Part shown: in pieces, positions 1 to 64,000 of the stretch | Position numbering within the stretch: position 1 is the first letter of the stretch | Layout: every line of letters starts with the position of its first letter | From: Polaribacter sp. | Lineage (GTDB): Bacteria; Bacteroidota; Bacteroidia; Flavobacteriales; Flavobacteriaceae | Length of the DNA: 64,000 nucleotides | Direction of reading: 5' to 3' | NCBI GenBank assembly: GCA_018663625.1 | Contig: JABJPX010000075.1 | Location: forward strand, 1 to 64,000 | Notes under the pieces: model-generated | Told to the model about the DNA's origin: nothing | The model's database searches: none | Seen by the model: only the letters and a program-made list of their open reading frames with translations | Translations under genes and position numbers: made by a program

Positions 1-1149
1 ATTGGTACAATTGGACACGTAGATCACGGTAAAACAACTTTAACTGCTGCTATTACTAAAGTATTAGCTGATGCAGGTTTTTCAGAAGCAAAATCATTCG
101 ATCAGATTGATAACGCACCTGAAGAAAAAGAAAGAGGTATCACAATTAATACTTCACACGTAGAATATCAAACAGCAAATCGTCACTATGCTCACGTTGA
201 CTGTCCAGGTCACGCGGATTACGTTAAGAACATGGTAACAGGTGCTGCACAAATGGATGGAGCAATTTTAGTAGTTGCTGCAACAGATGGGCCAATGCCA
301 CAGACGAGAGAGCACATTTTATTAGGACGCCAGGTAGGTATTCCTCGTATGGTTGTTTTCTTGAACAAAGTGGACATGCTTGATGGTGATGAAGAGATGT
401 TAGAATTAGTAGACATGGAAGTAAGAGAATTACTTTCTTTCTATGAGTATGATGGTGACAACGGTCCTATCGTATCAGGTTCTGCATTAGGTGCTTTAAA
501 CGGTGAGCAACAATGGGTTGATACTGTTTTAGAATTAATGGCACAAGTTGATGCTTGGATCGAAGAGCCTTTAAGAGAGGTTGATAAAGATTTCTTAATG
601 CCAATTGAAGATGTATTCTCAATTACTGGTCGTGGAACTGTAGCTACAGGTCGTATCGAAACAGGTATTGCAAATACAGGAGATTCTGTAGATATCATTG
701 GTATGGGTGCTGAAAAAATGCAGTCTACTATTACTGGTATTGAAATGTTCCGTCAAATCTTAGATAGAGGTGAAGCAGGAGATAATGCTGGTATCTTATT
801 AAGAGGTATTGCAAAAGAAGATATTAAAAGAGGTATGGTAATCTGTAAGACAGGTTCTGTAACTCCTCATGCTAAGTTTAAAGCAGAGGTTTATGTTCTT
901 AAAAAAGAAGAAGGTGGACGTCACACTCCATTCCATAACAACTACCGTCCACAATTTTATGTGAGAACAACAGATGTTACTGGTAACATTCAATTGCCTG
1001 ATGGTGTTGAAATGGTAATGCCAGGAGATAACTTAACAATTACAGTTGATTTAATCCAACCAATCGCATTAAACTTAGGTTTACGTTTTGCAATCCGTGA
1101 AGGAGGAAGAACAGTAGGTGCAGGTCAGGTTACTGAGATTTTAGACTAA
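1..1149 (+). CDS. tuf: Elongation factor Tu, 5' end outside the window
   Basis: EF-Tu is the GTPase that carries aminoacyl-tRNA to the ribosome A site. The reading frame is already open at base 1 and begins inside the G domain with the P-loop GHVDHGKT; the DCPGHAD and NKVD motifs follow. The C-terminal beta-barrel domains 2 and 3 are complete, ending in [15 protein letters not shown]. About 382 residues are present against roughly 395 in the family, so only about a dozen N-terminal residues lie upstream of the window. The gene is followed by a terminator hairpin and tRNA-Trp, then secE, the usual Bacteroidota order. The identification is secure. Confidence 0.98.
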
Positions 1150-1183
1150 ACTAATTTTCGTTTAGTATCAAATAGATATACAG

Positions 1184-1213
1184 GGTGTCCCGATTTTTAT
1201 CGGGATGCCTTTT
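1184..1213 (+). terminator. Hairpin terminator after tuf
   Basis: An 11-bp stem (1184-1194 with 1199-1209, two G-U pairs, TTTT loop, core TCCCGAT/ATCGGGA) is followed by a short run of T. It lies 34 bases after the tuf stop and before tRNA-Trp. The T run is short, so termination may be partial. Confidence 0.7.
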
Positions 1214-1235
1214 ATAAGTAAAGAAAAATAGAGAG

Positions 1236-1307
1236 ACGGGCGTAGTTCAGCGGTAGAGCACTGGTCTCCAAAACCAGCTGTCGGGAGTTCGAATCTCTCC
1301 GCCCGTG
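1236..1307 (+). tRNA. tRNA-Trp (anticodon CCA)
   Basis: A complete cloverleaf is visible: a 7-bp acceptor stem (ACGGGCG with CGCCCGT), a D arm, an anticodon stem CTGGT/ACCAG with loop CTCCAAA giving anticodon CCA, and a T arm with GTTCGAAT. The CCA tail is not fully encoded. It sits between tuf and secE. Confidence 0.95.
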
Positions 1308-1330
1308 CAAATAAAAAACATATATAACTA

Positions 1331-1528
1331 ATGAAGTTTATTCAATATATCAAAGATTCTTTTGAGGAATTAAACAACCATATGACTTGGATCTCTAAAG
1401 AGGATGCGCAAAAATCGACAATGACAGTTGCTGTTTTTACGATTTTATTCGCTTTAGCCGTTGCAGGTATCGATTATGTTTTTCAAACCGGATTAGATGT
1501 TTTTTTTACAATGTTTAAATCTAACTAA
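1331..1528 (+). CDS. secE: Preprotein translocase subunit SecE
   Basis: SecE is the small essential clamp of the SecYEG channel in the inner membrane. The 65-residue product has the bacterial single-span form: a short amphipathic N-terminal part (SFEELNNHMTWISKEDAQKST) and one membrane helix at about residues 30-52 (MTVAVFTILFALAVAGIDYV). It ends 2 bases before nusG, the conserved secE-nusG pair, so the two are co-transcribed. Identification rests on length, membrane segment and position. Confidence 0.93.
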   Translation: MKFIQYIKDSFEELNNHMTWISKEDAQKSTMTVAVFTILFALAVAGIDYVFQTGLDVFFTMFKSN

Positions 1529-1530
1529 TT

Positions 1531-2082
1531 ATGGCAACTGATTCAGTAATGAAATGGTATGTTGTAAGAGCCATTGGAGGACAGGAAAATAAAGTTCAGT
1601 CCTATATAGAGACTGAAATTAGTCGTTTAGGGCTTTCAGACTTTGTAAGTCAAGTGATTGTTCCTAAAGAGAAAGTCGTTCAAATAAAAGACGGTAAAAA
1701 AATCCACAAGGAAAAAGTTTATTTTCCAGGATATATTATGGTAGAAGCAAATCTATCTGGTGAAGTTCCTCACGTTATTAAATCAATAACTGGTGTTATT
1801 GGTTTCTTAGGAGAAACCAAAGGAGGAGAGCCAGTACCAATGCGTAAATCCGAAGTAAACCGAATGTTAGGAAAAGTAGACGAATTGTCTGTACAAGACG
1901 AAAACGTTGCCATTCCATTTGATATTGGTGAAACAGTAAAAGTTGTTGATGGACCTTTTAATGGTTTTGATGGAACGATTGAAAAAGTGAATGAAGAAAA
2001 GCGTAAGCTTGAGGTAATGGTGAAGATTTTCGGAAGAAAGACACCATTAGAATTGAGTTATATGCAAGTAGAAAAGATATAA
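1531..2082 (+). CDS. nusG: Transcription termination/antitermination protein NusG
   Basis: NusG binds RNA polymerase and links it to Rho and to ribosomal protein S10. The 183-residue product has the NGN domain at about 9-110 (KWYVVRAIGGQENKV, VYFPGYIMVEA) and a C-terminal KOW domain at about 130-183 (FDIGETVKVVDGPFNGFDG). Length and domain order are normal. It lies between secE (2-base gap) and the leader of rplK. Confidence 0.96.
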   Translation: MATDSVMKWYVVRAIGGQENKVQSYIETEISRLGLSDFVSQVIVPKEKVVQIKDGKKIHKEKVYFPGYIMVEANLSGEVPHVIKSITGVIGFLGETKGGEPVPMRKSEVNRMLGKVDELSVQDENVAIPFDIGETVKVVDGPFNGFDGTIEKVNEEKRKLEVMVKIFGRKTPLELSYMQVEKI

Positions 2083-2105
2083 TTGTTACCAAATATATAA
2101 AGACC

Positions 2106-2139
2106 GATTTGTTTTGGGGCTTCCAACTTTAAACAAATC
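2106..2139 (+). promoter_or_regulatory. Structured leader of rplK, candidate L1 autoregulatory site
   Basis: In the 72-base nusG-rplK gap a perfect 9-bp stem (GATTTGTTT at 2106-2114 with AAACAAATC at 2131-2139) encloses a G-rich and C-rich internal loop (GGGG at 2116-2119, TTCC at 2121-2124). The rplK start follows 15 bases later. Bacterial L11-L1 operons are often repressed by L1 binding to such a leader. The structure is seen in the sequence; the function is inferred. Confidence 0.5.
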
Positions 2140-2154
2140 ATTAAACATTTTAAA

Positions 2155-2592
2155 ATGGCAAAAGAAGTTAGTAAAGTAGTTAAGTTACAAGTAAGGGGAG
2201 GCGCAGCGAATCCATCGCCGCCGGTTGGACCCGCTTTAGGAGCTGCTGGTGTTAACATAATGGAGTTTTGTAAACAGTTCAATGCAAGAACGCAAGATAA
2301 ACAAGGTAAAGTTTTACCAGTTGCGATCACTGTTTATAAAGATAAATCTTTCGATTTTATCGTAAAAACGCCACCTGCAGCAGTTCAGTTACTAGAAGCG
2401 GCCAAAATTAAAAAAGGTTCAGGAGAACCAAACAGGAAAAAAGTAGCATCTGTTACTTGGGATCAAATTCAAGTGATTGCAGAAGACAAAATGGTAGATT
2501 TAAATGCCTTTAAAGTTTCTTCAGCAATGAGAATGATTGCAGGTACAGCTCGTTCTATGGGTTTAACAGTTAAAGGTGATGCACCAGTATAA
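2155..2592 (+). CDS. rplK: 50S ribosomal protein L11
   Basis: L11 binds the GTPase-associated region of 23S rRNA and contacts elongation factors. The 145-residue product begins with the conserved [20 protein letters not shown] segment and ends with the C-terminal rRNA-binding domain ([12 protein letters not shown]). Length is normal. It opens the rplK-rplA-rplJ-rplL ribosomal protein run, 20 bases before rplA. Confidence 0.97.
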
Positions 2593-2612
2593 ACTTTATA
2601 AAAAATAGTAAA

Positions 2613-3302
2613 ATGGCAAGATTAACAAAAAAGCAAAAAGTTGCATACGCAAAAGTAGACGCGAATACGTCTTACGATTTAAAAGCGGCTTCAGCATTAA
2701 TCAAAGATATTACTACTGTAAAGTTTGATGCATCAGTAGATTTAGCGATTAGATTAGGAGTAGACCCTCGTAAAGCCAATCAAATGGTTAGAGGTGTCGT
2801 TACTTTACCACATGGTACAGGTAAAGATGTAAAAGTATTAGCTTTAGTAACACCAGATAAAGAAGCAGAAGCTACAGAAGCAGGTGCAGATTATGTTGGT
2901 TTAGATGAGTTTTTACAAAAAATCAAGGGAGGTTGGACCGATGTTGATGTGATTATTACCATGCCGAGTGTAATGGGGAAATTAGGACCTTTAGGAAGAG
3001 TTTTAGGACCAAGAGGCTTAATGCCAAACCCAAAGACTGGTACGGTAACAATGGACGTAGCGAAAGCAGTAAAAGACGTAAAAGCAGGAAAAATTGACTT
3101 TAAAGTTGATAAGACAGGTATTATACATGCTGCAATTGGAAAAGTTTCTTTTGATGCAAATCAGATTGCTGAAAACGCAAATGAGTTAATTCAAACAATT
3201 AACAAATTGAAACCTACTACAGCAAAGGGAACCTATATAAAAAGTGTTTTCATGTCTAGCACTATGAGTCCAAGTGTTCAACTTGATGTAAAATCTGCTT
3301 AA
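2613..3302 (+). CDS. rplA: 50S ribosomal protein L1
   Basis: L1 forms the mobile L1 stalk of the ribosome and in many bacteria represses its own operon. The 229-residue product shows the two-domain fold with the typical motifs [20 protein letters not shown] and [17 protein letters not shown]. Length is normal. Its stop lies only 21 bases before rplJ, so no room remains for an L10-type leader there. Confidence 0.97.
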
Positions 3303-3323
3303 TAGCAGTTAAAACCTATAATT

Positions 3324-3839
3324 ATGACTAGAGAGGAAAAATCACAAGTAATTCAAGATTTAACAGCAAAGTTAGCAGATACAAGTACTATTTATTTAGC
3401 AGATATTTCAGGATTAGATGCAACAACAACATCTAATTTACGTAGAGCATGTTTTAAAGCAGACGTTCAACTATCTGTAATAAAAAATACACTACTTGCA
3501 AAAGCAATGGAGGCTTCTGATAAAGATTTCGGAGACTTACCGTCTGTTTTAAAAGGAAATACATCTATGTTAGTTGCTGAGGCTGCAAATGCGCCAGCAA
3601 AGCTAATCAAAGAGTTTAGAAAAAAATCTGATAAGCCTTTCTTGAAAGGTGCTTACGCAGAAGAGTCTGTTTATATTGGCGATGATCAATTAGACGCTCT
3701 TGTAAATATCAAATCTAGAGAAGAACTCATTGGAGATATTATTACATTATTACAATCGCCTGCTAAGAATGTTATTTCAGCATTACAATCAGGAGGAAAC
3801 AAGCTTTCAGGTATCTTAACAACGCTATCTGAAAAATAA
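3324..3839 (+). CDS. rplJ: 50S ribosomal protein L10
   Basis: L10 anchors the L7/L12 dimers to the ribosome. The 171-residue product has the N-terminal rRNA-binding domain (LTAKLADTSTIYLADISGLD, VIKNTLLAKAM) and a C-terminal helix for L7/L12 binding (ISALQSGGNKLSGILTTLSEK). It lies directly before rplL, as expected for its partner. Confidence 0.97.
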   Translation: MTREEKSQVIQDLTAKLADTSTIYLADISGLDATTTSNLRRACFKADVQLSVIKNTLLAKAMEASDKDFGDLPSVLKGNTSMLVAEAANAPAKLIKEFRKKSDKPFLKGAYAEESVYIGDDQLDALVNIKSREELIGDIITLLQSPAKNVISALQSGGNKLSGILTTLSEK

Positions 3840-3888
3840 GTACGCGCACAAATAAACTATTATATAACAAATTTCAAAAACAATTAAA

Positions 3889-4260
3889 ATGGCAGAATTA
3901 AAAGATTTCGCAGAGCAATTAGTTAACTTAACAGTAAAAGAAGTTAATGAATTAGCTACTATTTTAAAAGATGAGTACGGTATCGAACCAGCAGCAGCAG
4001 TAGCAGCAGCAGCAGGACCAGCAGCAGCAGGTGAAGCGGTTGAAGCACAAACTGAATTCGATGTAATCTTAAAAGCAGCAGGTGGTTCTAAACTAGCAGT
4101 TGTAAAATTAGTTAAGGAATTAACTGGTTTAGGATTGAAAGAAGCTAAAGGTATCGTTGATAGCGCACCAGCAGCAGTAAAAGAAGGTGTATCTAAAGAT
4201 GAGGCAGAAGGTCTTAAAAAATCTTTAGAAGAAGCTGGAGCTGAGGTAGAGCTTAAGTAA
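3889..4260 (+). CDS. rplL: 50S ribosomal protein L7/L12
   Basis: L7/L12 is the multi-copy stalk protein that recruits translation factors. The 123-residue product has the N-terminal dimerisation domain (1-30), an Ala/Gly/Pro-rich hinge (about 34-50, [16 protein letters not shown]) and the C-terminal factor-binding domain with [31 protein letters not shown]-type sequence. The hinge is encoded by runs of GCA codons. The strong hairpins behind it probably set the ratio between L7/L12 and RNA polymerase expression. Confidence 0.97.
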
Positions 4261-4265
4261 TTTAC

Positions 4266-4288
4266 TTTCCCGAAAATATCTCGGGAAA
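4266..4288 (+). promoter_or_regulatory. First hairpin in the rplL-rpoB gap
   Basis: An 8-bp stem TTTCCCGA/TCGGGAAA with a 7-base loop starts 5 bases after the rplL stop. It is followed by A-rich, not T-rich, sequence, so it looks more like a processing or stability element than a terminator. Confidence 0.5.
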
Positions 4289-4298
4289 AACAAATTAA

Positions 4299-4337
4299 GG
4301 TTTAGGTACTAAAAACACATGTTTTTAGTCCTAAACC
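4299..4337 (+). promoter_or_regulatory. Long hairpin between rplL and rpoB, attenuator or processing site
   Basis: GGTTTAGG plus ACTAAAAAC pairs with GTTTTTAGT plus CCTAAACC: 17 bp with a single bulged T (4307) and an ACAT loop. The next bases are ATTTTGTG, a weak T tract. Position and strength match the element that, in other bacteria, lowers polymerase subunit expression relative to ribosomal proteins (an attenuator plus RNase III site in E. coli). The structure is seen; the role is inferred. Confidence 0.6.
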
Positions 4338-4385
4338 ATTTTGTGTATATATTCGTTTTTATTTTAATTAAAAATATATTCTCTT

Positions 4386-7300
4386 TTGGCAACGAAAAAC
4401 ACCACTGAAAGAATCAACTTCGCAACTTCGAAATTAGGTACAGATTATCCAGATTTTCTAGATATTCAGGTAAAGTCATTTCAAGACTTTTTCCAGTTAC
4501 AAACTAAAGCAGAAGAAAGAGGAGAAGAAGGGTTGTATAAAACCTTCATGGATAATTTCCCAATTACAGATACTAGAAATCAATTTGTATTAGAATTTTT
4601 AGATTATTTTGTAGACCCCCCAAGATATAGTATTCAAGAATGTATAGAGAGAGGTTTAACACATAGTGTTCCTCTAAAAGCACGTTTAAAGCTTTTCTGT
4701 ACAGATCCAGAACACGAAGATTTCGAAACTATTGTACAAGATGTTTATTTAGGGACCATTCCTTATATGACCAACTCGGGTACTTTCGTAATTAACGGTG
4801 CAGAACGTGTAGTTGTTTCTCAATTGCATAGATCTCCAGGTGTGTTTTTTGGACAATCTTTCCATGCAAACGGAACAAAATTATACTCAGCAAGAGTAAT
4901 TCCATTCAAAGGTTCTTGGATTGAATTTGCTACCGATATCAATCAAGTGATGTACGCTTATATCGATAGAAAGAAAAAATTACCAGTGACTACTTTATTC
5001 AGAGCCATCGGTTTTGAAAGAGATAAAGACATTTTAGAGATTTTCAACTTAGCAGAAGAAGTGAAGGTTTCTAAAGCTGGACTTAAAAAAGTACTAGGAC
5101 GTAAGTTAGCAGCTAGAGTTTTAAAAACTTGGCATGAAGATTTCGTAGATGAAGATACAGGAGAAGTTGTATCTATTGAAAGAAACGAAATCATTTTAGA
5201 CAGAGATACGGTTCTAGAAAAAGAACATATTGATGAAATAATGGAAGCGGGTGCTAAAACCGTCTTGTTACATAAACATGATAATTTGCATGCAGATTAT
5301 TCGATTATTCATAATACATTACAAAAAGATCCTACAAATTCTGAAAAAGAAGCTGTAGAGCATATTTATAGACAATTACGTAATGCTGAACCGCCAGATG
5401 AAGAGACGGCAAGAGGTATTATAGACAAATTATTCTTTTCGGAACAACGTTACAATTTAGGTGAAGTTGGTCGTTTTAGAATGAATATCAAATTAGGTTT
5501 AGAAGAACCAATCACTCAAAAAGTATTAACAAAACTTGATATCATTACGATTATTAAGTATTTGATTGAATTGATTAACTCTAAAGCTGAAGTAGATGAT
5601 ATTGATCACTTATCAAACCGTCGTGTAAGAACAGTTGGAGAACAATTGGCACAACAATTTGGTGTTGGTTTAGCCCGTATGGCTAGAACCATTCGTGAGC
5701 GTATGAATGTACGTGACAATGAGGTTTTCACTCCTATTGATTTAATTAATGCGAAGACACTTTCTTCTGTAATTAATTCATTTTTTGGAACCAACCAATT
5801 GTCTCAATTTATGGATCAAACAAACCCACTAGCAGAAATTACGCATAAGCGTCGTTTATCTGCACTAGGGCCAGGTGGTTTATCTAGAGAGAGAGCAGGT
5901 TTTGAGGTACGTGATGTTCACTATACTCACTACGGACGTCTTTGTCCAATTGAAACTCCAGAGGGACCAAACATTGGTTTGATTTCTTCACTTTCAGTTT
6001 TTGCAAAAGTAAATAATTTAGGGTTTATCGAAACTCCTTATATTAAGGTAGAATCAGGAAATCTTGATTTAGAGCATAAGCATATTTATTTAAGTGCTGA
6101 AGAGGAAGAAGGAATGAAGTTTGCGCAGTCAAATATTGAGGTGGATGCAAAAGGTGTTTTACAAGGTGATCGTGTTATTTCACGTGAAGGAGGAGATTTT
6201 CCAGTAGTTTCTACAAGCGAAGTAGATTATATGGATGTTGCTCCAAATCAAATTGCATCGATTTCAGCATCTTTAATTCCGTTCTTAGAACATGATGATG
6301 CCAACCGTGCATTAATGGGATCGAACATGATGCGTCAAGCTGTTCCATTATTACGCCCACAAGCACCAATTGTTGGTACTGGTTTAGAAAGAAGAGTTGC
6401 AAAAGATTCAAGAATCTTAATCAATGCAGAAGGAAGCGGAGTTGTAGTATATGTAGATGCAAATGTTATCAAAATTAAGTATGATAGAACCGATGAAGAA
6501 AAACTAGTTAGTTTTGAATCTGACGAGAAATCATATAACTTAATTAAGTTTAGAAAAACCAATCAAGGAACCAACATTAACCTAAAACCTATTGTACAAA
6601 AAGGAGATAGAGTTGAAGAAGGTCAGGTTCTTTGTGAAGGATATGCAACACAAAAAGGAGAATTAGCCTTAGGAATCAATATGAAAGTAGCCTTTATGCC
6701 ATGGAAAGGGTATAACTTTGAGGATGCGATTGTAATTTCTGAAAGAGTAGTTCGTGAAGACATCTTTACATCAATACATATTGATGAGTATTCTTTAGAC
6801 GTAAGAGATACGAAGCTAGGAACTGAAGAGTTGACCAATGATATTCCAAACGTTTCAGAAGAAGCTACCAAAGATTTAGATGAAAATGGAATGATTCGTA
6901 TTGGAGCAGAAGTAAATCCAGGCGATATCCTAATTGGTAAGATTACACCAAAAGGAGAATCAGATCCAACTCCAGAAGAAAAATTATTACGTGCTATTTT
7001 TGGTGATAAAGCTGGTGATGTAAAAGATGCATCATTAAAAGCTTCTCCATCATTAAGAGGGGTAGTAATTGATAAAAAATTATTTAAAAGAGCCGTAAAA
7101 GATAAAAATAAGAGATTAAGAGATAAAGAAGCAGTTGCTACTTTAGAATCTTCTTTTGTTTCTAAATTTGAAGTTTTAAAAGACAGTTTAATCGATAAGT
7201 TATTTGGCTTAATAAGCGGAAAAACTTCACAAGGAGTTTTTAACGATTTAGGAGAAGAAGTATTACCAAAAGGTAAGAAATATACTCTTAAGATGTTAAA

Positions 7301-8198
7301 CTCTGTAGATGATTATGTGCATTTAACAGGTTCTTGGACAACCGATGATTCTTTAAATTCTTTAGTAGGTGAATTAGTTCACAACTATAAAATTAAAGTA
7401 AACGATTTACAAGGTAGTTTACGTCGTCAGAAATTTACAATTTCTGTAGGAGATGAGTTACCAGCAGGAATCTTAAAATTAGCGAAAGTTTATATTGCCA
7501 AAAAACGAAAGTTAAAAGTAGGTGATAAAATGGCGGGACGTCATGGAAATAAAGGTATTGTTGCTCGTATTGTAAGAGCAGAAGACATGCCTTTCCTAGA
7601 AGACGGAACACCAGTAGACATCGTTTTAAATCCATTAGGGGTACCTTCTCGTATGAATATTGGTCAGATTTATGAAACTGTTCTTGGTTGGGCAGGTCAG
7701 AAATTAGGAACTACTTATGCAACACCAATTTTTGATGGAGCATCTTTAGATGAAATCAATACAATTACAGACGAAGCAGGTGTACCAAGATTTGGACATA
7801 CCTATTTATATGATGGTGGAACAGGAAAACGTTTCGATCAGCCAGCAACGGTTGGAATCATTTATATGATTAAGTTAGGACACATGATTGAAGATAAGAT
7901 GCACGCACGTTCTATCGGACCATACTCATTAATTACACAACAACCATTAGGAGGTAAAGCTCAATTTGGAGGTCAGCGTTTTGGAGAGATGGAAGTATGG
8001 GCATTAGAGGCATACGGTGCTTCAAGTATCTTAAGAGAAATCTTAACTGTAAAATCTGATGATGTAATGGGAAGAGCCAAAACATACGAAAGTATTGTAA
8101 AAGGTGAAGCGATGCCAGAACCAGGTCTACCAGAATCATTTAACGTATTAATGCACGAACTGAAAGGTTTAGGTTTAGACGTTAGATTAGAAGAATAG
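4386..8198 (+). CDS. rpoB: DNA-directed RNA polymerase beta subunit
   Basis: The beta subunit forms half of the polymerase catalytic cleft and carries the rifampicin pocket. The 1270-residue product has all conserved blocks, including the rifampicin region ([34 protein letters not shown]), [12 protein letters not shown] and the C-terminal [20 protein letters not shown]. The start codon is TTG at 4386-4388: the product begins [12 protein letters not shown], matching the family N-terminus, and no in-frame ATG lies upstream near it. It is followed by rpoC after 102 bases. Confidence 0.97.
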
Positions 8199-8206
8199 CA
8201 AAAATT

Positions 8207-8275
8207 GATGATAGAAGTTGATGCAAGTCAGCTTCTATTCATCATATATTAATAAGTCTCTTAGAGACCGTTTTT
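8207..8275 (+). promoter_or_regulatory. Two hairpins in the rpoB-rpoC gap
   Basis: The first stem pairs 8207-8221 with 8228-8243 (15 bp, one bulged base, one G-U pair). The second is GTCTC/GAGAC (8256-8268) followed by CG and five T. Both lie in the 102-base gap. They may be mRNA processing or pausing elements; full termination here would be unexpected because rpoC follows. Confidence 0.4.
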
Positions 8276-8300
8276 ACAATTTTAATTCGAATCCATTACC

Positions 8301-11300
8301 ATGGCAAGAAAACACGAGAAGTACACTGTAAAAAAGTTTAATAAAATCTCCATTGGTTTATCCTCACCAGAATCTATTTTAGAGATTTCTAAAGGTGAAG
8401 TTTTAAAACCAGAAACAATTAATTACCGTACCCACAAACCAGAAAGAGATGGTTTATTTTGTGAGCGTATTTTTGGTCCTGTAAAGGATTATGAATGTGC
8501 TTGTGGAAAATATAAAAGAATCCGTTACAAAGGAATCGTTTGTGATCGATGTGGTGTAGAAGTAACAGAAAAGAAAGTACGTAGAGATCGAGTAGGACAT
8601 ATCAACTTAGTTGTTCCTGTTGCTCATATTTGGTATTTTAGATCATTGCCTAACAAAATGGGATACCTTTTAGGTTTGCCATCTAAAAAGTTAGACATGA
8701 TTATATACTACGAACGATATGTAGTAATTCAACCCGGTATTGCAAAAAATGCGGAAGGAGCATCTTTACAAAAAATGGACTTCCTAACAGAAGAAGAATA
8801 TTTAGATATTTTAGAAGAAATTCCAGCAGAAAATCAATATTTAGAAGACACAGACCCAAACAAGTTTATTGCTAAAATGGGAGCTGAGTGTTTAATTGAC
8901 CTATTAGCACGTATCGATTTAGAAGCATTGTCTTTTGAATTACGACACAAAGCAAATACGGAAACTTCTAAACAAAGAAAAACAGAAGCTTTAAAGCGTT
9001 TAAATGTTGTTGAAGCATTTAAAGACTCTCAGAAAAATAGAGAGAACAATCCAGAGTGGATGATCATGAAGGTAGTTCCGGTAATACCACCAGAATTACG
9101 TCCATTAGTTCCTTTAGATGGAGGTCGTTTTGCAACTTCAGATTTAAATGATTTATACAGAAGAGTTATTATTAGAAACAATCGTTTAAAAAGATTGGTT
9201 GAGATAAAAGCTCCAGAAGTTATTTTACGTAATGAGAAACGTATGTTACAGGAATCAGTAGATTCATTGTTTGACAATACACGTAAATCATCTGCAGTAA
9301 AAACAGAATCTAACAGACCTTTAAAATCTTTATCAGATTCCTTAAAAGGAAAACAAGGACGTTTCCGTCAGAATTTATTAGGAAAGCGTGTTGATTATTC
9401 TGCACGTTCTGTAATTGTTGTTGGACCTGAATTAAGATTGTCAGAATGTGGTATTCCTAAGGATATGGCAGCTGAACTTTACAAGCCTTTTGTAATCCGT
9501 AAATTGATTGAAAGAGGAATTGTGAAAACAGTAAAATCTGCCAAGAAAATTATAGACAGAAAAGAACCAGTTGTTTGGGATATTTTAGAAAACGTAATTA
9601 AAGGACACCCTGTTTTATTAAACAGAGCCCCTACTTTACACAGACTAGGTATACAAGCTTTTCAACCAAAATTAATTGAAGGAAAAGCAATCCAATTACA
9701 CCCATTAGCATGTTCTGCATTTAATGCGGATTTTGATGGGGATCAAATGGCAGTGCATTTACCATTAGGACCTGAAGCTATTTTAGAAGCGCAAATATTA
9801 ATGTTAGCGTCTCATAATATCTTAAATCCTGCCAATGGTGCACCAGTTACTGTACCTTCTCAGGATATGGTACTTGGTTTGTACTACATGACAAAAGAAA
9901 GAGTTTCTACTCCAGAAGTACCAATTAAAGGAGAAGGATTAACTTTCTATTCACCAGAAGAAGTAACGATTGCTTTTAACGAAGAAATGGTTGACTTAAA
10001 TGCGGGTATTAAAGTAAGAACTCAAGATGTTGACGAAAACGGAGCACAAGTAACTAAAATTATAGCAACCACTGTTGGTAGAGTTTTATTTAACGAAGTA
10101 GTTCCTCCAGCTGCTGGATATATCAATGAAGTATTGACTAAGAAAAACTTAAGAGGAATTATCGGTGCTGTTTTAAAAGCAACTGACATTCCTACAACGG
10201 GTGATTTCTTAGACGAGATTAAAAACATGGGTTATAAATTTGCCTTCCAAGGTGGTTTATCATTCAGTCTAGGAGATATTATTATTCCTAAAGAAAAAAT
10301 AGGAATGATTGCTGAAGCGAATAAAGAAGTGGATGGAATTATTTCGAATTATAACATGGGAATGTTAACGCAAAAAGAGCGTTACAACCAGGTAATTGAT
10401 ATTTGGGGTAGAACCAATAACGATTTAACTGAGTTGTCTATGAAACGTTTGCGTGAAGATCAACAAGGTTTCAACTCGGTATATATGATGCTTGATTCTG
10501 GAGCCCGTGGATCTAAAGAACAGATTCGTCAGTTAACTGGTATGCGTGGATTAATGGCAAAGCCTAAAAAATCGACTGCTGGTGGTGGTGAAATTATTGA
10601 GAATCCAATTCTTTCTAACTTTAAGGAAGGATTATCGATACATGAATACTTTATCTCTACGCACGGTGCACGTAAAGGATTAGCGGATACCGCTTTAAAA
10701 ACTGCCGATGCAGGTTACCTAACACGTCGTTTAGTAGATGTTTCACAAGATGTAATTGTAAACCAAGAAGATTGTGGTACATTAAGAGGATTAGAAGTAA
10801 TGCCTTTAAAGAAAAATGATGAGATTGTAGAATCTTTATCAGATAGAATTGAAGGGCGTGTTTCTTTACAAGATGTATTTTTACCGAATTCAGATGATGA
10901 GTTATTGGTTGCTGCAGGAGAATCTATTTCTATTAAAATAGCTGATGCGATCCAAGCAGCAGGGATTGATAGAGTAGAAGTTAGATCTGCATTAACATGT
11001 GAATCTCCGAAAGGAATTTGTGCAAAATGTTATGGTCAAAGTTTATCTACCCGTAGTAAAGTACAAATTGGAGAATCAGTAGGTGTAATTGCAGCACAAT
11101 CTATTGGAGAACCAGGTACACAGTTAACATTACGTACATTCCACGTTGGTGGGGTTGCCGGAAATATTTCAGAAGAAAATAAATTAACAGCGAAGTTTGA
11201 AGGGAAAGTTACCATCGAAGACTTACGTACCGTTAAAGGAAAAGATAATGACGGTAAGGAAGTAGAAATCGTAATTTCTAGAACAGCAGAAATTAAAGTT

Positions 11301-12578
11301 ACTGACAAGAAAACGGGCATTACTTTAAGTACCAATATTATTCCTTATGGTTCTTATATCTTCGAAAAAGATCGAAAATCAATCAAGAAAGGAGATGTTA
11401 TTTGTCAATGGGATCCATTTAACGGTGTTATTGTTTCAGAATTTGGAGGTAAAGTGAAGTTTGATAATTTAGAACAAGGTATCAATTACTCTGTTGAAAT
11501 TGATGAACAAACTGGTTTCCAAGAGAAAGTAATGACAGACTCTAAGAACAAGAAAATTATCGCTTCTTTAATCATTGAAGATAAAGACGGAAATGCATTG
11601 CGTTCTTACAGTTTACCAGTAGGTGCACACTTAATGGTAAGTGATGGAGACAAAGTTGAATCTGGTCATACGTTGGTAAAAATACCTCGTAAGTCAGGTA
11701 AAGCAGGTGATATTACTGGGGGTCTACCTCGAGTAACAGAATTATTTGAAGCACGTAACCCATCCAATCCTTCTGTAGTTTCAGAAATAGATGGTTTCGT
11801 TTCTTTCGGGAAAATTAAACGTGGTAACAGAGAAATTATCGTAGAATCTAAAACAGGAGAGCTAAGTAAGTACTTAGTGAAACTTTCAAATCAGATTTTA
11901 GTTCAAGAAAATGACTTTATCAAAGCAGGAATGCCATTATCAGACGGAGCAACCACTCCTTCAGATATTTTAAGAATTAAAGGGCCATCTGCAGTACAAG
12001 AATACTTAGTAAATGAAATACAAGAAGTATATCGTTTACAGGGTGTGAAAATTAATGATAAGCATTTCGAAGTTGTCGTACGTCAAATGATGCGTAAAGT
12101 GAAGATTATCGATTCAGGAGATACTTTATTCTTAGAGAATCAATTGATCCATAAAATTGACTTTATCAAAGACAATGACGCTATTTACGGAATGAAAGTT
12201 GTTGAAAACGCTGGAGATTCTGAGAACTTATCTGCTGGTCAAATTATTAGTGCACGTCAATTAAGAGATGAAAATTCTTTATTAAGAAGAAATGACCTCA
12301 ACTTAGTAGAAGCAAGAGATGCTAAACCAGCAACTGCAGAGCAGGTGTTACAAGGTATTACAAGAGCTTCTTTACAGACAAAATCATTTATATCTGCGGC
12401 TTCCTTCCAGGAAACAACCAAAGTATTAAACGAAGCAGCTGTAAACGGTAAAATTGATACATTAGAAGGCTTGAAAGAGAATGTAATTGTAGGTAAGAGA
12501 ATACCAGCAGGAACAGGAATGAGAAAGTACGATCATATTTTAGTGGGACCAAAAGATGAAATAGAAGAAAGCTTCTAG
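8301..12578 (+). CDS. rpoC: DNA-directed RNA polymerase beta' subunit
   Basis: Beta' carries the catalytic magnesium of RNA polymerase. The 1425-residue product has the N-terminal zinc finger ([20 protein letters not shown]), the active-site motif [12 protein letters not shown], the bridge helix and trigger loop region, and the second zinc site ([13 protein letters not shown]). Length is normal for the phylum. It is co-transcribed with rpoB and ends at a hairpin terminator. Confidence 0.98.
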
Positions 12579-12603
12579 AAAATCTTCCCAGTTTATAAAT
12601 TTT

Positions 12604-12657
12604 AAAAGTTGAATTGTTTATTGTAATTTATTACAGGACTCAATTCAACTTTTTTTT
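12604..12657 (+). terminator. Terminator after rpoC
   Basis: AAAAGTTGAATTG (12604-12616) pairs with CAATTCAACTTTT (12641-12653), 13 bp, with more T up to 12657. The 24-base loop contains a small inner hairpin (TGTAAT with ATTACA). Confidence 0.75.
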
Positions 12658-12702
12658 ATACATTTAATATCGAATCAATGACACAATTTAAGGAAATCAA
12701 TT

Positions 12703-13014
12703 ATGGAAGAAAATAAAAATAAAGATGGACAGTTAAATATTGAACTGGATCAAGAAATAGCCGAAGGAACCTATTCTAATTTGGCAATTATCAATCACTC
12801 GATGTCAGAGTTTATTGTAGATTTTATCAATATTATGCCAGGAGTTCCCAAAGCAAAAGTGAAGTCAAGAATTATTTTAACACCGCAGCACGCAAAAAGA
12901 TTAACAAAAGCATTGGCAGACAATGTGAGAAAGTTTGAAAGTGCCCATGGTGAAATAAAAGATGCAGAACAGCCTCCAATTCCAATGAATTTTGGACCTA
13001 CAGGACAAGCATAG
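12703..13014 (+). CDS. DUF3467 protein, conserved behind rpoC
   Basis: A 103-residue acidic protein whose central block (YSNLAIINHSMSEFIVDFIN, then MPGVPKAKVKSRIILTPQHA and KRLTKALADNVRKFE) is the signature of the DUF3467 family. No enzyme motif, signal peptide or membrane segment is visible. The molecular function is unknown. The family is regularly found directly downstream of rpoC in Flavobacteriia, which hints at a role near transcription or translation, but a terminator separates it from rpoC here. It has its own strong terminator. Confidence 0.85.
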   Translation: MEENKNKDGQLNIELDQEIAEGTYSNLAIINHSMSEFIVDFINIMPGVPKAKVKSRIILTPQHAKRLTKALADNVRKFESAHGEIKDAEQPPIPMNFGPTGQA

Positions 13015-13033
13015 TTTTTTGTCAAAAAGAAGT

Positions 13034-13070
13034 AAACACCCCAAATAGCGTTCAGCTATTTGGGGTGTTT
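13034..13070. terminator. Bidirectional terminator after the DUF3467 gene
   Basis: AAACACCCCAAATAGC (13034-13049) pairs with GCTATTTGGGGTGTTT (13055-13070), 16 perfect base pairs with a 5-base loop, then TCTATATA. It separates the ribosomal/polymerase block from the convergent mutase operon. The 240 bases between it and 13312 hold no gene that I can support. Confidence 0.85.
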
Positions 13071-13311
13071 TCTATATAAGGAACTATCAAATTTTCAATA
13101 CTTCAATGAATATAAGATACCTTTTTTTTAGAATGGTATCATTATTTAACTTGCTGATATTCTAAATAACAATTACTTCAATATAATAAGTGCTAATTTG
13201 ATCGATTACCCAAATTTCTTTAGCTTATAGGACTGTAAGCATCGAGGAGTAGAAAGCAATTCCACGAAAGAGAAGGTTTGCGTATCGGTTATGAAGGGTT
13301 TCTTAGCTTCT

Positions 13312-15372
13312 TTATTCCTGAATACTATCTATCAAAATGGTAAGTAGGTCGATGGCAGCTTGCGCGATTTTAGTACCAGGTCCAAAAATACCCACAGCAC
13401 CCGCATCAAATAAAAATTGATAATCTTGTGGCGGAATCACACCCCCTACAATCACCATAATATCTTCTCTACCATAAGTTTTTAAAGCTGCTATTACTTG
13501 CGGAACTAAGGTTTTGTGCCCTGCAGCCAAAGAAGAAATCCCTAAAATATGCACATCATTTTCAATGGCTTGTTTGGCAGCCTCTTGCGGGGTTTGAAAC
13601 AACGGACCAATGTCAACGTCAAAGCCCAAATCGGCATAGCCAGTAGCTACTACTTTAGCGCCTCTGTCATGCCCATCTTGCCCTAGTTTTGCAATCATAA
13701 TTCTTGGACGCCTGCCTTCCAAATGGGAAAATCGATCTGTTAGCAGCGCTGCCTCCTTAAATAACGGATCTTCTTTTATTTCTTTGCTATACACGCCAGA
13801 GATGGTTTTATGAACCGCTTTGTGACGACCAAAAACAACTTCCAAAGCATCGGAGATTTCGCCCAAAGTAGCTCTGTTTTTTGCTGCTTCTACCGCCAAT
13901 TCCAACAAGTTTTCGTTGCCTGTTTTCGCTGCAGTTGTTAAATTTAATAAAGATTTTTTAACTGCTGCCGTATTTCGCGTTCTTTTTAAGACTTCCAATC
14001 TTTTTATTTGCGCTATCCGAACCGCCTCATTGTCTACCTCTAAAATATGCAACGGATCTTCTTGCTTCAAAGGATATTTGTTGACCCCTACAATTACATC
14101 CGTTCCGCTGTCAATTCTTGCTTGCTTTTTTGCAGCAGCTTCCTCAATGCGCATTTTCGGAATGCCCTTTTCAATGGCATTGGTCATCCCACCTAAAGCT
14201 TCTACTTCTTCAATCAATTCCCAAGCCTTGTTGGCAATCTTTTCCGTAAGCTGCTCCATGTGATAACTCCCTGCCCAAGGGTCTACTGTTTTGGTAATGG
14301 CCGTTTCTTCTTGTAAATAAATTTGAGTATTTCTGGCAATTCTTGCAGAAAATTCTGTGGGTAATGCAATAGCTTCATCCAAGGCATTGGTGTGCAAACT
14401 TTGTGTACCGCCAAAAACTGCTGCCATGGCTTCAATAGCCGTTCTAGAAACATTATTAAATGGATCTTGTGCCGTTAAACTCCAACCACTGGTTTGGCAG
14501 TGGGTTCTCAAGGCAAAAGATTTTTGATTTTTTGGGTTGAATTTTTGCACCATTTTTGCCCACAACATTCTTCCTGCCCTCAACTTTGCAATTTCTTTAA
14601 AATGATCCATGCCAATGGCCCAAAAGAAAGACAGTCTGGGAGCAAAAGCATCAATGTCCATGCCCGCTTCTATCCCTTTTCTAAGATATTCCAATCCGTC
14701 CGCTAAGGTATAAGCGAGTTCTATTTCTTGAGTAGCTCCCGCTTCTTGCATGTGGTAGCCAGAGATGGAAATAGAATTGTATTTTGGCATTTGTTTGCTA
14801 GTATATTTAAAAATATCAGCAATAATTTTCATCGAAGGCGTGGGAGGGTAAATATAGGTATTCCGCACCATAAATTCCTTTAAAATATCATTTTGAATGG
14901 TGCCGGAAAGCGCTGATAATTCCACACCTTGCTCTTGTGCAGCTACAATATAAAACGCTAAAATGGGCAGTACAGCGCCGTTCATGGTCATGGAAACAGA
15001 CATTTTATCCAACGGAATTTGGTCAAATAAAATTTTCATATCTTCCACAGAATCAATCGCAACTCCTGCTTTTCCAACATCTCCTTGCACCCGCTTATGA
15101 TCCGAATCATAGCCGCGGTGTGTGGCCAAATCAAAGGCTACAGAAAGTCCTTTTTGACCTGCTTCTAAATTCCTTCGATAAAAAGCATTGCTTTCTTCTG
15201 CGGTAGAAAAACCAGCGTATTGTCGAATTGTCCATGGCTTTTTGACGTACATGGTGCTGTAAGGACCGCGCAAATTAGGCGCATACCCTGCGATAAAATT
15301 TTCATGCAAAAAACGTGCTTCCTCATTTTTTGAAGGAGCTAATTTTAGATGTTGAAGATTTTTTCTAGCCAT
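13312..15372 (-). CDS. scpA: Methylmalonyl-CoA mutase large (catalytic) subunit
   Basis: This B12 enzyme interconverts succinyl-CoA and methylmalonyl-CoA. The 686-residue product has the N-terminal TIM-barrel substrate domain ([37 protein letters not shown]) and a C-terminal cobalamin domain with the axial-histidine motif DGHDRG (His about residue 568) and GGVIPPQDY. Its ATG overlaps the stop codon of the small subunit gene (TAATG at 15370-15374), so translation is coupled. No MeaB chaperone or epimerase is in the window. mutB is an equally common name. Confidence 0.96.
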
Positions 15373-16754
15373 TAGAAGTCTTTATTTGTTGTTTTTGAAG
15401 CGATTTTTTCTTTTTCTAAGCGTTCTTTTTCGTAGGTTTCCGACAATCGATTTCTGGTAATTGGAATCAAAAGTGTTTTTATGTTTCGCTTTTTTACAAA
15501 TGGATACAATTCCATGTCCGCAAGCATTTTGTTGCTCGAATTTGCATGTAAATTGGTACCCAAAAGACGCAGTTCTTGCGCATCAAAACTGGCCTGTTCT
15601 TTTCGAGCCTTTTCAGTTATTTTTTGTTGAATAACGCCGTCTTTTAACAATTTTAAAAAACCGCCTTTTTTTTCTAATTGTTGAAATAATGCCAATCCTT
15701 TTGCTGCCAATTGATTGCTAATCGATTCAATATAGTAGCTTCCTTCAGCAAAGAACTGCCCATCTTTAAAACCAGCTTCTTCTTTTAAAATGAGCAATTG
15801 ATTTCTTGCGATGCGTTCTCCAAACTCATTTGATTTGTGATACACGGCATCATAAGAAATATTAGAGATCGTTGTGGCACCTCCTAAAATAGCACTCATG
15901 CATTCCGAGGTAGTTCGGAGCATATTCACATTGTAATCAAAAATGGTTTTATTTCTCAGACTAGGTTGCACAAAGATTTCAACCTGACTGTCTGTATGAT
16001 TGTATTCTTTGAAAAGTGCTTTTACAAGAATCCGAAAGGCTCTTAATTTCGCGATTTCGAAAAAATAATTTCCGCGTACAGAAAAGATAAAATGAATGTT
16101 TTTAACGGCTCCTTCTGCTAAGTTTTCTAGGTATTCATTGGTGTGAGATAGGGCATAGGCCAGTTGTTGAACACACCCTGCACCTGCATTTTCATAGAGA
16201 GAAACATCTACACAAATGGCTTGAGGTGTTGTTTTAGAAATGGCATTTAAGATTTTGAAATCTGCCTTCAAATTGTCATACCAATTTCCAGTTTCTGCTA
16301 AGTTTCCTAGAATATCTATTTGGAAAAAGGGTTTTGCTACTGCGGTAAATTTTGATAATTTTTCGACAAATTTTTCATCCAAAAAATGTAGTTTGAAGAA
16401 AATTTTGGTAGTTGTTAGGTCAATTTTTTTTAATAATGCGACACAATCAAATTTCTTATTTGCTATAAATTGTAGGGCATTTGCCCCCCTCTTTAAAGCG
16501 TCTACGGCAAGTGAATTGGCTATTTCTTCGTTATGTACAAAGATCGTTTGACAAACGGCAAAAGAACTTGTTGGCAGGTCTATAGGAAGTGCTTTTCGAT
16601 CTGCTACCGTATAAAAAGGTTTTACAACAATGTCTTCTTCTGTTTTCCAGAGAAGTGTGTCGTTGTAGTCCAATCCTTTCAGGTCTACTTGAATTTTTTG
16701 CTTCCAAGCTGCTGCAGATTTTGTGTCAAATTCATCAAATAGAAATGGTTTCAT
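15372..16754 (-). CDS. mutA: Methylmalonyl-CoA mutase small subunit
   Basis: The non-catalytic partner of the mutase heterodimer. The 460-residue product resembles the TIM-barrel half of the large subunit ([37 protein letters not shown]) but has no cobalamin domain and no DxHxxG motif. It ends in a basic segment ([13 protein letters not shown]). Its start overlaps the stop of the upstream ftsB-like gene by one base and its stop overlaps the scpA start by one base. Confidence 0.93.
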
Positions 16755-17074
16755 TATTTTTTTATCGTATCAAATTCAATAATATAAATCGCCTCATTTT
16801 TCTTTTTCATTAAATACTTTTCGCGAGCAAATTTTTCTAAGGCTACTGTATCTTTTAAACTTTTTATAATGGCACTATCTTTTGAAATTTCTGATTTATA
16901 AAATTCAATCGTATTTTGTAAATCTTCTATCTCTGCATTGTATTTTCGGTGGTTTATGTATGAGTTTTCATCAAAGAAAAGCATCCAAATTATAAAGGGC
17001 ACCAAAATAAGCACAAACGAGTTTGTGAGTAATGAGAATATTTTTGAGTTGTTTTTTGCTTTCTTGAAATTCAT
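16754..17074 (-). CDS. FtsB/DivIC-like septum formation protein
   Basis: A 106-residue bitopic membrane protein: short basic N-terminus, one membrane helix at about residues 13-32 (LLTNSFVLILVPFIIWMLFF), then a coiled-coil stretch (about 40-80) and the family-typical ALEKFAREKYLMKKKNEAIYI end. FtsB/DivIC proteins bridge FtsQ and FtsL in the divisome. It lies 6 bases behind uridine kinase and overlaps mutA by one base, an arrangement often seen in Flavobacteriia. The exact ortholog (FtsB or DivIC) cannot be decided. Confidence 0.85.
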   Translation of the reverse strand: MNFKKAKNNSKIFSLLTNSFVLILVPFIIWMLFFDENSYINHRKYNAEIEDLQNTIEFYKSEISKDSAIIKSLKDTVALEKFAREKYLMKKKNEAIYIIEFDTIKK

Positions 17075-17080
17075 TGTATT

Positions 17081-17698
17081 TTATAAACGTTCATTGATGA
17101 CAGTTCTTACAATATCAATCGCAACTGTATTGTAGCGATCGTTTGGTATGATAATGTCGGCATAGTTTTTTGTCGGTTCAATAAATTGCTGGTGCATGGG
17201 TTTTAAGGTATCTTGATAACGATTTAAAACTTCATTAATATCTCTACCACGTTCGGTGATGTCTCTTCGCAATCTTCGAATCAGTCGTTCATCGGTTTCT
17301 GCATGTACAAATATTTTAATATCAAAGAGGTTTCGCAATTCTTCACTATTAAAAATTAAGATGCCTTCTACTATAATTACCTTTCGTGGATGAGTTTTTA
17401 CCGTATCACTCGTTCGGTTATGGGCCACAAAGGAATACACGGGTTGCTCAACGATTTCCCCTTTTTTAAGATTTTTTAGGTGTTGTACCAACAGTTCAAA
17501 ATCAATGGCTCTTGGATGATCAAAATTGATTTTTATCCTTTCATCATAAGACAATTCATCGGTTGCTTTGTAGTAAGAATCTTGTGATATGACGCAAACT
17601 TCGTTGGTGGGAAGTTGGTTTATAATCTGATTGACCACCGTAGTTTTTCCACTTCCTGTACCTCCTGCAATTCCAATAATGAGCATATTGTTCGACAT
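17081..17698 (-). CDS. udk: Uridine kinase
   Basis: Phosphorylates uridine and cytidine for pyrimidine salvage. The 205-residue product starts MSNNMLIIGIAGGTGSGKTTV with a Walker A P-loop and shows the uridine-kinase blocks DSYYKATDELSYDERIKINFDHP and YADIIIPNDRYN. Length is normal. A good -7 element TAAATTTG lies 23 bases upstream (17721-17728), so it probably starts the udk-ftsB-mutA-scpA operon. Confidence 0.95.
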   Translation of the reverse strand: MSNNMLIIGIAGGTGSGKTTVVNQIINQLPTNEVCVISQDSYYKATDELSYDERIKINFDHPRAIDFELLVQHLKNLKKGEIVEQPVYSFVAHNRTSDTVKTHPRKVIIVEGILIFNSEELRNLFDIKIFVHAETDERLIRRLRRDITERGRDINEVLNRYQDTLKPMHQQFIEPTKNYADIIIPNDRYNTVAIDIVRTVINERL

Positions 17699-17720
17699 TG
17701 ATTTTATAAATGATTTCGAA

Positions 17721-17728
17721 CAAATTTA
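17721..17728 (-). promoter_or_regulatory. Promoter -7 box of udk
   Basis: The - strand reads TAAATTTG, matching the Bacteroidota TAnnTTTG consensus, 22 bases before the udk start codon. The -33 TTG element is not clear. Confidence 0.5.
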
Positions 17729-17756
17729 AATAAAAAATCGTGATTAATGTGCATAA

Positions 17757-17786
17757 AAAAAGTTCTTTCAAATGAAAGAACTTTTT
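17757..17786 (-). terminator. Terminator behind tRNA-Thr
   Basis: AAAAAGTTCTTTC (17757-17769) and GAAAGAACTTTTT (17774-17786) form a 13-bp stem with an AAAT loop. On the - strand it follows the tRNA-Thr 3' end by one base and carries T residues, so it ends the tRNA transcript before udk. Confidence 0.8.
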
Positions 17787-17787
17787 G

Positions 17788-17861
17788 AGCCGATGGAGGG
17801 ACTCGAACCCACGACCTGCTGATTACAAATCAGCTGCTCTAGCCAGCTGAGCTACATCGGC
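17788..17861 (-). tRNA. tRNA-Thr (anticodon TGT)
   Basis: On the - strand the acceptor stem is GCCGATG/CATCGGC; the anticodon stem CTGAT/ATCAG holds loop TTGTAA-type sequence with anticodon TGT; the T arm has GGTTCGAGTCC. The discriminator is T and CCA is not encoded. It lies downstream of the phrB operon. Confidence 0.95.
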
Positions 17862-17949
17862 TTTTAATTAAGAGTCAGCAAATTAATGCGTTTTTTGGAG
17901 AACCACCAAAACATTTTTCGTTTATTTTTAAATTCAGAAAAATAAGGTG

Positions 17950-19257
17950 TTAGGTTCTATTCAATGCTTCTTTATAGGTTGTTAAACAGCGTTCTCTTGC
18001 CATTTTATGATCGACCATTTGAGCAGGGTAGGTAAGCTCTTGAAAATCAGGAACCCATTTTTTGATATAGGTCAGATCTTTGTCAAATTTCTGAATCTGA
18101 GTGGTTGGATTGAAGATTCTGAAATATGGAGCCGCATCTACACCACATCCGGCAACCCATTGCCAGTTTCCAACATTGCTAGATTGTTCGTAATCGTGCA
18201 ATTTTTCTGCAAAATAGGCTTCGCCAAAACGCCAATCGATTAAAAGGTGCTTGCACAAAAAACTCCCCACCAGCATGCGTACTCTGTTGTGCATAAACCC
18301 TGTTTGGTTGAGTTCTCGCATTCCTGCGTCTACCAATTGATATCCTGTTTCTCCAGCACACCACTTTTTAAATTCTTCTTCATTGTTTCTCCAAAGAATT
18401 CGGTCATATTGAGGTTTGAAACTGTCTTTAGTGGTATGTGGATAATGCCATAAAATTTGCATAAAAAACTCTCTCCAGATCAATTCTTTCAAAAAAACAA
18501 TATTATTGCTCTTCGAGGCTTTAGCAACCATTTCTCGAACACTTACTGTTCCAAAACGCAAATGTGTGCCTAATCTGGATGTACCGTCTTTTGCAGGGAA
18601 GTTTCGGGTTTCCTCATAAGCATCTATCAATTTGGGAGAAACTTTATAGGAAGCCACTTTTATGGTTGAGGGTTGAAATCCGAGATCACTAAGGCTTAAA
18701 AATGGGTGTTCAGTATTTTGCACCAATCCATCCAGTTTTTCTTCAGAAGGAAAAAATTGAATGCCTTTATGATGAAACGCTTCGAGCCATTTTTTGGAAT
18801 AGGGAGTGTATACTTTATAGGCAGTACCGTCTTTTTTTACAATTTCATTTCGCTCAAAAATCACTTGATCTTTGTAGGTTTTAAACGAGGTGTTTTTTGT
18901 CTCTAGAAAGGCTTTAATAGTTGCATCTCTCTGAAGTGCATAGGGTTCATAGTCATGATTTGTGAAGACCGTTTCTACGTTATATTTTTCTAGTAATTGT
19001 TTGTATATTTCGATTGGTTTTCCATGAAATACAGCCAAGCTAGTGCCAATTTCGTTCAATTGTGTATTGATATTTGCCAATTCCTGATGCAAAAAGCTTA
19101 CACGTGCATCATTGTCGGGCAATCGAGATAGGATGTCTTCATCAAAAATAAAGATTGGAAGTACTTTTTTACCGCTATTTAAAGCATGAAATAATCCGCA
19201 GTTATCGTTCAATCGCAAGTCTCTCCGAAACCAAAAAAGTTGTATCTGTTCTTTCAT
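17950..19257 (-). CDS. phrB: Class I deoxyribodipyrimidine photolyase
   Basis: Uses blue light and reduced FAD to split cyclobutane pyrimidine dimers. The 435-residue product has the N-terminal antenna-binding domain (LFWFRRDLRLNDNCGLFHAL) and the FAD domain with GTHLRFGTVSVRE, SSNVGNWQWVAG and the class I signature DAAPYFRIFNPTTQIQKFD. No Cys-rich cluster is present, so it is not the iron-sulfur type. It is the last gene of the second photolyase operon; its start overlaps the SRPBCC stop codon by one base. CPD specificity is inferred from family likeness. Confidence 0.93.
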   Translation of the reverse strand: MKEQIQLFWFRRDLRLNDNCGLFHALNSGKKVLPIFIFDEDILSRLPDNDARVSFLHQELANINTQLNEIGTSLAVFHGKPIEIYKQLLEKYNVETVFTNHDYEPYALQRDATIKAFLETKNTSFKTYKDQVIFERNEIVKKDGTAYKVYTPYSKKWLEAFHHKGIQFFPSEEKLDGLVQNTEHPFLSLSDLGFQPSTIKVASYKVSPKLIDAYEETRNFPAKDGTSRLGTHLRFGTVSVREMVAKASKSNNIVFLKELIWREFFMQILWHYPHTTKDSFKPQYDRILWRNNEEEFKKWCAGETGYQLVDAGMRELNQTGFMHNRVRMLVGSFLCKHLLIDWRFGEAYFAEKLHDYEQSSNVGNWQWVAGCGVDAAPYFRIFNPTTQIQKFDKDLTYIKKWVPDFQELTYPAQMVDHKMARERCLTTYKEALNRT

Positions 19258-19721
19258 TATTTGTAAGTTCCAAAAAGTTCAACTAACTTTTTCTGTCGGT
19301 AAGAAAATATTTCTTCCAATTTTGGTTTCACTAAAATAGGGTGTACGAGCTGCCCCAAAATTCCTAAGGGAACTTTGTAATCGATAATGTCTTCCATTTC
19401 TACGCCACCTTCAACTTCCTTTATAAAGTGCTTGTGATGCCAAAGTGCATAAGGTCCATACATCTGCTCATCTACAAAATATTTTTTTTCTTCAATATGT
19501 GTTATTTCAGAAACCCATTTGGTTTTAATGCCCAACAATGGAGTTACAATGTATTGAATGATTTGTCCTGTATATAAGGGCCTATCTATCGTTGAAATGA
19601 TATTAAAACTCATGTAATCGGGCGTGATGATTTTTAAGTTTTTGGGATTGGATAAAAAATCCCATGCTTCTTCTAAAGAAATAGGGAGCTTTAGTTTTTT
19701 GTGAAGGGTATAAATTTTCAT
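19257..19721 (-). CDS. SRPBCC (START-like) ligand-binding protein
   Basis: A 154-residue protein of the SRPBCC fold, the kind annotated as cell division inhibitor-like or ligand-binding: LPISLEEAWDFLSNPKNLKIITPDYM near the N-terminus and GPYALWHHKHFIKEVEGGVEMEDIIDYKVPLG in the middle, given here in pieces, are typical. The fold forms a hydrophobic cavity; the ligand is unknown. It has no signal peptide. It is wedged between TspO (no gap) and phrB (one-base overlap), and similar proteins accompany photolyase genes in other bacteria, so a pigment- or lipid-related role is possible. Confidence 0.8.
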   Translation of the reverse strand: MKIYTLHKKLKLPISLEEAWDFLSNPKNLKIITPDYMSFNIISTIDRPLYTGQIIQYIVTPLLGIKTKWVSEITHIEEKKYFVDEQMYGPYALWHHKHFIKEVEGGVEMEDIIDYKVPLGILGQLVHPILVKPKLEEIFSYRQKKLVELFGTYK

Positions 19722-20183
19722 TTAATTATGAATTAAAATATATAAATTTAACGAAGTGGCAATGCAAAGCCATATCATATAGGGGAGTAATAAATACTTG
19801 ATTGTTGTTTTTTTTTCACTTCCTTTAAAAAAGAAATAAAATACAATTGCGGTTAAAAGTAAAATATTAATAAGTGCGAGAAATACGAGGTGTTGATTGA
19901 AAAAAATGAAATTCCAACTGACGTTTAAAAAGACTTGAAGTCCATAAAATATTCTATTTCTTTGGGTGTTTTCACTTTGGTAAAGAATTCCTAAATAAAT
20001 AGAGAATAAGAGCATGATGGTGGTCCATGCAATTCCGAAGACAATTCCCGGAGGAGTCCATGGAGCTTGATTAAGTGTTGTGTACCAGAGAGAAGTAGGG
20101 CCACCATCCATCAACCAACTTCCAATTGCAAGTCCGCCAAAATTAATAAGTAAGAAAAGAAAGATGGCGCGGGTAATTTTCAT
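19722..20183 (-). CDS. TspO/MBR family membrane protein
   Basis: TspO is a five-helix membrane protein that binds porphyrins and sterols. The 153-residue product shows the family pattern: WYTTLNQAPWTPPGIVFGIAW with the conserved P-W-P motif, and GLQVFLNVSWNFIFFNQHLV, plus five hydrophobic segments spread over the whole length. It abuts the SRPBCC gene and follows the DUF6435 gene by 6 bases. In a photolyase operon it fits handling of light-sensitive porphyrins, which is an inference. Confidence 0.9.
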   Translation of the reverse strand: MKITRAIFLFLLINFGGLAIGSWLMDGGPTSLWYTTLNQAPWTPPGIVFGIAWTTIMLLFSIYLGILYQSENTQRNRIFYGLQVFLNVSWNFIFFNQHLVFLALINILLLTAIVFYFFFKGSEKKTTIKYLLLPYMIWLCIATSLNLYILIHN

Positions 20184-20189
20184 AAAAAT

Positions 20190-20357
20190 TTATGCTTTCA
20201 GTTTCTCTATTTCCTTTAAAATATTATCGGCTTCCAAATATTTTTCATCGCTATCGCTTCTGTTAATGGATTGAAGTTTAAAGCCTTCTTCCATTACCTT
20301 TTTATATTTTTCTTCTAGTTTTTCTACTGCTGTTTTCTTTTTAAAGATTCCGAACAT
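20190..20357 (-). CDS. Small DUF6435-like protein
   Basis: A 55-residue ORF on the - strand (ATG at 20355-20357, TAA at 20190-20192) starts MFGIFKKKTAVEKLEEKYKK, continues with NRSDSDEKYLEADNILKEI and ends in EKLKA. It is highly charged, helical and lacks a membrane segment. It matches the short DUF6435 family as I remember it. It fits tightly between the glutathione peroxidase gene (3-base gap) and tspO (6-base gap), which supports it as a real gene. Its function is unknown. Confidence 0.8.
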   Translation of the reverse strand: MFGIFKKKTAVEKLEEKYKKVMEEGFKLQSINRSDSDEKYLEADNILKEIEKLKA

Positions 20358-20360
20358 AAT

Positions 20361-20843
20361 TTAATATCTTAAGTGTTTAGTTATTTTGGAGCTAAATGGT
20401 TTGGTAATGGAAAAGAAATAATCGATTAATTTTCCTTCAGGATCGATCAAGTATTTTTGAAAATTCCATTTTACCGAAGAACTTTTCTTTCCATTCAAAC
20501 TTCTCAACGTTAACCATTCGTATAATGGATGCTGTTCACTCCCTTTTACATCTATTTTTTCAGTCATTAGAAATGAAACACCATAGTTTACCTGACAAAA
20601 ATTTTGAATTTCATCTGCATTTCCGGGTTCTTGTTTTCCAAATTGATTGCAAGGGACTCCAATAACGATTAAATTATTTTTGTAGGTATTGCTCAATTTC
20701 TCTAAGCTTTCGTATTGTGGTGTAAATCCACATTTTGAGGCAACATTCACGAAAAGTACGTGTTTGCCCTTAAATTCAGATAAATCAATTGCTTTTCCTT
20801 GCAAATTTCTTATCTGAATGTCATAGAATGATGTTCTTGCCAT
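20361..20843 (-). CDS. Glutathione peroxidase-type thiol peroxidase
   Basis: Reduces hydrogen and lipid peroxides, in bacteria often with thioredoxin as donor. The 160-residue product has the peroxidatic cysteine at Cys38 in NVASKCGFTPQY, the catalytic Gln in GVPCNQFGKQEPG and the Trp-Asn pair in VKWNFQKYL. The active site uses Cys, not selenocysteine. It lies 3 bases behind the SDR gene and before the DUF6435 gene, in the second photolyase operon, consistent with defence against photo-oxidative damage. Confidence 0.94.
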   Translation of the reverse strand: MARTSFYDIQIRNLQGKAIDLSEFKGKHVLFVNVASKCGFTPQYESLEKLSNTYKNNLIVIGVPCNQFGKQEPGNADEIQNFCQVNYGVSFLMTEKIDVKGSEQHPLYEWLTLRSLNGKKSSSVKWNFQKYLIDPEGKLIDYFFSITKPFSSKITKHLRY

Positions 20844-20846
20844 TTT

Positions 20847-21530
20847 TTATAATTTGAAACTTACAATACCACAGTCCATTTGAAAAATCTGACCGGATAT
20901 TGAGCTTGCGCTTTCTGATGTTAAAAAGGTAGCCATGTCTGCTACTTCTGCTGGATTTAAGAATTTTTTAAGAGGATGACGTTCTGTAATGCTCTCAATC
21001 ATTCTTTCATTTCTTAATAATTTTGAGGCTAAGTCGGTGTCGGTAACCGTTGGAGCTATTGCGTTGACTCTTATAGTTGGTGCCAATTCAGCACCTAAAG
21101 ATTTTACCAAACCTTCAACACCCGATTTTGCAGCTGCTACACTAGCATGATAGGGCATCCCTAATTTTGATGCAACGGTACTAAATAAAAGTATAGACGG
21201 GGTATTTCCTCTTTTTAATAAAGGAAGGTATTGTTGAATTGCTTTAACAGCTCCTACAACATTGATTTCGAAGTCTGCTCTGAAATCATCTAGTTTGAGG
21301 CGTGAAATAGGTTTTAAATTGATACTTCCGGGGCAGTATATTAAAGTATCTACAGCGTCTAGCTGCGGTAATTCATCGGATAATATGTCGCAATTATAAT
21401 GCGTTAAATTTTCATGCGTTAGCGAAGGAGCAGTTCGGCTAAGGTTTATGATGTTATTTTTTTCTATTAAAGAAGCGATGATCGCTTTTCCAATTCCTTT
21501 ACTTCCGCCAATCACTAAAATTTTTTTCAT
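20847..21530 (-). CDS. SDR-family protein lacking the catalytic tyrosine
   Basis: A 227-residue short-chain dehydrogenase-like protein. It has the nucleotide-binding motif GGSKGIGKAI (residues 8-17), Ser117 in the expected catalytic position and Lys135, but the position of the usual YxxxK tyrosine is Val131 (YHASVAAAK). The C-terminus SGQIFQMDCGIVSFKL is typical. Such Tyr-less SDRs are known as a subgroup; whether this one is a reductase, uses Tyr127, or is a non-catalytic sensor is unknown. It sits between the 71-residue protein gene (7-base gap) and glutathione peroxidase. Confidence 0.88.
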   Translation of the reverse strand: MKKILVIGGSKGIGKAIIASLIEKNNIINLSRTAPSLTHENLTHYNCDILSDELPQLDAVDTLIYCPGSINLKPISRLKLDDFRADFEINVVGAVKAIQQYLPLLKRGNTPSILLFSTVASKLGMPYHASVAAAKSGVEGLVKSLGAELAPTIRVNAIAPTVTDTDLASKLLRNERMIESITERHPLKKFLNPAEVADMATFLTSESASSISGQIFQMDCGIVSFKL

Positions 21531-21537
21531 AATACGT

Positions 21538-21753
21538 CTAAGGTCTTCCTTTCAAACGCTTTTCAATTTTTTGTTTTACAACTGTCAAGCGTTTCATGTA
21601 ATCCATTATTTGTGGATCTTTATCTAATTTATAAACTTCATTGAGCTCTAATATTAAGGCTTTTACCTCTCTAGATGCTACAATTCGATCACTCGTTGTT
21701 TTGAATGAGAATTTTCTAGTTTCGAATTCTACTGCTTTTTCTGCTAATGTCAT
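21538..21753 (-). CDS. Small helical protein, tandem paralogue B
   Basis: A 71-residue charged protein starting MTLAEKAVEFETRKFSF and ending KQKIEKRLKGRP. By eye about 50 of 71 positions are identical to the upstream 74-residue protein, so the two arose by local duplication. It is predicted to be helical and cytoplasmic, with no signal peptide, Cys or His cluster. The family is not one I can name; it resembles short hypothetical proteins of Flavobacteriia. It precedes the SDR gene by 7 bases. Confidence 0.75.
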   Translation of the reverse strand: MTLAEKAVEFETRKFSFKTTSDRIVASREVKALILELNEVYKLDKDPQIMDYMKRLTVVKQKIEKRLKGRP

Positions 21754-21829
21754 TATATTTATTTTTCGATATTGATGTAATTTTCGAATATAAATATAAA
21801 AGTTAGAAAAGCAATATAAAACTGAATTT

Positions 21830-22054
21830 TTATGATGTTAAAGGTTTTCCCTTTAAACGCTTCTCGATTCTTTGCTTTATTACCGTAAGCCGCTTCATGA
21901 TGTCCATGATGTTCGGGTCCTTGTTTTTTTTGAAAACTTCATTCAAACTTAAAATCAAATCTTTTGCTTCTCTAGCCGCCATAATTCGGTCACTAGTCGT
22001 TGGAAATCTCATCTTCCTTTTTTCGTATTCTAATGCTTTTTCAATTAGTTCCAT
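21830..22054 (-). CDS. Small helical protein, tandem paralogue A
   Basis: A 74-residue protein starting MELIEKALEYEKRKMRF and ending KRLKGKPLTS, paralogous to the next gene. Shared invariant stretches are TTSDRI, KDP, MKRLTV and EKRLKG. Function unknown. A 76-base gap separates it from paralogue B and a 125-base gap from the TIGR03643-type gene upstream, so it may have its own promoter, but I see no good TAnnTTTG box in those gaps. Confidence 0.75.
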   Translation of the reverse strand: MELIEKALEYEKRKMRFPTTSDRIMAAREAKDLILSLNEVFKKNKDPNIMDIMKRLTVIKQRIEKRLKGKPLTS

Positions 22055-22179
22055 AATTTAATAATTTAAAGAGTTTTGTAAGTTTAGCATTTTTTTGGAT
22101 TTCTTAAATTTACTGCCAATATACGAGGTTATTGTTCAGGGTCTGTCCTCTTCTTTTCCCTATTATTTCTTCAAATGGT

Positions 22180-22455
22180 TTATCTTTTTGAAATTCCGTT
22201 ATTGGAGATTGATCTCTGTCTCGTACACTTAAACCTTCCTTTTTCGAAAGTTCTTAATTTTTCATGCTTTGTTTTTCTTCCCTGAACTCTTTCTCTCCAA
22301 AGTTTAAAACTTTTCAATTTCATTTGGTTGCGCATTAAGTTGATCACTTCCTGCTCTTTTAATCCAAATTGGTATTCAATGGCTTCAAAAGTAGTTCTGT
22401 CCTCCCAAGCCATTTCAATGACTCTATCGATGGCTATGTCCTCTAATTTTATCAT
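22180..22455 (-). CDS. TIGR03643 / DUF2805 family protein
   Basis: A 91-residue protein whose first 60 residues (IAIDRVIEMAWEDRTTFEAI, YQFGLKEQEVINLMRNQMK, FKLWRERVQGRKTKH) match the TIGR03643 (DUF2805) family, which looks like a small helix-turn-helix or RNA-binding-type domain. Family members often neighbour photolyase or cryptochrome genes, as here. Its ATG overlaps the stop of the upstream 141-residue gene (ATGA, 4 bases). The last 30 residues are basic and less conserved. Confidence 0.82.
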   Translation of the reverse strand: MIKLEDIAIDRVIEMAWEDRTTFEAIEYQFGLKEQEVINLMRNQMKLKSFKLWRERVQGRKTKHEKLRTFEKGRFKCTRQRSISNNGISKR

Positions 22456-22877
22456 TCGTAAAAAGCGTAATTTTTATCGTTCTCAATTTTCAAATCCGTT
22501 AGTTTTTCGATAAATGATTTGTTTTCCTTTAGCAATTTGTTATTCGCAAACTTTACAAAATTACCTTGTGCATAAATGCTGTAACCATTTGTTTTGTAGG
22601 TGTGAAGTTGGTAATATGGAATTGCCCAACTATACGCATTTAGCCCCTTATTGATATGTACTAAAATTCCTTTTTCGCGCAATTCAATATTTGCATAATT
22701 AATGTCAGATACAGTATTCATCACCTTTTGAAAGCCTTCACTCACGCTAGATACAATCATTCTCTTAGATCCAACACCCTTTCGTCTGATCGCTTCAAAA
22801 AAAGAATATGAAGGGCCTATTAGATCATTGATAATCCTTGCGGTCTCTTTGTTTGTGTATGTTGTATTTACAATCAT
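22452..22877 (-). CDS. Uncharacterised protein, first gene of the second photolyase operon
   Basis: A 141-residue protein of unknown function. No catalytic motif, signal peptide or membrane segment is seen. The centre (ANIELREKGILVHINKGLNA, YSWAIPYYQLHTYKTNG) alternates hydrophobic and polar residues like a PH-type beta barrel, which is only an impression. It is the first gene behind the shared-motif promoter (22895-22940) and is translationally coupled to the TIGR03643-type gene. The promoter lies 17 bases upstream, giving a leader of roughly 10 bases. Confidence 0.75.
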   Translation of the reverse strand: MIVNTTYTNKETARIINDLIGPSYSFFEAIRRKGVGSKRMIVSSVSEGFQKVMNTVSDINYANIELREKGILVHINKGLNAYSWAIPYYQLHTYKTNGYSIYAQGNFVKFANNKLLKENKSFIEKLTDLKIENDKNYAFYE

Positions 22878-22894
22878 TGCTGTTAGATTCTATT

Positions 22895-22940
22895 CAAAGG
22901 TACAAAATGTTTAACGTTTTACGATAATGATTAGACAAAA
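22895..22940 (-). promoter_or_regulatory. Promoter P2 with shared regulon motif
   Basis: On the - strand: TTTTGT, 9 bases, ATCGTAAA, A, CGTTAAACATT, T, TG, then the -7 box TACCTTTG (22895-22902). It aligns without gaps to promoter P1 at 31466-31511, 37 of 46 positions identical. A standard -33 TTG is missing; the conserved block occupies that place. It drives the operon from the 141-residue protein toward phrB. Confidence 0.75.
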
Positions 22941-22977
22941 ACATTAAAATTGTACTACATCATAACTGAACATTTGT

Positions 22978-24483
22978 TTAATCGCTTTGGAGTAGCTTGT
23001 TTCGGTCGGTTATGGTGTGTTTTTTGAGAATTCTAAAACTTTCTGATCGTACTTGTGGATTCTTTTTCAAATTCCAGAGAATATCACTTGCTTTTTTTCT
23101 ATTCTCTTTAATATCAACAATCGGTTTCGGATAGTCGATGCCCAATTCAAAATTGTTAAACTGCATATCCAAAGGAGTCATTAGGTAAGGCTCATGAATA
23201 AAGTTAATTGGCAAATTTGCCAATTCGGGACACCATTTTTTTATGAAAACGGCATTCGTATCATGCTCAATACTGTTTTTTACAGGACTATAAATTCTTA
23301 AATTATTGATACCAGTTTCTCCAGCTTGCATTTGTATTTGTGGAAAATGAATTCCAGGTTCAAAATCTAAAAACATTTTTGATAAATGCGAAGTTGCTTC
23401 TTGCCAAGGTTGCCATAGGATGTGCGTAAAGAAGGAAACGAGCATGGCACGCATTCTAAAATTTAAAAAACCAGTTTCATTTAAACAGCGCATACTCGCG
23501 TCTACCAAAGGAAACCCTGTATTTCCTTTTTCCCATGCAGTTTTATAGGATTCGGAGATACTCTTTTTAAGCTTGTGATAGCCTTTGTTAATACTCGCTT
23601 CTTCCATGGTATGTTCCATTTCAAATTTCTGAATAAAATGTGCTTGCCATCGCAATCTTGAAATAAATGCTCCCAAATGTTTATCCCCTTTTTTTTCAGA
23701 TTTTAGCTGTGTCGCTTTTTGAAAAACCTCTCTGATCGATACATTTCCCCAAGCAATATAAGGAGATAATCTACTCGAACTCGTTCTTGATTTTTCGGGT
23801 TTAGAAATATTAAATAAATACGCTTTATGTCTTTCCTCAAAGAAAGAATTTGCATATTTCCAAGCGGTAGTAGTTCCTCCTTTTTGAAAGATTTGTGATG
23901 TTTTTGTTTTTAAATCCGTACAATTAAAAACCTTTGATATTTCCGCTATTTCAGCAACCGTTATCAATTGATTTTTTTTCGGTTCAAAAGAGCATCTTTC
24001 ATTATGCATGTATCGATTCCAGTTTTCAAACCATTCGTCTCTATTTAATAAACCTCTTAAGACCCCATTGTTAGTGCTTTCAGTCCATTCAATCGAGTTG
24101 TTTTTGCAATACCTTTTAAAATATTTGTCTCTATTGTAGGTGATTAAAAGTCCCGTTTCTTGATGCGAATAAACATGCGCTATTTGAAAAGAATTCTGCA
24201 ACTGGTTAAAAAACGGAATTACTTCTGAATTTACCGATAAAACCTGCGTGTTGTGTTTTTTTAATCGGACGTTTAGGTTTTCTAAAGATTGTTTTATAAA
24301 AATCCAGTGTCGCTCATCATAATGCCTGTCGTTTCTCAGAGAGTCTTCGAAAATATAAGCAAACAGTACACGATTTTCCGATGCCAGTGAATTGGTGATG
24401 GCCTCGTTGTCATCCAACCGTAAATCTCGTTTGAGCCAAACAACTTGTATGGTTTCTTTATTAGTATTCATTTGGATTTGCAA
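22978..24483 (-). CDS. Photolyase/cryptochrome family flavoprotein
   Basis: A 501-residue protein with the N-terminal photolyase domain (VVWLKRDLRLDDNEAITNSL) and the C-terminal FAD domain (SRLSPYIAWGNVSIREVF, GFPLVDASMRCLNETGFLNF, QMQAGETGINNLRIYSPVKN). It differs from the class I enzyme at the NWQWVAG-DAAPYFR region, where it has AGETGINNLRIYSP, so it belongs to another photolyase subgroup; repair or signalling function is open. It ends the first operon. The start is ATG at 24483 or the ATG at 24471; it overlaps the iron-sulfur photolyase gene by 23 or 11 bases. Confidence 0.87.
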   Translation of the reverse strand: MQIQMNTNKETIQVVWLKRDLRLDDNEAITNSLASENRVLFAYIFEDSLRNDRHYDERHWIFIKQSLENLNVRLKKHNTQVLSVNSEVIPFFNQLQNSFQIAHVYSHQETGLLITYNRDKYFKRYCKNNSIEWTESTNNGVLRGLLNRDEWFENWNRYMHNERCSFEPKKNQLITVAEIAEISKVFNCTDLKTKTSQIFQKGGTTTAWKYANSFFEERHKAYLFNISKPEKSRTSSSRLSPYIAWGNVSIREVFQKATQLKSEKKGDKHLGAFISRLRWQAHFIQKFEMEHTMEEASINKGYHKLKKSISESYKTAWEKGNTGFPLVDASMRCLNETGFLNFRMRAMLVSFFTHILWQPWQEATSHLSKMFLDFEPGIHFPQIQMQAGETGINNLRIYSPVKNSIEHDTNAVFIKKWCPELANLPINFIHEPYLMTPLDMQFNNFELGIDYPKPIVDIKENRKKASDILWNLKKNPQVRSESFRILKKHTITDRNKLLQSD

Positions 24484-25993
24484 TTATGTGCGCTGCTTTT
24501 TCTTTTATTTCAAATAATTTTTCTGCAGGAATCTTTCGCAGCAAACTGTACATCATTCCCATTCTAAAATTTCCAGAAAGTTCTTCCTTTTTGTCGTCTA
24601 AAAAATTCCAATACAAGCTATTAAATGGACATGCATCTTTGGTCGTCTTTTCTTTTTTGTTATAATGACAGCTATCGCAATAATTCCCCATTTTATGTAC
24701 ATAACTTCCACTAGAAATATAAGGTTTTGTTGCTATTTTTCCGCCATCAGCAAATTGACTCATTCCTCGTGTATTTGGGAGTTGTACCCATTCTACTGCA
24801 TCGGCATAAATGCCCAAATACCAGGCGTCTACTTCATCTGGATTGGTTTGTGTTAGCAATGCATAATTCCCAGTAATCATTAAACGTTGTATATGATGCG
24901 CATAACTGTTGTCTAGCGAATTGTTGATTGCATTTTTTAAACAATTCATCTTGGTATTCCCTGTCCAATAAAAATCAGGCAATTTATTGGTATTGTTTAA
25001 AGCGTTTAGTGTTTTATAGTTGGGCATTAATGCCCAATACATCCCTCGCATGTATTCTCTCCAGCCTAAAATTTGCCGAATAAAACCTTCTACTTGTGAA
25101 ATTTCAATGGTAGCTTTTGGGTCTCGATACGTTGCCAAAGTTTTAGCAATTACTTCCTTGGGAGAAATTAATTTGATATTCATAGCAAACGAAATTCTTG
25201 CATGATACAAATAGATTTGATTCGTGTGCATTGCATCTTGGTAGTCACCAAAATGGACCAATAAATGTTCGCAAAAATATTCCAATTGTTCAAGTGCTTG
25301 CTCTCTGCTTATGGGATATTCAAAATATTTTGGGTTGATTTTTCCAATGGTTTTTATGCCTGCTTTCTGGATCTCTTCACAAATAATGACTACATTATTA
25401 TCAAAACTTTTAAAAGGAGGGACCAATGTATTTTCCTTCCATTTTTTTCGATTGTTTTTGTCATAGTTCCATTGCCCGCCTTCTGGTTGCGCATTGACAG
25501 TTAATATTTGATGTTTTTTTCTCATATTTCTATAAAAATTTTCCATCAAAAATTGCTTTTTACCTTCAAAAAACACTCCTAAATCTTCTCTTTTTGTATA
25601 AAAGTGCTCAGTGTCAGTAACCGCGTTTTCTATCGTTAACGTGCCGCAGAAGTCTTTTAGTTGTTTGTCTAAACGATATTCATCGGGTAGTAAGTATTCA
25701 AATTTATCAGCATTAAACTGTTCGATTTGTTGTGTCAGGTTTTTGGTTAAAGCGTGTGTGTTTTCGGGAGCTAATATGTTTAGATACTTCACCCTATGTC
25801 CATCTTTAATTAAACCGTCAGCAAAATTTCTCATGGCAGCAAAAAAACCTGCAACTTTTTGAATGTGGTGCGTTATGTAGTCTGTTTCTTGACGCATTTC
25901 AAACAAACAATATAAGATGTTATCGTCTTTTTCTTGAAACCAAGAATGCGAGCTGTTTAATTGATCTCCAAGAACTAATCGAACTATTTTCAT
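24461..25993 (-). CDS. Iron-sulfur photolyase/cryptochrome (6-4 photolyase PhrB type)
   Basis: A 510-residue protein of the FeS-BCP group, whose studied members repair 6-4 photoproducts with FAD, a lumazine antenna and a 4Fe-4S cluster. It begins KIVRLVLGDQLNSSHSWF, as expected. Four cysteines (351, 439, 442, 455) have exactly the spacing (88, 3, 13) recalled for Agrobacterium PhrB cluster ligands. The His-rich lesion-site region YAHHIQRLMITGNYALL is intact. It lies 3 bases behind the DASH gene and overlaps the next photolyase gene. Confidence 0.93.
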   Translation of the reverse strand: MKIVRLVLGDQLNSSHSWFQEKDDNILYCLFEMRQETDYITHHIQKVAGFFAAMRNFADGLIKDGHRVKYLNILAPENTHALTKNLTQQIEQFNADKFEYLLPDEYRLDKQLKDFCGTLTIENAVTDTEHFYTKREDLGVFFEGKKQFLMENFYRNMRKKHQILTVNAQPEGGQWNYDKNNRKKWKENTLVPPFKSFDNNVVIICEEIQKAGIKTIGKINPKYFEYPISREQALEQLEYFCEHLLVHFGDYQDAMHTNQIYLYHARISFAMNIKLISPKEVIAKTLATYRDPKATIEISQVEGFIRQILGWREYMRGMYWALMPNYKTLNALNNTNKLPDFYWTGNTKMNCLKNAINNSLDNSYAHHIQRLMITGNYALLTQTNPDEVDAWYLGIYADAVEWVQLPNTRGMSQFADGGKIATKPYISSGSYVHKMGNYCDSCHYNKKEKTTKDACPFNSLYWNFLDDKKEELSGNFRMGMMYSLLRKIPAEKLFEIKEKAAHIIANPNEY

Positions 25994-25996
25994 ATG

Positions 25997-27307
25997 CTAA
26001 AAAAGGTGATTTTGTAACCATTTATTTTGATACTGATTGTCTGGGTCATAGCGTTCTGCTTGACGTTCTATATTGAATTTACGATCTCTAGGGTCGTTGC
26101 CAACTCCCGATATATACAGCCAGTTTCCGTAGTTTGAATGCACATCATAATCAATCAGCATCGATTCAAAGTAAGCGGCACCGATGCGCCAATCTAATAA
26201 GAGTTCTTTTGAAAAGTAGGATGCAACATTTTGCCTACCTCGATTGCTCATAAATCCAGTTGCTTTCAATTCAATCATATTCGCGTTTACAAACGGTGCA
26301 TTGGTTTGACCGTGGATCCATTTCTGAACCAACTTTTCCTCCGACTTCCATTCATAGTGTTTTTCTAAAATTCCATCAATCTTAAATAAAGCATTCCCAT
26401 GTTTCAATGAAATGAATTTGAAGTAGTCTCTCCAAATCAACTCAAAAATCAACCAATATGTAGAATCATTTGCTCCATTTTCAGTTTCATATTCTTTAAT
26501 CTTCCAATAAATAGTTTTCGCCGAAATACTTCCATTTGCTAACCATGGAGAAAGCTTTGAACTATAATCGGTGCCAATCAATCCATTCCGGGTCTGTTTG
26601 TAAACGCTTAGTTTTTTAGATTCAAAAAAGTAATAGTCCATTCTTTTTAACGCCTCACTTTCTCCTCCATGAAATGGAAAAGCTGATCTGGGATCTGTCT
26701 TTACTTCTGAATACCCCAATTCCTGTAGGTCTGGAAGCTTCGTGTTGTTTACAATGCGGTTCGATACTTCTTTGTGTACACTGTTACTTTCTGATCGTAT
26801 TGATGCATATTTTTCTACCTTTTTCCTGAAGTTTGTAAAGACAGCGGGTATCGATTTAAGATCCATATTGATGTCTTCAGGATGGTATAAAAACTGATCA
26901 TAGGAATCGGTGATTGTACATTCATCCGTGAGTTTAGAGGCTACTTTTTTAAAGGTACCTACTTCCTCTGAAGTCCATTCTTTTTGGGTGAAAATCTCTT
27001 TTACGAGATGCGTTTCACAAATCTTAGGAATGACCACTTCTGGAAAATCAAAATAGGTAAGGAGTGTGATGTTTTTTTGTGCTAAGTGTTCTTTTAAATC
27101 GCGCACCGTTTCAACTAAAAAATTTGCTCTATAACGTTCAATTTTTTTAAAACCAAAAAGATTTCTTTCAAATATATGTTTGTCAAAAACATAAATAGCA
27201 ATTACTTGCTCGTGTTTTTCAAATGCCAATTCGATGGATTTATTGTCTTGAACTCTTAGGTTATTTGTAAACCATATTAATCCTGTTGATTTTTGTTTCT
27301 TCTGCAT
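25997..27307 (-). CDS. DASH-family cryptochrome
   Basis: A 436-residue flavoprotein related to photolyases; DASH proteins repair dimers in single-stranded DNA or act in light signalling. The N-terminus [20 protein letters not shown] and the DASH signature [20 protein letters not shown] with [13 protein letters not shown] near the C-terminus identify it. Its start codon lies 31 bases inside the DUF2256 gene. It precedes the iron-sulfur photolyase by 3 bases. Length is slightly short for the group, with no C-terminal extension. Confidence 0.93.
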
Positions 27308-27417
27308 CTTTCACTACAATATTTTACGTTTTCCCAGTTTTTTTCCCATTTTTTTCTCCAGCTGTAAGGTTTTTCGCAGACCGTACATATTTTTTCGGGT
27401 AAATGTTGTTTTTTCAA
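27277..27417 (-). CDS. DUF2256 zinc-ribbon miniprotein, TTG start
   Basis: A 46-residue ORF on the - strand (TTG at 27415-27417, TAA at 27277-27279) begins [20 protein letters not shown] and contains CxxC (Cys11, Cys14) and CxxxC (Cys34, Cys38) pairs, a typical zinc ribbon, with basic and Trp-rich sequence between. This is the DUF2256 pattern, a family often fused to or beside cryptochrome genes. It starts 3 bases after the upstream SDR stop and overlaps the DASH gene by 31 bases, so translation is likely coupled. No ATG is available. Zinc and nucleic-acid binding are inferred. Confidence 0.85.
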
Positions 27418-27420
27418 AAG

Positions 27421-28845
27421 TTATGGTTTAGAAATTTTATCAATCATTCCGTTAAAAATAAACCAATGAAAAGGGGCTACCGAATACCAGTATAGCCTTC
27501 CTGGCAATCCCTTTGGTCGAAATGTTGCTGTTTGATATAAGATTCCGTCTTCAATTTTAAATTCCAACCATGCTTCTCCGGGCAATACCATTTCTGCATA
27601 TAGAAGTAATTTCTGATTTGCTTTATCGGCATAAATTACACGCCAAAAATCCAAAGCATCTCCTGCATTTAATTCTGTTGGATGTCTTCTTCCTCTTCGC
27701 AAACCAGCACCCCCAAAAAATTGATCCATAAACCCTCTTACTTTCCACAGAAAAGTGCCATAATACCAACCTGTTTCTCCGCCAATTGCCCAAATTTTAT
27801 CCAATGATTTTTCTCCATCTACAATTTTCCGACGTTTTAAATCTCGAAAACAACCGTACTTTGGTACATTAATGAATTCATGGACATAGTTCTTTAGTTT
27901 TCCACTACTGATGTAAGAATCTTTCCAACTGGAAATAATACTATTTTGTTTTATTTTAACGAATGCAAATTCAACTGCCTGTTTGTAGGTCATTGGATTT
28001 ACTTCTAATACTTTATTAATAGTACTTCGGTTTCCAATCACTTCTACTCCCATCGAATTTACCAACGAATTGGCTAATTTGTAGGAGGTGGAGGTAACAA
28101 AATACAACCAATAGGAAGAAAGTTTTGGAGTCATTACCGGCACTGTTAAAATCCATCTTTTCAATCCTCGAACTTCTGCAAATTGCAAAAGCATTTCTTT
28201 GTAGGTCATGACTTCTGGGCCAAAAACATCAAAGGATTGATTGTACAATTCTTTCTTGTTCAATGCTTTGTGTAAAAAAGACAATACATCACGGATGCCA
28301 AGAGGTTGAGTTTTCGTATTCAGCCACTTTGGTGCGACCATTATTGGTAGTTTCTCAACAAGATCTCTAATAATTTCAAAGGATGAACTTCCAGATCCGA
28401 CAATAATACCCGCCTTAAAAGTAGTTAAAGCATAGACTTCGGAAGACAAGGTTTTTTCTACATTTTTTCTCGAAAGTAAATGTTTCGATAACTTGGTGTC
28501 ATTGGTAATTCCGCTTAAATAAATAACCTGCTTCAAGGCAGTTTTTTCAGCAAAACGTTTAAAGTTAAAGGCACATTTCTCTTCCAATACATGAAACTCC
28601 TTTGCAGAATTTGACATGGAATGAATTAGGTAATAGGCGCTATCAATATCCTTTGGAATTTTGTCTAAGCTTTTGTAGTCTAAAAAATCAATTTCAACAA
28701 GAACAATATTTTTACGATCTCTAAAATAATTTTTAGCTCTTGCCTTGTCTCGTACAGCACAAACAACGGTATGGCCGTCGTTTAGCAACAACGGAATTAA
28801 CCGTTTGCCAATATAGCCTGTTGCTCCTGTAACGAGAATTTTCAT
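27421..28845 (-). CDS. SDR-family protein with DUF2867 domain
   Basis: A 474-residue protein with an N-terminal NAD(P)-binding domain (ILVTGATGYIGKRLIPLLL, then YLIHSM and KQVIYLSGI) of the NmrA/YbjT-like atypical SDR type and a C-terminal DUF2867 domain from about residue 320 (GETGWYYGTFLWKVRGFMDQ, GDALDFWRVIYADKANQKLL). Membrane anchorage is not obvious. Substrate unknown. It lies between the flavin reductase gene (12-base gap) and DUF2256 (3-base gap). Homologues accompany photolyase genes in light-responsive clusters of other bacteria. Confidence 0.88.
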   Translation of the reverse strand: MKILVTGATGYIGKRLIPLLLNDGHTVVCAVRDKARAKNYFRDRKNIVLVEIDFLDYKSLDKIPKDIDSAYYLIHSMSNSAKEFHVLEEKCAFNFKRFAEKTALKQVIYLSGITNDTKLSKHLLSRKNVEKTLSSEVYALTTFKAGIIVGSGSSSFEIIRDLVEKLPIMVAPKWLNTKTQPLGIRDVLSFLHKALNKKELYNQSFDVFGPEVMTYKEMLLQFAEVRGLKRWILTVPVMTPKLSSYWLYFVTSTSYKLANSLVNSMGVEVIGNRSTINKVLEVNPMTYKQAVEFAFVKIKQNSIISSWKDSYISSGKLKNYVHEFINVPKYGCFRDLKRRKIVDGEKSLDKIWAIGGETGWYYGTFLWKVRGFMDQFFGGAGLRRGRRHPTELNAGDALDFWRVIYADKANQKLLLYAEMVLPGEAWLEFKIEDGILYQTATFRPKGLPGRLYWYSVAPFHWFIFNGMIDKISKP

Positions 28846-28857
28846 GACATTTTTAGT

Positions 28858-29475
28858 TTATTTTTTTGGTCTTTGGTAAGATAATTGTTTTTTAAATGTT
28901 GGAATCGCATAGGTATCCAATCCGTTAATTGCGGCAACTTTCCCGATAGAAAGATCGATCAATCCATCATCTTGTAAAAGTGCATCCTGAATATAGAGTT
29001 CCTCAATTTGTGCAACAATTAGCATTACATTGTTTGAAGGTACTGGTATTTCTTCAATAAATTTCATGCTCATTTGAACTGGAGATCCCTTTACAAAAGG
29101 TGCTTTAAAGGCCCCTTTAAATTCTTCCTCTAAACTCGTAATATCAAATTCAGAAACGTTTTCTGGATATTTCGCCGAAGTATGATGTGCGTCTTCTATA
29201 ATTTCTTCATAAATATGATTGATGGTAAATACACCACTTTCTTTTATGTTTTTATAGGTGTCTCTAGGAACCGTTGTAGGTCTCAGGATAAAACCCAATG
29301 TTGGGGGGTTAGAGCCTAAGTGAATCACGGAGCTAAAAACTGCAACATTGGAAACTCCTTCATCAGAAATTGTACCTAAAAGATTCGCAGATTTAAATCC
29401 AGAACAACTGTTAATTAAATTTATTTTAAAAATCTTCTCTAAGTTGTCGATGTCCTCTCTTTGATAAAAAGCCAT
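28858..29475 (-). CDS. Flavin reductase-like FMN-binding protein
   Basis: A 205-residue protein of the flavin-reductase split-barrel family. The N-terminal SCSGFKSANLLGTISDEGVS and the following SNVAVFSSVIHLGSNPPTLG, then GFILRPTTVPRDTYKN and HHTSAKY, are family features that bind FMN. The electron donor and substrate are unknown; supplying reduced flavin to the neighbouring flavoproteins is conceivable but not shown. Its ATG overlaps the ABC1 kinase stop by one base. Confidence 0.88.
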   Translation of the reverse strand: MAFYQREDIDNLEKIFKINLINSCSGFKSANLLGTISDEGVSNVAVFSSVIHLGSNPPTLGFILRPTTVPRDTYKNIKESGVFTINHIYEEIIEDAHHTSAKYPENVSEFDITSLEEEFKGAFKAPFVKGSPVQMSMKFIEEIPVPSNNVMLIVAQIEELYIQDALLQDDGLIDLSIGKVAAINGLDTYAIPTFKKQLSYQRPKK

Positions 29476-30785
29476 TAATAGTTATTAAAATTGTTAATTT
29501 TCACATTCGTTGCTTTCAAGTCATGCATTAAGTTATACAAGCCAAAAAAGGTTCTGTTAATATAAATAAAATGTTTGGATCCTCTGTTTCCGTTCATGTT
29601 TTTCAATTCAGAGCTTTTGGCATATTTTGCACCTAAGTCAGAAATTCGTCCAAAGAAAGTATCATCAGAAAAATCGAATTCTTCTCCATGAAATGGTTGT
29701 GTAAATAAACTCAACATTTCGTGAAACATTGCTCTAAAAAACACCAACTCCTCTTTCGAATCGTCTGCTCTAAGAATTTCTAATTCGTATAATTTTTTTT
29801 CAAAAATAACAGGATCTGCAATGCTTTCGGGTTTCGCTAATTCGAAATAAGGAATGTAAAATTTTTCAGGAATTGTTTTCATGCAACCAAAATCGAGGGC
29901 AATCAAATCAGTATCCTTAGAAACTAAAAAATTCCCTGGATGTGGATCTGCATGTACTTTTCGTAGATTGTGAATTTGATGCATGTAAAAATCCCACAAG
30001 GCTTGGCCTAATTTAGTTGAAACTTCAGGATCCTCGTTGTGCGCTGAAAATTCTGAAAGGTGATCTCCTTTCATCCAATCCATTGTAATGATTCTGTCAG
30101 AAGAATATTCTGAATAATAGTTAGGAAATTTTAAACTTGGAATGTGCTTGCATTTTTCAACAATCTCCTTGCTTTGCTCAATTTCTAAGATGTAGTTAGT
30201 TTCTTCCGTTAGTTTGTCTTCAACCTCTTTAAAATATTTGTCAGAGTCTTTTCCTCGAATGTTAAACATCTTTATCGCAATCGGTTTTACCAATGCCAAA
30301 TCTGATGCAACACTTTCAGCAACGCCTGGGTATTGAATTTTAACCGCAAGTGTCTTACCGTCCTTTTCAGCTTTGTGTACCTGACCAATACTGGCTGCAT
30401 TTACTGAGGTTAAATTAAATTTATCAAAGATATCATTCGGGTTTTTTCCAAAGTATTTTTTGAATGTTTTAGTTACCAATGGAGGAGAAAGTGGGGGTAC
30501 AGAGAATTGTGCCAAAGAAAATTTTTCTACATAAGCAGCAGGAAGAATGCTCTTTTCCATACTTAGCATCTGCGCAACCTTCAATGCACTTCCTTTTAAT
30601 TGCTTTAGGCCGTCATAGATGTCTTCAGCATTGTTTTCATTAAGTCTTGATTTAGCATCTACTTCGTTATTAACAAGTTTGTCACCGTAATATTTTAAAT
30701 AGTTCACACCAACCTTTGCACCCGTTGTTACTAGTTTTGAAGCACGTTGGATTTTTGATGTTGGTATTGAGTCTAATGTTTTCAT
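29475..30785 (-). CDS. ABC1/UbiB/COQ8-like atypical kinase
   Basis: A 436-residue member of the ABC1 family, atypical kinases or ATPases linked to ubiquinone biosynthesis and lipid handling. The Ala-rich nucleotide loop (NAASIGQVHKAEKDGK), the VKIQYPGV Lys motif, and catalytic HADPHPGNFLV and DFG-type IALDFGCMK are all present. The family motif KxGQ is here KVAQ (residues 69-72). No C-terminal membrane helix is seen. It lies 5 bases behind the TetR-fold gene and overlaps the flavin reductase gene. Its client protein or lipid is unknown. Confidence 0.9.
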   Translation of the reverse strand: MKTLDSIPTSKIQRASKLVTTGAKVGVNYLKYYGDKLVNNEVDAKSRLNENNAEDIYDGLKQLKGSALKVAQMLSMEKSILPAAYVEKFSLAQFSVPPLSPPLVTKTFKKYFGKNPNDIFDKFNLTSVNAASIGQVHKAEKDGKTLAVKIQYPGVAESVASDLALVKPIAIKMFNIRGKDSDKYFKEVEDKLTEETNYILEIEQSKEIVEKCKHIPSLKFPNYYSEYSSDRIITMDWMKGDHLSEFSAHNEDPEVSTKLGQALWDFYMHQIHNLRKVHADPHPGNFLVSKDTDLIALDFGCMKTIPEKFYIPYFELAKPESIADPVIFEKKLYELEILRADDSKEELVFFRAMFHEMLSLFTQPFHGEEFDFSDDTFFGRISDLGAKYAKSSELKNMNGNRGSKHFIYINRTFFGLYNLMHDLKATNVKINNFNNY

Positions 30786-30790
30786 CGTTT

Positions 30791-31444
30791 TTATTTTTGC
30801 ATCATTTTTTCTTTGAATAAGAATTTTCCAAAGTCAATAATGCTTTTCAATGGTTTAATGTTTAGTAAATCGAAACTTGTGTTGACCGATTTTTCAATAA
30901 ATATGTCTGTTTTTTCAAATGAAGAAGAAGTATCGTCCAACCAGAATTTCATGGTCACTAAAAGCTGAACCCATGCTGATTCTTGCAAAGCTTTGTGCTG
31001 AAATTTTTCTATCTGATCTTGTTGGATGTCCAATGTTTCAATATCTAAATGATCAATAAACTCTTTGAAGTGTTTGTGAAAACCTTTTAAGCTTTGTAAA
31101 CTTTTAAGGTTGTTTTTTTTATTGAAAGCGTAAACAACATAGCTTCTGTTTGCAGTTAGTAGTTCGAAAAATGTAAAATAGAAACTCAGTAATTTGTTTC
31201 TGGCATCATAATCTTGATACGCTTCGCTTTTAGAAAGTAATTGCAATGTATTTTCAAAAAAAGCTTCAAACACAGCTCCTTCGAGTGCTTCAAACGAACC
31301 GAAAAATTCATAAAAACTAGCCTCTTCAAAATTATTCTCTTTTGCGAAACTAAATACAGATTTTGGTGGATGGTCGTTTTCTAAAACGAATTCCATAAAC
31401 ATTGATATTAAATCTTGCTTTTTAACGGTTTTTTTTCTTGCCAT
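30791..31444 (-). CDS. TetR-fold protein, first gene of the first photolyase operon
   Basis: A 217-residue all-helical protein with a TetR-type N-terminus: FSFAKENNFEEASFYEFFGS followed by FEALEGAVFEAFF occupies the helix-turn-helix. The recognition helix is unusually acidic (Glu where repressors carry Ser, Lys or Arg), so DNA binding is doubtful. The C-terminal part has the ligand-pocket-like helices. It is directly followed by the ABC1 kinase. It may be a repressor of its own promoter or a COQ9-like partner of the kinase; COQ9 has the TetR fold and works with COQ8. Neither is proven. Confidence 0.8.
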   Translation of the reverse strand: MARKKTVKKQDLISMFMEFVLENDHPPKSVFSFAKENNFEEASFYEFFGSFEALEGAVFEAFFENTLQLLSKSEAYQDYDARNKLLSFYFTFFELLTANRSYVVYAFNKKNNLKSLQSLKGFHKHFKEFIDHLDIETLDIQQDQIEKFQHKALQESAWVQLLVTMKFWLDDTSSSFEKTDIFIEKSVNTSFDLLNIKPLKSIIDFGKFLFKEKMMQK

Positions 31445-31465
31445 AATGAATGATATTTATACCTA

Positions 31466-31511
31466 CAAAAATACATAATGTTTAACGATTTACGATTAAG
31501 TATAAACAAAA
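31466..31511 (-). promoter_or_regulatory. Promoter P1 with shared regulon motif
   Basis: On the - strand: TTTTGT, 9 bases, ATCGTAAA, T, CGTTAAACATT, A, TG, then the -7 box TATTTTTG (31466-31473). It is 37/46 identical to P2 (22895-22940) with identical spacing. It lies 22 bases before the start codon of the TetR-fold gene and should drive the first photolyase operon down to 22978. Confidence 0.75.
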
Positions 31512-31520
31512 TGTTTTGTT
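31505..31520. promoter_or_regulatory. Perfect palindrome upstream of promoter P1
   Basis: AACAAAA, TG, TTTTGTT: 7-bp arms around a 2-base centre. Its left arm overlaps the TTTTGT block of P1. P2 keeps only the ACAAAA half. It may be an activator or repressor operator. Confidence 0.45.
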
Positions 31521-31615
31521 AATTTTGAAACGATTTTTCAAAGGTGACTGGGGTTGAGTTTACTGCTTTCCCGCTTTCAGCGTGACGCTATATTGTTCGG
31601 TCTTAATTATAAAAC

Positions 31616-31647
31616 AAAAAAAACCAGTAACAAAAAGTTACTGGTTT
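31616..31647 (-). terminator. Terminator behind tRNA-Pro
   Basis: AAACCAGTAAC (31621-31631) pairs with GTTACTGGTTT (31637-31647), 11 bp, loop AAAAA; on the - strand it is followed by a run of eight T, 3 bases after the tRNA 3' end. Confidence 0.85.
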
Positions 31648-31650
31648 AAG

Positions 31651-31725
31651 TCGGGGTGGCAGGATTCGAACCTGCGACCTCCTCGTCCCAAACGAGGCGC
31701 GATGACCGGGCTACGCTACACCCCG
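31651..31725 (-). tRNA. tRNA-Pro (anticodon TGG)
   Basis: On the - strand the acceptor stem is CGGGGTG/CACCCCG with discriminator A; the anticodon stem CCTCG/CGAGG holds loop TTTGGGA, anticodon TGG; the T arm has GGTTCGAATCC. It lies between the photolyase operon promoter and trxB. Confidence 0.95.
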
Positions 31726-31880
31726 ATAAATGATTGCTCATTTATGGACGGCAAATATACGCTCTTTTCTTAATAAACAATCCTTCTTAGAGTTTTTTAT
31801 TTCATCAATTTGATTGTAAAGATTTATGTACACATTATTAAAACTTATAAACATTGGTTTTAAAAAGTTGTAAAATTCGA

Positions 31881-31888
31881 TACATTTA
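31881..31888 (+). promoter_or_regulatory. Promoter -7 box of trxB
   Basis: TACATTTA, one mismatch from TAnnTTTG, 22 bases before the ATG at 31911. It supports the 31911 start because the earlier in-frame ATG (31854) lies upstream of this box. Confidence 0.4.
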
Positions 31889-31910
31889 CGCTTTTAAAAA
31901 GAAGAAAACA

Positions 31911-32858
31911 ATGTCAGAAAATATAGAGAAAATAAAATGTTTAATTATTGGTTCTGGACCTGCAGGTTATACTGCTGCAATTTATGCTGCTAGAGCAGAT
32001 ATGAAACCTGTAATGTATACTGGATTACAAATGGGAGGTCAGTTGACAACCACTACAGAAGTTGATAATTTTCCAGGATATGCAAATGGAACCGATGGAA
32101 CTGCTATGATGGAAGATTTAAAAAATCAAGCAGAGCGTTTTGGTACCGAAGTTCGTTTTGGTATGGTGACTGAAGTTAATTTGAGTGAGGAAGTTGGTGG
32201 AATCCATAAGGTAATTGTGGATGAGTCGAAACATATTGAAGCGGAAACCATCATTATTTCTACAGGAGCTACCGCCAAATATTTAGGTATCGAAAGTGAA
32301 CAACGTTTAATTGGTGGAGGTGTTTCTGCCTGTGCTACTTGTGATGGATTTTTCTACAAAGGTCAAGATGTTGTGGTTGTTGGTGCAGGAGATACTGCTG
32401 CAGAAGAAGCAACCTATTTGTCAAACATTTGTAGCAAAGTAACCATATTGGTTCGTAAAGATTTTATGAGAGCTTCAAAAGCAATGCAACACCGAGTTAA
32501 TAAAACAGAAAATATTGAAGTTTTGTACAACACAGAAATCGATGAGGTTTTAGGTGAAAGTGTTGTTGAAGGAGTAAGAGCCATAAACAACCAAACAAAA
32601 GAGAAGCATGACATTCCGGTAACGGGAGTTTTTATTGCTATTGGACATACGCCAAATTCCAATTTGTTTAAAGGTGTTTTAGACATGGACGATACTGGAT
32701 ACATAATTACTGAGGGAAAATCAACCAAAACAAACAGACCGGGTGTTTTTGCCGCTGGAGACATTCAAGATAAAGAATACAGACAAGCAGTTACTGCAGC
32801 TGGAACGGGATGTATGGCCGCCTTAGATGCAGAACGTTATTTAGGTGCTTTGGAATAG
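31911..32858 (+). CDS. trxB: Thioredoxin-disulfide reductase
   Basis: Transfers electrons from NADPH through FAD to thioredoxin. The 315-residue product has FAD-binding GSGPAGYTAAIYAAR, the redox-active CATC in SACATCDGFFY, NADPH-binding GAGDTAAEEATYLS and the C-terminal FAAGDIQDKEYRQAVTAAGTG. I chose ATG 31911 (MSENIEKIKCLIIG), since the longer frame from 31854 adds a basic stretch not seen in the family and starts before the promoter. It is a single gene with its own terminator. It could reduce thioredoxin for the nearby peroxidase. Confidence 0.96.
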   Translation: MSENIEKIKCLIIGSGPAGYTAAIYAARADMKPVMYTGLQMGGQLTTTTEVDNFPGYANGTDGTAMMEDLKNQAERFGTEVRFGMVTEVNLSEEVGGIHKVIVDESKHIEAETIIISTGATAKYLGIESEQRLIGGGVSACATCDGFFYKGQDVVVVGAGDTAAEEATYLSNICSKVTILVRKDFMRASKAMQHRVNKTENIEVLYNTEIDEVLGESVVEGVRAINNQTKEKHDIPVTGVFIAIGHTPNSNLFKGVLDMDDTGYIITEGKSTKTNRPGVFAAGDIQDKEYRQAVTAAGTGCMAALDAERYLGALE

Positions 32859-32879
32859 TTTTTGAAACCATATATAAAC

Positions 32880-32914
32880 AAAAAGAGCGTACAGAAATGT
32901 ACGCTCTTTTTGTT
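32880..32914. terminator. Bidirectional terminator between trxB and aroC
   Basis: AAAAAGAGCGTAC (32880-32892) pairs with GTACGCTCTTTTT (32899-32911), plus an A-T pair closing a GAAA tetraloop; a T-rich tract follows. It serves both convergent genes. Confidence 0.9.
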
Positions 32915-32933
32915 TGTATATTAAGTAATGGTT

Positions 32934-33998
32934 TTAGACCGTTCTCGTTCTGTTTAATAAGTAGTAATCTGCAAGTACCAAAGCGGTCATAGCCTCAACA
33001 ATTGGCACTGCTCTTGGAACCACACAAGGATCGTGTCTTCCTTTACCTGTGATTTCTGCAATTTCATTTTCAGAATTAATGGTTTGTTGCGAACTCATAA
33101 TTGTAGCAACAGGTTTGAAGGCCACTCTAAAATAGATGTCCATTCCATTGCTAATTCCTCCTTGAATTCCTCCTGAAAGATTTGATTGAGTAGAGCCATC
33201 TTGGTTGAAAATATCGTTGTGCTCTGAACCTTTCATTTTTGCACCACAAAAACCGCTTCCAAATTCAAATCCTTTGACGGCATTGATCGACAGCATTGCT
33301 TTTCCTAATTCAGCATGCAATTTGTGAAAAATTGGTTCTCCCAAACCTACCGGAACATTTTGAGCAACACAAGTAATGGTGCCGCCAATGGTGTCTCCTG
33401 CTTTTCTAATTTCTTTTACTTTATCAATCATTTTCTGTGCAGAAACTTCATCTGGACAGCGAATGATATTGTCTTCTGTTTTAGAAAAATCCAACTCTTG
33501 ATAAGGCTTGTCAAGGAAAATTTCTCCTACAGAGGAGGTAAATGCGTTGATAGAAATATCAGCAATTAATTGTTTCGCAAGTGCGCCTGCAACCACCCAA
33601 TTTGCTGTTTCTCTAGCAGAGCTTCTTCCGCCACCTCTATAGTCGCGCTCACCAAATTTTTTGTCATAGGTATAATCTGCATGAGAAGGTCTGTAAATAT
33701 TGGTATTGTGATTGTAGTCTTTTGATTTCTGATTGGTATTTTGAATGGTGAAACCGATGGAAGTTCCTGTGGTTTTTCCTTCAAAAATTCCCGATAAAAA
33801 TTGAACAGTATCTGGCTCTTTTCTTTGGGTGACTATTTTGGATTGCCCTGGTTTTCTTCGGTTTAATTCTTCTTGAATGGCATCAAAATCTACCTGTAAA
33901 CCTGCAGGGAATCCGTCAATAACTCCTCCAATAGCGACTCCGTGAGATTCTCCATAGGTGGTTAATTTTATTAGATTTCCAAATGAATTGAAAGACAT
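32934..33998 (-). CDS. aroC: Chorismate synthase
   Basis: Last step of the shikimate pathway, converting EPSP to chorismate with reduced FMN. The 354-residue product starts [20 protein letters not shown] and has [21 protein letters not shown] and [20 protein letters not shown], the family signatures, and [15 protein letters not shown] near the C-terminus. Length is normal. It is transcribed alone; a near-consensus -7 box (TATCTTTA, - strand, 34025-34032) lies 27 bases upstream. Confidence 0.97.
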
Positions 33999-34200
33999 AT
34001 CGAATAATTTTATAACGTAAGTGGTAAAGATACTAAAGTCTTATCGACAGTGCTTCTTTTTTTTAATTTTGTTGCCAATATTCATAATTGAGAATTCAAC
34101 TAAAAGGGTTGGTTTTTAAGGGAATAGAAAATCCTTTTTACGATATTCAAAAAAGATTAAAAATAATGGTTAATTAATTTCCAAAAAGTAAAAAACTTTC

Positions 34201-34208
34201 TATATTTG
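34201..34208 (+). promoter_or_regulatory. Promoter -7 box of tRNA-Ser
   Basis: TATATTTG, a full match to TAnnTTTG, 34 bases before the mature tRNA-Ser 5' end. Confidence 0.55.
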
Positions 34209-34242
34209 CATCCGAATTCAGAGCATATCTGATACGAAAACT

Positions 34243-34324
34243 GGAGAGATGGACAGTGGTCGTCAAGTAGTCTTGAAAACTATCGCGGGTTAAACCGTTG
34301 CAGGTTCGAATCCTGTTCTCTCCG
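34243..34324 (+). tRNA. tRNA-Ser (anticodon TGA)
   Basis: Acceptor stem GGAGAGA/TCTCTCC, anticodon stem GTAGT/ACTAT with loop CTTGAAA giving TGA, a long variable arm as in serine tRNAs, and T arm with GGTTCGAATCC. Discriminator G. It borders the accessory-looking stretch 34325-37361. Confidence 0.95.
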
Positions 34325-34325
34325 C

Positions 34326-34364
34326 AAAAACCTTACATTCTTTATGATTGTAAGGTTTTTTTTT
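34326..34364 (+). terminator. Terminator behind tRNA-Ser
   Basis: AAAAACCTTACA (34326-34337) pairs with TGTAAGGTTTTT (34349-34360), 12 bp, followed by more T. The next 230 bases up to 34594 hold no gene that I can support. Confidence 0.85.
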
Positions 34365-34594
34365 GTGCTAAATTTTGAATTTCAATTTTTGTTTTGTGGT
34401 GTTGCTTTTCAATAGTACAAGCGGATCTCTTGTGCTTTATAATCAATGCGATGGCTAACTGCATTCACCTTCAATTTTAGTTGTCTTTTTTTTATGTTTT
34501 TTGATGCTGGGTGTGTACAACGGTCTCGAATCAGAATCCTAGCGAATTTTAAAGCGATAACTTTTTGGTTACATATAGACATTCATCAATTCAA

Positions 34595-36631
34595 TCATCT
34601 GTCTACTCTGTACGTTTTATTATTTACTCCAACACCTTTTATGGTTAATGATTTCCATTGTTTTGGAAGAATTGGGTTCTTTTGGATGATTCCTTCATCT
34701 GTAAATTCTAGTCCACCAAAACCAAACAGTACACTTTGCAACATTCCACCAGCACCAGTTGCAAAATATGAAAAGTTTGAAATTGCCACTTCTGATAAAG
34801 CACCAAAAGGAGCTTGTTGATTGGGCACATAACTTTCCTTGAAAAGTCGGTATGCATTATCTACATCTCCTTGTCTTGCGTATAATATTGAAAAAATAGA
34901 TTTCCCCATAGCAGGTCCTTCTTTTGCTAATTTAGGTTCATAATATTTTAAGTCTTTTAAAATTGTTTCTTTATCGCTAACGATATTTAGAGGGTAGGAT
35001 AACAAATTTACATCTGCTTGTTTAATTCGATCACCATTGTATTCTGCATGTTCTTTAGTTGTACCATCTGGAAATTTTAATATTTTGAGATGTGTAGCAA
35101 CTTCTTCCCATTTTGAATTGGGAGAAATACTTAATTCTTTCGCTGCTTTGGTAGCATATTGCAAAGCAGTTTTAGCAGCTCCATTGGTGAATGCATTGTC
35201 ATTGACATTAGGAGCAAATTCATTTGCTCCGACCACATTGTTGATTGAATAGCTTCCGTCATTATTTTTTGTTACTCTACTTACCCAAAAGTCAGCGACT
35301 TCTTTTAACACTGGATAGCCTTTTTCCTTTAGCCATTTATTGTTTTTTGTTACCCGATAATAGTTCCAAAATGCAATTCCTATATCTGCGGTGATGTGAT
35401 GTTCAAAAGGTCCTGTCAAAGCAAAAGGTGGAGTAGCTTCTTCACCAGTATCGTCACTTTCCCAAGGAAACATAGCACCTTTGTAACCATAATTAATTGC
35501 TCGTTTTTTAGCAGGTTCCAATCTGTTCGAGCGATAATTAGCAAGAGAGCGAGCAATATCTTGGTTTAGCAGTAGTAGTGGAGGAAACATCCAAAGTTCT
35601 GTATCCCAAAATATATGCCCATTATAAGGTGTTTGCAACGAAAGTCCCATTGGTGCAATACTCAAATCTGAATCTCCACGACCAAATGCATACAAATGAT
35701 ACAGTGCTAATCGAACATCTTGCTGAGATTGTAAATCGCCCTCAATAATGATATCTCCTTGCCAAAGTTTCTCCCATAAAGCCTTATGACCCGCTAAAAG
35801 TACATCACGAGAGTTTAGTAAATTGAAAATTACCATTCTTTCAGATTCAGATTTTGGGTCCGCAAAGTTTTTGGTTGTGCATTGAGCGCCTGTCCAAGCA
35901 AAATTTAAGTTTTGATTTTTCTTGATTTTATAATTGAAGGATAAAGTGTTTTCATAATCTGAAACAATTTGGTGGCTCAATTCAGGTCTTTGACGCTCTC
36001 TTGAAGAGTTGATGTGGTGCCAGATGAACGTTCCCGATGTGCTTACAAGGTGTTTGCCAAAGGGACTCTTCGCAACAGATTGTAAAATAGGCATTGTTGT
36101 TTCTAAATCTTTTAATATTTGAAACTTGTTTTTTGGGGTCTGATATTCTTTTGGAACAAGTATTTTTCCTGTAACTTTTATATCAATTTCTTTGGAAGCC
36201 TCAATACTGATATCCATATAACCTGTATATTGTATATTCCGAAGAGCGTAGACTGTATAAGAAACGGTCGCTTTATTTTGAAAGTCAAAACTTGTAGTTA
36301 GAGCAGCATTTTTCATATCCATTGTTTGCTGCCAATTCGTAATATTACTTTCTGTAATTTTTTCCCCATCAATATATAAATCAAGGCTTCCAAAATTCAT
36401 ACCGTGAAGAATTTGACTTACTTTCAGATTTGGGTCAACATCGTAAACATTATTTAGTACAATGTGCTTTATTTTTAGAGGTTTTGAAGATGATAACATT
36501 CCAATTCTACCATTTGCAATAGCAATTCCTGTATAATCTGAACGGTCATTTGTGCTTATGCGCCATCCGTCATTTTGAGCCGTTAGATGTAAACTTGAAA
36601 TTAGTACTATTAGTAAAAGTATTTTTTTCAT
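34595..36631 (-). CDS. Secreted GH65-family glycoside hydrolase
   Basis: A 678-residue protein with a signal peptide (KKILLLIVLISSLHLTAQ) and the GH65 alpha/alpha-barrel: NGHIFWDTELWMFPPLLLLN, then GANEFAPNVNDNAFTN with the general-acid Glu. A second Glu at about residue 614 (GALSEVAISNFSYF) lies where hydrolases, but not phosphorylases, keep a catalytic base, so it is probably a hydrolase like the kojibiose hydrolase of Flavobacterium johnsoniae. GH65 enzymes act on alpha-linked disaccharides such as trehalose, maltose or kojibiose. No SusC/SusD or transporter genes are near. Substrate is inferred. Confidence 0.88.
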   Translation of the reverse strand: MKKILLLIVLISSLHLTAQNDGWRISTNDRSDYTGIAIANGRIGMLSSSKPLKIKHIVLNNVYDVDPNLKVSQILHGMNFGSLDLYIDGEKITESNITNWQQTMDMKNAALTTSFDFQNKATVSYTVYALRNIQYTGYMDISIEASKEIDIKVTGKILVPKEYQTPKNKFQILKDLETTMPILQSVAKSPFGKHLVSTSGTFIWHHINSSRERQRPELSHQIVSDYENTLSFNYKIKKNQNLNFAWTGAQCTTKNFADPKSESERMVIFNLLNSRDVLLAGHKALWEKLWQGDIIIEGDLQSQQDVRLALYHLYAFGRGDSDLSIAPMGLSLQTPYNGHIFWDTELWMFPPLLLLNQDIARSLANYRSNRLEPAKKRAINYGYKGAMFPWESDDTGEEATPPFALTGPFEHHITADIGIAFWNYYRVTKNNKWLKEKGYPVLKEVADFWVSRVTKNNDGSYSINNVVGANEFAPNVNDNAFTNGAAKTALQYATKAAKELSISPNSKWEEVATHLKILKFPDGTTKEHAEYNGDRIKQADVNLLSYPLNIVSDKETILKDLKYYEPKLAKEGPAMGKSIFSILYARQGDVDNAYRLFKESYVPNQQAPFGALSEVAISNFSYFATGAGGMLQSVLFGFGGLEFTDEGIIQKNPILPKQWKSLTIKGVGVNNKTYRVDR

Positions 36632-36691
36632 TTCTGATTTTTTTAAATGAATGCCAACGTCTTCATGTTTGGCTTGTTGCTTTAGCAGGAA

Positions 36692-36937
36692 CTAAGTTAG
36701 TAAATAGAAACCGAATAAAAAATCTGTGAGGACTTTTGTAAATTGGCTCAAAACAACAATTAATTCGATGGTGCTTCTGGTTCTAATCCAATTTTTAATA
36801 ACGTCAGCAGCTCTTGAGTCGTTTTCTTTGGTTTTTGCTATATCAGTTAGCGAAATAAATTCATTCTCTTTTGAATGGAATACATTTATGGTAGTACCTT
36901 TTACTTCAATTATATTTTGTTTCTTATTCTTGCTCAT
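36692..36937 (-). pseudogene. KilA-N domain gene, truncated
   Basis: An 81-residue frame begins like phage-type KilA-N proteins: IIEVKGTTINVFHSKENEFI, SLTDIAKTKENDSRAADVIK, NWIRTRSTIE. After that the expected continuation (a conserved Leu-Trp-Glu segment and about 150 more residues) is missing, and the remaining 24 residues look unrelated. I read it as the 5' remnant of a KilA-N gene. KilA-N domains bind DNA and occur in phages and accessory islands. The short region around it holds no other intact gene. Confidence 0.65.
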
Positions 36938-36939
36938 AG

Positions 36940-37105
36940 TTCGTAGCCCAAGGTTTTAAAATGCGTTTATCAATTGGTTTTGTGAGTCTTTTTCTTCTCC
37001 TCTCGTTTTGTTTTTTAAAAGCAATATCTTGCAGTTTAATAGTTGTTAAATATAATAAAAAAATAACATATGTTATTTTATGAATAAGCAAGCGCAAGCT
37101 TTTAA
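36940..37105. other. Relic stretch without an intact gene
   Basis: Between 36632 and 37361 (about 730 bases) only the KilA-N and sorting-domain fragments are recognisable. This part is AT-rich with repeated ATAAC/GTTAT; the short frames here encode nothing I can recognise. Confidence 0.5.
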
Positions 37106-37282
37106 AATACAACCATTGTAAAATCGGTAAAAGTGTACAGCGTTCGAGGACAGTTATTAAAAACGAAATTATTTGAGGGTAGCGATACGACTGTGAATAT
37201 CGACCTGTCTCAATTAAGTACAGGAGTGTATTTTCTTTCGGTAAACAATTCGAAAGGAAACAAATTTGTAAAAATGAATTAA
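37106..37282 (+). pseudogene. T9SS C-terminal sorting domain fragment
   Basis: Directly behind an in-frame stop, codons 37106-37279 encode 58 residues ending at TAA 37280-37282. They read KSVKVYSVRGQLLKT, then VNIDLSQLSTGVYFLSV and KGNKFVKMN, the type A sorting domain that directs proteins to the type IX secretion system. There is no start codon, signal peptide or upstream domain, so this is the 3' end of a lost secreted protein. Confidence 0.75.
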
Positions 37283-37361
37283 TTGCCTCTTTGTTAGAAG
37301 GCTATTGAAGTAAAAAGAAAGCGGCCCAAAGGTTACTTTTTTTTATAATACCCAATAAGTA

Positions 37362-37718
37362 TTAATTTTGAAGGAGTTTTTTTTCAATTTTAGTACCTCT
37401 TTCCAAGCCTAAAAATTGTTGATTTGCATGTTTTTCTGACCAAAAGCCTTCAAAAGTTTCTTTGTCGAAGAATTTATAAATCACAGTTCCTTTATAGATT
37501 TTTGCGTCTTCACCGGTATACCTAAAATTGATAACCAGTAGATTGTCTTTAAAAAAACCAGTACCAAACTGTTGCTGATCTTCATAGATCGTCCACTCAG
37601 CAATAATTTTTTGATGGGCATCTAAAGTAAGTGTAAGAATTCCGGTGTATTCAGTGCCTTGCGCATCTTGATTGTTTCCGAGAATTGCATACCTGCCAAC
37701 AATTTCTTGTACCGTCAT
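37362..37718 (-). CDS. Uncharacterised protein coupled to the LexA-like gene
   Basis: A 118-residue protein without signal peptide or membrane segment. It looks beta-rich and lipocalin-like: YTGILTLTLDAHQKIIAEW, GTGFFKDNLLVINFRYTG, KGTVIYKFFDKETFEGFW. I do not recognise the family. It starts 3 bases behind the LexA-like gene and so is probably in its operon, which suggests induction by the same DNA damage signal. Confidence 0.75.
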   Translation of the reverse strand: MTVQEIVGRYAILGNNQDAQGTEYTGILTLTLDAHQKIIAEWTIYEDQQQFGTGFFKDNLLVINFRYTGEDAKIYKGTVIYKFFDKETFEGFWSEKHANQQFLGLERGTKIEKKLLQN

Positions 37719-37721
37719 ACT

Positions 37722-38489
37722 TTAGTTTCTAACAAAGGTTTCCAATTCTACTTTCAAATCATTGAACATCTTAATGATACTGCTCAACTTTAAATCGCGC
37801 TCGTCATATTCTTGGGTATTAATACTACAGGTAAATTCCCACAACTCTAACACTTCGGAAATTGGCACATGATAAGATTGATAGGAAGTGTTGTCTGGAG
37901 ACAATAGGAGTGCTCCTTTTTCTTCCACCTTGTTATAGATACGCTTATAGGTCATTCCATCATTGGCGGTAACGACCACATAAGAGCTCCCGTTTTTAAT
38001 ATCATTAAAATCGTCTACAAATTTGGCAACCACATAGGCACCGTCTTTCATCGGGAGCATAGAATCTCCTTTTATAGGAAAGGCACGGTGTTTTCCGGTA
38101 GGTAAAAAAGGCAATTTTATTTTCTGTAATTGTTCAATATATTCAGGATCGTTATAGCCAAGTAAATACCCCGCAGAAGCTTTTACAGGAACTACTTCAA
38201 TTAGATGATCATCATCTGCTTCTACCATAATAGGAAACAATACGCGTTGGTTTCCGATTTCCATAAAGGAAGCATCTGTCGCGTATGATAAGTTGTTCTT
38301 AATCAATACATCCACAGGCAATTTAAAGAAGTTAGAAAGCTCAATTAAAGTTTCAATAGAGGGTTCAGAACGTCCTTCCTCATAAGAACCAATCCGAGAT
38401 TTGGTCATGTTTAATTCCTTTGAAAACTCTTCTTGTGTAAGTTTTCTTAATTTTCTTAAATGGCGAATGTTTTGTGAAATGTGATTCAT
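37722..38489 (-). CDS. LexA-like self-cleaving repressor (XRE HTH plus S24 peptidase)
   Basis: A 255-residue regulator with an N-terminal Cro/XRE helix-turn-helix (KLTQEEFSKELNMTKSRIGS) and a C-terminal S24 domain. The cleavage site Ala106-Gly107 (KASAGYLLGY), nucleophile Ser143 (GDSMLPMKDG) and base Lys182 (MTYKRIY) have LexA-like spacing. This points to a DNA damage switch like LexA or phage CI. It is divergent from alkB across a 66-base gap full of inverted repeats. It differs from the classic winged-helix LexA. Confidence 0.9.
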   Translation of the reverse strand: MNHISQNIRHLRKLRKLTQEEFSKELNMTKSRIGSYEEGRSEPSIETLIELSNFFKLPVDVLIKNNLSYATDASFMEIGNQRVLFPIMVEADDDHLIEVVPVKASAGYLLGYNDPEYIEQLQKIKLPFLPTGKHRAFPIKGDSMLPMKDGAYVVAKFVDDFNDIKNGSSYVVVTANDGMTYKRIYNKVEEKGALLLSPDNTSYQSYHVPISEVLELWEFTCSINTQEYDERDLKLSSIIKMFNDLKVELETFVRN

Positions 38490-38492
38490 AAT

Positions 38493-38555
38493 ACTACAAA
38501 TATAAGATTCAAAAACTATTTTTTGTAGTTTATATTTACTATTTTTGAGAATCTT
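38493..38555. promoter_or_regulatory. Divergent promoters and nested inverted repeats (LexA-like/alkB)
   Basis: ACTACAAA (38493-38500) is an exact inverted match of TTTGTAGT (38522-38529); AAGATTC (38504-38510) matches GAATCTT (38549-38555). The -7 box of the repressor, TATATTTG on the - strand (38497-38504), overlaps the first arm; the -7 box of alkB, TATTTTTG (38540-38547), lies right of the second. Both leaders are only a few bases. This fits autoregulation and co-control of alkB. Confidence 0.65.
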
Positions 38556-39158
38556 ATGGATTTATTCAATACTTCACTTATAAACAACATTTTACCTTTT
38601 GATGGAATCACCAATTACCATGGTAAAATATTAAACAGCCAACAATGTGCTTTTTTTTATGAGGCTTTTATGCGCACCATTCATTGGAAAAACGACGAAG
38701 CCTTTATTTTTGGAAAACACATTATCACAAAGCGAAAAGTGGCTTGGTATGGCGAATCGGAATTTTCATATACCTATTCTAAAGTGACGAAAAGGGCCAT
38801 GTTATTCACCGAAGAATTACTGAATTTAAAGAAAATTATAGAAAAGGAAAGCAACGCTACCTACAATTCTTGTTTGTTGAATTTATATCATACCGGAGAA
38901 GAAGGAATGGCTTGGCATTCAGATGATGAAAAAATGCTTAAAAAGAATGGCGAAATTGCGTCTGTAACTTTAGGTGCAGCCCGAAAATTTTCTTTCAAAC
39001 ATAAAGAAACAAAGCAAAAAGTAGATGTGCTTCTAGAAAGTGGAAGTCTTTTGGTGATGAAAGATACCACACAAACGCATTGGTTGCACCGATTGCCGCC
39101 CACAAAAAAAGTGAATTCACCCAGAATAAATTTAACATTTAGAACCATTGAATTGTAA
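38556..39158 (+). CDS. AlkB-like 2-oxoglutarate/iron DNA repair dioxygenase
   Basis: AlkB proteins oxidatively remove methyl groups from damaged bases. The 200-residue product has the iron ligands His121 and Asp123 (AWHSDDE) and His178 (HWLHRLPPT), and the 2-oxoglutarate arginines Arg190 and Arg196 (RINLTFR). Length and pattern fit the ALKBH2-like bacterial group. It is divergent from the LexA-like repressor, so it is probably DNA damage-inducible. Confidence 0.93.
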   Translation: MDLFNTSLINNILPFDGITNYHGKILNSQQCAFFYEAFMRTIHWKNDEAFIFGKHIITKRKVAWYGESEFSYTYSKVTKRAMLFTEELLNLKKIIEKESNATYNSCLLNLYHTGEEGMAWHSDDEKMLKKNGEIASVTLGAARKFSFKHKETKQKVDVLLESGSLLVMKDTTQTHWLHRLPPTKKVNSPRINLTFRTIEL

Positions 39159-39167
39159 AGATTCAAT

Positions 39168-39175
39168 TACTTTTG
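39168..39175 (+). promoter_or_regulatory. Promoter -7 box of the rluF-type gene
   Basis: TACTTTTG, full match to TAnnTTTG, 17 bases before the TTG start at 39192 and 10 bases after the alkB stop. Confidence 0.5.
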
Positions 39176-39191
39176 CAGAAACATATCTCAA

Positions 39192-40085
39192 TTGGATTCT
39201 AAGATACAAGCAACTACAAACTTAAATAAATACATCAGCTCCTCAGGAATTTGTTCTAGAAGAGAGGCCGAGAAATTTATCAGTGAAGGCAGGGTTACTA
39301 TTAATGGAAAACCGACACAATTAGGGAATAGAGTTGCAAAAAGAGATGTAGTCAAATTAGACGGTCGGCTTGTTGTTCCTCAAAATACGACCTTATACAT
39401 TGCACTCAACAAGCCTGTTGGAATTGTCTCTACGACGGATGAACGAGAACCAAACAACATCATACAACACATCAATTACCCAGATCGATTATTTCCGATT
39501 GGACGTTTAGACAAACCCTCGGAAGGGTTAATTTTCTTAACCAATGATGGAGATATTGTCAATAAAATTTTACGCGCAGGAAACAACCACGAGAAAGAGT
39601 ATTATGTGTCTGTGAATAAAACGGTCACTGAAGATTTTGTTCAAAAAATGGGGAACGGAATTCCTATTTTAGGTGCAGTTACCAAAAAGTGTTTCGTAGA
39701 AAAAGTAAGCGATAAAGTGTTTAAAATTATTTTAAAGCAAGGCCTCAATCGTCAAATACGACGCATGTGCGAATATTTAGAGTACGAAGTAACAAAGTTA
39801 AAGCGTACTCGAATTATGAATGTGGAGTTGGGCTATTTACAATCGGGAGATTGGAGAGAGCTTACAGACGAAGAAATGAATGAAATCAATAAAATGATTT
39901 CCACTTCCTCAAAAACCGCAGAAGCATCTCCGAAAAAACTGCAAGCAAAAAAAACTACCTCCAAGAAAAGAACTGTACCCGCCAAAGACAATTTTAATAA
40001 GAAGAGCGCAAGTTTTCGAAAATCTTCATCAAAATCTAAAAAAACGAATACAAGTTTTTCATCAAAAAAGAAACGCAGGTTCTAA
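39192..40085 (+). CDS. rluF: 23S rRNA pseudouridine synthase, RluF type
   Basis: A 297-residue RsuA/RluB/E/F family enzyme with an N-terminal S4 domain (LNKYISSSGICSRREAEKFI) and the catalytic aspartate in FPIGRLDKPSEGLIFLTNDG. LNRQIRRMCEYLEYEVTKLK is typical of RluF, which modifies U2604 of 23S rRNA. Residues from about 240 onward form a Lys/Ser/Thr-rich tail common in flavobacterial homologues. The start is TTG (39192); a promoter box lies just upstream. Confidence 0.9.
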   Translation: MDSKIQATTNLNKYISSSGICSRREAEKFISEGRVTINGKPTQLGNRVAKRDVVKLDGRLVVPQNTTLYIALNKPVGIVSTTDEREPNNIIQHINYPDRLFPIGRLDKPSEGLIFLTNDGDIVNKILRAGNNHEKEYYVSVNKTVTEDFVQKMGNGIPILGAVTKKCFVEKVSDKVFKIILKQGLNRQIRRMCEYLEYEVTKLKRTRIMNVELGYLQSGDWRELTDEEMNEINKMISTSSKTAEASPKKLQAKKTTSKKRTVPAKDNFNKKSASFRKSSSKSKKTNTSFSSKKKRRF

Positions 40086-40132
40086 AGGGAAACCTTTAAG
40101 AGTCTTTTAATTTTTCACTTCTTAAATAATAG

Positions 40133-40140
40133 TATCTTTG
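40133..40140 (+). promoter_or_regulatory. Promoter -7 box of tgt
   Basis: TATCTTTG, full match to TAnnTTTG, ends only 5 bases before the tgt ATG (40146), so the transcript would be leaderless or nearly so. Confidence 0.55.
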
Positions 40141-40145
40141 CCGCA

Positions 40146-41276
40146 ATGAAATTTGATTTAAAAATAACCGACCCCAAAAGTAAGGCAAGAGCAGGAGTGA
40201 TCACCACCGATCACGGAACGATAGAAACGCCTATTTTTATGCCTGTTGGTACCGTTGGTACTGTAAAGGGTGTGCATCAAACAGAACTTAAAAACGAGAT
40301 AAATCCGGATATTATTTTAGGAAATACCTACCACTTATATTTACGTCCAGGTACCGATATTCTAGAAAAAGCAGGAGGTCTGCATAAATTTATGAATTGG
40401 GATCGTAATATTCTAACCGATTCGGGAGGATATCAAGTATATTCTCTTTCAGGGAGAAGAAAAATAAAGGAAGAAGGTGTTAACTTTAAAAGTCATATTG
40501 ACGGTTCGGTGCATTTCTTTTCACCAGAGAATGTGATGGAAATTCAGCGTACTATTGGAGCCGATATTATTATGGCTTTTGATGAATGTACTCCATATCC
40601 ATGTGATTATAATTATGCAAAACGTTCGATGCATATGACCCATCGATGGTTGAATCGTTGTATAAATCATCTTGAGAAATTACCGTTTAAGTATGGATAT
40701 GAGCAGACCTTTTTTCCAATTGTTCAAGGAAGTACCTATAAAGACTTAAGAAGACAATCAGCAGAATACATTGCCAATGTAGGAGCGCAAGGAAATGCAA
40801 TTGGAGGCCTTTCCGTAGGAGAACCTGCAGAAGAGTTGTATGCAATGACAGAAGTTGTTACCGAAATTTTACCCGAAGACAAACCTCGTTATTTAATGGG
40901 GGTGGGAACTCCCATCAATATTTTAGAAAACATTGGACTTGGAGTTGATATGTTTGACTGTGTAATGCCGACTAGAAATGCTAGAAACGGCATGTTGTTT
41001 ACTGCACATGGAAGTATTAACATAAAAAATAAAAAGTGGGCAGATGACTTTTCTCCGATAGATGAAATGGGCATAACTTGGGTAGATACCATGTACTCAA
41101 AAGCCTATTTACGCCATTTGTTTGCAGCCAAAGAAATGCTAGGAAAACAAATTGCATCGATTCACAATCTTGGTTTTTATGTTTGGCTTACCAGAGAGGC
41201 AAGAAAACATATTTTAGCGGGAGACTTTCGAGAATGGAAAGATAAAATGGTCAAACAAATGGACAAACGTTTGTAA
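40146..41276 (+). CDS. tgt: Queuine tRNA-ribosyltransferase
   Basis: Exchanges guanine for preQ1 at tRNA position 34. The 376-residue product has the catalytic Asp in LTDSGGYQVYSL and the second Asp in VDMFDCVMPTRNARNGM, plus MPVGTVGTVKGV. The zinc-binding Cys-x-Cys-x2-Cys motif of other bacterial Tgt proteins is not evident: the corresponding region reads GSINIKNKKWADDFSPID without cysteines. This is common in flavobacterial Tgt as far as I recall. It heads tgt-lptF/G-EamA. Confidence 0.95.
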   Translation: MKFDLKITDPKSKARAGVITTDHGTIETPIFMPVGTVGTVKGVHQTELKNEINPDIILGNTYHLYLRPGTDILEKAGGLHKFMNWDRNILTDSGGYQVYSLSGRRKIKEEGVNFKSHIDGSVHFFSPENVMEIQRTIGADIIMAFDECTPYPCDYNYAKRSMHMTHRWLNRCINHLEKLPFKYGYEQTFFPIVQGSTYKDLRRQSAEYIANVGAQGNAIGGLSVGEPAEELYAMTEVVTEILPEDKPRYLMGVGTPINILENIGLGVDMFDCVMPTRNARNGMLFTAHGSINIKNKKWADDFSPIDEMGITWVDTMYSKAYLRHLFAAKEMLGKQIASIHNLGFYVWLTREARKHILAGDFREWKDKMVKQMDKRL

Positions 41277-41313
41277 GTAAATCACAAAAACAGAAACACT
41301 ATAAAGCACGCTT

Positions 41314-42396
41314 TTGAAGATTTTAGATTGGTACATATTAAAACGTTATTTGGTAACTTTCTTTTTTACCTTATTAATTTTGATTCCTATTGCAATTGCA
41401 ATAGATATCTCAGAAAAGATCGATAAATTTATAAATCACAACCTTTCTTTTTATCAAGTTATAGACGAGTACTACAGCAATTTCATTATTTATTATACCA
41501 ATACCTTTATGCCCTTGGCGTTATTTATTGCTGTAATTTTATTTACTTCAAAACTCTCAAACAATACAGAGATTATTGCCATTAACAATGCCAAAGTTTC
41601 TTTCACACGGTTTTTGTATCCTTATTTTATTGGCGCAACCTTGGTTACGATTATGGCGCTGTTAATGAATCATTTTGTAGTGCCAAGCAGTAGTAAAGAA
41701 AGAAAGAAGTTTGAAAACACGTATTTCAAACAAAAAGATTACCAAGCAAAATATGTAAAGAATTTTAGCTTGCAACTAACAGATAGTACTTATATTTTTA
41801 TTCAAAATTTTGATACAAAATCCAATTCAGGATTTAATTTTTCTTCAGAAGTCTATGATGGTCTAAAATTAAAGTCAAAGCTGGTTGCAGATAATATTAA
41901 TTGGAAAGAATCCGACAGCACTTTTACGCTGTTAAATTGGAAGTTACGAATTTTACACCCTAATAAAGACAGTATTTCTCAAGCTCGTAGACGCGACACT
42001 GTTTTTGCGTTTACCCCGAGAGATTTAATTTATAAATCGGCCTTGTCACAAGAAATGCCCTCCAATGAACTGAGTGCTTTTATTGCATTGTCTAAAAAAA
42101 GAGGGATCAAAAATCTAAATGCTTATTATGTTGAGTATTACAAAAGAACCAGTTTGCCGATTGCGTCTTATATTTTAACAATTATAGCGGTAGCGTTGGC
42201 TTTTAGAAAGAAAAGAGGCGGTACAGGTATCAACCTTGCCATTGGTATTTCGGTGATGTTTGTGTATGTCTTTTTGTTGAAAATTGCAGAGGTTTTAGGT
42301 GCCGTAGCAGGGGTGAATTCTCTTTTATATGTTTGGATTCCAAACGTCATTTTTGGCTGTTTAGCCCTCTATTTATATCTCAATGCAAGAAAATAA
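41314..42396 (+). CDS. LptF/LptG-family permease
   Basis: A 360-residue YjgP/YjgQ-type protein of the LPS export transporter: three N-terminal membrane helices (YLVTFFFTLLILIPIAIAID at the start), a beta-rich periplasmic domain (about 130-265, VKNFSLQLTDSTYIFIQNFD) and three C-terminal helices. It begins at TTG (41314): LKILDWYILKRYLVTF is the typical family start. It is 37 bases behind tgt and its last 14 bases overlap the EamA gene. LptF and LptG cannot be told apart here. Confidence 0.9.
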   Translation: MKILDWYILKRYLVTFFFTLLILIPIAIAIDISEKIDKFINHNLSFYQVIDEYYSNFIIYYTNTFMPLALFIAVILFTSKLSNNTEIIAINNAKVSFTRFLYPYFIGATLVTIMALLMNHFVVPSSSKERKKFENTYFKQKDYQAKYVKNFSLQLTDSTYIFIQNFDTKSNSGFNFSSEVYDGLKLKSKLVADNINWKESDSTFTLLNWKLRILHPNKDSISQARRRDTVFAFTPRDLIYKSALSQEMPSNELSAFIALSKKRGIKNLNAYYVEYYKRTSLPIASYILTIIAVALAFRKKRGGTGINLAIGISVMFVYVFLLKIAEVLGAVAGVNSLLYVWIPNVIFGCLALYLYLNARK

Positions 42397-43303
42397 ATTA
42401 AAGAATTATGCGCTTCTTCATCTAATTGTTTTTATTTGGGGGTTTACTGCAATTTTAGGCGCTTTAATTACCATTGATGCAGTGCCGTTGGTTTGGTTTC
42501 GTATGGGATTGGCAGTCCTTATCATTACCATTTATTTTTTGCTGAAAAAAAAATCATTTAAACTCGATCGGAAAGGAATTCTAAAATTTTTATTTACTGG
42601 AATCATTATCGCTTTGCATTGGATTTTCTTTTTTAAAGCCATAAAAATTTCCAACGTTTCCGTTGCACTTGTAACCATGGGTACAGGCGCATTTTTTACT
42701 GCTTTGATTGAGCCTTTTTTCTTTAAAAGAAAGATAAAGCCCATTGAAATAATTTTAGGTTTAATGGTCGTTTTTGGGCTCTATATTATTTTTGATAATT
42801 TTGAAGTAGCACACTATAAAACCGGAATCATCTATGCGTCTATTGCTTCCTTTTTGGGAGCCCTTTTTGCTGTTTTAAATGGATTGTACATTAAAGACTA
42901 TGAAGCAGATGTCATTTCGTTGTACCAACTTTTATTTGGAGTGCTTTTTGTTACAATTTACCTTTTCTATCTCGGCAGTTTCAATGCCGCCTTTTTTCAA
43001 TTGCCACAATTGGATTGGGTCTATCTTTTTATTTTAAGTAGTATTTGTACAGCCTATGCATTTATCGCTTCTGTTGAAGTAATGAAATATATTTCGCCTT
43101 ATACGGTTATGTTAACCATTAATTTAGAGCCTATTTATGCGATTCTATTGGCCTTGCTTATTTTTGGTGAAAAAGAAAAAATGAATCCCGAATTTTATTA
43201 TGGAGCCTTCGTAGTCCTTTTCGTAGTGCTATTAAACGGAATATTAAAAAACAAGACAACTTTAAAAGTGAAGTTTTTTCTTAAAACTATTCGCAAAAAT
43301 TAA
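42383..43303 (+). CDS. EamA/DMT-family transporter
   Basis: A 306-residue integral membrane protein with ten hydrophobic segments in two repeated halves, typical of drug/metabolite transporters: YALLHLIVFIWGFTAILGAL at the start and LEPIYAILLALLIFGEKEKM near the end of the second half. The substrate is unknown. It overlaps the lptF/G gene by 14 bases, so translation is probably coupled. Confidence 0.88.
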   Translation: MQENKLKNYALLHLIVFIWGFTAILGALITIDAVPLVWFRMGLAVLIITIYFLLKKKSFKLDRKGILKFLFTGIIIALHWIFFFKAIKISNVSVALVTMGTGAFFTALIEPFFFKRKIKPIEIILGLMVVFGLYIIFDNFEVAHYKTGIIYASIASFLGALFAVLNGLYIKDYEADVISLYQLLFGVLFVTIYLFYLGSFNAAFFQLPQLDWVYLFILSSICTAYAFIASVEVMKYISPYTVMLTINLEPIYAILLALLIFGEKEKMNPEFYYGAFVVLFVVLLNGILKNKTTLKVKFFLKTIRKN

Positions 43304-43335
43304 TCCTAATTTACATTAAAAAGTAAATTTTATAG

Positions 43336-43343
43336 TATGTTTG
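43336..43343 (+). promoter_or_regulatory. Promoter -7 box of accA
   Basis: TATGTTTG, full match to TAnnTTTG, 35 bases before the accA ATG; TTAC at 43312 may serve as -33 element. Confidence 0.5.
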
Positions 43344-43378
43344 TCTTTAGGAATAAACTCAACTCAAATAATTACTAA

Positions 43379-44332
43379 ATGGAATATTTAGATTTTGAAA
43401 TGCCTATTAAAGAGCTTAGACAACAGCTCGTTAAGTGTCATGAAATTGGTGCAGACAACGAAGTTGATGTTACTGCAACCTGTAAGAAAATAGAACAAAA
43501 GCTTGTAAAAGCTAAGAAAGATATCTATAAGAACTTAACCCCTTGGCAACGTGTTCAATTGTCTCGTCACCCAAACAGACCATATACGTTAGATTATATC
43601 AAAGCCTTGTGTGGAGATACATTTATGGAGCTTCATGGAGACAGAAATGTAAAGGACGACAAAGCAATGATTGGTGGTTTGGGTAAAATTGGTAACCAAT
43701 CGTACATGTTTATTGGCCAACAAAAAGGATACAATACAAAAACACGTCAGTATCGTAATTTTGGGATGGCAAATCCTGAAGGGTACCGAAAAGCGTTGCG
43801 TCTTATGAAAATGGCAGAGAAATTTAACATTCCTGTTGTTACTTTATTAGATACTCCTGGAGCATACCCGGGACTAGAAGCAGAAGAACGCGGACAAGGA
43901 GAGGCAATTGCTAGAAATATCTTAGAAATGACTCGTTTAAAGACGCCTATTATTACCATTGTTATTGGTGAAGGAGCTTCAGGGGGTGCTTTAGGAATTG
44001 GTGTTGGAGACAAAGTATACATGATGGAAAACACTTGGTATACCGTAATTTCACCAGAATCTTGTTCTTCGATCTTATGGAGAAGTTGGGAGTATAAAGA
44101 ACAGGCAGCAGAAGCACTTAAATTGACGGGAACCGATATGAAAAAGTTGAAGCTAATTGATGGGATTATCAAAGAACCTTTAGGAGGTGCTCACTACGAT
44201 AGAGAAAGTGCTTTTTTAGCAGTAGAAGAACAAATTACAATGGCTTTTGACGAATTAAAAGACTTGACAAAAGAAGATTTAGTTGCGAAAAGAATGGACA
44301 AATACTCAGCTATGGGTGTTTATAAAGACTAA
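43379..44332 (+). CDS. accA: Acetyl-CoA carboxylase carboxyltransferase subunit alpha
   Basis: Makes malonyl-CoA with the beta subunit AccD. The 317-residue product shows the AccA blocks: [60 protein letters not shown] and [20 protein letters not shown], giving the crotonase-like oxyanion site. Length is normal. It is a single gene with its own promoter and terminator. Confidence 0.97.
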
Positions 44333-44350
44333 AACATAACTTAAAGAACA

Positions 44351-44382
44351 AAAAAAAGCGAAGTATATACTTCGCTTTTTTT
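44351..44382. terminator. Bidirectional terminator between accA and the dehydrogenase gene
   Basis: A perfect palindrome (AAGCGAAGTAT/ATACTTCGCTT with flanking A and T runs, 44351-44382) ends both convergent transcripts. Confidence 0.88.
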
Positions 44383-44397
44383 TATGCGTTATAAATC

Positions 44398-47295
44398 TTA
44401 TTTTAATGCTTCTTTTAAAATGGTTATTGGGTGTTTAGCAAGTCGCTCTGTTCCATCATAAATTTGATGTCTACAACTTGTTCCAGCCGCAACAATTTCT
44501 GTCTCTAAGGACGTGTTTCTTATTTTTGGAAACAACGTGTCTTCACCTACTTGCATTGAAATTGCATAATGCTCTTTTTCGTACCCAAAAGAACCTGCCA
44601 TTCCGCAACAGCCTGTATTCATAATAGTGACGCCATAATTTTTCGGAATATTTAATATTTGAAAACTTGAATGTGTTCCAGACAATGCCTTTTGATGACA
44701 ATGCCCATGGATTTTTAAGGTCTTTGTTGCTGAGGTAAATAAGTCCGCATTGAATGCGCCCTTTTCAAACTCTTTTGCTAAAAACTCTTCAAAAGTAAAT
44801 GCATTTTTAGCAATCCTTTCTGCTGAAGCGGTATCATCTGCCAAACGGATGTACTCGTCTCTAAAGGTTAAAATAGCTGAAGGTTCAATTCCGATTAAAG
44901 GCGTTTCTTCGGTAATAAGGTCTTTAAAAATTGCAACATTCAAATTACAAATTGCTTTGGCTTGTTTTAAAAATCCTTTAGAAATAAAACTTCTTCCAGA
45001 TTCTTCATGAGCGATCAATTTTAAATTATAGCCTAATTTATCAAATAGGTAAAAGGCATCTTTTCCAATTGTGACATCATAAAAATTAGTAAACTCATCA
45101 CAAAAGAAATAGACCGTTTTTGCATGTGAAGTTTTGGGTTGCTTTTTTACCCACTTTCTCAAGGTTTTTGGAGCTAATTTCGGAACACTTCGTTGCTGCG
45201 CAACGCCCATGGCAGCTTTTGCAAAAGGGGTATTTAGAATCGCATTGGTAAGTGCAGGGGCAATGCTTCCCAATTTATTGTACTTTACATTATTTGCAAA
45301 TAACTTACTCCTAAAAGAATACCCATTGGTTTCTTGGTACTGGTATAAGAATTCTGCTTTTAAAGTAGCAATGTCTACATTACTTGGGCATTCAGAAGCA
45401 CATGCTTTACAGCTCAAACAAAGGTCAAACACTTCTTTCAATTCAGCGGAATCAAATTTGTTTTTTGCTTCGTTGTTTGTCAATACTTCACGCAACATAT
45501 TTGCCCTGGCACGAGTGGTGTCTTTCTCGTTTTTAGTAGCTCTGTAACTAGGACACATGGTACCACCAGCAGAAGCAGGTTTTCTACAGTCTCCAGAACC
45601 ATTACATTTTTCAGCGAGTTTTAGAATCCCTTCACTATCAGAAAAATCTTGAATGGTTTCAATTTTGGGTTCAATCCGATCAATTTCATAACGCAGACTT
45701 TCGTCCATAGAAAAGGCATCGGTAATTTTTCCTTTATTGAAAATATTGTTGGGGTCAAAAGCTTTTTTGATACGTCTTAACAACTGGTAATTTTGTTCAC
45801 CAATCATGAGTGGAATAAATTCGGCACGAACAATTCCGTCGCCATGTTCACCACTAAAAGAACCTTTATACTTTTTTACTAATTCTGCAGTTTCAGTTGT
45901 TATTTTTCGAAATAAAACAACATCTTCTTTCTTCTTTAAATTTAAAATCGGACGCAAATGCAATTCTCCAGCACCAGCATGTGCATAATACACCGCTTCT
46001 TGCTGGTATTTGTCCATTATTTGCGTAAACTCTTCAATATAGGTTGGCAAGTCTTCCAATGCTACTGCAGTATCTTCAATACACGCCACTGCTTTTTTGT
46101 CTCCTACCATATTCCCTAGTAAGCCCAAACCTGCTTTTCTTAAATGGTGTACTTTGGCAATGTCTTTTCCATACACCTTAGGATGATGGTATCCAAAGTT
46201 GTTTTCTTTCAAATCGGCAATTAAGTTGTCTGCCAATACTTCTGTTTCTTCAAGCGTATTTGCAGCAACTTCCAACATTAATACAGCTTCAGGGTCTCCT
46301 TGTAAGAAAAACCTGTTTTTAACTTGTTCTCGGTTACTCTTTGTACAATCTAAAATAGTTTTGTCCATTAATTCACAATTGTACAAATTGTGGTTCATGG
46401 CTGTCACGGTAGCAATTAAACTTTCATTGATACTTGTAAAATGAGCCGTTACCATAATGCTTTCGGTAGGAGGCAAGACATCTAATTGTAGGGTAATTGC
46501 AGTAGAAAAAGCCAAGGTGCCTTCACTTCCAGATAAAAATTTCGCAACATTTATAGTAGGGTCTTTTCCACCAAATAAATCAGAAGTTAAAAATTCGTCA
46601 ACCGCATATCCAGTATTTCTTCGGTGAATTGTTTCTTTAGGAAACTGTGCTTTAATTTCTTGTTGGTTTTCTTCCGAAGAAAGCTCCGTATAAATTGATC
46701 GATAAATACTTCCCTCTAATGTGTTTTCTCGTTTTTTTTGGTTGAAATCTGCCGAGGAAATTTCATTAAATATTGCTGTTGTTCCATCACTTAAAATGGT
46801 GTCTATCTGCAACACTTTATCCCGAGTTACGCCATACTTTATGGAGGTACTTCCTGAAGAATTGTTTCCTACCATTCCACCAATCATACAACGGTTGGAT
46901 GTTGAGGTGTTTGGACCAAAAAACAATCCGAAGGGTTTTAAGAAAACATTGAGTTCATCTCTTACAATTCCGGGTTGTACCGTAATTGTTTTTGCCAATT
47001 CATCAAATTCTAAAATGGACGTAAAGTGTTTTGCAACATCCACTACAATTCCATCTCCAACACACTGTCCTGCTAAAGAGGTTCCTGCGGTTCTTGGGAT
47101 CAATGTAATTTGATACTCGGTTGCAAAATCGATGAGTGTTTTTAGGTCTTTTTCATCTTTTGGAAAGGCAACTGCCATTGGAATTTTTCGATACACAGAA
47201 GCATCTGTCGCATAGATGGTTTTATGTAATTCGTCAAATAAAACGGTACCAGAAAGTGATTGGTGTAATTTTTCTAAAGTTGCATTTGGAATCAT
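44398..47295 (-). CDS. Fused FAD-linked and Fe-S D-2-hydroxyacid dehydrogenase
   Basis: A 965-residue fusion of a GlcD-like FAD oxidase (PP-loop RTAGTSLAGQCVGDGIVVD, FSGEHGDGIVRAEFI) with a GlcF/GlpC-like part holding two 4Fe-4S sites (CNGSGDCRKPASAGGTMCPS, CLSCKACASECP) and CCG-type Cys motifs (HGHCHQKAL, NTGCCGMAGSFGYEKEHY). This is the architecture of D-lactate, glycolate or D-2-hydroxyglutarate dehydrogenases that feed quinones at the inner face of the membrane. Substrate undecided. It is a single-gene transcript. Confidence 0.9.
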   Translation of the reverse strand: MIPNATLEKLHQSLSGTVLFDELHKTIYATDASVYRKIPMAVAFPKDEKDLKTLIDFATEYQITLIPRTAGTSLAGQCVGDGIVVDVAKHFTSILEFDELAKTITVQPGIVRDELNVFLKPFGLFFGPNTSTSNRCMIGGMVGNNSSGSTSIKYGVTRDKVLQIDTILSDGTTAIFNEISSADFNQKKRENTLEGSIYRSIYTELSSEENQQEIKAQFPKETIHRRNTGYAVDEFLTSDLFGGKDPTINVAKFLSGSEGTLAFSTAITLQLDVLPPTESIMVTAHFTSINESLIATVTAMNHNLYNCELMDKTILDCTKSNREQVKNRFFLQGDPEAVLMLEVAANTLEETEVLADNLIADLKENNFGYHHPKVYGKDIAKVHHLRKAGLGLLGNMVGDKKAVACIEDTAVALEDLPTYIEEFTQIMDKYQQEAVYYAHAGAGELHLRPILNLKKKEDVVLFRKITTETAELVKKYKGSFSGEHGDGIVRAEFIPLMIGEQNYQLLRRIKKAFDPNNIFNKGKITDAFSMDESLRYEIDRIEPKIETIQDFSDSEGILKLAEKCNGSGDCRKPASAGGTMCPSYRATKNEKDTTRARANMLREVLTNNEAKNKFDSAELKEVFDLCLSCKACASECPSNVDIATLKAEFLYQYQETNGYSFRSKLFANNVKYNKLGSIAPALTNAILNTPFAKAAMGVAQQRSVPKLAPKTLRKWVKKQPKTSHAKTVYFFCDEFTNFYDVTIGKDAFYLFDKLGYNLKLIAHEESGRSFISKGFLKQAKAICNLNVAIFKDLITEETPLIGIEPSAILTFRDEYIRLADDTASAERIAKNAFTFEEFLAKEFEKGAFNADLFTSATKTLKIHGHCHQKALSGTHSSFQILNIPKNYGVTIMNTGCCGMAGSFGYEKEHYAISMQVGEDTLFPKIRNTSLETEIVAAGTSCRHQIYDGTERLAKHPITILKEALK

Positions 47296-47505
47296 AGATA
47301 GTCCTAAAATATTCGTCTTTTACAAATATCTGAATAAAAAAAGTCATAATAAGAAGATTCCCAATTAGTTTCAACATTTTTGTTAATTTGATGTTTTCTA
47401 ATGTATATTTCTAAGAAATTAAGATTTTTTTTGCTCAAAAATATTTTTTTTATGGTTGATTTACAAATCGATTGAGGTTCTGTTAGAGAGATATTTTCGA
47501 ATCCC

Positions 47506-47513
47506 TATATTTG
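47506..47513 (+). promoter_or_regulatory. Promoter -7 box of the M14 peptidase gene
   Basis: TATATTTG, full match. It overlaps the in-frame ATG at 47511, so translation must start later, at 47538. The stretch 47296-47505 upstream shows nothing else. Confidence 0.55.
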
Positions 47514-47537
47514 TTTCACATTCAAATATGTATTCAA

Positions 47538-50030
47538 ATGAAAAACTTATTTTTATTTTTCTTCTGTATTTCTTTCACCATTTCATCACAAGAAGTAGAC
47601 TTATCGTATTATCTTCCCAAAGAGGCAACCTACAATCAAAACATTCCAACGCCTAAAAGCATCATTGGTCATGAGGTAGGTGAATGGCACATTACTCATG
47701 ATAAATTGGTTGAATACATGAAGGCCTTGGCAAAAGCATCTGACCGGATTTCTCTTGAAAACAGAGGCACTACTTTTGAAGGAAGACCTTTACTTTTATT
47801 GACCATTACATCCCCTGAAAATCATAAGAACATTACTAGGATTCAAGAAAATCATATTCATGGTACCGATAATAGTGACAAAGATGTTTCCAAAGACCCC
47901 ATCGTTGTCTACCAAGGTTTTTCGATACATGGGAATGAACCTAGCGGTTCTAATGCGGCTTTGGCAGTAGCGTATTATTTAGCTGCGGCAAATGATATTG
48001 ACAATCTCTTAGACAACACCGTGATTCTTTTTGACCCTTCCTACAATCCAGATGGATTGCAGCGTTTTGCTTATTGGGCGAACACGAATCGGAGTAAAAA
48101 TATCAATCCAGACCCTAATGATCGGGAATATACTGAGATATGGCCACGTGGAAGAACCAATCATTATTGGTTTGATATGAACCGAGATTGGTTGCCAGTG
48201 CAATTGCCAGAAAGTCGCGCAAGAATTTCGAGTTTTCATGAGTGGTTGCCAAATATTTTAACAGATCATCATGAAATGGGCAGTAATTCGACCTTCTTTT
48301 TTCAACCTGGAATACAGAGTAGAACCCATCCTTTGACGCCAAAATTAAATCAAGAACTTACTAAGGAAATTGGAACCTATCATGCAAAAGCATTTGATAA
48401 ATTAGGGTCTACCTATTATTCTGAAGAAAGTTTTGATGATTTTTATTACGGAAAAGGCTCCACGTTTCCAGATATCAATGGAAGTATTGGGATTCTCTTT
48501 GAACAAGGAAGTTCTAGAGGCCATGCACAAGAAACGGCAAATGGTGTATTGACTTTTCCTTTTACGATTAGAAATCAATTTACCGCAGCTTTGTCCACTT
48601 TAGAAGCCGCCAATAAAATGCGTGTAAAAATCTTAGAATATCAACAAGATTTTTATAAAGAAGCAAGAAGAACAGGGGAGAAGAAGGCCTTTGTTTTTGG
48701 AGATGAAAAAGATGCCGCAAAAAGTTATCATTTGGCTGAGGTTTTAAAAAGACATCAAATAAAAATTCACGAAGTAAAAGCGGATTTTACGAAAAATGGA
48801 AAAACCTTTAAAAAAGGATATAGCTATCTGGTTCCAATGAATCAGAAGAATCAACGTTTTGTAAAAGCAATGTTTGATGTTCGAACTCAATTTAAAGACA
48901 GCTTGTTTTATGATGTTTCTGCATGGACTTTTAATCACTCTTTTGGTGTCGATTTTGCAAAGAATATTTCGTTATCTAATGCAGGGAATGAAATTGTCAA
49001 TTTAGCAATGAAAAAGGGTGGCAATCGTTTATTAAGTTCTGTTGGTTATTTAATGCCATGGAATGAATATTATGCACCCAAGGCATTGAATACAATCCTT
49101 CAAAAGGGAATTCGCGCTAAGGTTTCTATGAAGAATTTTAAAAATGACGGAATCGATTATGACTACGGAACTATTTTTATTCCCGCGCAAAATCAGCTAC
49201 TAAAGAAGACCGATTTGTTTGCCTTTTTAGAAGAAGTGGCTAAAGAAAATCATTTAAATATGAAAGGAGTTACAACTGGGTTGAATGACGGAATTGATTT
49301 GGGAAGTAATAATTTCCGAACGATAAAAAAACAAAAAGTAGCGATGTTAGTTGGAGGGCGAGTTTTTGGAAATGATGCTGGCGAAGTTTGGCACTTGTTA
49401 GATCAACGTTTTGATATGTTGTTAACCAAGTTAGATCTAAGTTATTTTTCACGAACAGACATCCAAAAATATACCACCATCATCATTCCGAATCTTTCTT
49501 CTTTAGATAGCACTTCTCAAGACAAACTAAAGACATGGGTGAAAAATGGAGGGACATTAATTGGCTATCGAAGTGCCGTTAAAATGTTGGCTAAAAATAA
49601 ATTTATCAGCTTAGCATTTGATACCGTAAAAAGAGAGATGACTAAAGGGGTTTCTTTCGAAGAAAAATCATTAAATTCAGGAGCACAGGTAATTGGAGGT
49701 GCTATATTTGAGGCGACATTGGATCGTTCTCATCCTATTAATTTTGGTTATAAAAATGACAAATTGGCCCTGTTTAGAAATACGACTATTTTTATAAAAC
49801 CTAATAAAAGAAGTTATAATAATCCGATTCAGTATACAGAAAATCCGCTTTTAAGCGGTTATATTTCAGCTCCAAATCTTGCTGTTTTGAAAAATTCTGT
49901 GCCTTTTCAAGTGCAAAAAATGGGGAAAGGACGTGTTATTGTTTTTACGGATAATACGAATTTTAGAGCTTTTTGGTATGGTACCAATAAACTTTTAATG
50001 AATGCGATCTTCTTTGGGAATCAGATGTAA
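47538..50030 (+). CDS. Secreted M14 zinc carboxypeptidase
   Basis: A 830-residue exported metallopeptidase. It has a signal peptide (MKNLFLFFFCISFTISSQ), the zinc ligands His131 and Glu134 (IHGNEPSG) and the third His in LTDHHEMGSN, with the catalytic Glu in SIGILFEQGSSRGH. The C-terminal 450 residues contain a glutamine-amidotransferase-like Rossmann region (KVAMLVGGRVFGND). No T9SS tail is present. The ATG at 47538 is chosen over 47511 because of the signal peptide and promoter position. A single-gene transcript. Confidence 0.9.
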   Translation: MKNLFLFFFCISFTISSQEVDLSYYLPKEATYNQNIPTPKSIIGHEVGEWHITHDKLVEYMKALAKASDRISLENRGTTFEGRPLLLLTITSPENHKNITRIQENHIHGTDNSDKDVSKDPIVVYQGFSIHGNEPSGSNAALAVAYYLAAANDIDNLLDNTVILFDPSYNPDGLQRFAYWANTNRSKNINPDPNDREYTEIWPRGRTNHYWFDMNRDWLPVQLPESRARISSFHEWLPNILTDHHEMGSNSTFFFQPGIQSRTHPLTPKLNQELTKEIGTYHAKAFDKLGSTYYSEESFDDFYYGKGSTFPDINGSIGILFEQGSSRGHAQETANGVLTFPFTIRNQFTAALSTLEAANKMRVKILEYQQDFYKEARRTGEKKAFVFGDEKDAAKSYHLAEVLKRHQIKIHEVKADFTKNGKTFKKGYSYLVPMNQKNQRFVKAMFDVRTQFKDSLFYDVSAWTFNHSFGVDFAKNISLSNAGNEIVNLAMKKGGNRLLSSVGYLMPWNEYYAPKALNTILQKGIRAKVSMKNFKNDGIDYDYGTIFIPAQNQLLKKTDLFAFLEEVAKENHLNMKGVTTGLNDGIDLGSNNFRTIKKQKVAMLVGGRVFGNDAGEVWHLLDQRFDMLLTKLDLSYFSRTDIQKYTTIIIPNLSSLDSTSQDKLKTWVKNGGTLIGYRSAVKMLAKNKFISLAFDTVKREMTKGVSFEEKSLNSGAQVIGGAIFEATLDRSHPINFGYKNDKLALFRNTTIFIKPNKRSYNNPIQYTENPLLSGYISAPNLAVLKNSVPFQVQKMGKGRVIVFTDNTNFRAFWYGTNKLLMNAIFFGNQM

Positions 50031-50124
50031 GTTCTAACGATTGCTAAACAGCGATTGTCAAACTATTTTTAGTGTAACAAAGTTCATAGATACTCGTCAA
50101 ATGAGTACAACAAATTTTTAAATA

Positions 50125-50283
50125 ATGCATATTTTTAGAGTATTACTCGCCATATTGTTTCCTCCATTTTCTGTCATAGATAAAGGATGTGGTTCTTTTG
50201 TAATTACTTTTTTGTTAACCCTTTGCGGATGGATTCCCGGGGTCATAGCCGCTTTGGTTATTTTAAACAATCCTAAAAATTAA
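50125..50283 (+). CDS. YqaE/Pmp3-family small membrane protein
   Basis: A 52-residue ORF (ATG 50125, TAA 50281-50283) reads VLLAILFPPFSVIDKGCG, then two membrane helices ending GWIPGVIAALVILNNPKN. This is the Pmp3/YqaE pattern, hydrophobic peptides linked to salt and membrane stress. Its stop overlaps the stop of the convergent csaA gene by 4 bases. The family is usually stress-induced; no clear promoter is seen. Confidence 0.88.
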   Translation: MHIFRVLLAILFPPFSVIDKGCGSFVITFLLTLCGWIPGVIAALVILNNPKN

Positions 50284-50618
50284 TTAATTTGCTCGCCGTT
50301 TTTAACAGGTTTACTAGCTTGTAATAAGACAACTTCTCCATGGGTATTGTAAATTCCCAATACCAGACATTCACTCATGAAATTTGCAATTTGCCTCGGT
50401 TTGAAATTTAAAATTGCAGAAACCTGTTTGTTTAGCAATGCTTCTTTCGTATACAAATCGGTGATTTGTGCACTCGATTTTTTGATACCCAATTCTCCAA
50501 AATCTATTTTCAATTGATAGGCAGGTTTTCTTGCTTTTGGGAAATCGTTGACTTCGATAATAGTACCAACACGAAGATCTACTTTTAAAAAGTCTTCAAA
50601 ATTTATTTCTGGTTTCAT
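50280..50618 (-). CDS. csaA: CsaA-type tRNA-binding domain protein
   Basis: A 112-residue OB-fold protein of the CsaA group, a homodimeric tRNA- and peptide-binding chaperone of the secretion pathway. FEDFLKVDLRVGTIIEVNDF and ILNFKPRQIANFMSECLVLG are typical. The start is ATG at 50616-50618 (MKPEINFEDF); the earlier ATG (50657) adds a Lys-rich stretch not found in the family. Convergent with yqaE. Confidence 0.88.
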   Translation of the reverse strand: MKPEINFEDFLKVDLRVGTIIEVNDFPKARKPAYQLKIDFGELGIKKSSAQITDLYTKEALLNKQVSAILNFKPRQIANFMSECLVLGIYNTHGEVVLLQASKPVKNGEQIN

Positions 50619-50684
50619 AGAATTATTTTTAAGGTGCTTGTTTTTTTTAAGTAACAAGAGGAGTAAGAATTTTATTCGGAGGGA

Positions 50685-51152
50685 TTATTCTTTTTTCTTT
50701 CCTAATTTCTGAATCACCCAAAGTGGTCCAATCAACAGAAACTGTAAATCTTTGGCAAAGGAAGGTTTTAAACCTTCTACATTATGTCCCCAAAATTGAC
50801 CAATCCACGCCAAAACAAAAATGATGATGGAAGTGTATAATAAATTGACATTGTTCCCTAACCAAAAATTACCAACAATCGCTAATAGCATTATAAAGAG
50901 CATCTCTATGAAATACCAAAAGCCCAACCTGAGGTAAAAAAGAGAAACCAACAGTCCAAAAACAAGTCCCCAGTTTTCTACAATCGGATTGTATATGTGA
51001 AATGTATTTTCTAGAAAAGTAGTTGGAATGCTCATTAATAATCCAAAAACACTAAAGAAAATTAAAGGAACACAGATATAGTGTACCTTTTGGTTGGTTT
51101 CATTTTGGTGGCTAACGGCATACTCGTCAAACCATTGTTTTGCTGTTTTCAT
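50685..51152 (-). CDS. Mpo1-like DUF962 membrane protein
   Basis: A 155-residue protein with four hydrophobic segments and the family motifs WFDEYAVSHQNETNQKVHYI, VHYICVPLIFF, WIGQFWGHNVEGLKPSF. Yeast Mpo1 of this family oxidises 2-hydroxy fatty acids using Fe2+; His residues in HxxxP-like positions (H24 and HNVE) are kept. The bacterial role is not known. Confidence 0.85.
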   Translation of the reverse strand: MKTAKQWFDEYAVSHQNETNQKVHYICVPLIFFSVFGLLMSIPTTFLENTFHIYNPIVENWGLVFGLLVSLFYLRLGFWYFIEMLFIMLLAIVGNFWLGNNVNLLYTSIIIFVLAWIGQFWGHNVEGLKPSFAKDLQFLLIGPLWVIQKLGKKKE

Positions 51153-51256
51153 TTCTTTAAAATATATTTTAAAGATATTGATATTTTTTAGAAAAAAAAC
51201 TATAGAAGGAATGAAAAGTAAGATTAGATTTTTTTTCTGTACATTTTAGATATGAA

Positions 51257-51793
51257 TTAGACCCAGTTCTTACGAATTAAAAGCTGTTCTATGTGTGCAA
51301 AATGATGCTGACAGTGCCAAGCATAAATTCCTGTATTTTCTTTAAGTGTAACTTTTTCATTGTTTGATGGATGAATAAAGGATTTTTCAAAATCAGTTTT
51401 AGAAAGCCCTTTTAAAAGATAAACCCATTTTGCATGCAACGCTTTTAATCCATTGATAGAAAGTGAAATAGGCGCTGATTTTGAATCATGTAGTGTTGCC
51501 CAATGCCCTTCAAAATAAGCTTTTATAATGGGGGAATCTTCTGTAAGCCCCCATTTAAAACGTGTGTAAGAATTATGATGACTGTCATAGCAATGATGGA
51601 CAACCTGTCTCACAGTCCATCCGTTTTCTCTGTAAGGCGTGTCAAGTTGTTGTGGATTAAGATTTACTGTAAGTGCGTCTAATTTTTGAGGAAATTTTTC
51701 AATAGTGCTAATCCAATGTGCAAGGTCTTTTTGTTCTATTTCTTTTGGAATTGAAGCTCGTCCAATCGGGAATCGTAAGTTTTCTAAGTCCAT
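51257..51793 (-). CDS. YfiT-type DinB-family protein (putative bacillithiol transferase-like)
   Basis: A 178-residue four-helix DinB-fold protein with three metal-binding-type histidines in HHCYDSHHN and WHCQHHFAHIEQLL, and NGWTVRQVVHHCYDS. YfiT/BstA members are metal-dependent thiol transferases or hydrolases. The substrate in this organism is unknown. It is directly behind a TPR lipoprotein gene (adjacent, no gap), so they are co-transcribed. Confidence 0.85.
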   Translation of the reverse strand: MDLENLRFPIGRASIPKEIEQKDLAHWISTIEKFPQKLDALTVNLNPQQLDTPYRENGWTVRQVVHHCYDSHHNSYTRFKWGLTEDSPIIKAYFEGHWATLHDSKSAPISLSINGLKALHAKWVYLLKGLSKTDFEKSFIHPSNNEKVTLKENTGIYAWHCQHHFAHIEQLLIRKNWV

Positions 51794-52474
51794 TTATTTT
51801 TGAGTGATTTTTTTTAATTTATTTTTTGACACTCGTTTTTCAGGATTAATTGCCAATGCTTTTTTGAGATGATCAATCGCATTTACAGTATCCCCTTTCT
51901 TTAAAAATGCATCCGCTAAACTGTCAAAAGTATTTGAGCTTTTAGGATACAGTACCGAATTTATTTTGAAGACTTCGATAGCTATGTCAACTTCTTTTTG
52001 ATTGAGATGTGCATAGCCCAATTTATTTAATTGGCGTTCTCGGATTACGGGATTTAATGCGTCTTTTTTTTGGATTGCTATAAACGCTTTTAAGGCATTT
52101 TTAAAATCTTTTAAAGCTAAATATTCATTAGGTGTTTTCTCACCCGAATTCATCTTTTTAAAATGATACCTAATGTTTTTATGTTCCTTTTTTGATGCTA
52201 ATTCAATATGTGTTTTTGGAAGACTTACAAAAACTATTTTCTCATTCAATTCTTTCATATAAAAAGAACTATCATTTACCTTTAGTGGAGAAATACGTTC
52301 GTTTCCTCTCCATTTTACATACAAGACTTTCTCTTTAAAATAAACTTCTAAAACTTCATTGACATTAAATAAATACCGCCCAGTAGTTTCTTTTATAAAG
52401 TCATCGGAGTTTTTTTGAGAGGTACAGTTTGCCAATGTTACCAGAAATAATAGTAGGTAGGAATATTTTCTCAT
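51794..52474 (-). CDS. TPR-containing lipoprotein
   Basis: A 226-residue predicted lipoprotein: signal peptide with lipobox LANC (Cys17, then TSQKNSDDF). The C-terminal half carries two to three TPR repeats (about 130-210, VFKINSVLYPKSSNTFDSLA, LADAFLKKGDTVNAIDHLKK). Such proteins are peptidase/beta-lactamase companions or scaffold proteins; its partner is unknown. The next gene starts at its stop. Confidence 0.8.
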   Translation of the reverse strand: MRKYSYLLLFLVTLANCTSQKNSDDFIKETTGRYLFNVNEVLEVYFKEKVLYVKWRGNERISPLKVNDSSFYMKELNEKIVFVSLPKTHIELASKKEHKNIRYHFKKMNSGEKTPNEYLALKDFKNALKAFIAIQKKDALNPVIRERQLNKLGYAHLNQKEVDIAIEVFKINSVLYPKSSNTFDSLADAFLKKGDTVNAIDHLKKALAINPEKRVSKNKLKKITQK

Positions 52475-52590
52475 TTCTTCGCTTTGTATTTTGTTTTATA
52501 AGACGTTTGCACCTGTATTTATGTTACTTTTTTTCAAAATTTAACTTTTTATTGTATAATTCGTTTAAATTCAAATTTCATAATATATGA

Positions 52591-53076
52591 AACAGTATTC
52601 ATTATTTTATTGGCGATAATGGAACACCAGGAAAGGTTGCGCAAAACCCTTATTCTAGATTGACTGTGACTTTATATCAAGGAGGTGAAAATGTTCCGAT
52701 GATCGTTTCAGGAGTTGATGTAAGGCGACTTGGAGAAAGAGAAGATGCTTTGGTTCATACGACTGACTTGTTTGCAACAATAGCAAATATTACAGGAGTT
52801 TCTGTATCAGAAATTCAAAATAGCAAGAGTTTTTACCCACAATTAACTTCTGCTACCAATGATGGTAGATCGTTTGTGTATACCGAAATAGTAGATGGAT
52901 ATGCAATTCGAAATGCAACCTATAAATTAATAAAGTATGACAATGGAGATGAGGAATTGTACAACTTAGTACAGGATCCTTACGAGAATCGTAATTTAAT
53001 AGGAACAACATTATCTGCTGAAGCAACCAATGAAAAAGCAAATTTAATTTCCGAAGCGATTGCCATTCGAAATTAA
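52591..53076 (+). pseudogene. 3' remnant of a sulfatase gene
   Basis: An open stretch without a start codon follows an in-frame stop at 52588-52590. It encodes the C-terminal part of an arylsulfatase-type enzyme: HYFIGDNGTP, LYQGGENVPMIVSGVDV, HTTDLFATIANITGV and ELYNLVQDPYENRNL, ending at TAA 53076. The N-terminal active site with the formylglycine Cys/Ser motif is absent. It is a decayed gene; 52475-52590 upstream holds nothing recognisable. No maturase or other sulfatase is in the window. Confidence 0.85.
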
Positions 53077-53117
53077 ATTTGCTTTTTTAGTATTTTGGAA
53101 GTAATATAATAACCTTC

Positions 53118-53831
53118 TTATTGCTTTACTACCGATTCATTTTTCTTAATGTTTGTTACATATTCATTAAAGCGCTTTCCATATACTGAATTTTTTATTT
53201 TTTCAGAAAAAGAATTATTAACGGTATCTAACATCTGAGTGCTTGCATTGTAGAGTTCGGTAAGTCCAATATAAGGAGCTGCTTCAAAATCAGCATTTGA
53301 AATCGCATAATTGGCAACAAATAAAACCCTACGTCTTGTCAATTTATTGTAGTCGGCATCTAACTTTTTCATGACTGCTTCGTCTCCAGATTTTTTTGCT
53401 TCAAAATCTTTTTGAATGAAATCCAAACGCTGGTTCACAAAGCGTCTGTTTATTTTGTTGAATTTATCTAAAACAACTTGGTTTTTAGAGCCACTAATCT
53501 CTGGACTTAAACCAAATTTCTCAATCTTATCATTAATTGTAATCACACCTTCTTCTCCAAAAAACAAAATTCTTTCTTTAGCATTTGATCCTTCAAAAGT
53601 TAAGAAAAATAATTCTGGTGCATCTATATTGTCTACAAGTCTATAGGTGTTATCTCCTAGAATAGCAACAGAGTCTACAGAAATCAATACTGTATCTTTC
53701 ATTTTTTGTAGGTATAAAGTTCCTTTTTTAAGACCTTCAATTTTACCTTGAACAACCATGTTTCCATTTTTCTCAGTAGCGCAAGCAACGATTAAAATAG
53801 CAAATACAATCACTGTAATAATTTTCTTCAT
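53118..53831 (-). CDS. DUF4369-type lipoprotein
   Basis: A 237-residue lipoprotein; start at 53831 (MKKIITVIVFAILIVACAT, lipobox IVAC) chosen over 53855 because the signal peptide begins there and a near-consensus -7 box lies just upstream. The N-terminal DUF4369 domain (about 25-115: GKIEGLKKGTLYLQKMKDTV, LFFGEEGVITINDKIEKFG) is usually joined to a thioredoxin domain, but here only an unrecognised helical C-terminus follows. Function unknown. Confidence 0.85.
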   Translation of the reverse strand: MKKIITVIVFAILIVACATEKNGNMVVQGKIEGLKKGTLYLQKMKDTVLISVDSVAILGDNTYRLVDNIDAPELFFLTFEGSNAKERILFFGEEGVITINDKIEKFGLSPEISGSKNQVVLDKFNKINRRFVNQRLDFIQKDFEAKKSGDEAVMKKLDADYNKLTRRRVLFVANYAISNADFEAAPYIGLTELYNASTQMLDTVNNSFSEKIKNSVYGKRFNEYVTNIKKNESVVKQ

Positions 53832-53871
53832 TTTATCTGTGTTTTTCGAATGCAAATATGCTGAATTTTAT

Positions 53872-55179
53872 TTAAATGGGTGCTGATAATTCCATTAAAA
53901 TGGTACATAAAATAGCACCAACAGTACCAATTGCATACCCAAATACTGCCAATAAAACGCCAACAGTGGCCAATGATGGATGAAACGCTTGCGCTACAAT
54001 AGGAGCAGAAGCTGCGCCGCCAACATTTGCCTGACTACCAACCGCCAAAAAGAAATAAGGAGCGCGAATCATTTTTGCAACAAAAATGAGCAAACCGGCA
54101 TGAATCCCCATCCATACAAAACCAATTGCAATTAAACCTGGGTTTTCAAATGCCTGATTTAAATCCATTTTCATACCAATTGTTGCTACTAGAATATAGA
54201 TAAAGACACTACCTAACTTACTCGCGCCAGCACCTTCATAATTTTTTACCTTTGTATAGGATAAAATAATGGCGATAATTGTAGAAATACTAATCAACCA
54301 AAAGAAACTAGATCCTAGGAAAGAAAAAATATTCCTCCCAGTCTGTGAATCCATTGAACCCACAATATTTGTAAAAAAGAGGCTGAGGTATTTTGATGAA
54401 AAATGCCCAAAACCAACCGTTCCAAATGCAATTGCCAACATAATCATAATGTCCGCTAATGATGGGTTTCTTTTTACTTTTTCCGTGAAGTCAATGACTT
54501 TTTCTTTTAGTTTCTCAATGGCGGAAGTATCTGCTTTTAGCCATTTATTAATCCTATCTTTTTTACCAATTCCAATCAATAAAATAGCCATCCATACATT
54601 TGCCACGACAATATCTACAATGACCATTCCGCCATATTTGGACGGATTGTATTGGTAGATTTCGAACATGGCCGTTTGGTTGGCACCCCCACCAATCCAA
54701 CTTCCTGCCAAGGTAGAAAGTCCACGCCATACAGCGTCAAAACCTTCCGCTCCAACAGTTTCTGGTGAAAAAACAGCAATCAACAAAATGGCCAAGGGAC
54801 CACCAATTATAATACCAACGGTACCTGTAAAAAACATTATCAAAGCCTTCGATCCCAAGTTAAAAATGGCTTTTAAATCGATGCTTAAAGTCATTAAAAC
54901 CAATGCAGCTGGGAGTAAGAACCGACTAGAAACATAGTACAGTTGAGACTTTATTGCTACATTTTCTCCCATTGCATTCGTTGTTTCCCATTCTGGAGAA
55001 ATCAAACCAAACGTTGTAAATATTGCAGGGATGAAATAGGCCATAAATAACCCAGGTACAATTTTATAGAATTTTGCCCAAAAGCCGGTTTTTAAATTTT
55101 CAGTATAAAAAACGAAACCTAATGAAACCATTAAAATTCCAAACACGATTGCGTCATTTGTAAAAGTGGGTGCTGTCAT
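53872..55179 (-). CDS. DUF819-family membrane protein (YjcL-like)
   Basis: A 435-residue integral membrane protein with about eleven hydrophobic segments (IVFGILMVSLGFVFYTENL at the start, LATVGVLLAVFGYAIGTVGA at the end) and the family motif STLAGSWIGGGANQTAMFEI. It is distantly similar to sodium/solute symporters; the substrate is unknown. It is followed by a DUF4369 lipoprotein (40 bases) and preceded by DUF2490. Confidence 0.88.
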   Translation of the reverse strand: MTAPTFTNDAIVFGILMVSLGFVFYTENLKTGFWAKFYKIVPGLFMAYFIPAIFTTFGLISPEWETTNAMGENVAIKSQLYYVSSRFLLPAALVLMTLSIDLKAIFNLGSKALIMFFTGTVGIIIGGPLAILLIAVFSPETVGAEGFDAVWRGLSTLAGSWIGGGANQTAMFEIYQYNPSKYGGMVIVDIVVANVWMAILLIGIGKKDRINKWLKADTSAIEKLKEKVIDFTEKVKRNPSLADIMIMLAIAFGTVGFGHFSSKYLSLFFTNIVGSMDSQTGRNIFSFLGSSFFWLISISTIIAIILSYTKVKNYEGAGASKLGSVFIYILVATIGMKMDLNQAFENPGLIAIGFVWMGIHAGLLIFVAKMIRAPYFFLAVGSQANVGGAASAPIVAQAFHPSLATVGVLLAVFGYAIGTVGAILCTILMELSAPI

Positions 55180-55190
55180 TTTCTAAATTT

Positions 55191-55868
55191 TTATTGAATG
55201 GCTTTTTTTCTAAAATCAGTATTTAAAAGGATGCCTAATTGAAGCCTGTCAAAATCCCTGTTCTTAAATTGTTGATTGAAATATCCTGCCTTCAATTTCA
55301 AGTGAGAATTAAGTGTATATAGTAATCCACCACCGGTCCAATTTTGAGGAATGGTTTCTCCTTTAAAATTGATAAAAATTTCATTGAAAGCATAAATACT
55401 CCAAGTTTTTGAAAGTGGATAGGTGGCATTCAAATCATAACGAACCCAGTTTTCAGTCGATTTTTCTCCTTGAAATTCTATAAAACGATGTTCGAATCGA
55501 AAACGATGTCTTATTTTTAATTTTGTTAAATTAGTATTCCAATTGATGTCTTCATACAATCTAAACTCTGTTGCAAATTCCGAAGGTTCTTGATATTGTG
55601 TATCCGTTTTTACGGGACTGATTCCAAATGTGAAATTAAAGTTTTTATTTGCCTTATAATTTAAACCCAATCGGTAGATTGATTGTTGAAATTCACTCGT
55701 TGTTTCAAAATAACGATAGTGTGCCATTGTTTTTAGTGAGAATTGATTGGATACTTTATGCGAACCGTTGTACATAAACCATGCGCCTAATTTATTTTCT
55801 GGAGATTCTTGTGCCTGCACTTTTGTGAAAAGCAAGCTCAAACAACATAATAAAATGATTTTTTTCAT
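55191..55868 (-). CDS. DUF2490 outer-membrane-type protein
   Basis: A 225-residue protein with a signal peptide (KKIILLCCLSLLFTKVQAQ) and alternating beta strands rich in aromatics (LGAWFMYNGSHKVSNQFSLK, LKIRHRFRFEHRF, GLLYTLNSHLKLKAGYF), as in an outer-membrane barrel. DUF2490 proteins are uncharacterised. It lies between the BNR-repeat gene (9-base gap) and DUF819 (11-base gap), probably one operon. Confidence 0.82.
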   Translation of the reverse strand: MKKIILLCCLSLLFTKVQAQESPENKLGAWFMYNGSHKVSNQFSLKTMAHYRYFETTSEFQQSIYRLGLNYKANKNFNFTFGISPVKTDTQYQEPSEFATEFRLYEDINWNTNLTKLKIRHRFRFEHRFIEFQGEKSTENWVRYDLNATYPLSKTWSIYAFNEIFINFKGETIPQNWTGGGLLYTLNSHLKLKAGYFNQQFKNRDFDRLQLGILLNTDFRKKAIQ

Positions 55869-55877
55869 AGATAAACT

Positions 55878-58800
55878 TTAATTTGTAGTAAAAATTTTGA
55901 AGTCCTTAAAAGGTGAGATTTCTATTTTTTCTATAGAAGCCATATAGGCGAACCAATCCTCCTTAAAAAAAGAGTTTGTTTTAGAGACCGTTTTTTTAAA
56001 TGTTTCTTTAAATTGATTCATGAGTGTTTTTTCTGTATCCGTTTGCTCGCCAAAACGAGATCGAATGTATCTACTAGCGAGTCCCAAACGTTGATTTACG
56101 GTCACTTCTGGGTTTCTAGTAATTCCTTGTCTTTTATCAATTGTTCCCAAATACATTGCGATCAATCCGTCTACCTTTTTAATAATTTCTTTGGATGTAG
56201 TAATTTCACTTTTATATTTTTTAGCATCCTCTTTTTCTAATTTTACTTTCAAAGTGGTTGCCGTATTTTTACTTTCAACCAATTGCTTTACCATCGCTGC
56301 AATTTTTGCTTGATAACCTTCTAGTTCTTTGCTTGCATCATATTTTTGATGGATGGCGTCTTGAGAAATTTCTAGTCTTGGGTCAAAAGAAACCGTAATG
56401 TCTTGTTCGGAAACTGCTGTCCCAAAAGTCATTTTTAAATGATAAACCCCGGGTTTTACAGCAACCCCTGCCGGTTCTCTTTTCGATTTACTTATTTTTC
56501 TGGAAGCTCTTGCAACTCCTTTTTCTCTCAGGTACCAAGTGGTTTTGTGAATACCACTTTCTTTCGGTGTTTTAAATTGCAGTGTTCTTATTTTTTTACT
56601 ACCGTCAAAAATTTCTAATTTTATGGAATCGTGACGAATTTCTTTCTTATTATCTTTAGATACCTCCTTTTTTTCTTCAACAGGTTTATTGATGTAATAA
56701 GAAATAATTGCTCCCCTTTTTCTATTTTCACCTTGATAGATCGCATCGGCTCCAAATCGACTTCCTGTGGGTTGTTGATATGCAGCCTGATAGGCTGTTG
56801 GTGGTGAAAATAAGACGAGTTTTTCTTTGGTGATATTGCTATTTGCCATGGCTCTTAAGGGACGAATGTCATCTAAAACCCATGCAGCTCTTCCGAAAGT
56901 TCCAATCACTAAATCGTGTTCCCTTTCTTGAATGACCAAATCTTTAACAGGTACTGTAGGAAAACCAGCAGTCCATTTTGTCCACTTTTTTCCAGCATTG
57001 ATCGAAATGTACAATCCATCATCTGTTCCTAAAAATAATAAGTTTTCATTTTCAGGATCTTCTACAATACATAAAGTATAACTTTGTACGTCATTTTCAT
57101 CAACGATTCGGGTCCATGATTTACCATAGTTTTTGGTTCTGTAAGCATAGGGCGTATAGTTAAATCGACGATAATCATTTGCAATTAAGAGTGCTTCTCC
57201 TTTGTTTTTGTTGGATGCTTTTATTTGTGTAATCCAAGAATTTTTTGGCAACCCTTTGATGTTTTTTGCGACATTGGTCCAACTTTTACCACCATTTTTA
57301 GTAATGTGTACTTGTCCATCATCTGTTGCTGCCCATAAAATATCTTTCTCTACAACGGTGGGTTCAATAACTAAAATTGTACAATGGTTTTCTGCACCAG
57401 TTGCATCCATCGTTAAACCACCACTTTCGGCTTGTTTCAATTTTTCTGGATCATTGGTAGATAGATCTGGTGAAATCGTATTCCAGGTTAATCCTTTATC
57501 GGTTGATTTGTGTACAAATTGACTTCCAAAATACAGTGTTGAACTATCAAAAGGATCTATATTTATTGCAGCGTTCCAATTGAAACGTAATTTTACTGCT
57601 GCGTCTTTATGTGTCGGTTTTACTCCGTAGTTATTTCCTGTTAGATAATCATATCTTGAAACGGATCCTTGTTGACTCATTGTCCATCCATACCGCGCAT
57701 CCTCTTTGTCAGGTACGACATCAAAACCATCCCCAAAGCTTATTTCTTGCCAATATGAATTTCGAATTCCTTGACTTTTCCAAACATATGCAGGGCCTCT
57801 CCAAGAGCCATTGTCTTGCATTCCGCCATAGACATTGTAAGGAAACTCATTGTCTATATTGATATGATAGAATTGTGCAACTGGAATGTTTCCGATAAAA
57901 CGCCAGGTTTTTCCACCATCTTTTGTGATGTTTAAACCACCGTCATTTCCATCAATCATAAATTTCCCATTGGTAGGGTGTATCCACCAAGCATGATGGT
58001 CTGGGTGAACGCCATTGTCCACACCATAGGCAGGCATTAATTGTTTAAATGATTCTCCACCATCTTTCGAAACGTTGATGTAAGTAAAAACAGTATATAA
58101 TTTGTTTTCATTTTGTGGATCTACATAAATTTCTGAATAATAAAAAGGACGATTTCCAATTCCAGGTTTGTCATTAATTTTTTTCCATTTAAAACCGCCA
58201 TCTTCACTTTTATAGAGTGCGTTTTTTTTCGCTTCTATCAAGGCATAGATAACTTCTGGATTGTTGGGGGCTATGGCCACACCAATTCTTCCCAGTTCCC
58301 CTTTTGGTAAACCTTCTTTTTCTGTGATTTTTTTCCAGTTTTCTCCACCGTCATGGGTAATGTATAAACCACTTCCTTCACCACCAGATTTAAAAAACCA
58401 AGGGTCGCGTTTGTGTTCCCACATTGCTGCAATGATTTTATTTGGATTGGTAGGGTTCATAATTAAATCAGCAGCCCCAGACTTATTATTTGTATATAAA
58501 ATCTGTTTCCAAGTTTTACCTCCATCGATTGTTTTATATATCCCACGTTCTTTGTGTTCTCCCCAAGGAGATCCAATAGCACCTACATAGACTATGTCTG
58601 GGTTTGTTGGGTGAATAAGAACTCGGTGTATGTGTCGTGTCTTTTCCAATCCCATGGGTTTCCATGTTTTTCCAGCATTTAAAGATTTATAAATTCCAAA
58701 TCCACCATTCAGACTATTTCTTGGGTTTCCTTCACCAGTACCTGCCCAAAGAACACTTGGGTTTGATTGTTGAATGGCAATGGCGCCAATAGAAGCTGTT

Positions 58801-59045
58801 AATTCATTTTCGAATATAGGTGCCCATTTTATTCCGCCAGAAGTAGATTTCCAAATTCCGCCAGAAGCAGTACCCACATACATTATTTCAGGATTCGATT
58901 CTACAACATCAATAGCAGTCACACGACCAGACATTCCTCCAGGGCCAATGTTTCTGGGTTTCATATTTTTTACCATGTCCATCGAAAACTCTTGAGAGAA
59001 TGATAGGGGGGCAGTACATAAAAATAATAGCGTGAGTAGTTTTTT
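55878..59045 (-). CDS. Large secreted BNR/VPS10-like repeat protein
   Basis: A 1055-residue exoprotein: signal peptide MKKLLTLLFLCTAPLSFSQ, then many beta-propeller blades of the BNR/sortilin type (IYKSLNAGKTWKPMGLEKTR, GLYITHDGGENWKKITEKEG, with recurring DGGxxW motifs) over about residues 30-750, and a C-terminal non-propeller part with a coiled coil. No catalytic residue pattern is obvious; annotated homologues are called glycosyl hydrolase-like by position only. The start at 59045 is chosen over 59090 because it begins at the signal peptide. Confidence 0.87.
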   Translation of the reverse strand, partial: KKLLTLLFLCTAPLSFSQEFSMDMVKNMKPRNIGPGGMSGRVTAIDVVESNPEIMYVGTASGGIWKSTSGGIKWAPIFENELTASIGAIAIQQSNPSVLWAGTGEGNPRNSLNGGFGIYKSLNAGKTWKPMGLEKTRHIHRVLIHPTNPDIVYVGAIGSPWGEHKERGIYKTIDGGKTWKQILYTNNKSGAADLIMNPTNPNKIIAAMWEHKRDPWFFKSGGEGSGLYITHDGGENWKKITEKEGLPKGELGRIGVAIAPNNPEVIYALIEAKKNALYKSEDGGFKWKKINDKPGIGNRPFYYSEIYVDPQNENKLYTVFTYINVSKDGGESFKQLMPAYGVDNGVHPDHHAWWIHPTNGKFMIDGNDGGLNITKDGGKTWRFIGNIPVAQFYHINIDNEFPYNVYGGMQDNGSWRGPAYVWKSQGIRNSYWQEISFGDGFDVVPDKEDARYGWTMSQQGSVSRYDYLTGNNYGVKPTHKDAAVKLRFNWNAAINIDPFDSSTLYFGSQFVHKSTDKGLTWNTISPDLSTNDPEKLKQAESGGLTMDATGAENHCTILVIEPTVVEKDILWAATDDGQVHITKNGGKSWTNVAKNIKGLPKNSWITQIKASNKNKGEALLIANDYRRFNYTPYAYRTKNYGKSWTRIVDENDVQSYTLCIVEDPENENLLFLGTDDGLYISINAGKKWTKWTAGFPTVPVKDLVIQEREHDLVIGTFGRAAWVLDDIRPLRAMANSNITKEKLVLFSPPTAYQAAYQQPTGSRFGADAIYQGENRKRGAIISYYINKPVEEKKEVSKDNKKEIRHDSIKLEIFDGSKKIRTLQFKTPKESGIHKTTWYLREKGVARASRKISKSKREPAGVAVKPGVYHLKMTFGTAVSEQDITVSFDPRLEISQDAIHQKYDASKELEGYQAKIAAMVKQLVESKNTATTLKVKLEKEDAKKYKSEITTSKEIIKKVDGLIAMYLGTIDKRQGITRNPEVTVNQRLGLASRYIRSRFGEQTDTEKTLMNQFKETFKKTVSKTNSFFKEDWFAYMASIEKIEISPFKDFKIFTTN

Positions 59046-59197
59046 CATTATGGTTTTTATTAATATAAAATAACAGGCAACAAGATACAAAATAGATTTT
59101 TTTTCTTATCGCTAAAAGGTCAATATTAATAATAGTATTATTAATTGCTTTACACAATTAATATTGGTAAGTTTGTTGCTAATAAAATCATATATTT

Positions 59198-59869
59198 ATG
59201 AAAAAATTAGTTTATTTATTATTGTTTGTTAGTACGATTTCATATTCTCAAAACGCTTTTATGGAGTACCAATTTTCTGCTAAAAGAGGAACTGAAAGTG
59301 CAATTTTAGCCCTAACAGATGATATTTGGGGAGATGCAAAATTCAAATCTGGAGGGATTAATATTGAGTCTTTTAGTATTGGTAATGAGGGATCTACCCA
59401 TAGAATTGTTTTGTACGGTGATCCTGGAAATTGGGGAAGAAATGACTCGATATCAGCGGCAAATAAATGGGGTGTTTTTATTCAGAAATTAAACAATCAT
59501 ATTGACAAATGGACGCATAGTTCTTCTGGAAATGTAATGAGTTGGGTTGGTGACAATGAAGCGTATAATTATGTTCAGATTTTTGAATTTAAAGCGAGCG
59601 ATCCAGCAGCTTTTAAAGCAGCTCATGATGAAATCGTTAGTGAAATGACTCCTTACAGAAAAGGAGAAGTTGGTTTTGGAAGTTATGAAATCGCTGGATT
59701 TCAAGGAGCGACGCATTGGGTTGCAATCACAGCAAATGATTGGTCTGATTTGATTTCAACTCGAAGAGCGATGAAAAAAATTACAAAACCTTGGAAAAAG
59801 TATTATAAAAATCGAGGAAAAGTTGAGCATGTTAGAAATTATACTGCTAAGACTATTAAAAGGTATTAA
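59198..59869 (+). CDS. Uncharacterised exported protein
   Basis: A 223-residue protein with a signal peptide (MKKLVYLLLFVSTISYSQ). The mature part has two similar halves (YQFSAKRGTESAILALTD, FKASDPAAFKAAHDEIVSEM) suggesting an ABM-like fold. No catalytic motif is seen, and I do not recognise the family. It has a basic C-terminal end (KYYKNRGKVEHVRNYTAKTI). It stands alone between the BNR gene, which is divergent, and the SPFH operon, with its own terminator. Confidence 0.8.
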   Translation: MKKLVYLLLFVSTISYSQNAFMEYQFSAKRGTESAILALTDDIWGDAKFKSGGINIESFSIGNEGSTHRIVLYGDPGNWGRNDSISAANKWGVFIQKLNNHIDKWTHSSSGNVMSWVGDNEAYNYVQIFEFKASDPAAFKAAHDEIVSEMTPYRKGEVGFGSYEIAGFQGATHWVAITANDWSDLISTRRAMKKITKPWKKYYKNRGKVEHVRNYTAKTIKRY

Positions 59870-59887
59870 TACTTAAAACTAATACCT

Positions 59888-59917
59888 AAAAAAGCGCCTT
59901 CAAAAAGGCGCTTTTTT
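59888..59917 (+). terminator. Terminator after the exported-protein gene
   Basis: AAAAAAGCGCCTT (59888-59900) pairs with AAGGCGCTTTTTT (59905-59917), 13 bp, CAAA loop. Its 3' arm overlaps the stop codon of the convergent RHH gene. Confidence 0.9.
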
Positions 59918-60083
59918 ATAATTTCTCTTTTTTTATGGGGGTTCTTTTTGCCTCTTTTAAAGCTTGTGTTAGCATCCATTCTATCTGACCGTTTGTAGAG
60001 CGAAATTCATCTGCAGCCCATTTTTCAATGGCTTTCATCATATCTTCATTAACGCGCAATGCAAAGGCTTTTTTCTTTGACAT
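59916..60083 (-). CDS. Arc-type ribbon-helix-helix protein
   Basis: A 55-residue ORF (ATG 60081-60083, TAA 59916-59918) reads KKKAFALRVNEDMMKAIEKW followed by FRSTNGQIEWMLTQALKEAK, an Arc/MetJ-type ribbon-helix-helix: one beta strand, two helices and a basic tail. It probably binds DNA as a dimer. It is the last gene of the SPFH operon, one base behind the hydrolase stop. It may regulate that operon; no toxin partner is obvious. Confidence 0.85.
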   Translation of the reverse strand: MSKKKAFALRVNEDMMKAIEKWAADEFRSTNGQIEWMLTQALKEAKRTPIKKEKL

Positions 60084-60084
60084 T

Positions 60085-60999
60085 TTAAGGTGTCTTTTTT
60101 ATAAATGAAACAATCGTATCAATCAGTTTTTTTGAGATTGGGAACTCTGGAGAACTATAAGATTTGATATTGTCTTCCTCGTTTTCAATATCCTTTAAAA
60201 TGTGGTTCATGTTTTGGATGATCGTATAAGATGCAGTTGGTTTTGCTTCTTTAAGATTTGAAGCATTTTCAATCCCTACTTGAATGTCTTTGTCACCGTT
60301 TACAATAAGTGTGGGAATTGTTATTTTTTTAATTTCTGTTATGGGATCTATGACTATCCAAGAAGTCCAAAACTCTTGGTTCGGCTTTGCGAAAATTGCC
60401 ATCAAATTTGGATTTACTTCTTTAATACTTCCTGTTTCTTTGAGTTCTTTAAAATGTGCTTTTGCTATTTTGCCGAATTCAGGACTCTGTGCATTGAGTT
60501 GTTTTATCAGAATTTTGTCAATCGTTTCTCCTGCACCTGCAATAGAAATGTATTTGTCTACATTATTCAAAGCCATCATGGCAATCAAAGAACCTTGACT
60601 ATGACCTGCTAAAATAATGCTGCTAAAACGGGTCTCGTTTTTAAAATGATTTACGACTTCCTCAACATCAAAAATGAAATCTTTAAAAAAAACACCGTCT
60701 TTTAAGAATGTACTATTTTTGGGATTTGCGGTTCGCTTATCATAGCTAAAGAAAGCGATGTTTTCTTTGTTTACTGCAGCCCTAAATTGTTTGATGTATT
60801 GGGGTTGATTCCCATCTCTGTCTACGCCACCAGATCCATGAACCCAGATAATGAGGGGGCTTTTTTCTTCGGGATAGCTTAACGTACCTGGCAATTGAAT
60901 TGCTTGGTTTTGAATTGTAATTTCTTCTATTGTTATTTGTGAAAATCCGTTTGTGATTCCTAGTAAAACAACTATCAAAAAGTAGCGTGATCGCATCAT
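60085..60999 (-). CDS. Exported alpha/beta hydrolase
   Basis: A 304-residue protein with a signal-like N-terminus (YFLIVVLLGITNGFSQ) and the catalytic triad of the alpha/beta hydrolases: nucleophile in AGHSQGSL, Asp in NGDKDIQV and His in NMNHILKD. The oxyanion motif WVHGSGGVDRDG is typical of the dienelactone hydrolase/acyl-esterase group. Substrate unknown. Its start overlaps the DUF6141-type stop by 4 bases (ATGA). Confidence 0.88.
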   Translation of the reverse strand: MMRSRYFLIVVLLGITNGFSQITIEEITIQNQAIQLPGTLSYPEEKSPLIIWVHGSGGVDRDGNQPQYIKQFRAAVNKENIAFFSYDKRTANPKNSTFLKDGVFFKDFIFDVEEVVNHFKNETRFSSIILAGHSQGSLIAMMALNNVDKYISIAGAGETIDKILIKQLNAQSPEFGKIAKAHFKELKETGSIKEVNPNLMAIFAKPNQEFWTSWIVIDPITEIKKITIPTLIVNGDKDIQVGIENASNLKEAKPTASYTIIQNMNHILKDIENEEDNIKSYSSPEFPISKKLIDTIVSFIKKTP

Positions 61000-61487
61000 G
61001 ATTGTATCAAATTATACGCTTTTAAAACTCTGCTTACAGCTTCTTTTTTTTGGGTTCCAATCAGTAATTTTTTACCGTTTTTTAGTGTTAATTGGATACC
61101 AATATCACCAGAGACATTCACGGCATTACCTTTCTTTTCGTTGAAACTGTAACGCAAACCCCAACCTCCATATTCTCCTATGGGGTCGTAAGTTCTTACT
61201 TCTGCTTTGGTGATTTCTGACCATAAAAGTGTTTTCATTGAAAAATGGAATGGAAAAAATTGATAATGAATCCCTTTTTCATCGATTCTTGTAGATAATT
61301 TGAATATGAAAATCAACAAAACAGAGGCAATGATTCCAATTGATCCTAGGAATTCATTGGTAGTCATGCTGGTGTTGTCTTTTATATATTCATTGATAAT
61401 CAAACTAACTGGAACCAGGAGGCTAAACCCTAAAAGTACCATGAGCCAAACCTGTCTAAATCGTTGTTCTTCCTTGAAAACTTTCAT
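60996..61487 (-). CDS. DUF6141-like membrane protein
   Basis: A 163-residue protein with two membrane helices near the N-terminus (LMVLLGFSLLVPVSLIINEY, IGIIASVLLIFIFKLS) and a cytoplasmic beta-rich domain (LWSEITKAEVRTYDPIGEYG, GIQLTLKNGKKLLIGTQKKE) that resembles PH-like membrane proteins. Function unknown. Fourth-to-last place in the SPFH operon order, 2 bases behind the DUF4177-like gene. Confidence 0.75.
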   Translation of the reverse strand: MKVFKEEQRFRQVWLMVLLGFSLLVPVSLIINEYIKDNTSMTTNEFLGSIGIIASVLLIFIFKLSTRIDEKGIHYQFFPFHFSMKTLLWSEITKAEVRTYDPIGEYGGWGLRYSFNEKKGNAVNVSGDIGIQLTLKNGKKLLIGTQKKEAVSRVLKAYNLIQS

Positions 61488-61489
61488 GG

Positions 61490-61648
61490 TTACCTATTCT
61501 TATCTCTTTCTAATATTATTGAATTCCCATTGACAGGCACCTCTTTTAAAGTCCAACCTTCTCTTGCATATTGATTTAAAAGGTCCTCAAAGTTTTGAGT
61601 TCTATTTCTAAAGCCCAATTTTAATGTTACTACTTTATATTCTTTCAT
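61490..61648 (-). CDS. Small DUF4177-like protein
   Basis: A 52-residue ORF (ATG 61646-61648, TAA 61490-61492) begins MKEYKVVTLKLGFRNRT and contains LLNQYAREGWTLKEVPV and ILERDKN. This is the short beta-alpha-beta pattern of DUF4177. It sits 22 bases behind the SPFH gene and 2 bases before the DUF6141-like gene. Function unknown. Confidence 0.8.
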   Translation of the reverse strand: MKEYKVVTLKLGFRNRTQNFEDLLNQYAREGWTLKEVPVNGNSIILERDKNR

Positions 61649-61670
61649 CTTTTCATTTTTTTACTGTCTA

Positions 61671-62531
61671 CTAATGATTCAAAGTTCCTGTATTCACCAC
61701 AGGAGAGGCCTCTTTATCTCCACATAAGATCACCAATAAGTTACTCACCATCGCTGCTTTTCGTTCGTCATCTAGTACAACAATTTCCTTTTTATCTAAT
61801 TCTTCCAAGGCCATTTCTACCATCTCTACGGCTCCTTGTACGATTTTGTGTCTAGCGGCAACAATTGCAGTTGCTTGTTGTCTTTTTAGCATGGCGCTTG
61901 CAATTTCTTGGGCATATGCCAAGTAGCCAATTCGAGCTTCTAAAACTTCAATTCCGGCAATGGATAGGCGCTCGTCAATTTCTTTTTCTAAAGCTTCAGA
62001 TACCTCATTTACACTAGAACGTAAGGTAATGTCTTCGTCATGTCCTTCATCAGCAAAATTATCGTATGGATACATACTTGCCAATTTTCGAACTGCAGCA
62101 TCGGTTTGAACGCGTACAAAATTTTCATAATTATCGACATCAAATGCAGCTTTGTAGGTATTGGTAACCCGCCAAACTAAAATGGTAGAAATCATAATTG
62201 GATTTCCTAATTTGTCATTTACTTTCAAGCGTTCACTATCAAAATTACTCGCTCTTAATGAAATGGTTTTTTTTCTGAATAAAGGGTTTGCCCAATAAAG
62301 ACCGTTGTCTTTAATCGTTCCGATATACTTTCCGAAAAGTAAGATCACTTTAGAGGTGTTTGGGTTTACTAAAATAAAGCCAAACAGTCCAAAGAAACCA
62401 ATAAAAGTGACGATTAAAAAACGTGGGTCTTCCGAGCGTATCGCTGTTGTAATACTTCCAAAAAATAATGCGATAAGTATGAATAGCATTAAGTAGCCAT
62501 TTGCGGGCTTGATTATTTTTTCTTCTTTCAT
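61671..62531 (-). CDS. SPFH/band-7 (stomatin/prohibitin) family protein
   Basis: A 286-residue membrane protein with two N-terminal hydrophobic segments (YLMLFILIALFFGSITTAI, FLIVTFIGFFGLFGFILV) and a band-7 domain (about 60-230: ISTILVWRVTNTYKAAFDVD, GIEVLEARIGYLAYAQEIAS). SPFH proteins organise membrane microdomains and bind proteases. It is the first gene of a five-gene operon (SPFH, DUF4177-like, DUF6141-like, hydrolase, RHH). Confidence 0.92.
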   Translation of the reverse strand: MKEEKIIKPANGYLMLFILIALFFGSITTAIRSEDPRFLIVTFIGFFGLFGFILVNPNTSKVILLFGKYIGTIKDNGLYWANPLFRKKTISLRASNFDSERLKVNDKLGNPIMISTILVWRVTNTYKAAFDVDNYENFVRVQTDAAVRKLASMYPYDNFADEGHDEDITLRSSVNEVSEALEKEIDERLSIAGIEVLEARIGYLAYAQEIASAMLKRQQATAIVAARHKIVQGAVEMVEMALEELDKKEIVVLDDERKAAMVSNLLVILCGDKEASPVVNTGTLNH

Positions 62532-62648
62532 AAATTTATGATTGATATTAAATTGATATCACGAAGATATGATATATTTTTTTGTTTTTACAATTATTTT
62601 CATCTTTATTTTTATAATTTAGCTGAAAATTAATTTTAAAAATTTATA

Positions 62649-63428
62649 ATGAAAGCGTCCATACTTCTATTTATTTCTATCTTCTTCGTAGCGACTCCTA
62701 ATGCGGATGAATCTGTTTTTTGGGGACAAAACGGGCACCGAGCAACAGGTGAAATTGCAACTCAGCATTTGACAAAAAGAGCTAAAAGGAAGATTGATAA
62801 ATTATTGAAAGGACAAAGTTTGGCCTTTGTTTCTACTTTTGCTGACGAAATTAAGTCAGATCGGAAATACCGTGAATTTTCTGCATGGCATTATGTAAAT
62901 ATGGGGATAGATGAAAGCTATGAAGCGGCAGAAAAAAATCCAAAAGGAGATTTGGTCACTGCTATTGCAAAGTGTGTTTCGGTTTTAAAAGACCCGAAGA
63001 GTAAAGAGGAAGACAAGGTGTTTTATTTGAAAATGTTGGTTCATTTTGTAGGAGACTTACATCAGCCAATGCATATAGGTCAGAAAGAAGATCGTGGAGG
63101 AAATCGAATAAAAGTAGAGTGGTTTGGACAAGGAACCAACTTACATTCTGTTTGGGATACGAAAATGATAGAAGCTTGGAATATGAGTTATATAGAGTTG
63201 GCAAACAATGCCAAAGATCTTTCTAAAGCGCAATTGAAAGCCATCGAAAAAGGTTCGGTAGAAGATTGGGTGAACGAAGTACATGAAATTACTAAAGAAC
63301 TCTACAGTTCAGTAAAAGAAGGAGAGAATCTACGGTATCGTTATTCTTACGATCATTTTGGTACTGTTAGAAATCAGTTACAGCGAGGTGGAATTCGTTT
63401 GGCTAAAATTTTAAATGACATTTATTAA
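62649..63428 (+). CDS. Secreted S1/P1-type nuclease
   Basis: A 259-residue zinc-dependent nuclease that cuts single-stranded DNA and RNA. The mature N-terminus FWGQNGHRATGEIA, HFVGDLHQPMHIG, DRGGNRIKVEWFG and NLHSVWDTKMI supply the Trp, His and Asp ligands of three zinc ions. The signal peptide (KASILLFISIFFVATPNA) is visible. Single gene with its own terminator, divergent from the SPFH operon over 117 bases. Confidence 0.93.
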   Translation: MKASILLFISIFFVATPNADESVFWGQNGHRATGEIATQHLTKRAKRKIDKLLKGQSLAFVSTFADEIKSDRKYREFSAWHYVNMGIDESYEAAEKNPKGDLVTAIAKCVSVLKDPKSKEEDKVFYLKMLVHFVGDLHQPMHIGQKEDRGGNRIKVEWFGQGTNLHSVWDTKMIEAWNMSYIELANNAKDLSKAQLKAIEKGSVEDWVNEVHEITKELYSSVKEGENLRYRYSYDHFGTVRNQLQRGGIRLAKILNDIY

Positions 63429-63461
63429 TCAACAATTTAAAATAGAAGTTATATAAATCAG

Positions 63462-63497
63462 AAAAAGAGATTACTGAATCAGTAATCTCTTTTTTTA
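63462..63497 (+). terminator. Terminator after the S1/P1 nuclease
   Basis: AAAAAGAGATTACTG pairs with CAGTAATCTCTTTTT (about 15 bp), followed by more T. Confidence 0.85.
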
Positions 63498-63540
63498 TGG
63501 TTGTATTTTGTTTTCTTAGGATTTAAGAAATAACAATGAT

Positions 63541-63987
63541 TTATGCTGTCGCAGAGGCTTTCATTGATTTTCTATAGATAAAAGAATTGAAAATATTTCT
63601 TTTCCCAAAATTATTCATAGACTTTGCATTGACAAATTTCCCAAACAAAATTTTGCTTACACCAAAGTATTCATAAGAATTACCATCGGTAAAAGTAACT
63701 TCTAAAAGCATACTTTTATGATGCCAATCAGCTACTTGAAATTCTGTAATTGTTTTTTTATAGGCTTCTAAATTTGCTTCTTTTGTTTCTGGAGCTATGC
63801 TTACTAAAAAGTGGTATCCATCTATAATTTGTGTACTTTTTATTTCAGCTTCGGCTTTTTGATCCTCTTCTAAAAACTTGTCAGGATGCCATTCTTTTAC
63901 CAATCCTCTATAGGCTTTTTTTAATTCTTTCAAATCTATTGGACCTTCTACTTTAAAAAGTTTTTTATATTCTTTTATACGCTTCAT
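63541..63987 (-). CDS. J-domain protein with C-terminal KTSC-like domain
   Basis: A 148-residue protein. The N-terminal 65 residues form a J domain with the HPD motif (VKEWHPDKFLEEDQKAE), which activates DnaK-type Hsp70. The C-terminal half (VTFTDGNSYEYFGVSKILF, then basic RKSMKASATA) resembles the KTSC domain. There is no Gly/Phe or zinc-finger region, so it is a specialised co-chaperone, not DnaJ itself. The gene start is close to the right window edge. Confidence 0.85.
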   Translation of the reverse strand: MKRIKEYKKLFKVEGPIDLKELKKAYRGLVKEWHPDKFLEEDQKAEAEIKSTQIIDGYHFLVSIAPETKEANLEAYKKTITEFQVADWHHKSMLLEVTFTDGNSYEYFGVSKILFGKFVNAKSMNNFGKRNIFNSFIYRKSMKASATA

Positions 63988-64000
63988 ATGTACTGTTTTC

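Follow-up and report, generated by a model that had tools for sequence, protein, structure and literature searches.

Regulators of the CarH or class I LitR type, as described for Thermus thermophilus, Bacillus megaterium and the Myxococcales, join a MerR HTH to a B12-binding domain with W-x9-EH and H ligands, are encoded beside carotenoid genes, and act at an operator placed over the -35 position (PMC8156234, PMC9304148). These traits recur in the system described here. Roadblock repression is among the mechanisms reported for CarH/LitR proteins (PMC9758184, PMC8156234). The class II LitR proteins of Pseudomonas are repressors as well, with one site over the -35 element and another between the start site and the start codon. 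According to the same report, phrB, cryB and folE are light-inducible in P. putida, while phrB, cryB, a short-chain dehydrogenase gene and folE are found near LitR genes in P. mendocina (PMC9758184).

The promoters P1 and P2 precede two photolyase operons in the window, by which we mean the entire 64,000-nucleotide stretch of Polaribacter sp. DNA that was analysed. Their sequences make it probable that they are the operators and -7 boxes of a single light-response regulon, for which the most likely binder is a CarH/LitR-type MerR protein.

The two photolyase operons and their promoters

P1 (31511..31466, minus strand) and P2 (22940..22895, minus strand) are identical at 37 of 46 positions in a gap-free alignment, which reproduces the original observation. 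The runner-up 46-mer in a search of both strands of the window reaches only 27/46. Among 100 TAnnTTTG anchors in the window, the 98 besides P1 and P2 average 18.3/46 (sd 3.0), and P2 stands 6.3 sd out. The 20-bp core ATCGTAAANCGTTAAACATT at no more than 3 mismatches is found in the window only at P1 and P2, against an expectation of 0.14, and at least two matches arise in 2 of 100 shuffles. In the 2.13-Mb genome of the organism, P1 and P2 are the sole good copies: CGTAAANCGTTAAACAT at no more than 2 mismatches is found only there, with 7 matches for the backwards control. A search with GTTAAACATTNTGTANNTTTG at no more than 3 mismatches gave 12 matches versus 17 for its control, and the match is exact only at P1 and P2. 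In both promoters, the stretch 17-23 nt ahead of the -7 TA is free of TTG, and the TTG that lies 33 nt upstream falls within the left half-site. The promoter features are as follows.

31479..31508, minus strand: predicted P1 operator TGTTTAT-N16-TTAAACA (left half 31502-31508, one mismatch; right half 31479-31485)
31489..31496, minus strand: ATCGTAAA in the P1 spacer, common to P2, not kept in relatives
31466..31473, minus strand: predicted P1 -7 box TATTTTTG (TAnnTTTG)
22908..22937, minus strand: predicted P2 operator TGTCTAA-N16-TTAAACA (left half 22931-22937, one mismatch; right half 22908-22914)
22918..22925, minus strand: ATCGTAAA in the P2 spacer, common to P1, not kept in relatives
22895..22902, minus strand: predicted P2 -7 box TACCTTTG

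The genes behind P1 and then P2 are listed in the order of transcription.

30791..31444, minus strand: TetR-type regulator (TetR_C_23), first gene behind P1
29475..30785, minus strand: ABC1 atypical kinase
28858..29475, minus strand: flavin reductase-like protein
27421..28845, minus strand: NAD-binding protein with DUF2867
25997..27307, minus strand: cryptochrome DASH
24461..25993, minus strand: photolyase-related protein (DPRP), which we take to be of the 6-4-like subtype
22978..24483, minus strand: cryptochrome/photolyase, last gene of the P1 run
22452..22877, minus strand: conserved 141-aa protein without a Pfam match, first gene behind P2 (g141)
22180..22455, minus strand: DUF2805 / TIGR03643
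21830..22054, minus strand: 74-aa protein, paralog of the next
21538..21753, minus strand: 71-aa protein, paralog of the preceding
20847..21530, minus strand: short-chain dehydrogenase
20361..20843, minus strand: glutathione peroxidase
19722..20183, minus strand: TspO/MBR
19257..19721, minus strand: conserved 154-aa protein without a Pfam match, presumably SRPBCC-like (by eye)
17950..19257, minus strand: DNA photolyase, last gene of the P2 run

The inverted repeat in Flavobacteriaceae and beyond

Judged from the aligned sequences, the element that is conserved across Flavobacteriaceae is a rigid inverted repeat, TGTTTAA-N16-TTAAACA, located directly upstream of the -7 box TAnnTTTG. As a candidate CarH-bound repeat it can also be written TGTTTAAC-N14-GTTAAACA. 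The centres of the half-sites are about two helical turns apart and the repeat covers the place of the -33 element. There are 103 genomes with the repeat and -7 box among the 199 sampled from the family, compared with 4 matches for the control and 2/199 genomes when the spacing is set to N15. The upstream regions of named relatives (those of at least 80 nt; 80 for TetR and 62 for g141, one of the latter without a left half) carry a right half of at least 6/7 that is separated from the left half by exactly N16 in 77/80 and 54/61 cases, respectively, with no more than 3 right halves at any other spacing. A measurement made on one strand only placed 32 of 60 loci, 30 of them at N16. The distance from the repeat to the -7 box is variable among the 79 TetR and 58 g141 sites placed, usually 4-5 nt, with 3, 6, 9 and perhaps 14-15 nt as further distances, where the last values are possibly wrong picks of the -7 box.

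A column profile of 260 sites reveals no third conserved repeat. These sites were picked at no more than 1 mismatch, which makes the half-site columns circular, and the informative, unselected columns show Y at 7, R at 22, and T- and A-tracts. Among 40 further sites chosen by hand, 22 precede photolyase-cluster genes, 4 precede TetR-ABC1, 8 precede a KASIII gene beside htpG, and 6 (with L180 counted here) precede none of these. The site L194 precedes a gene recognised by eye as folE-like, comparable to the folE of the Pseudomonas class II LitR system. Outside the family but within the class Bacteroidia, 6/9 hits are beside a photolyase-cluster gene or CarH. The presence of the element before photolyase-cluster genes in many genera supports the proposed regulon, and the idea of a shared regulatory element lacking a -33 TTG holds as well.

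The conserved block originally proposed, CGTAAA..CGTTAAACATT, survives in one part, namely the right half-site, which is paired with TGTTTAA exactly 16 nt upstream; the remainder of the block does not, and the TTTTGT of that proposal is the left half of the repeat. Specifically, ATCGTAAA is not kept beyond the two copies of this genome, and CGTAAA sits in the variable spacer. As a second conserved block, CGTAAA was rejected with 5/260 spacers, two from this same genome, at a shuffled expectation of 0.6. As a motif, the CGTAAA core was rejected with matches at no more than 1 mismatch in 18/120 family genomes, this one included, and at the 20 loci in the other genomes no cluster gene of the window has a homolog within ~1.5 kb. 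At no more than 2 mismatches, 97 genomes of the genus yield 345 matches, fewer than the 557 of the backwards control. Only for the CGTAAA block, which the two copies have in common and the closest named relative lacks, could the likeness of P1 and P2 be due to chance or to local duplication in the recent past. This explanation is refuted for the half-sites, which in many genera recur at either locus with their spacing and -7 box around spacers of unrelated sequence, and as an account of the promoters it is highly improbable.

The candidate regulator and competing explanations

The candidate binder, G000:C8:1519-2409, is a CarH/LitR-type MerR protein that heads a crtI-crtB-crtZ operon and is predicted to be an adenosylcobalamin photoreceptor. 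It has an N-terminal MerR DNA-binding domain (MerR_1, PF13411, E 5.4e-14) and a B12-binding helical domain (B12-binding_2, PF02607, E 2.9e-9). The best PDB matches of its structure model are to T. thermophilus CarH (E 4e-12, whole-chain TM ~0.5), and the B12 domain alone reaches a TMt of up to 0.72 against CarH structures. Its W-x9-EH and the lower-ligand H of ExHxxG align with T. thermophilus CarH (5c8d/3whp). Residues W143, E153, H154 and H192 are invariant in 14 homologs, whose DNA-binding region is strongly conserved. The best NCBIfam match is the CarH equivalog NF052513 at 60.3 bits, far below its strict cut-off of 400, and the protein is therefore a homolog and not an equivalog member. 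A sigma-factor-like gene is divergent to carH. In two Arenibacter genomes and one further genome (L243), CarH adjoins the operon.

The repeat is also present at most of the carH promoters examined. Of 72 regions, the 10 that lack a left half of at least 6/7 were dropped. In the remaining 62, a right half of at least 5/7 lies at N16 in 54 and is missing there in 8, and other spacings give no more than 12. Here the repeat is usually downstream of the -7 box and over the start codon, where ATGAACA by itself supplies 5/7 of the right half. However, codon 2 is AAC in 51/55 genes (those of the 72 carH in which Asn follows the start codon), versus 294/867 Asn codons later in the same genes and 29/106 at codon 2 of other open frames, and the right half is distinct from the start codon at L222, L346, L349, L351 and L354. 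These two observations answer the ATGAACA objection only in part. The carH promoter of this genome has no N16 pair and matches poorly; read by eye, it is roughly TGTCTAG-N17-TTGAATA.

CarH is found in 101/103 site-bearing genomes, the exceptions being G079 (81% complete) and G242 (73%). Taken alone this co-occurrence is weak, because CarH is common (161/199 sampled family genomes) and the count ignores phylogeny. Among genomes without the TetR gene, sites are present in 9/35 with CarH versus 0/33 without it. Of the TetR-bearing genomes, 3/5 that lack CarH are without the repeat, versus 34/126 that have CarH, a difference that is not significant (Fisher p 0.14). In the CarH-less G059, G253 and G275, the 400 nt upstream of TetR contain no repeat that exceeds the shuffled level. 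When read directly, the CarH-bearing G014 and G007 likewise lack the repeat upstream of TetR, and the loss in CarH-less genomes was rejected as strong proof on these grounds.

CarH probably binds the repeat and represses, with light and B12 as the probable signals. In the dark, B12-bound CarH would hold both half-sites and block RNA polymerase at the photolyase/cryptochrome operons, and in most relatives would also shut off its own gene. Light would cleave the cobalamin, CarH would let go, and photolyases, cryptochromes, glutathione peroxidase, TspO and the products of the carotenoid genes would be made. Photolyase genes of Dokdonia MED134 are reportedly light-induced, which is background and carries no weight in this argument. 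A roadblock repressor is favoured because the half-sites keep a rigid spacing while the -7 box lies at variable distances, and because the carH repeat usually falls downstream of the -7 box, over the start codon. The broader proposal, that B12-dependent CarH might control the whole photoreactivation toolkit of Flavobacteriaceae (and, more weakly, of other Bacteroidia) through a head-to-head operator while regulating itself through a start-codon half-site, is tentative, and we rate its chances as close to even.

Perhaps the TetR-type regulator behind P1 binds the repeat instead and controls both itself and the photolyase operons. TetR proteins bind palindromes, the TetR gene directly follows the site in nearly every named relative, and 94 of the 103 site-bearing genomes encode this TetR. 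However, the remaining 9/103 carry the site without TetR, 8 of these 9 being at least 90% complete, 37/131 TetR-bearing genomes have no site, and the repeat is also found at carH, all of which makes the TetR protein an unlikely binder. Equally unlikely is positive control by MerR-type activation or an alternative sigma factor, which is the mode that was originally proposed. It would suit the -33 place without a TTG, the gap of 4-5 nt between the site and the downstream -7 box at most targets, the divergent sigma-factor-like gene, and the ability of MerR proteins to activate (PMC8156234). Yet a palindrome is unlike a sigma-type bipartite element, and the combination of rigid inner spacing with a variable -7 distance, together with a carH site that is usually downstream of the -7 box, disfavours it.

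A different regulator that co-occurs with CarH and the photolyases would account for a layout unlike the published CarH operators and for CarH loss being no significant predictor of repeat loss, and the candidates tested were CarH and TetR only. We consider such a regulator improbable, given that an equally spaced repeat is present at carH itself and that the DNA-binding region of CarH is strongly conserved. With CarH as the preferred binder, the light regulon of a large bacterial family has an exact, searchable operator and a likely receptor. Joint control of UV repair and carotenoids by vitamin B12 in Flavobacteriaceae becomes testable, as does the binding of inverted as well as direct repeats by CarH. 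If the broader proposal above is true, it would depend on B12 supply whether UV repair is gated by light or permanently on.

Comparison with known light-responsive systems

The MerR-like regulator VCA0056 of Vibrio cholerae resembles the present case in being encoded beside phr and forming part of a blue-light response, but it works with ROS and ChrR/sigma-E, and the account of it in PMC5241685 describes no such operator in the portions relevant here. The class II LitR proteins PplR1 and PmlR2 of Pseudomonas offer a likeness in their operator of two spaced half-sites, T(G/A)TACA-N12-TGTA(C/T)A, although both the half-sites and the spacing differ from those reported here. As described, the class II proteins also lack the complete B12 domain, and PmlR2 has a LOV protein as its partner, unlike the CarH of this system (PMC9758184).

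The half-site TAAACA fits the CarH monomer motif TnnACA given in PMC8156234 and PMC9304148. The main targets here are photolyase-cluster operons, a difference from CarH and class I LitR. Moreover, the B12-CarH operators in the published accounts we drew on are tandem 11-bp direct repeats, nAnnTnnACAn, whereas here the halves face each other as an inverted repeat with 16 nt between them. The papers that we found do not describe this head-to-head geometry, two helical turns apart, for B12-CarH. Sequence comparison thus points to what is likely a known regulator with a new operator layout.

The paired photolyase promoters

The two promoters share a design that is out of the ordinary, as the original prediction held. 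P1 and P2 are identical at 37 of 46 positions, whereas the runner-up 46-mer within the window reaches only 27 of 46, and a scan of the organism's own genome (2.13 Mb, 96% complete) finds no good copies other than these two. The features of the region are as follows, with operon limits inferred from strand and gaps.

31650-31725 (minus): tRNA-Pro, immediately upstream of P1
31466-31511 (minus): P1, followed by genes for a TetR regulator, ABC1 kinase, flavin reductase, DUF2867 protein, cryptochrome DASH, DPRP photolyase-like protein and cryptochrome/photolyase
22895-22940 (minus): P2, followed by genes for a 141-aa protein, DUF2805, two 70-aa paralogs, SDR, GPX, TspO (preceded by a 177-nt gap), a 154-aa protein and photolyase
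22452-22877 and 19257-19721 (minus): conserved photolyase-cluster proteins without Pfam or NCBIfam match
21538-22054 (minus): the two tandem 70-aa paralogs, ~70% identical, without Pfam match
17787-17861 (minus): tRNA-Thr, immediately behind the P2 run, which with tRNA-Pro brackets the photolyase block

Conserved bases and mode of action

In other genera, the DNA ahead of the genes for TetR and 141-aa homologs retains TTTTGTTTAAC and GTTAAACATTTTGTA..TTTG, and the spacer, including CGTAAA, is free to vary. The halves are inverted relative to each other, giving TGTTTAA-N16-TTAAACA (the operator) in 30 of 32 cases measured from 60 loci. Among the named loci (80 from Polaribacter, Winogradskyella, Tenacibaculum, Arenibacter, Gelidibacter and others), the right half lies at exactly N16 in 77 of 80 TetR regions and 54 of 61 regions before the 141-aa gene. 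In both own-genome copies the left half carries a single mismatch. The closest of the 80, isolate Ww290 (TetR identity 95%), carries both operators without CGTAAA. The original choice of important bases holds only in part: the half-sites and the -7 box (TAnnTTTG) are kept, and the CGTAAA block belongs to the free spacer. Upstream of TetR in L240, the half-sites are altered symmetrically and the spacer is one base longer (TGTCTAA-N17-TTAGACA). The operator was not found before the 141-aa gene in L268, L284, L287 (Tenacibaculum) and L312, where this gene may be riding on the P1 run.

The distance from operator to -7 box is 5 nt (n=60), 4 nt (n=15) or 9 nt (n=4) for TetR, and 5 nt (n=40), 4 nt (n=7) or other values (n=11, some possibly wrong -7 picks) for the 141-aa gene, while the inner spacing of the operator is constant. 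At photolyase promoters the operator overlies the -33 position; at carH it usually overlies the start region. The fixed inner spacing, the variable -7 distance and these positions are more in keeping with a roadblock repressor than with a phase-bound activator, and the proposed need for an activator or special sigma factor is probably wrong. Known CarH and LitR proteins also repress in the dark, according to the accessible text of PMC9758184, PMC8156234, PMC9304148 and PMC4557120. We predict that CarH would bind the operator and repress, with a presumed dependence on light and B12.

CarH as candidate regulator

There are three MerR_1 matches in the own genome, and the sole long one is a CarH/LitR homolog. 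Its B12 ligands align with those of T. thermophilus CarH and are invariant across 14 homologs, and its predicted model matches CarH structures; it scores far below the strict NCBIfam CarH equivalog cut-off. Behind it are crtI-like, crtB and crtZ-like genes for, respectively, an amine-oxidase-fold protein, a phytoene/squalene synthase and a hydroxylase. Divergent to this carH-crtI-crtB-crtZ operon is a short gene resembling a sigma factor (ECF-type by eye; L200:907-1401, minus strand, own-genome contig C8).

In most of 72 carH promoters, the -7 box merges into TGTTTAA; 62 of the promoters have a left half, and in 54 of these the right half lies at N16. This right half is often ATGAACA, which contains the start codon. 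The carH start region appears, from sequence comparison, to be constrained as DNA and not as protein alone, since codon 2 is AAC in 51 of 55 carH genes that begin with a start codon then Asn, versus 29 of 106 other open frames.

CarH homologs are present in 161 of 199 family genomes. Site and CarH occur together in 101, site only in 2, CarH only in 60 and neither in 36 (Fisher p 3e-11, kinship of genomes ignored), an association due in large part to genomes without the whole cluster. The corresponding counts for TetR are 94, 9, 37 and 59. Sites occur in 9 of 35 CarH-bearing and 0 of 33 CarH-less genomes among the 68 without TetR. Among the 131 with TetR, the repeat is missing from 3 of 5 without CarH versus 34 of 126 with CarH (p 0.14). 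In these three (G059, 99% complete, one contig; G275, 99%; G253, 87%) the best repeat in 400 nt is no better than shuffled level, as in CarH-bearing G014 and G007. The two CarH-less genomes retaining the repeat have a completeness of 81% and 73%.

Reach of the putative regulon and known systems

The operator plus -7 box, at ≤2 mismatches, is found in 103 of 199 family genomes; the backwards control gives 4 matches in its table and a wrong-spacer version (N15) matches 2 of 199. A further 40 sites, the majority not close to TetR or the 141-aa gene, were picked and labelled by hand. They precede photolyase-cluster genes (22), TetR-ABC1 (4), KASIII (8) or none of these (6; L162, L165, L173, L178, L180, L193). 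The regulon originally proposed is likely. A class-level scan matches 12 of 296 genomes (control, 3); nine lie outside the family, six of them with the site beside a photolyase-cluster gene or CarH.

The KASIII gene at the eight sites is divergent from htpG (both named by eye). In many relatives (L157, L169, L174, L175, L179, L185, L187, L196 and L189-L191), the operator is flanked on one side by htpG (Hsp90) and on the other by a divergent run, by eye either KASIII or TetR-ABC1-KASIII; KASIII comes after TetR-ABC1 in L189-L191. Homologs of the tandem 70-aa paralogs stand behind the operator in L182, L186 and L195. In L194 it precedes a GTP cyclohydrolase I (FolE)-like gene (by eye), then GPX.

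Among the matches listed in open-licence literature, no title or displayed abstract reports this operator or a CarH regulon of Bacteroidota. One Chryseobacterium with light-induced carotenoids is reported to have neither car nor lit genes (PMC7064467). As far as the available text indicates, published CarH operators consist of direct repeats 11 bp long that contain TnnACA (PMC9304148, PMC8156234); the half-site TAAACA fits this pattern, but the two halves here point towards one another. For class II LitR, the sites described in PMC9758184 read T(G/A)TACA-N12-TGTA(C/T)A, with one overlapping -35 and the other ahead of the start codon. The letters and spacing of our operator differ, yet its two positions, at the -33 place and the carH start region, mirror this arrangement. 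The folE-like target in L194 recalls folE of the Pseudomonas LitR regulon.
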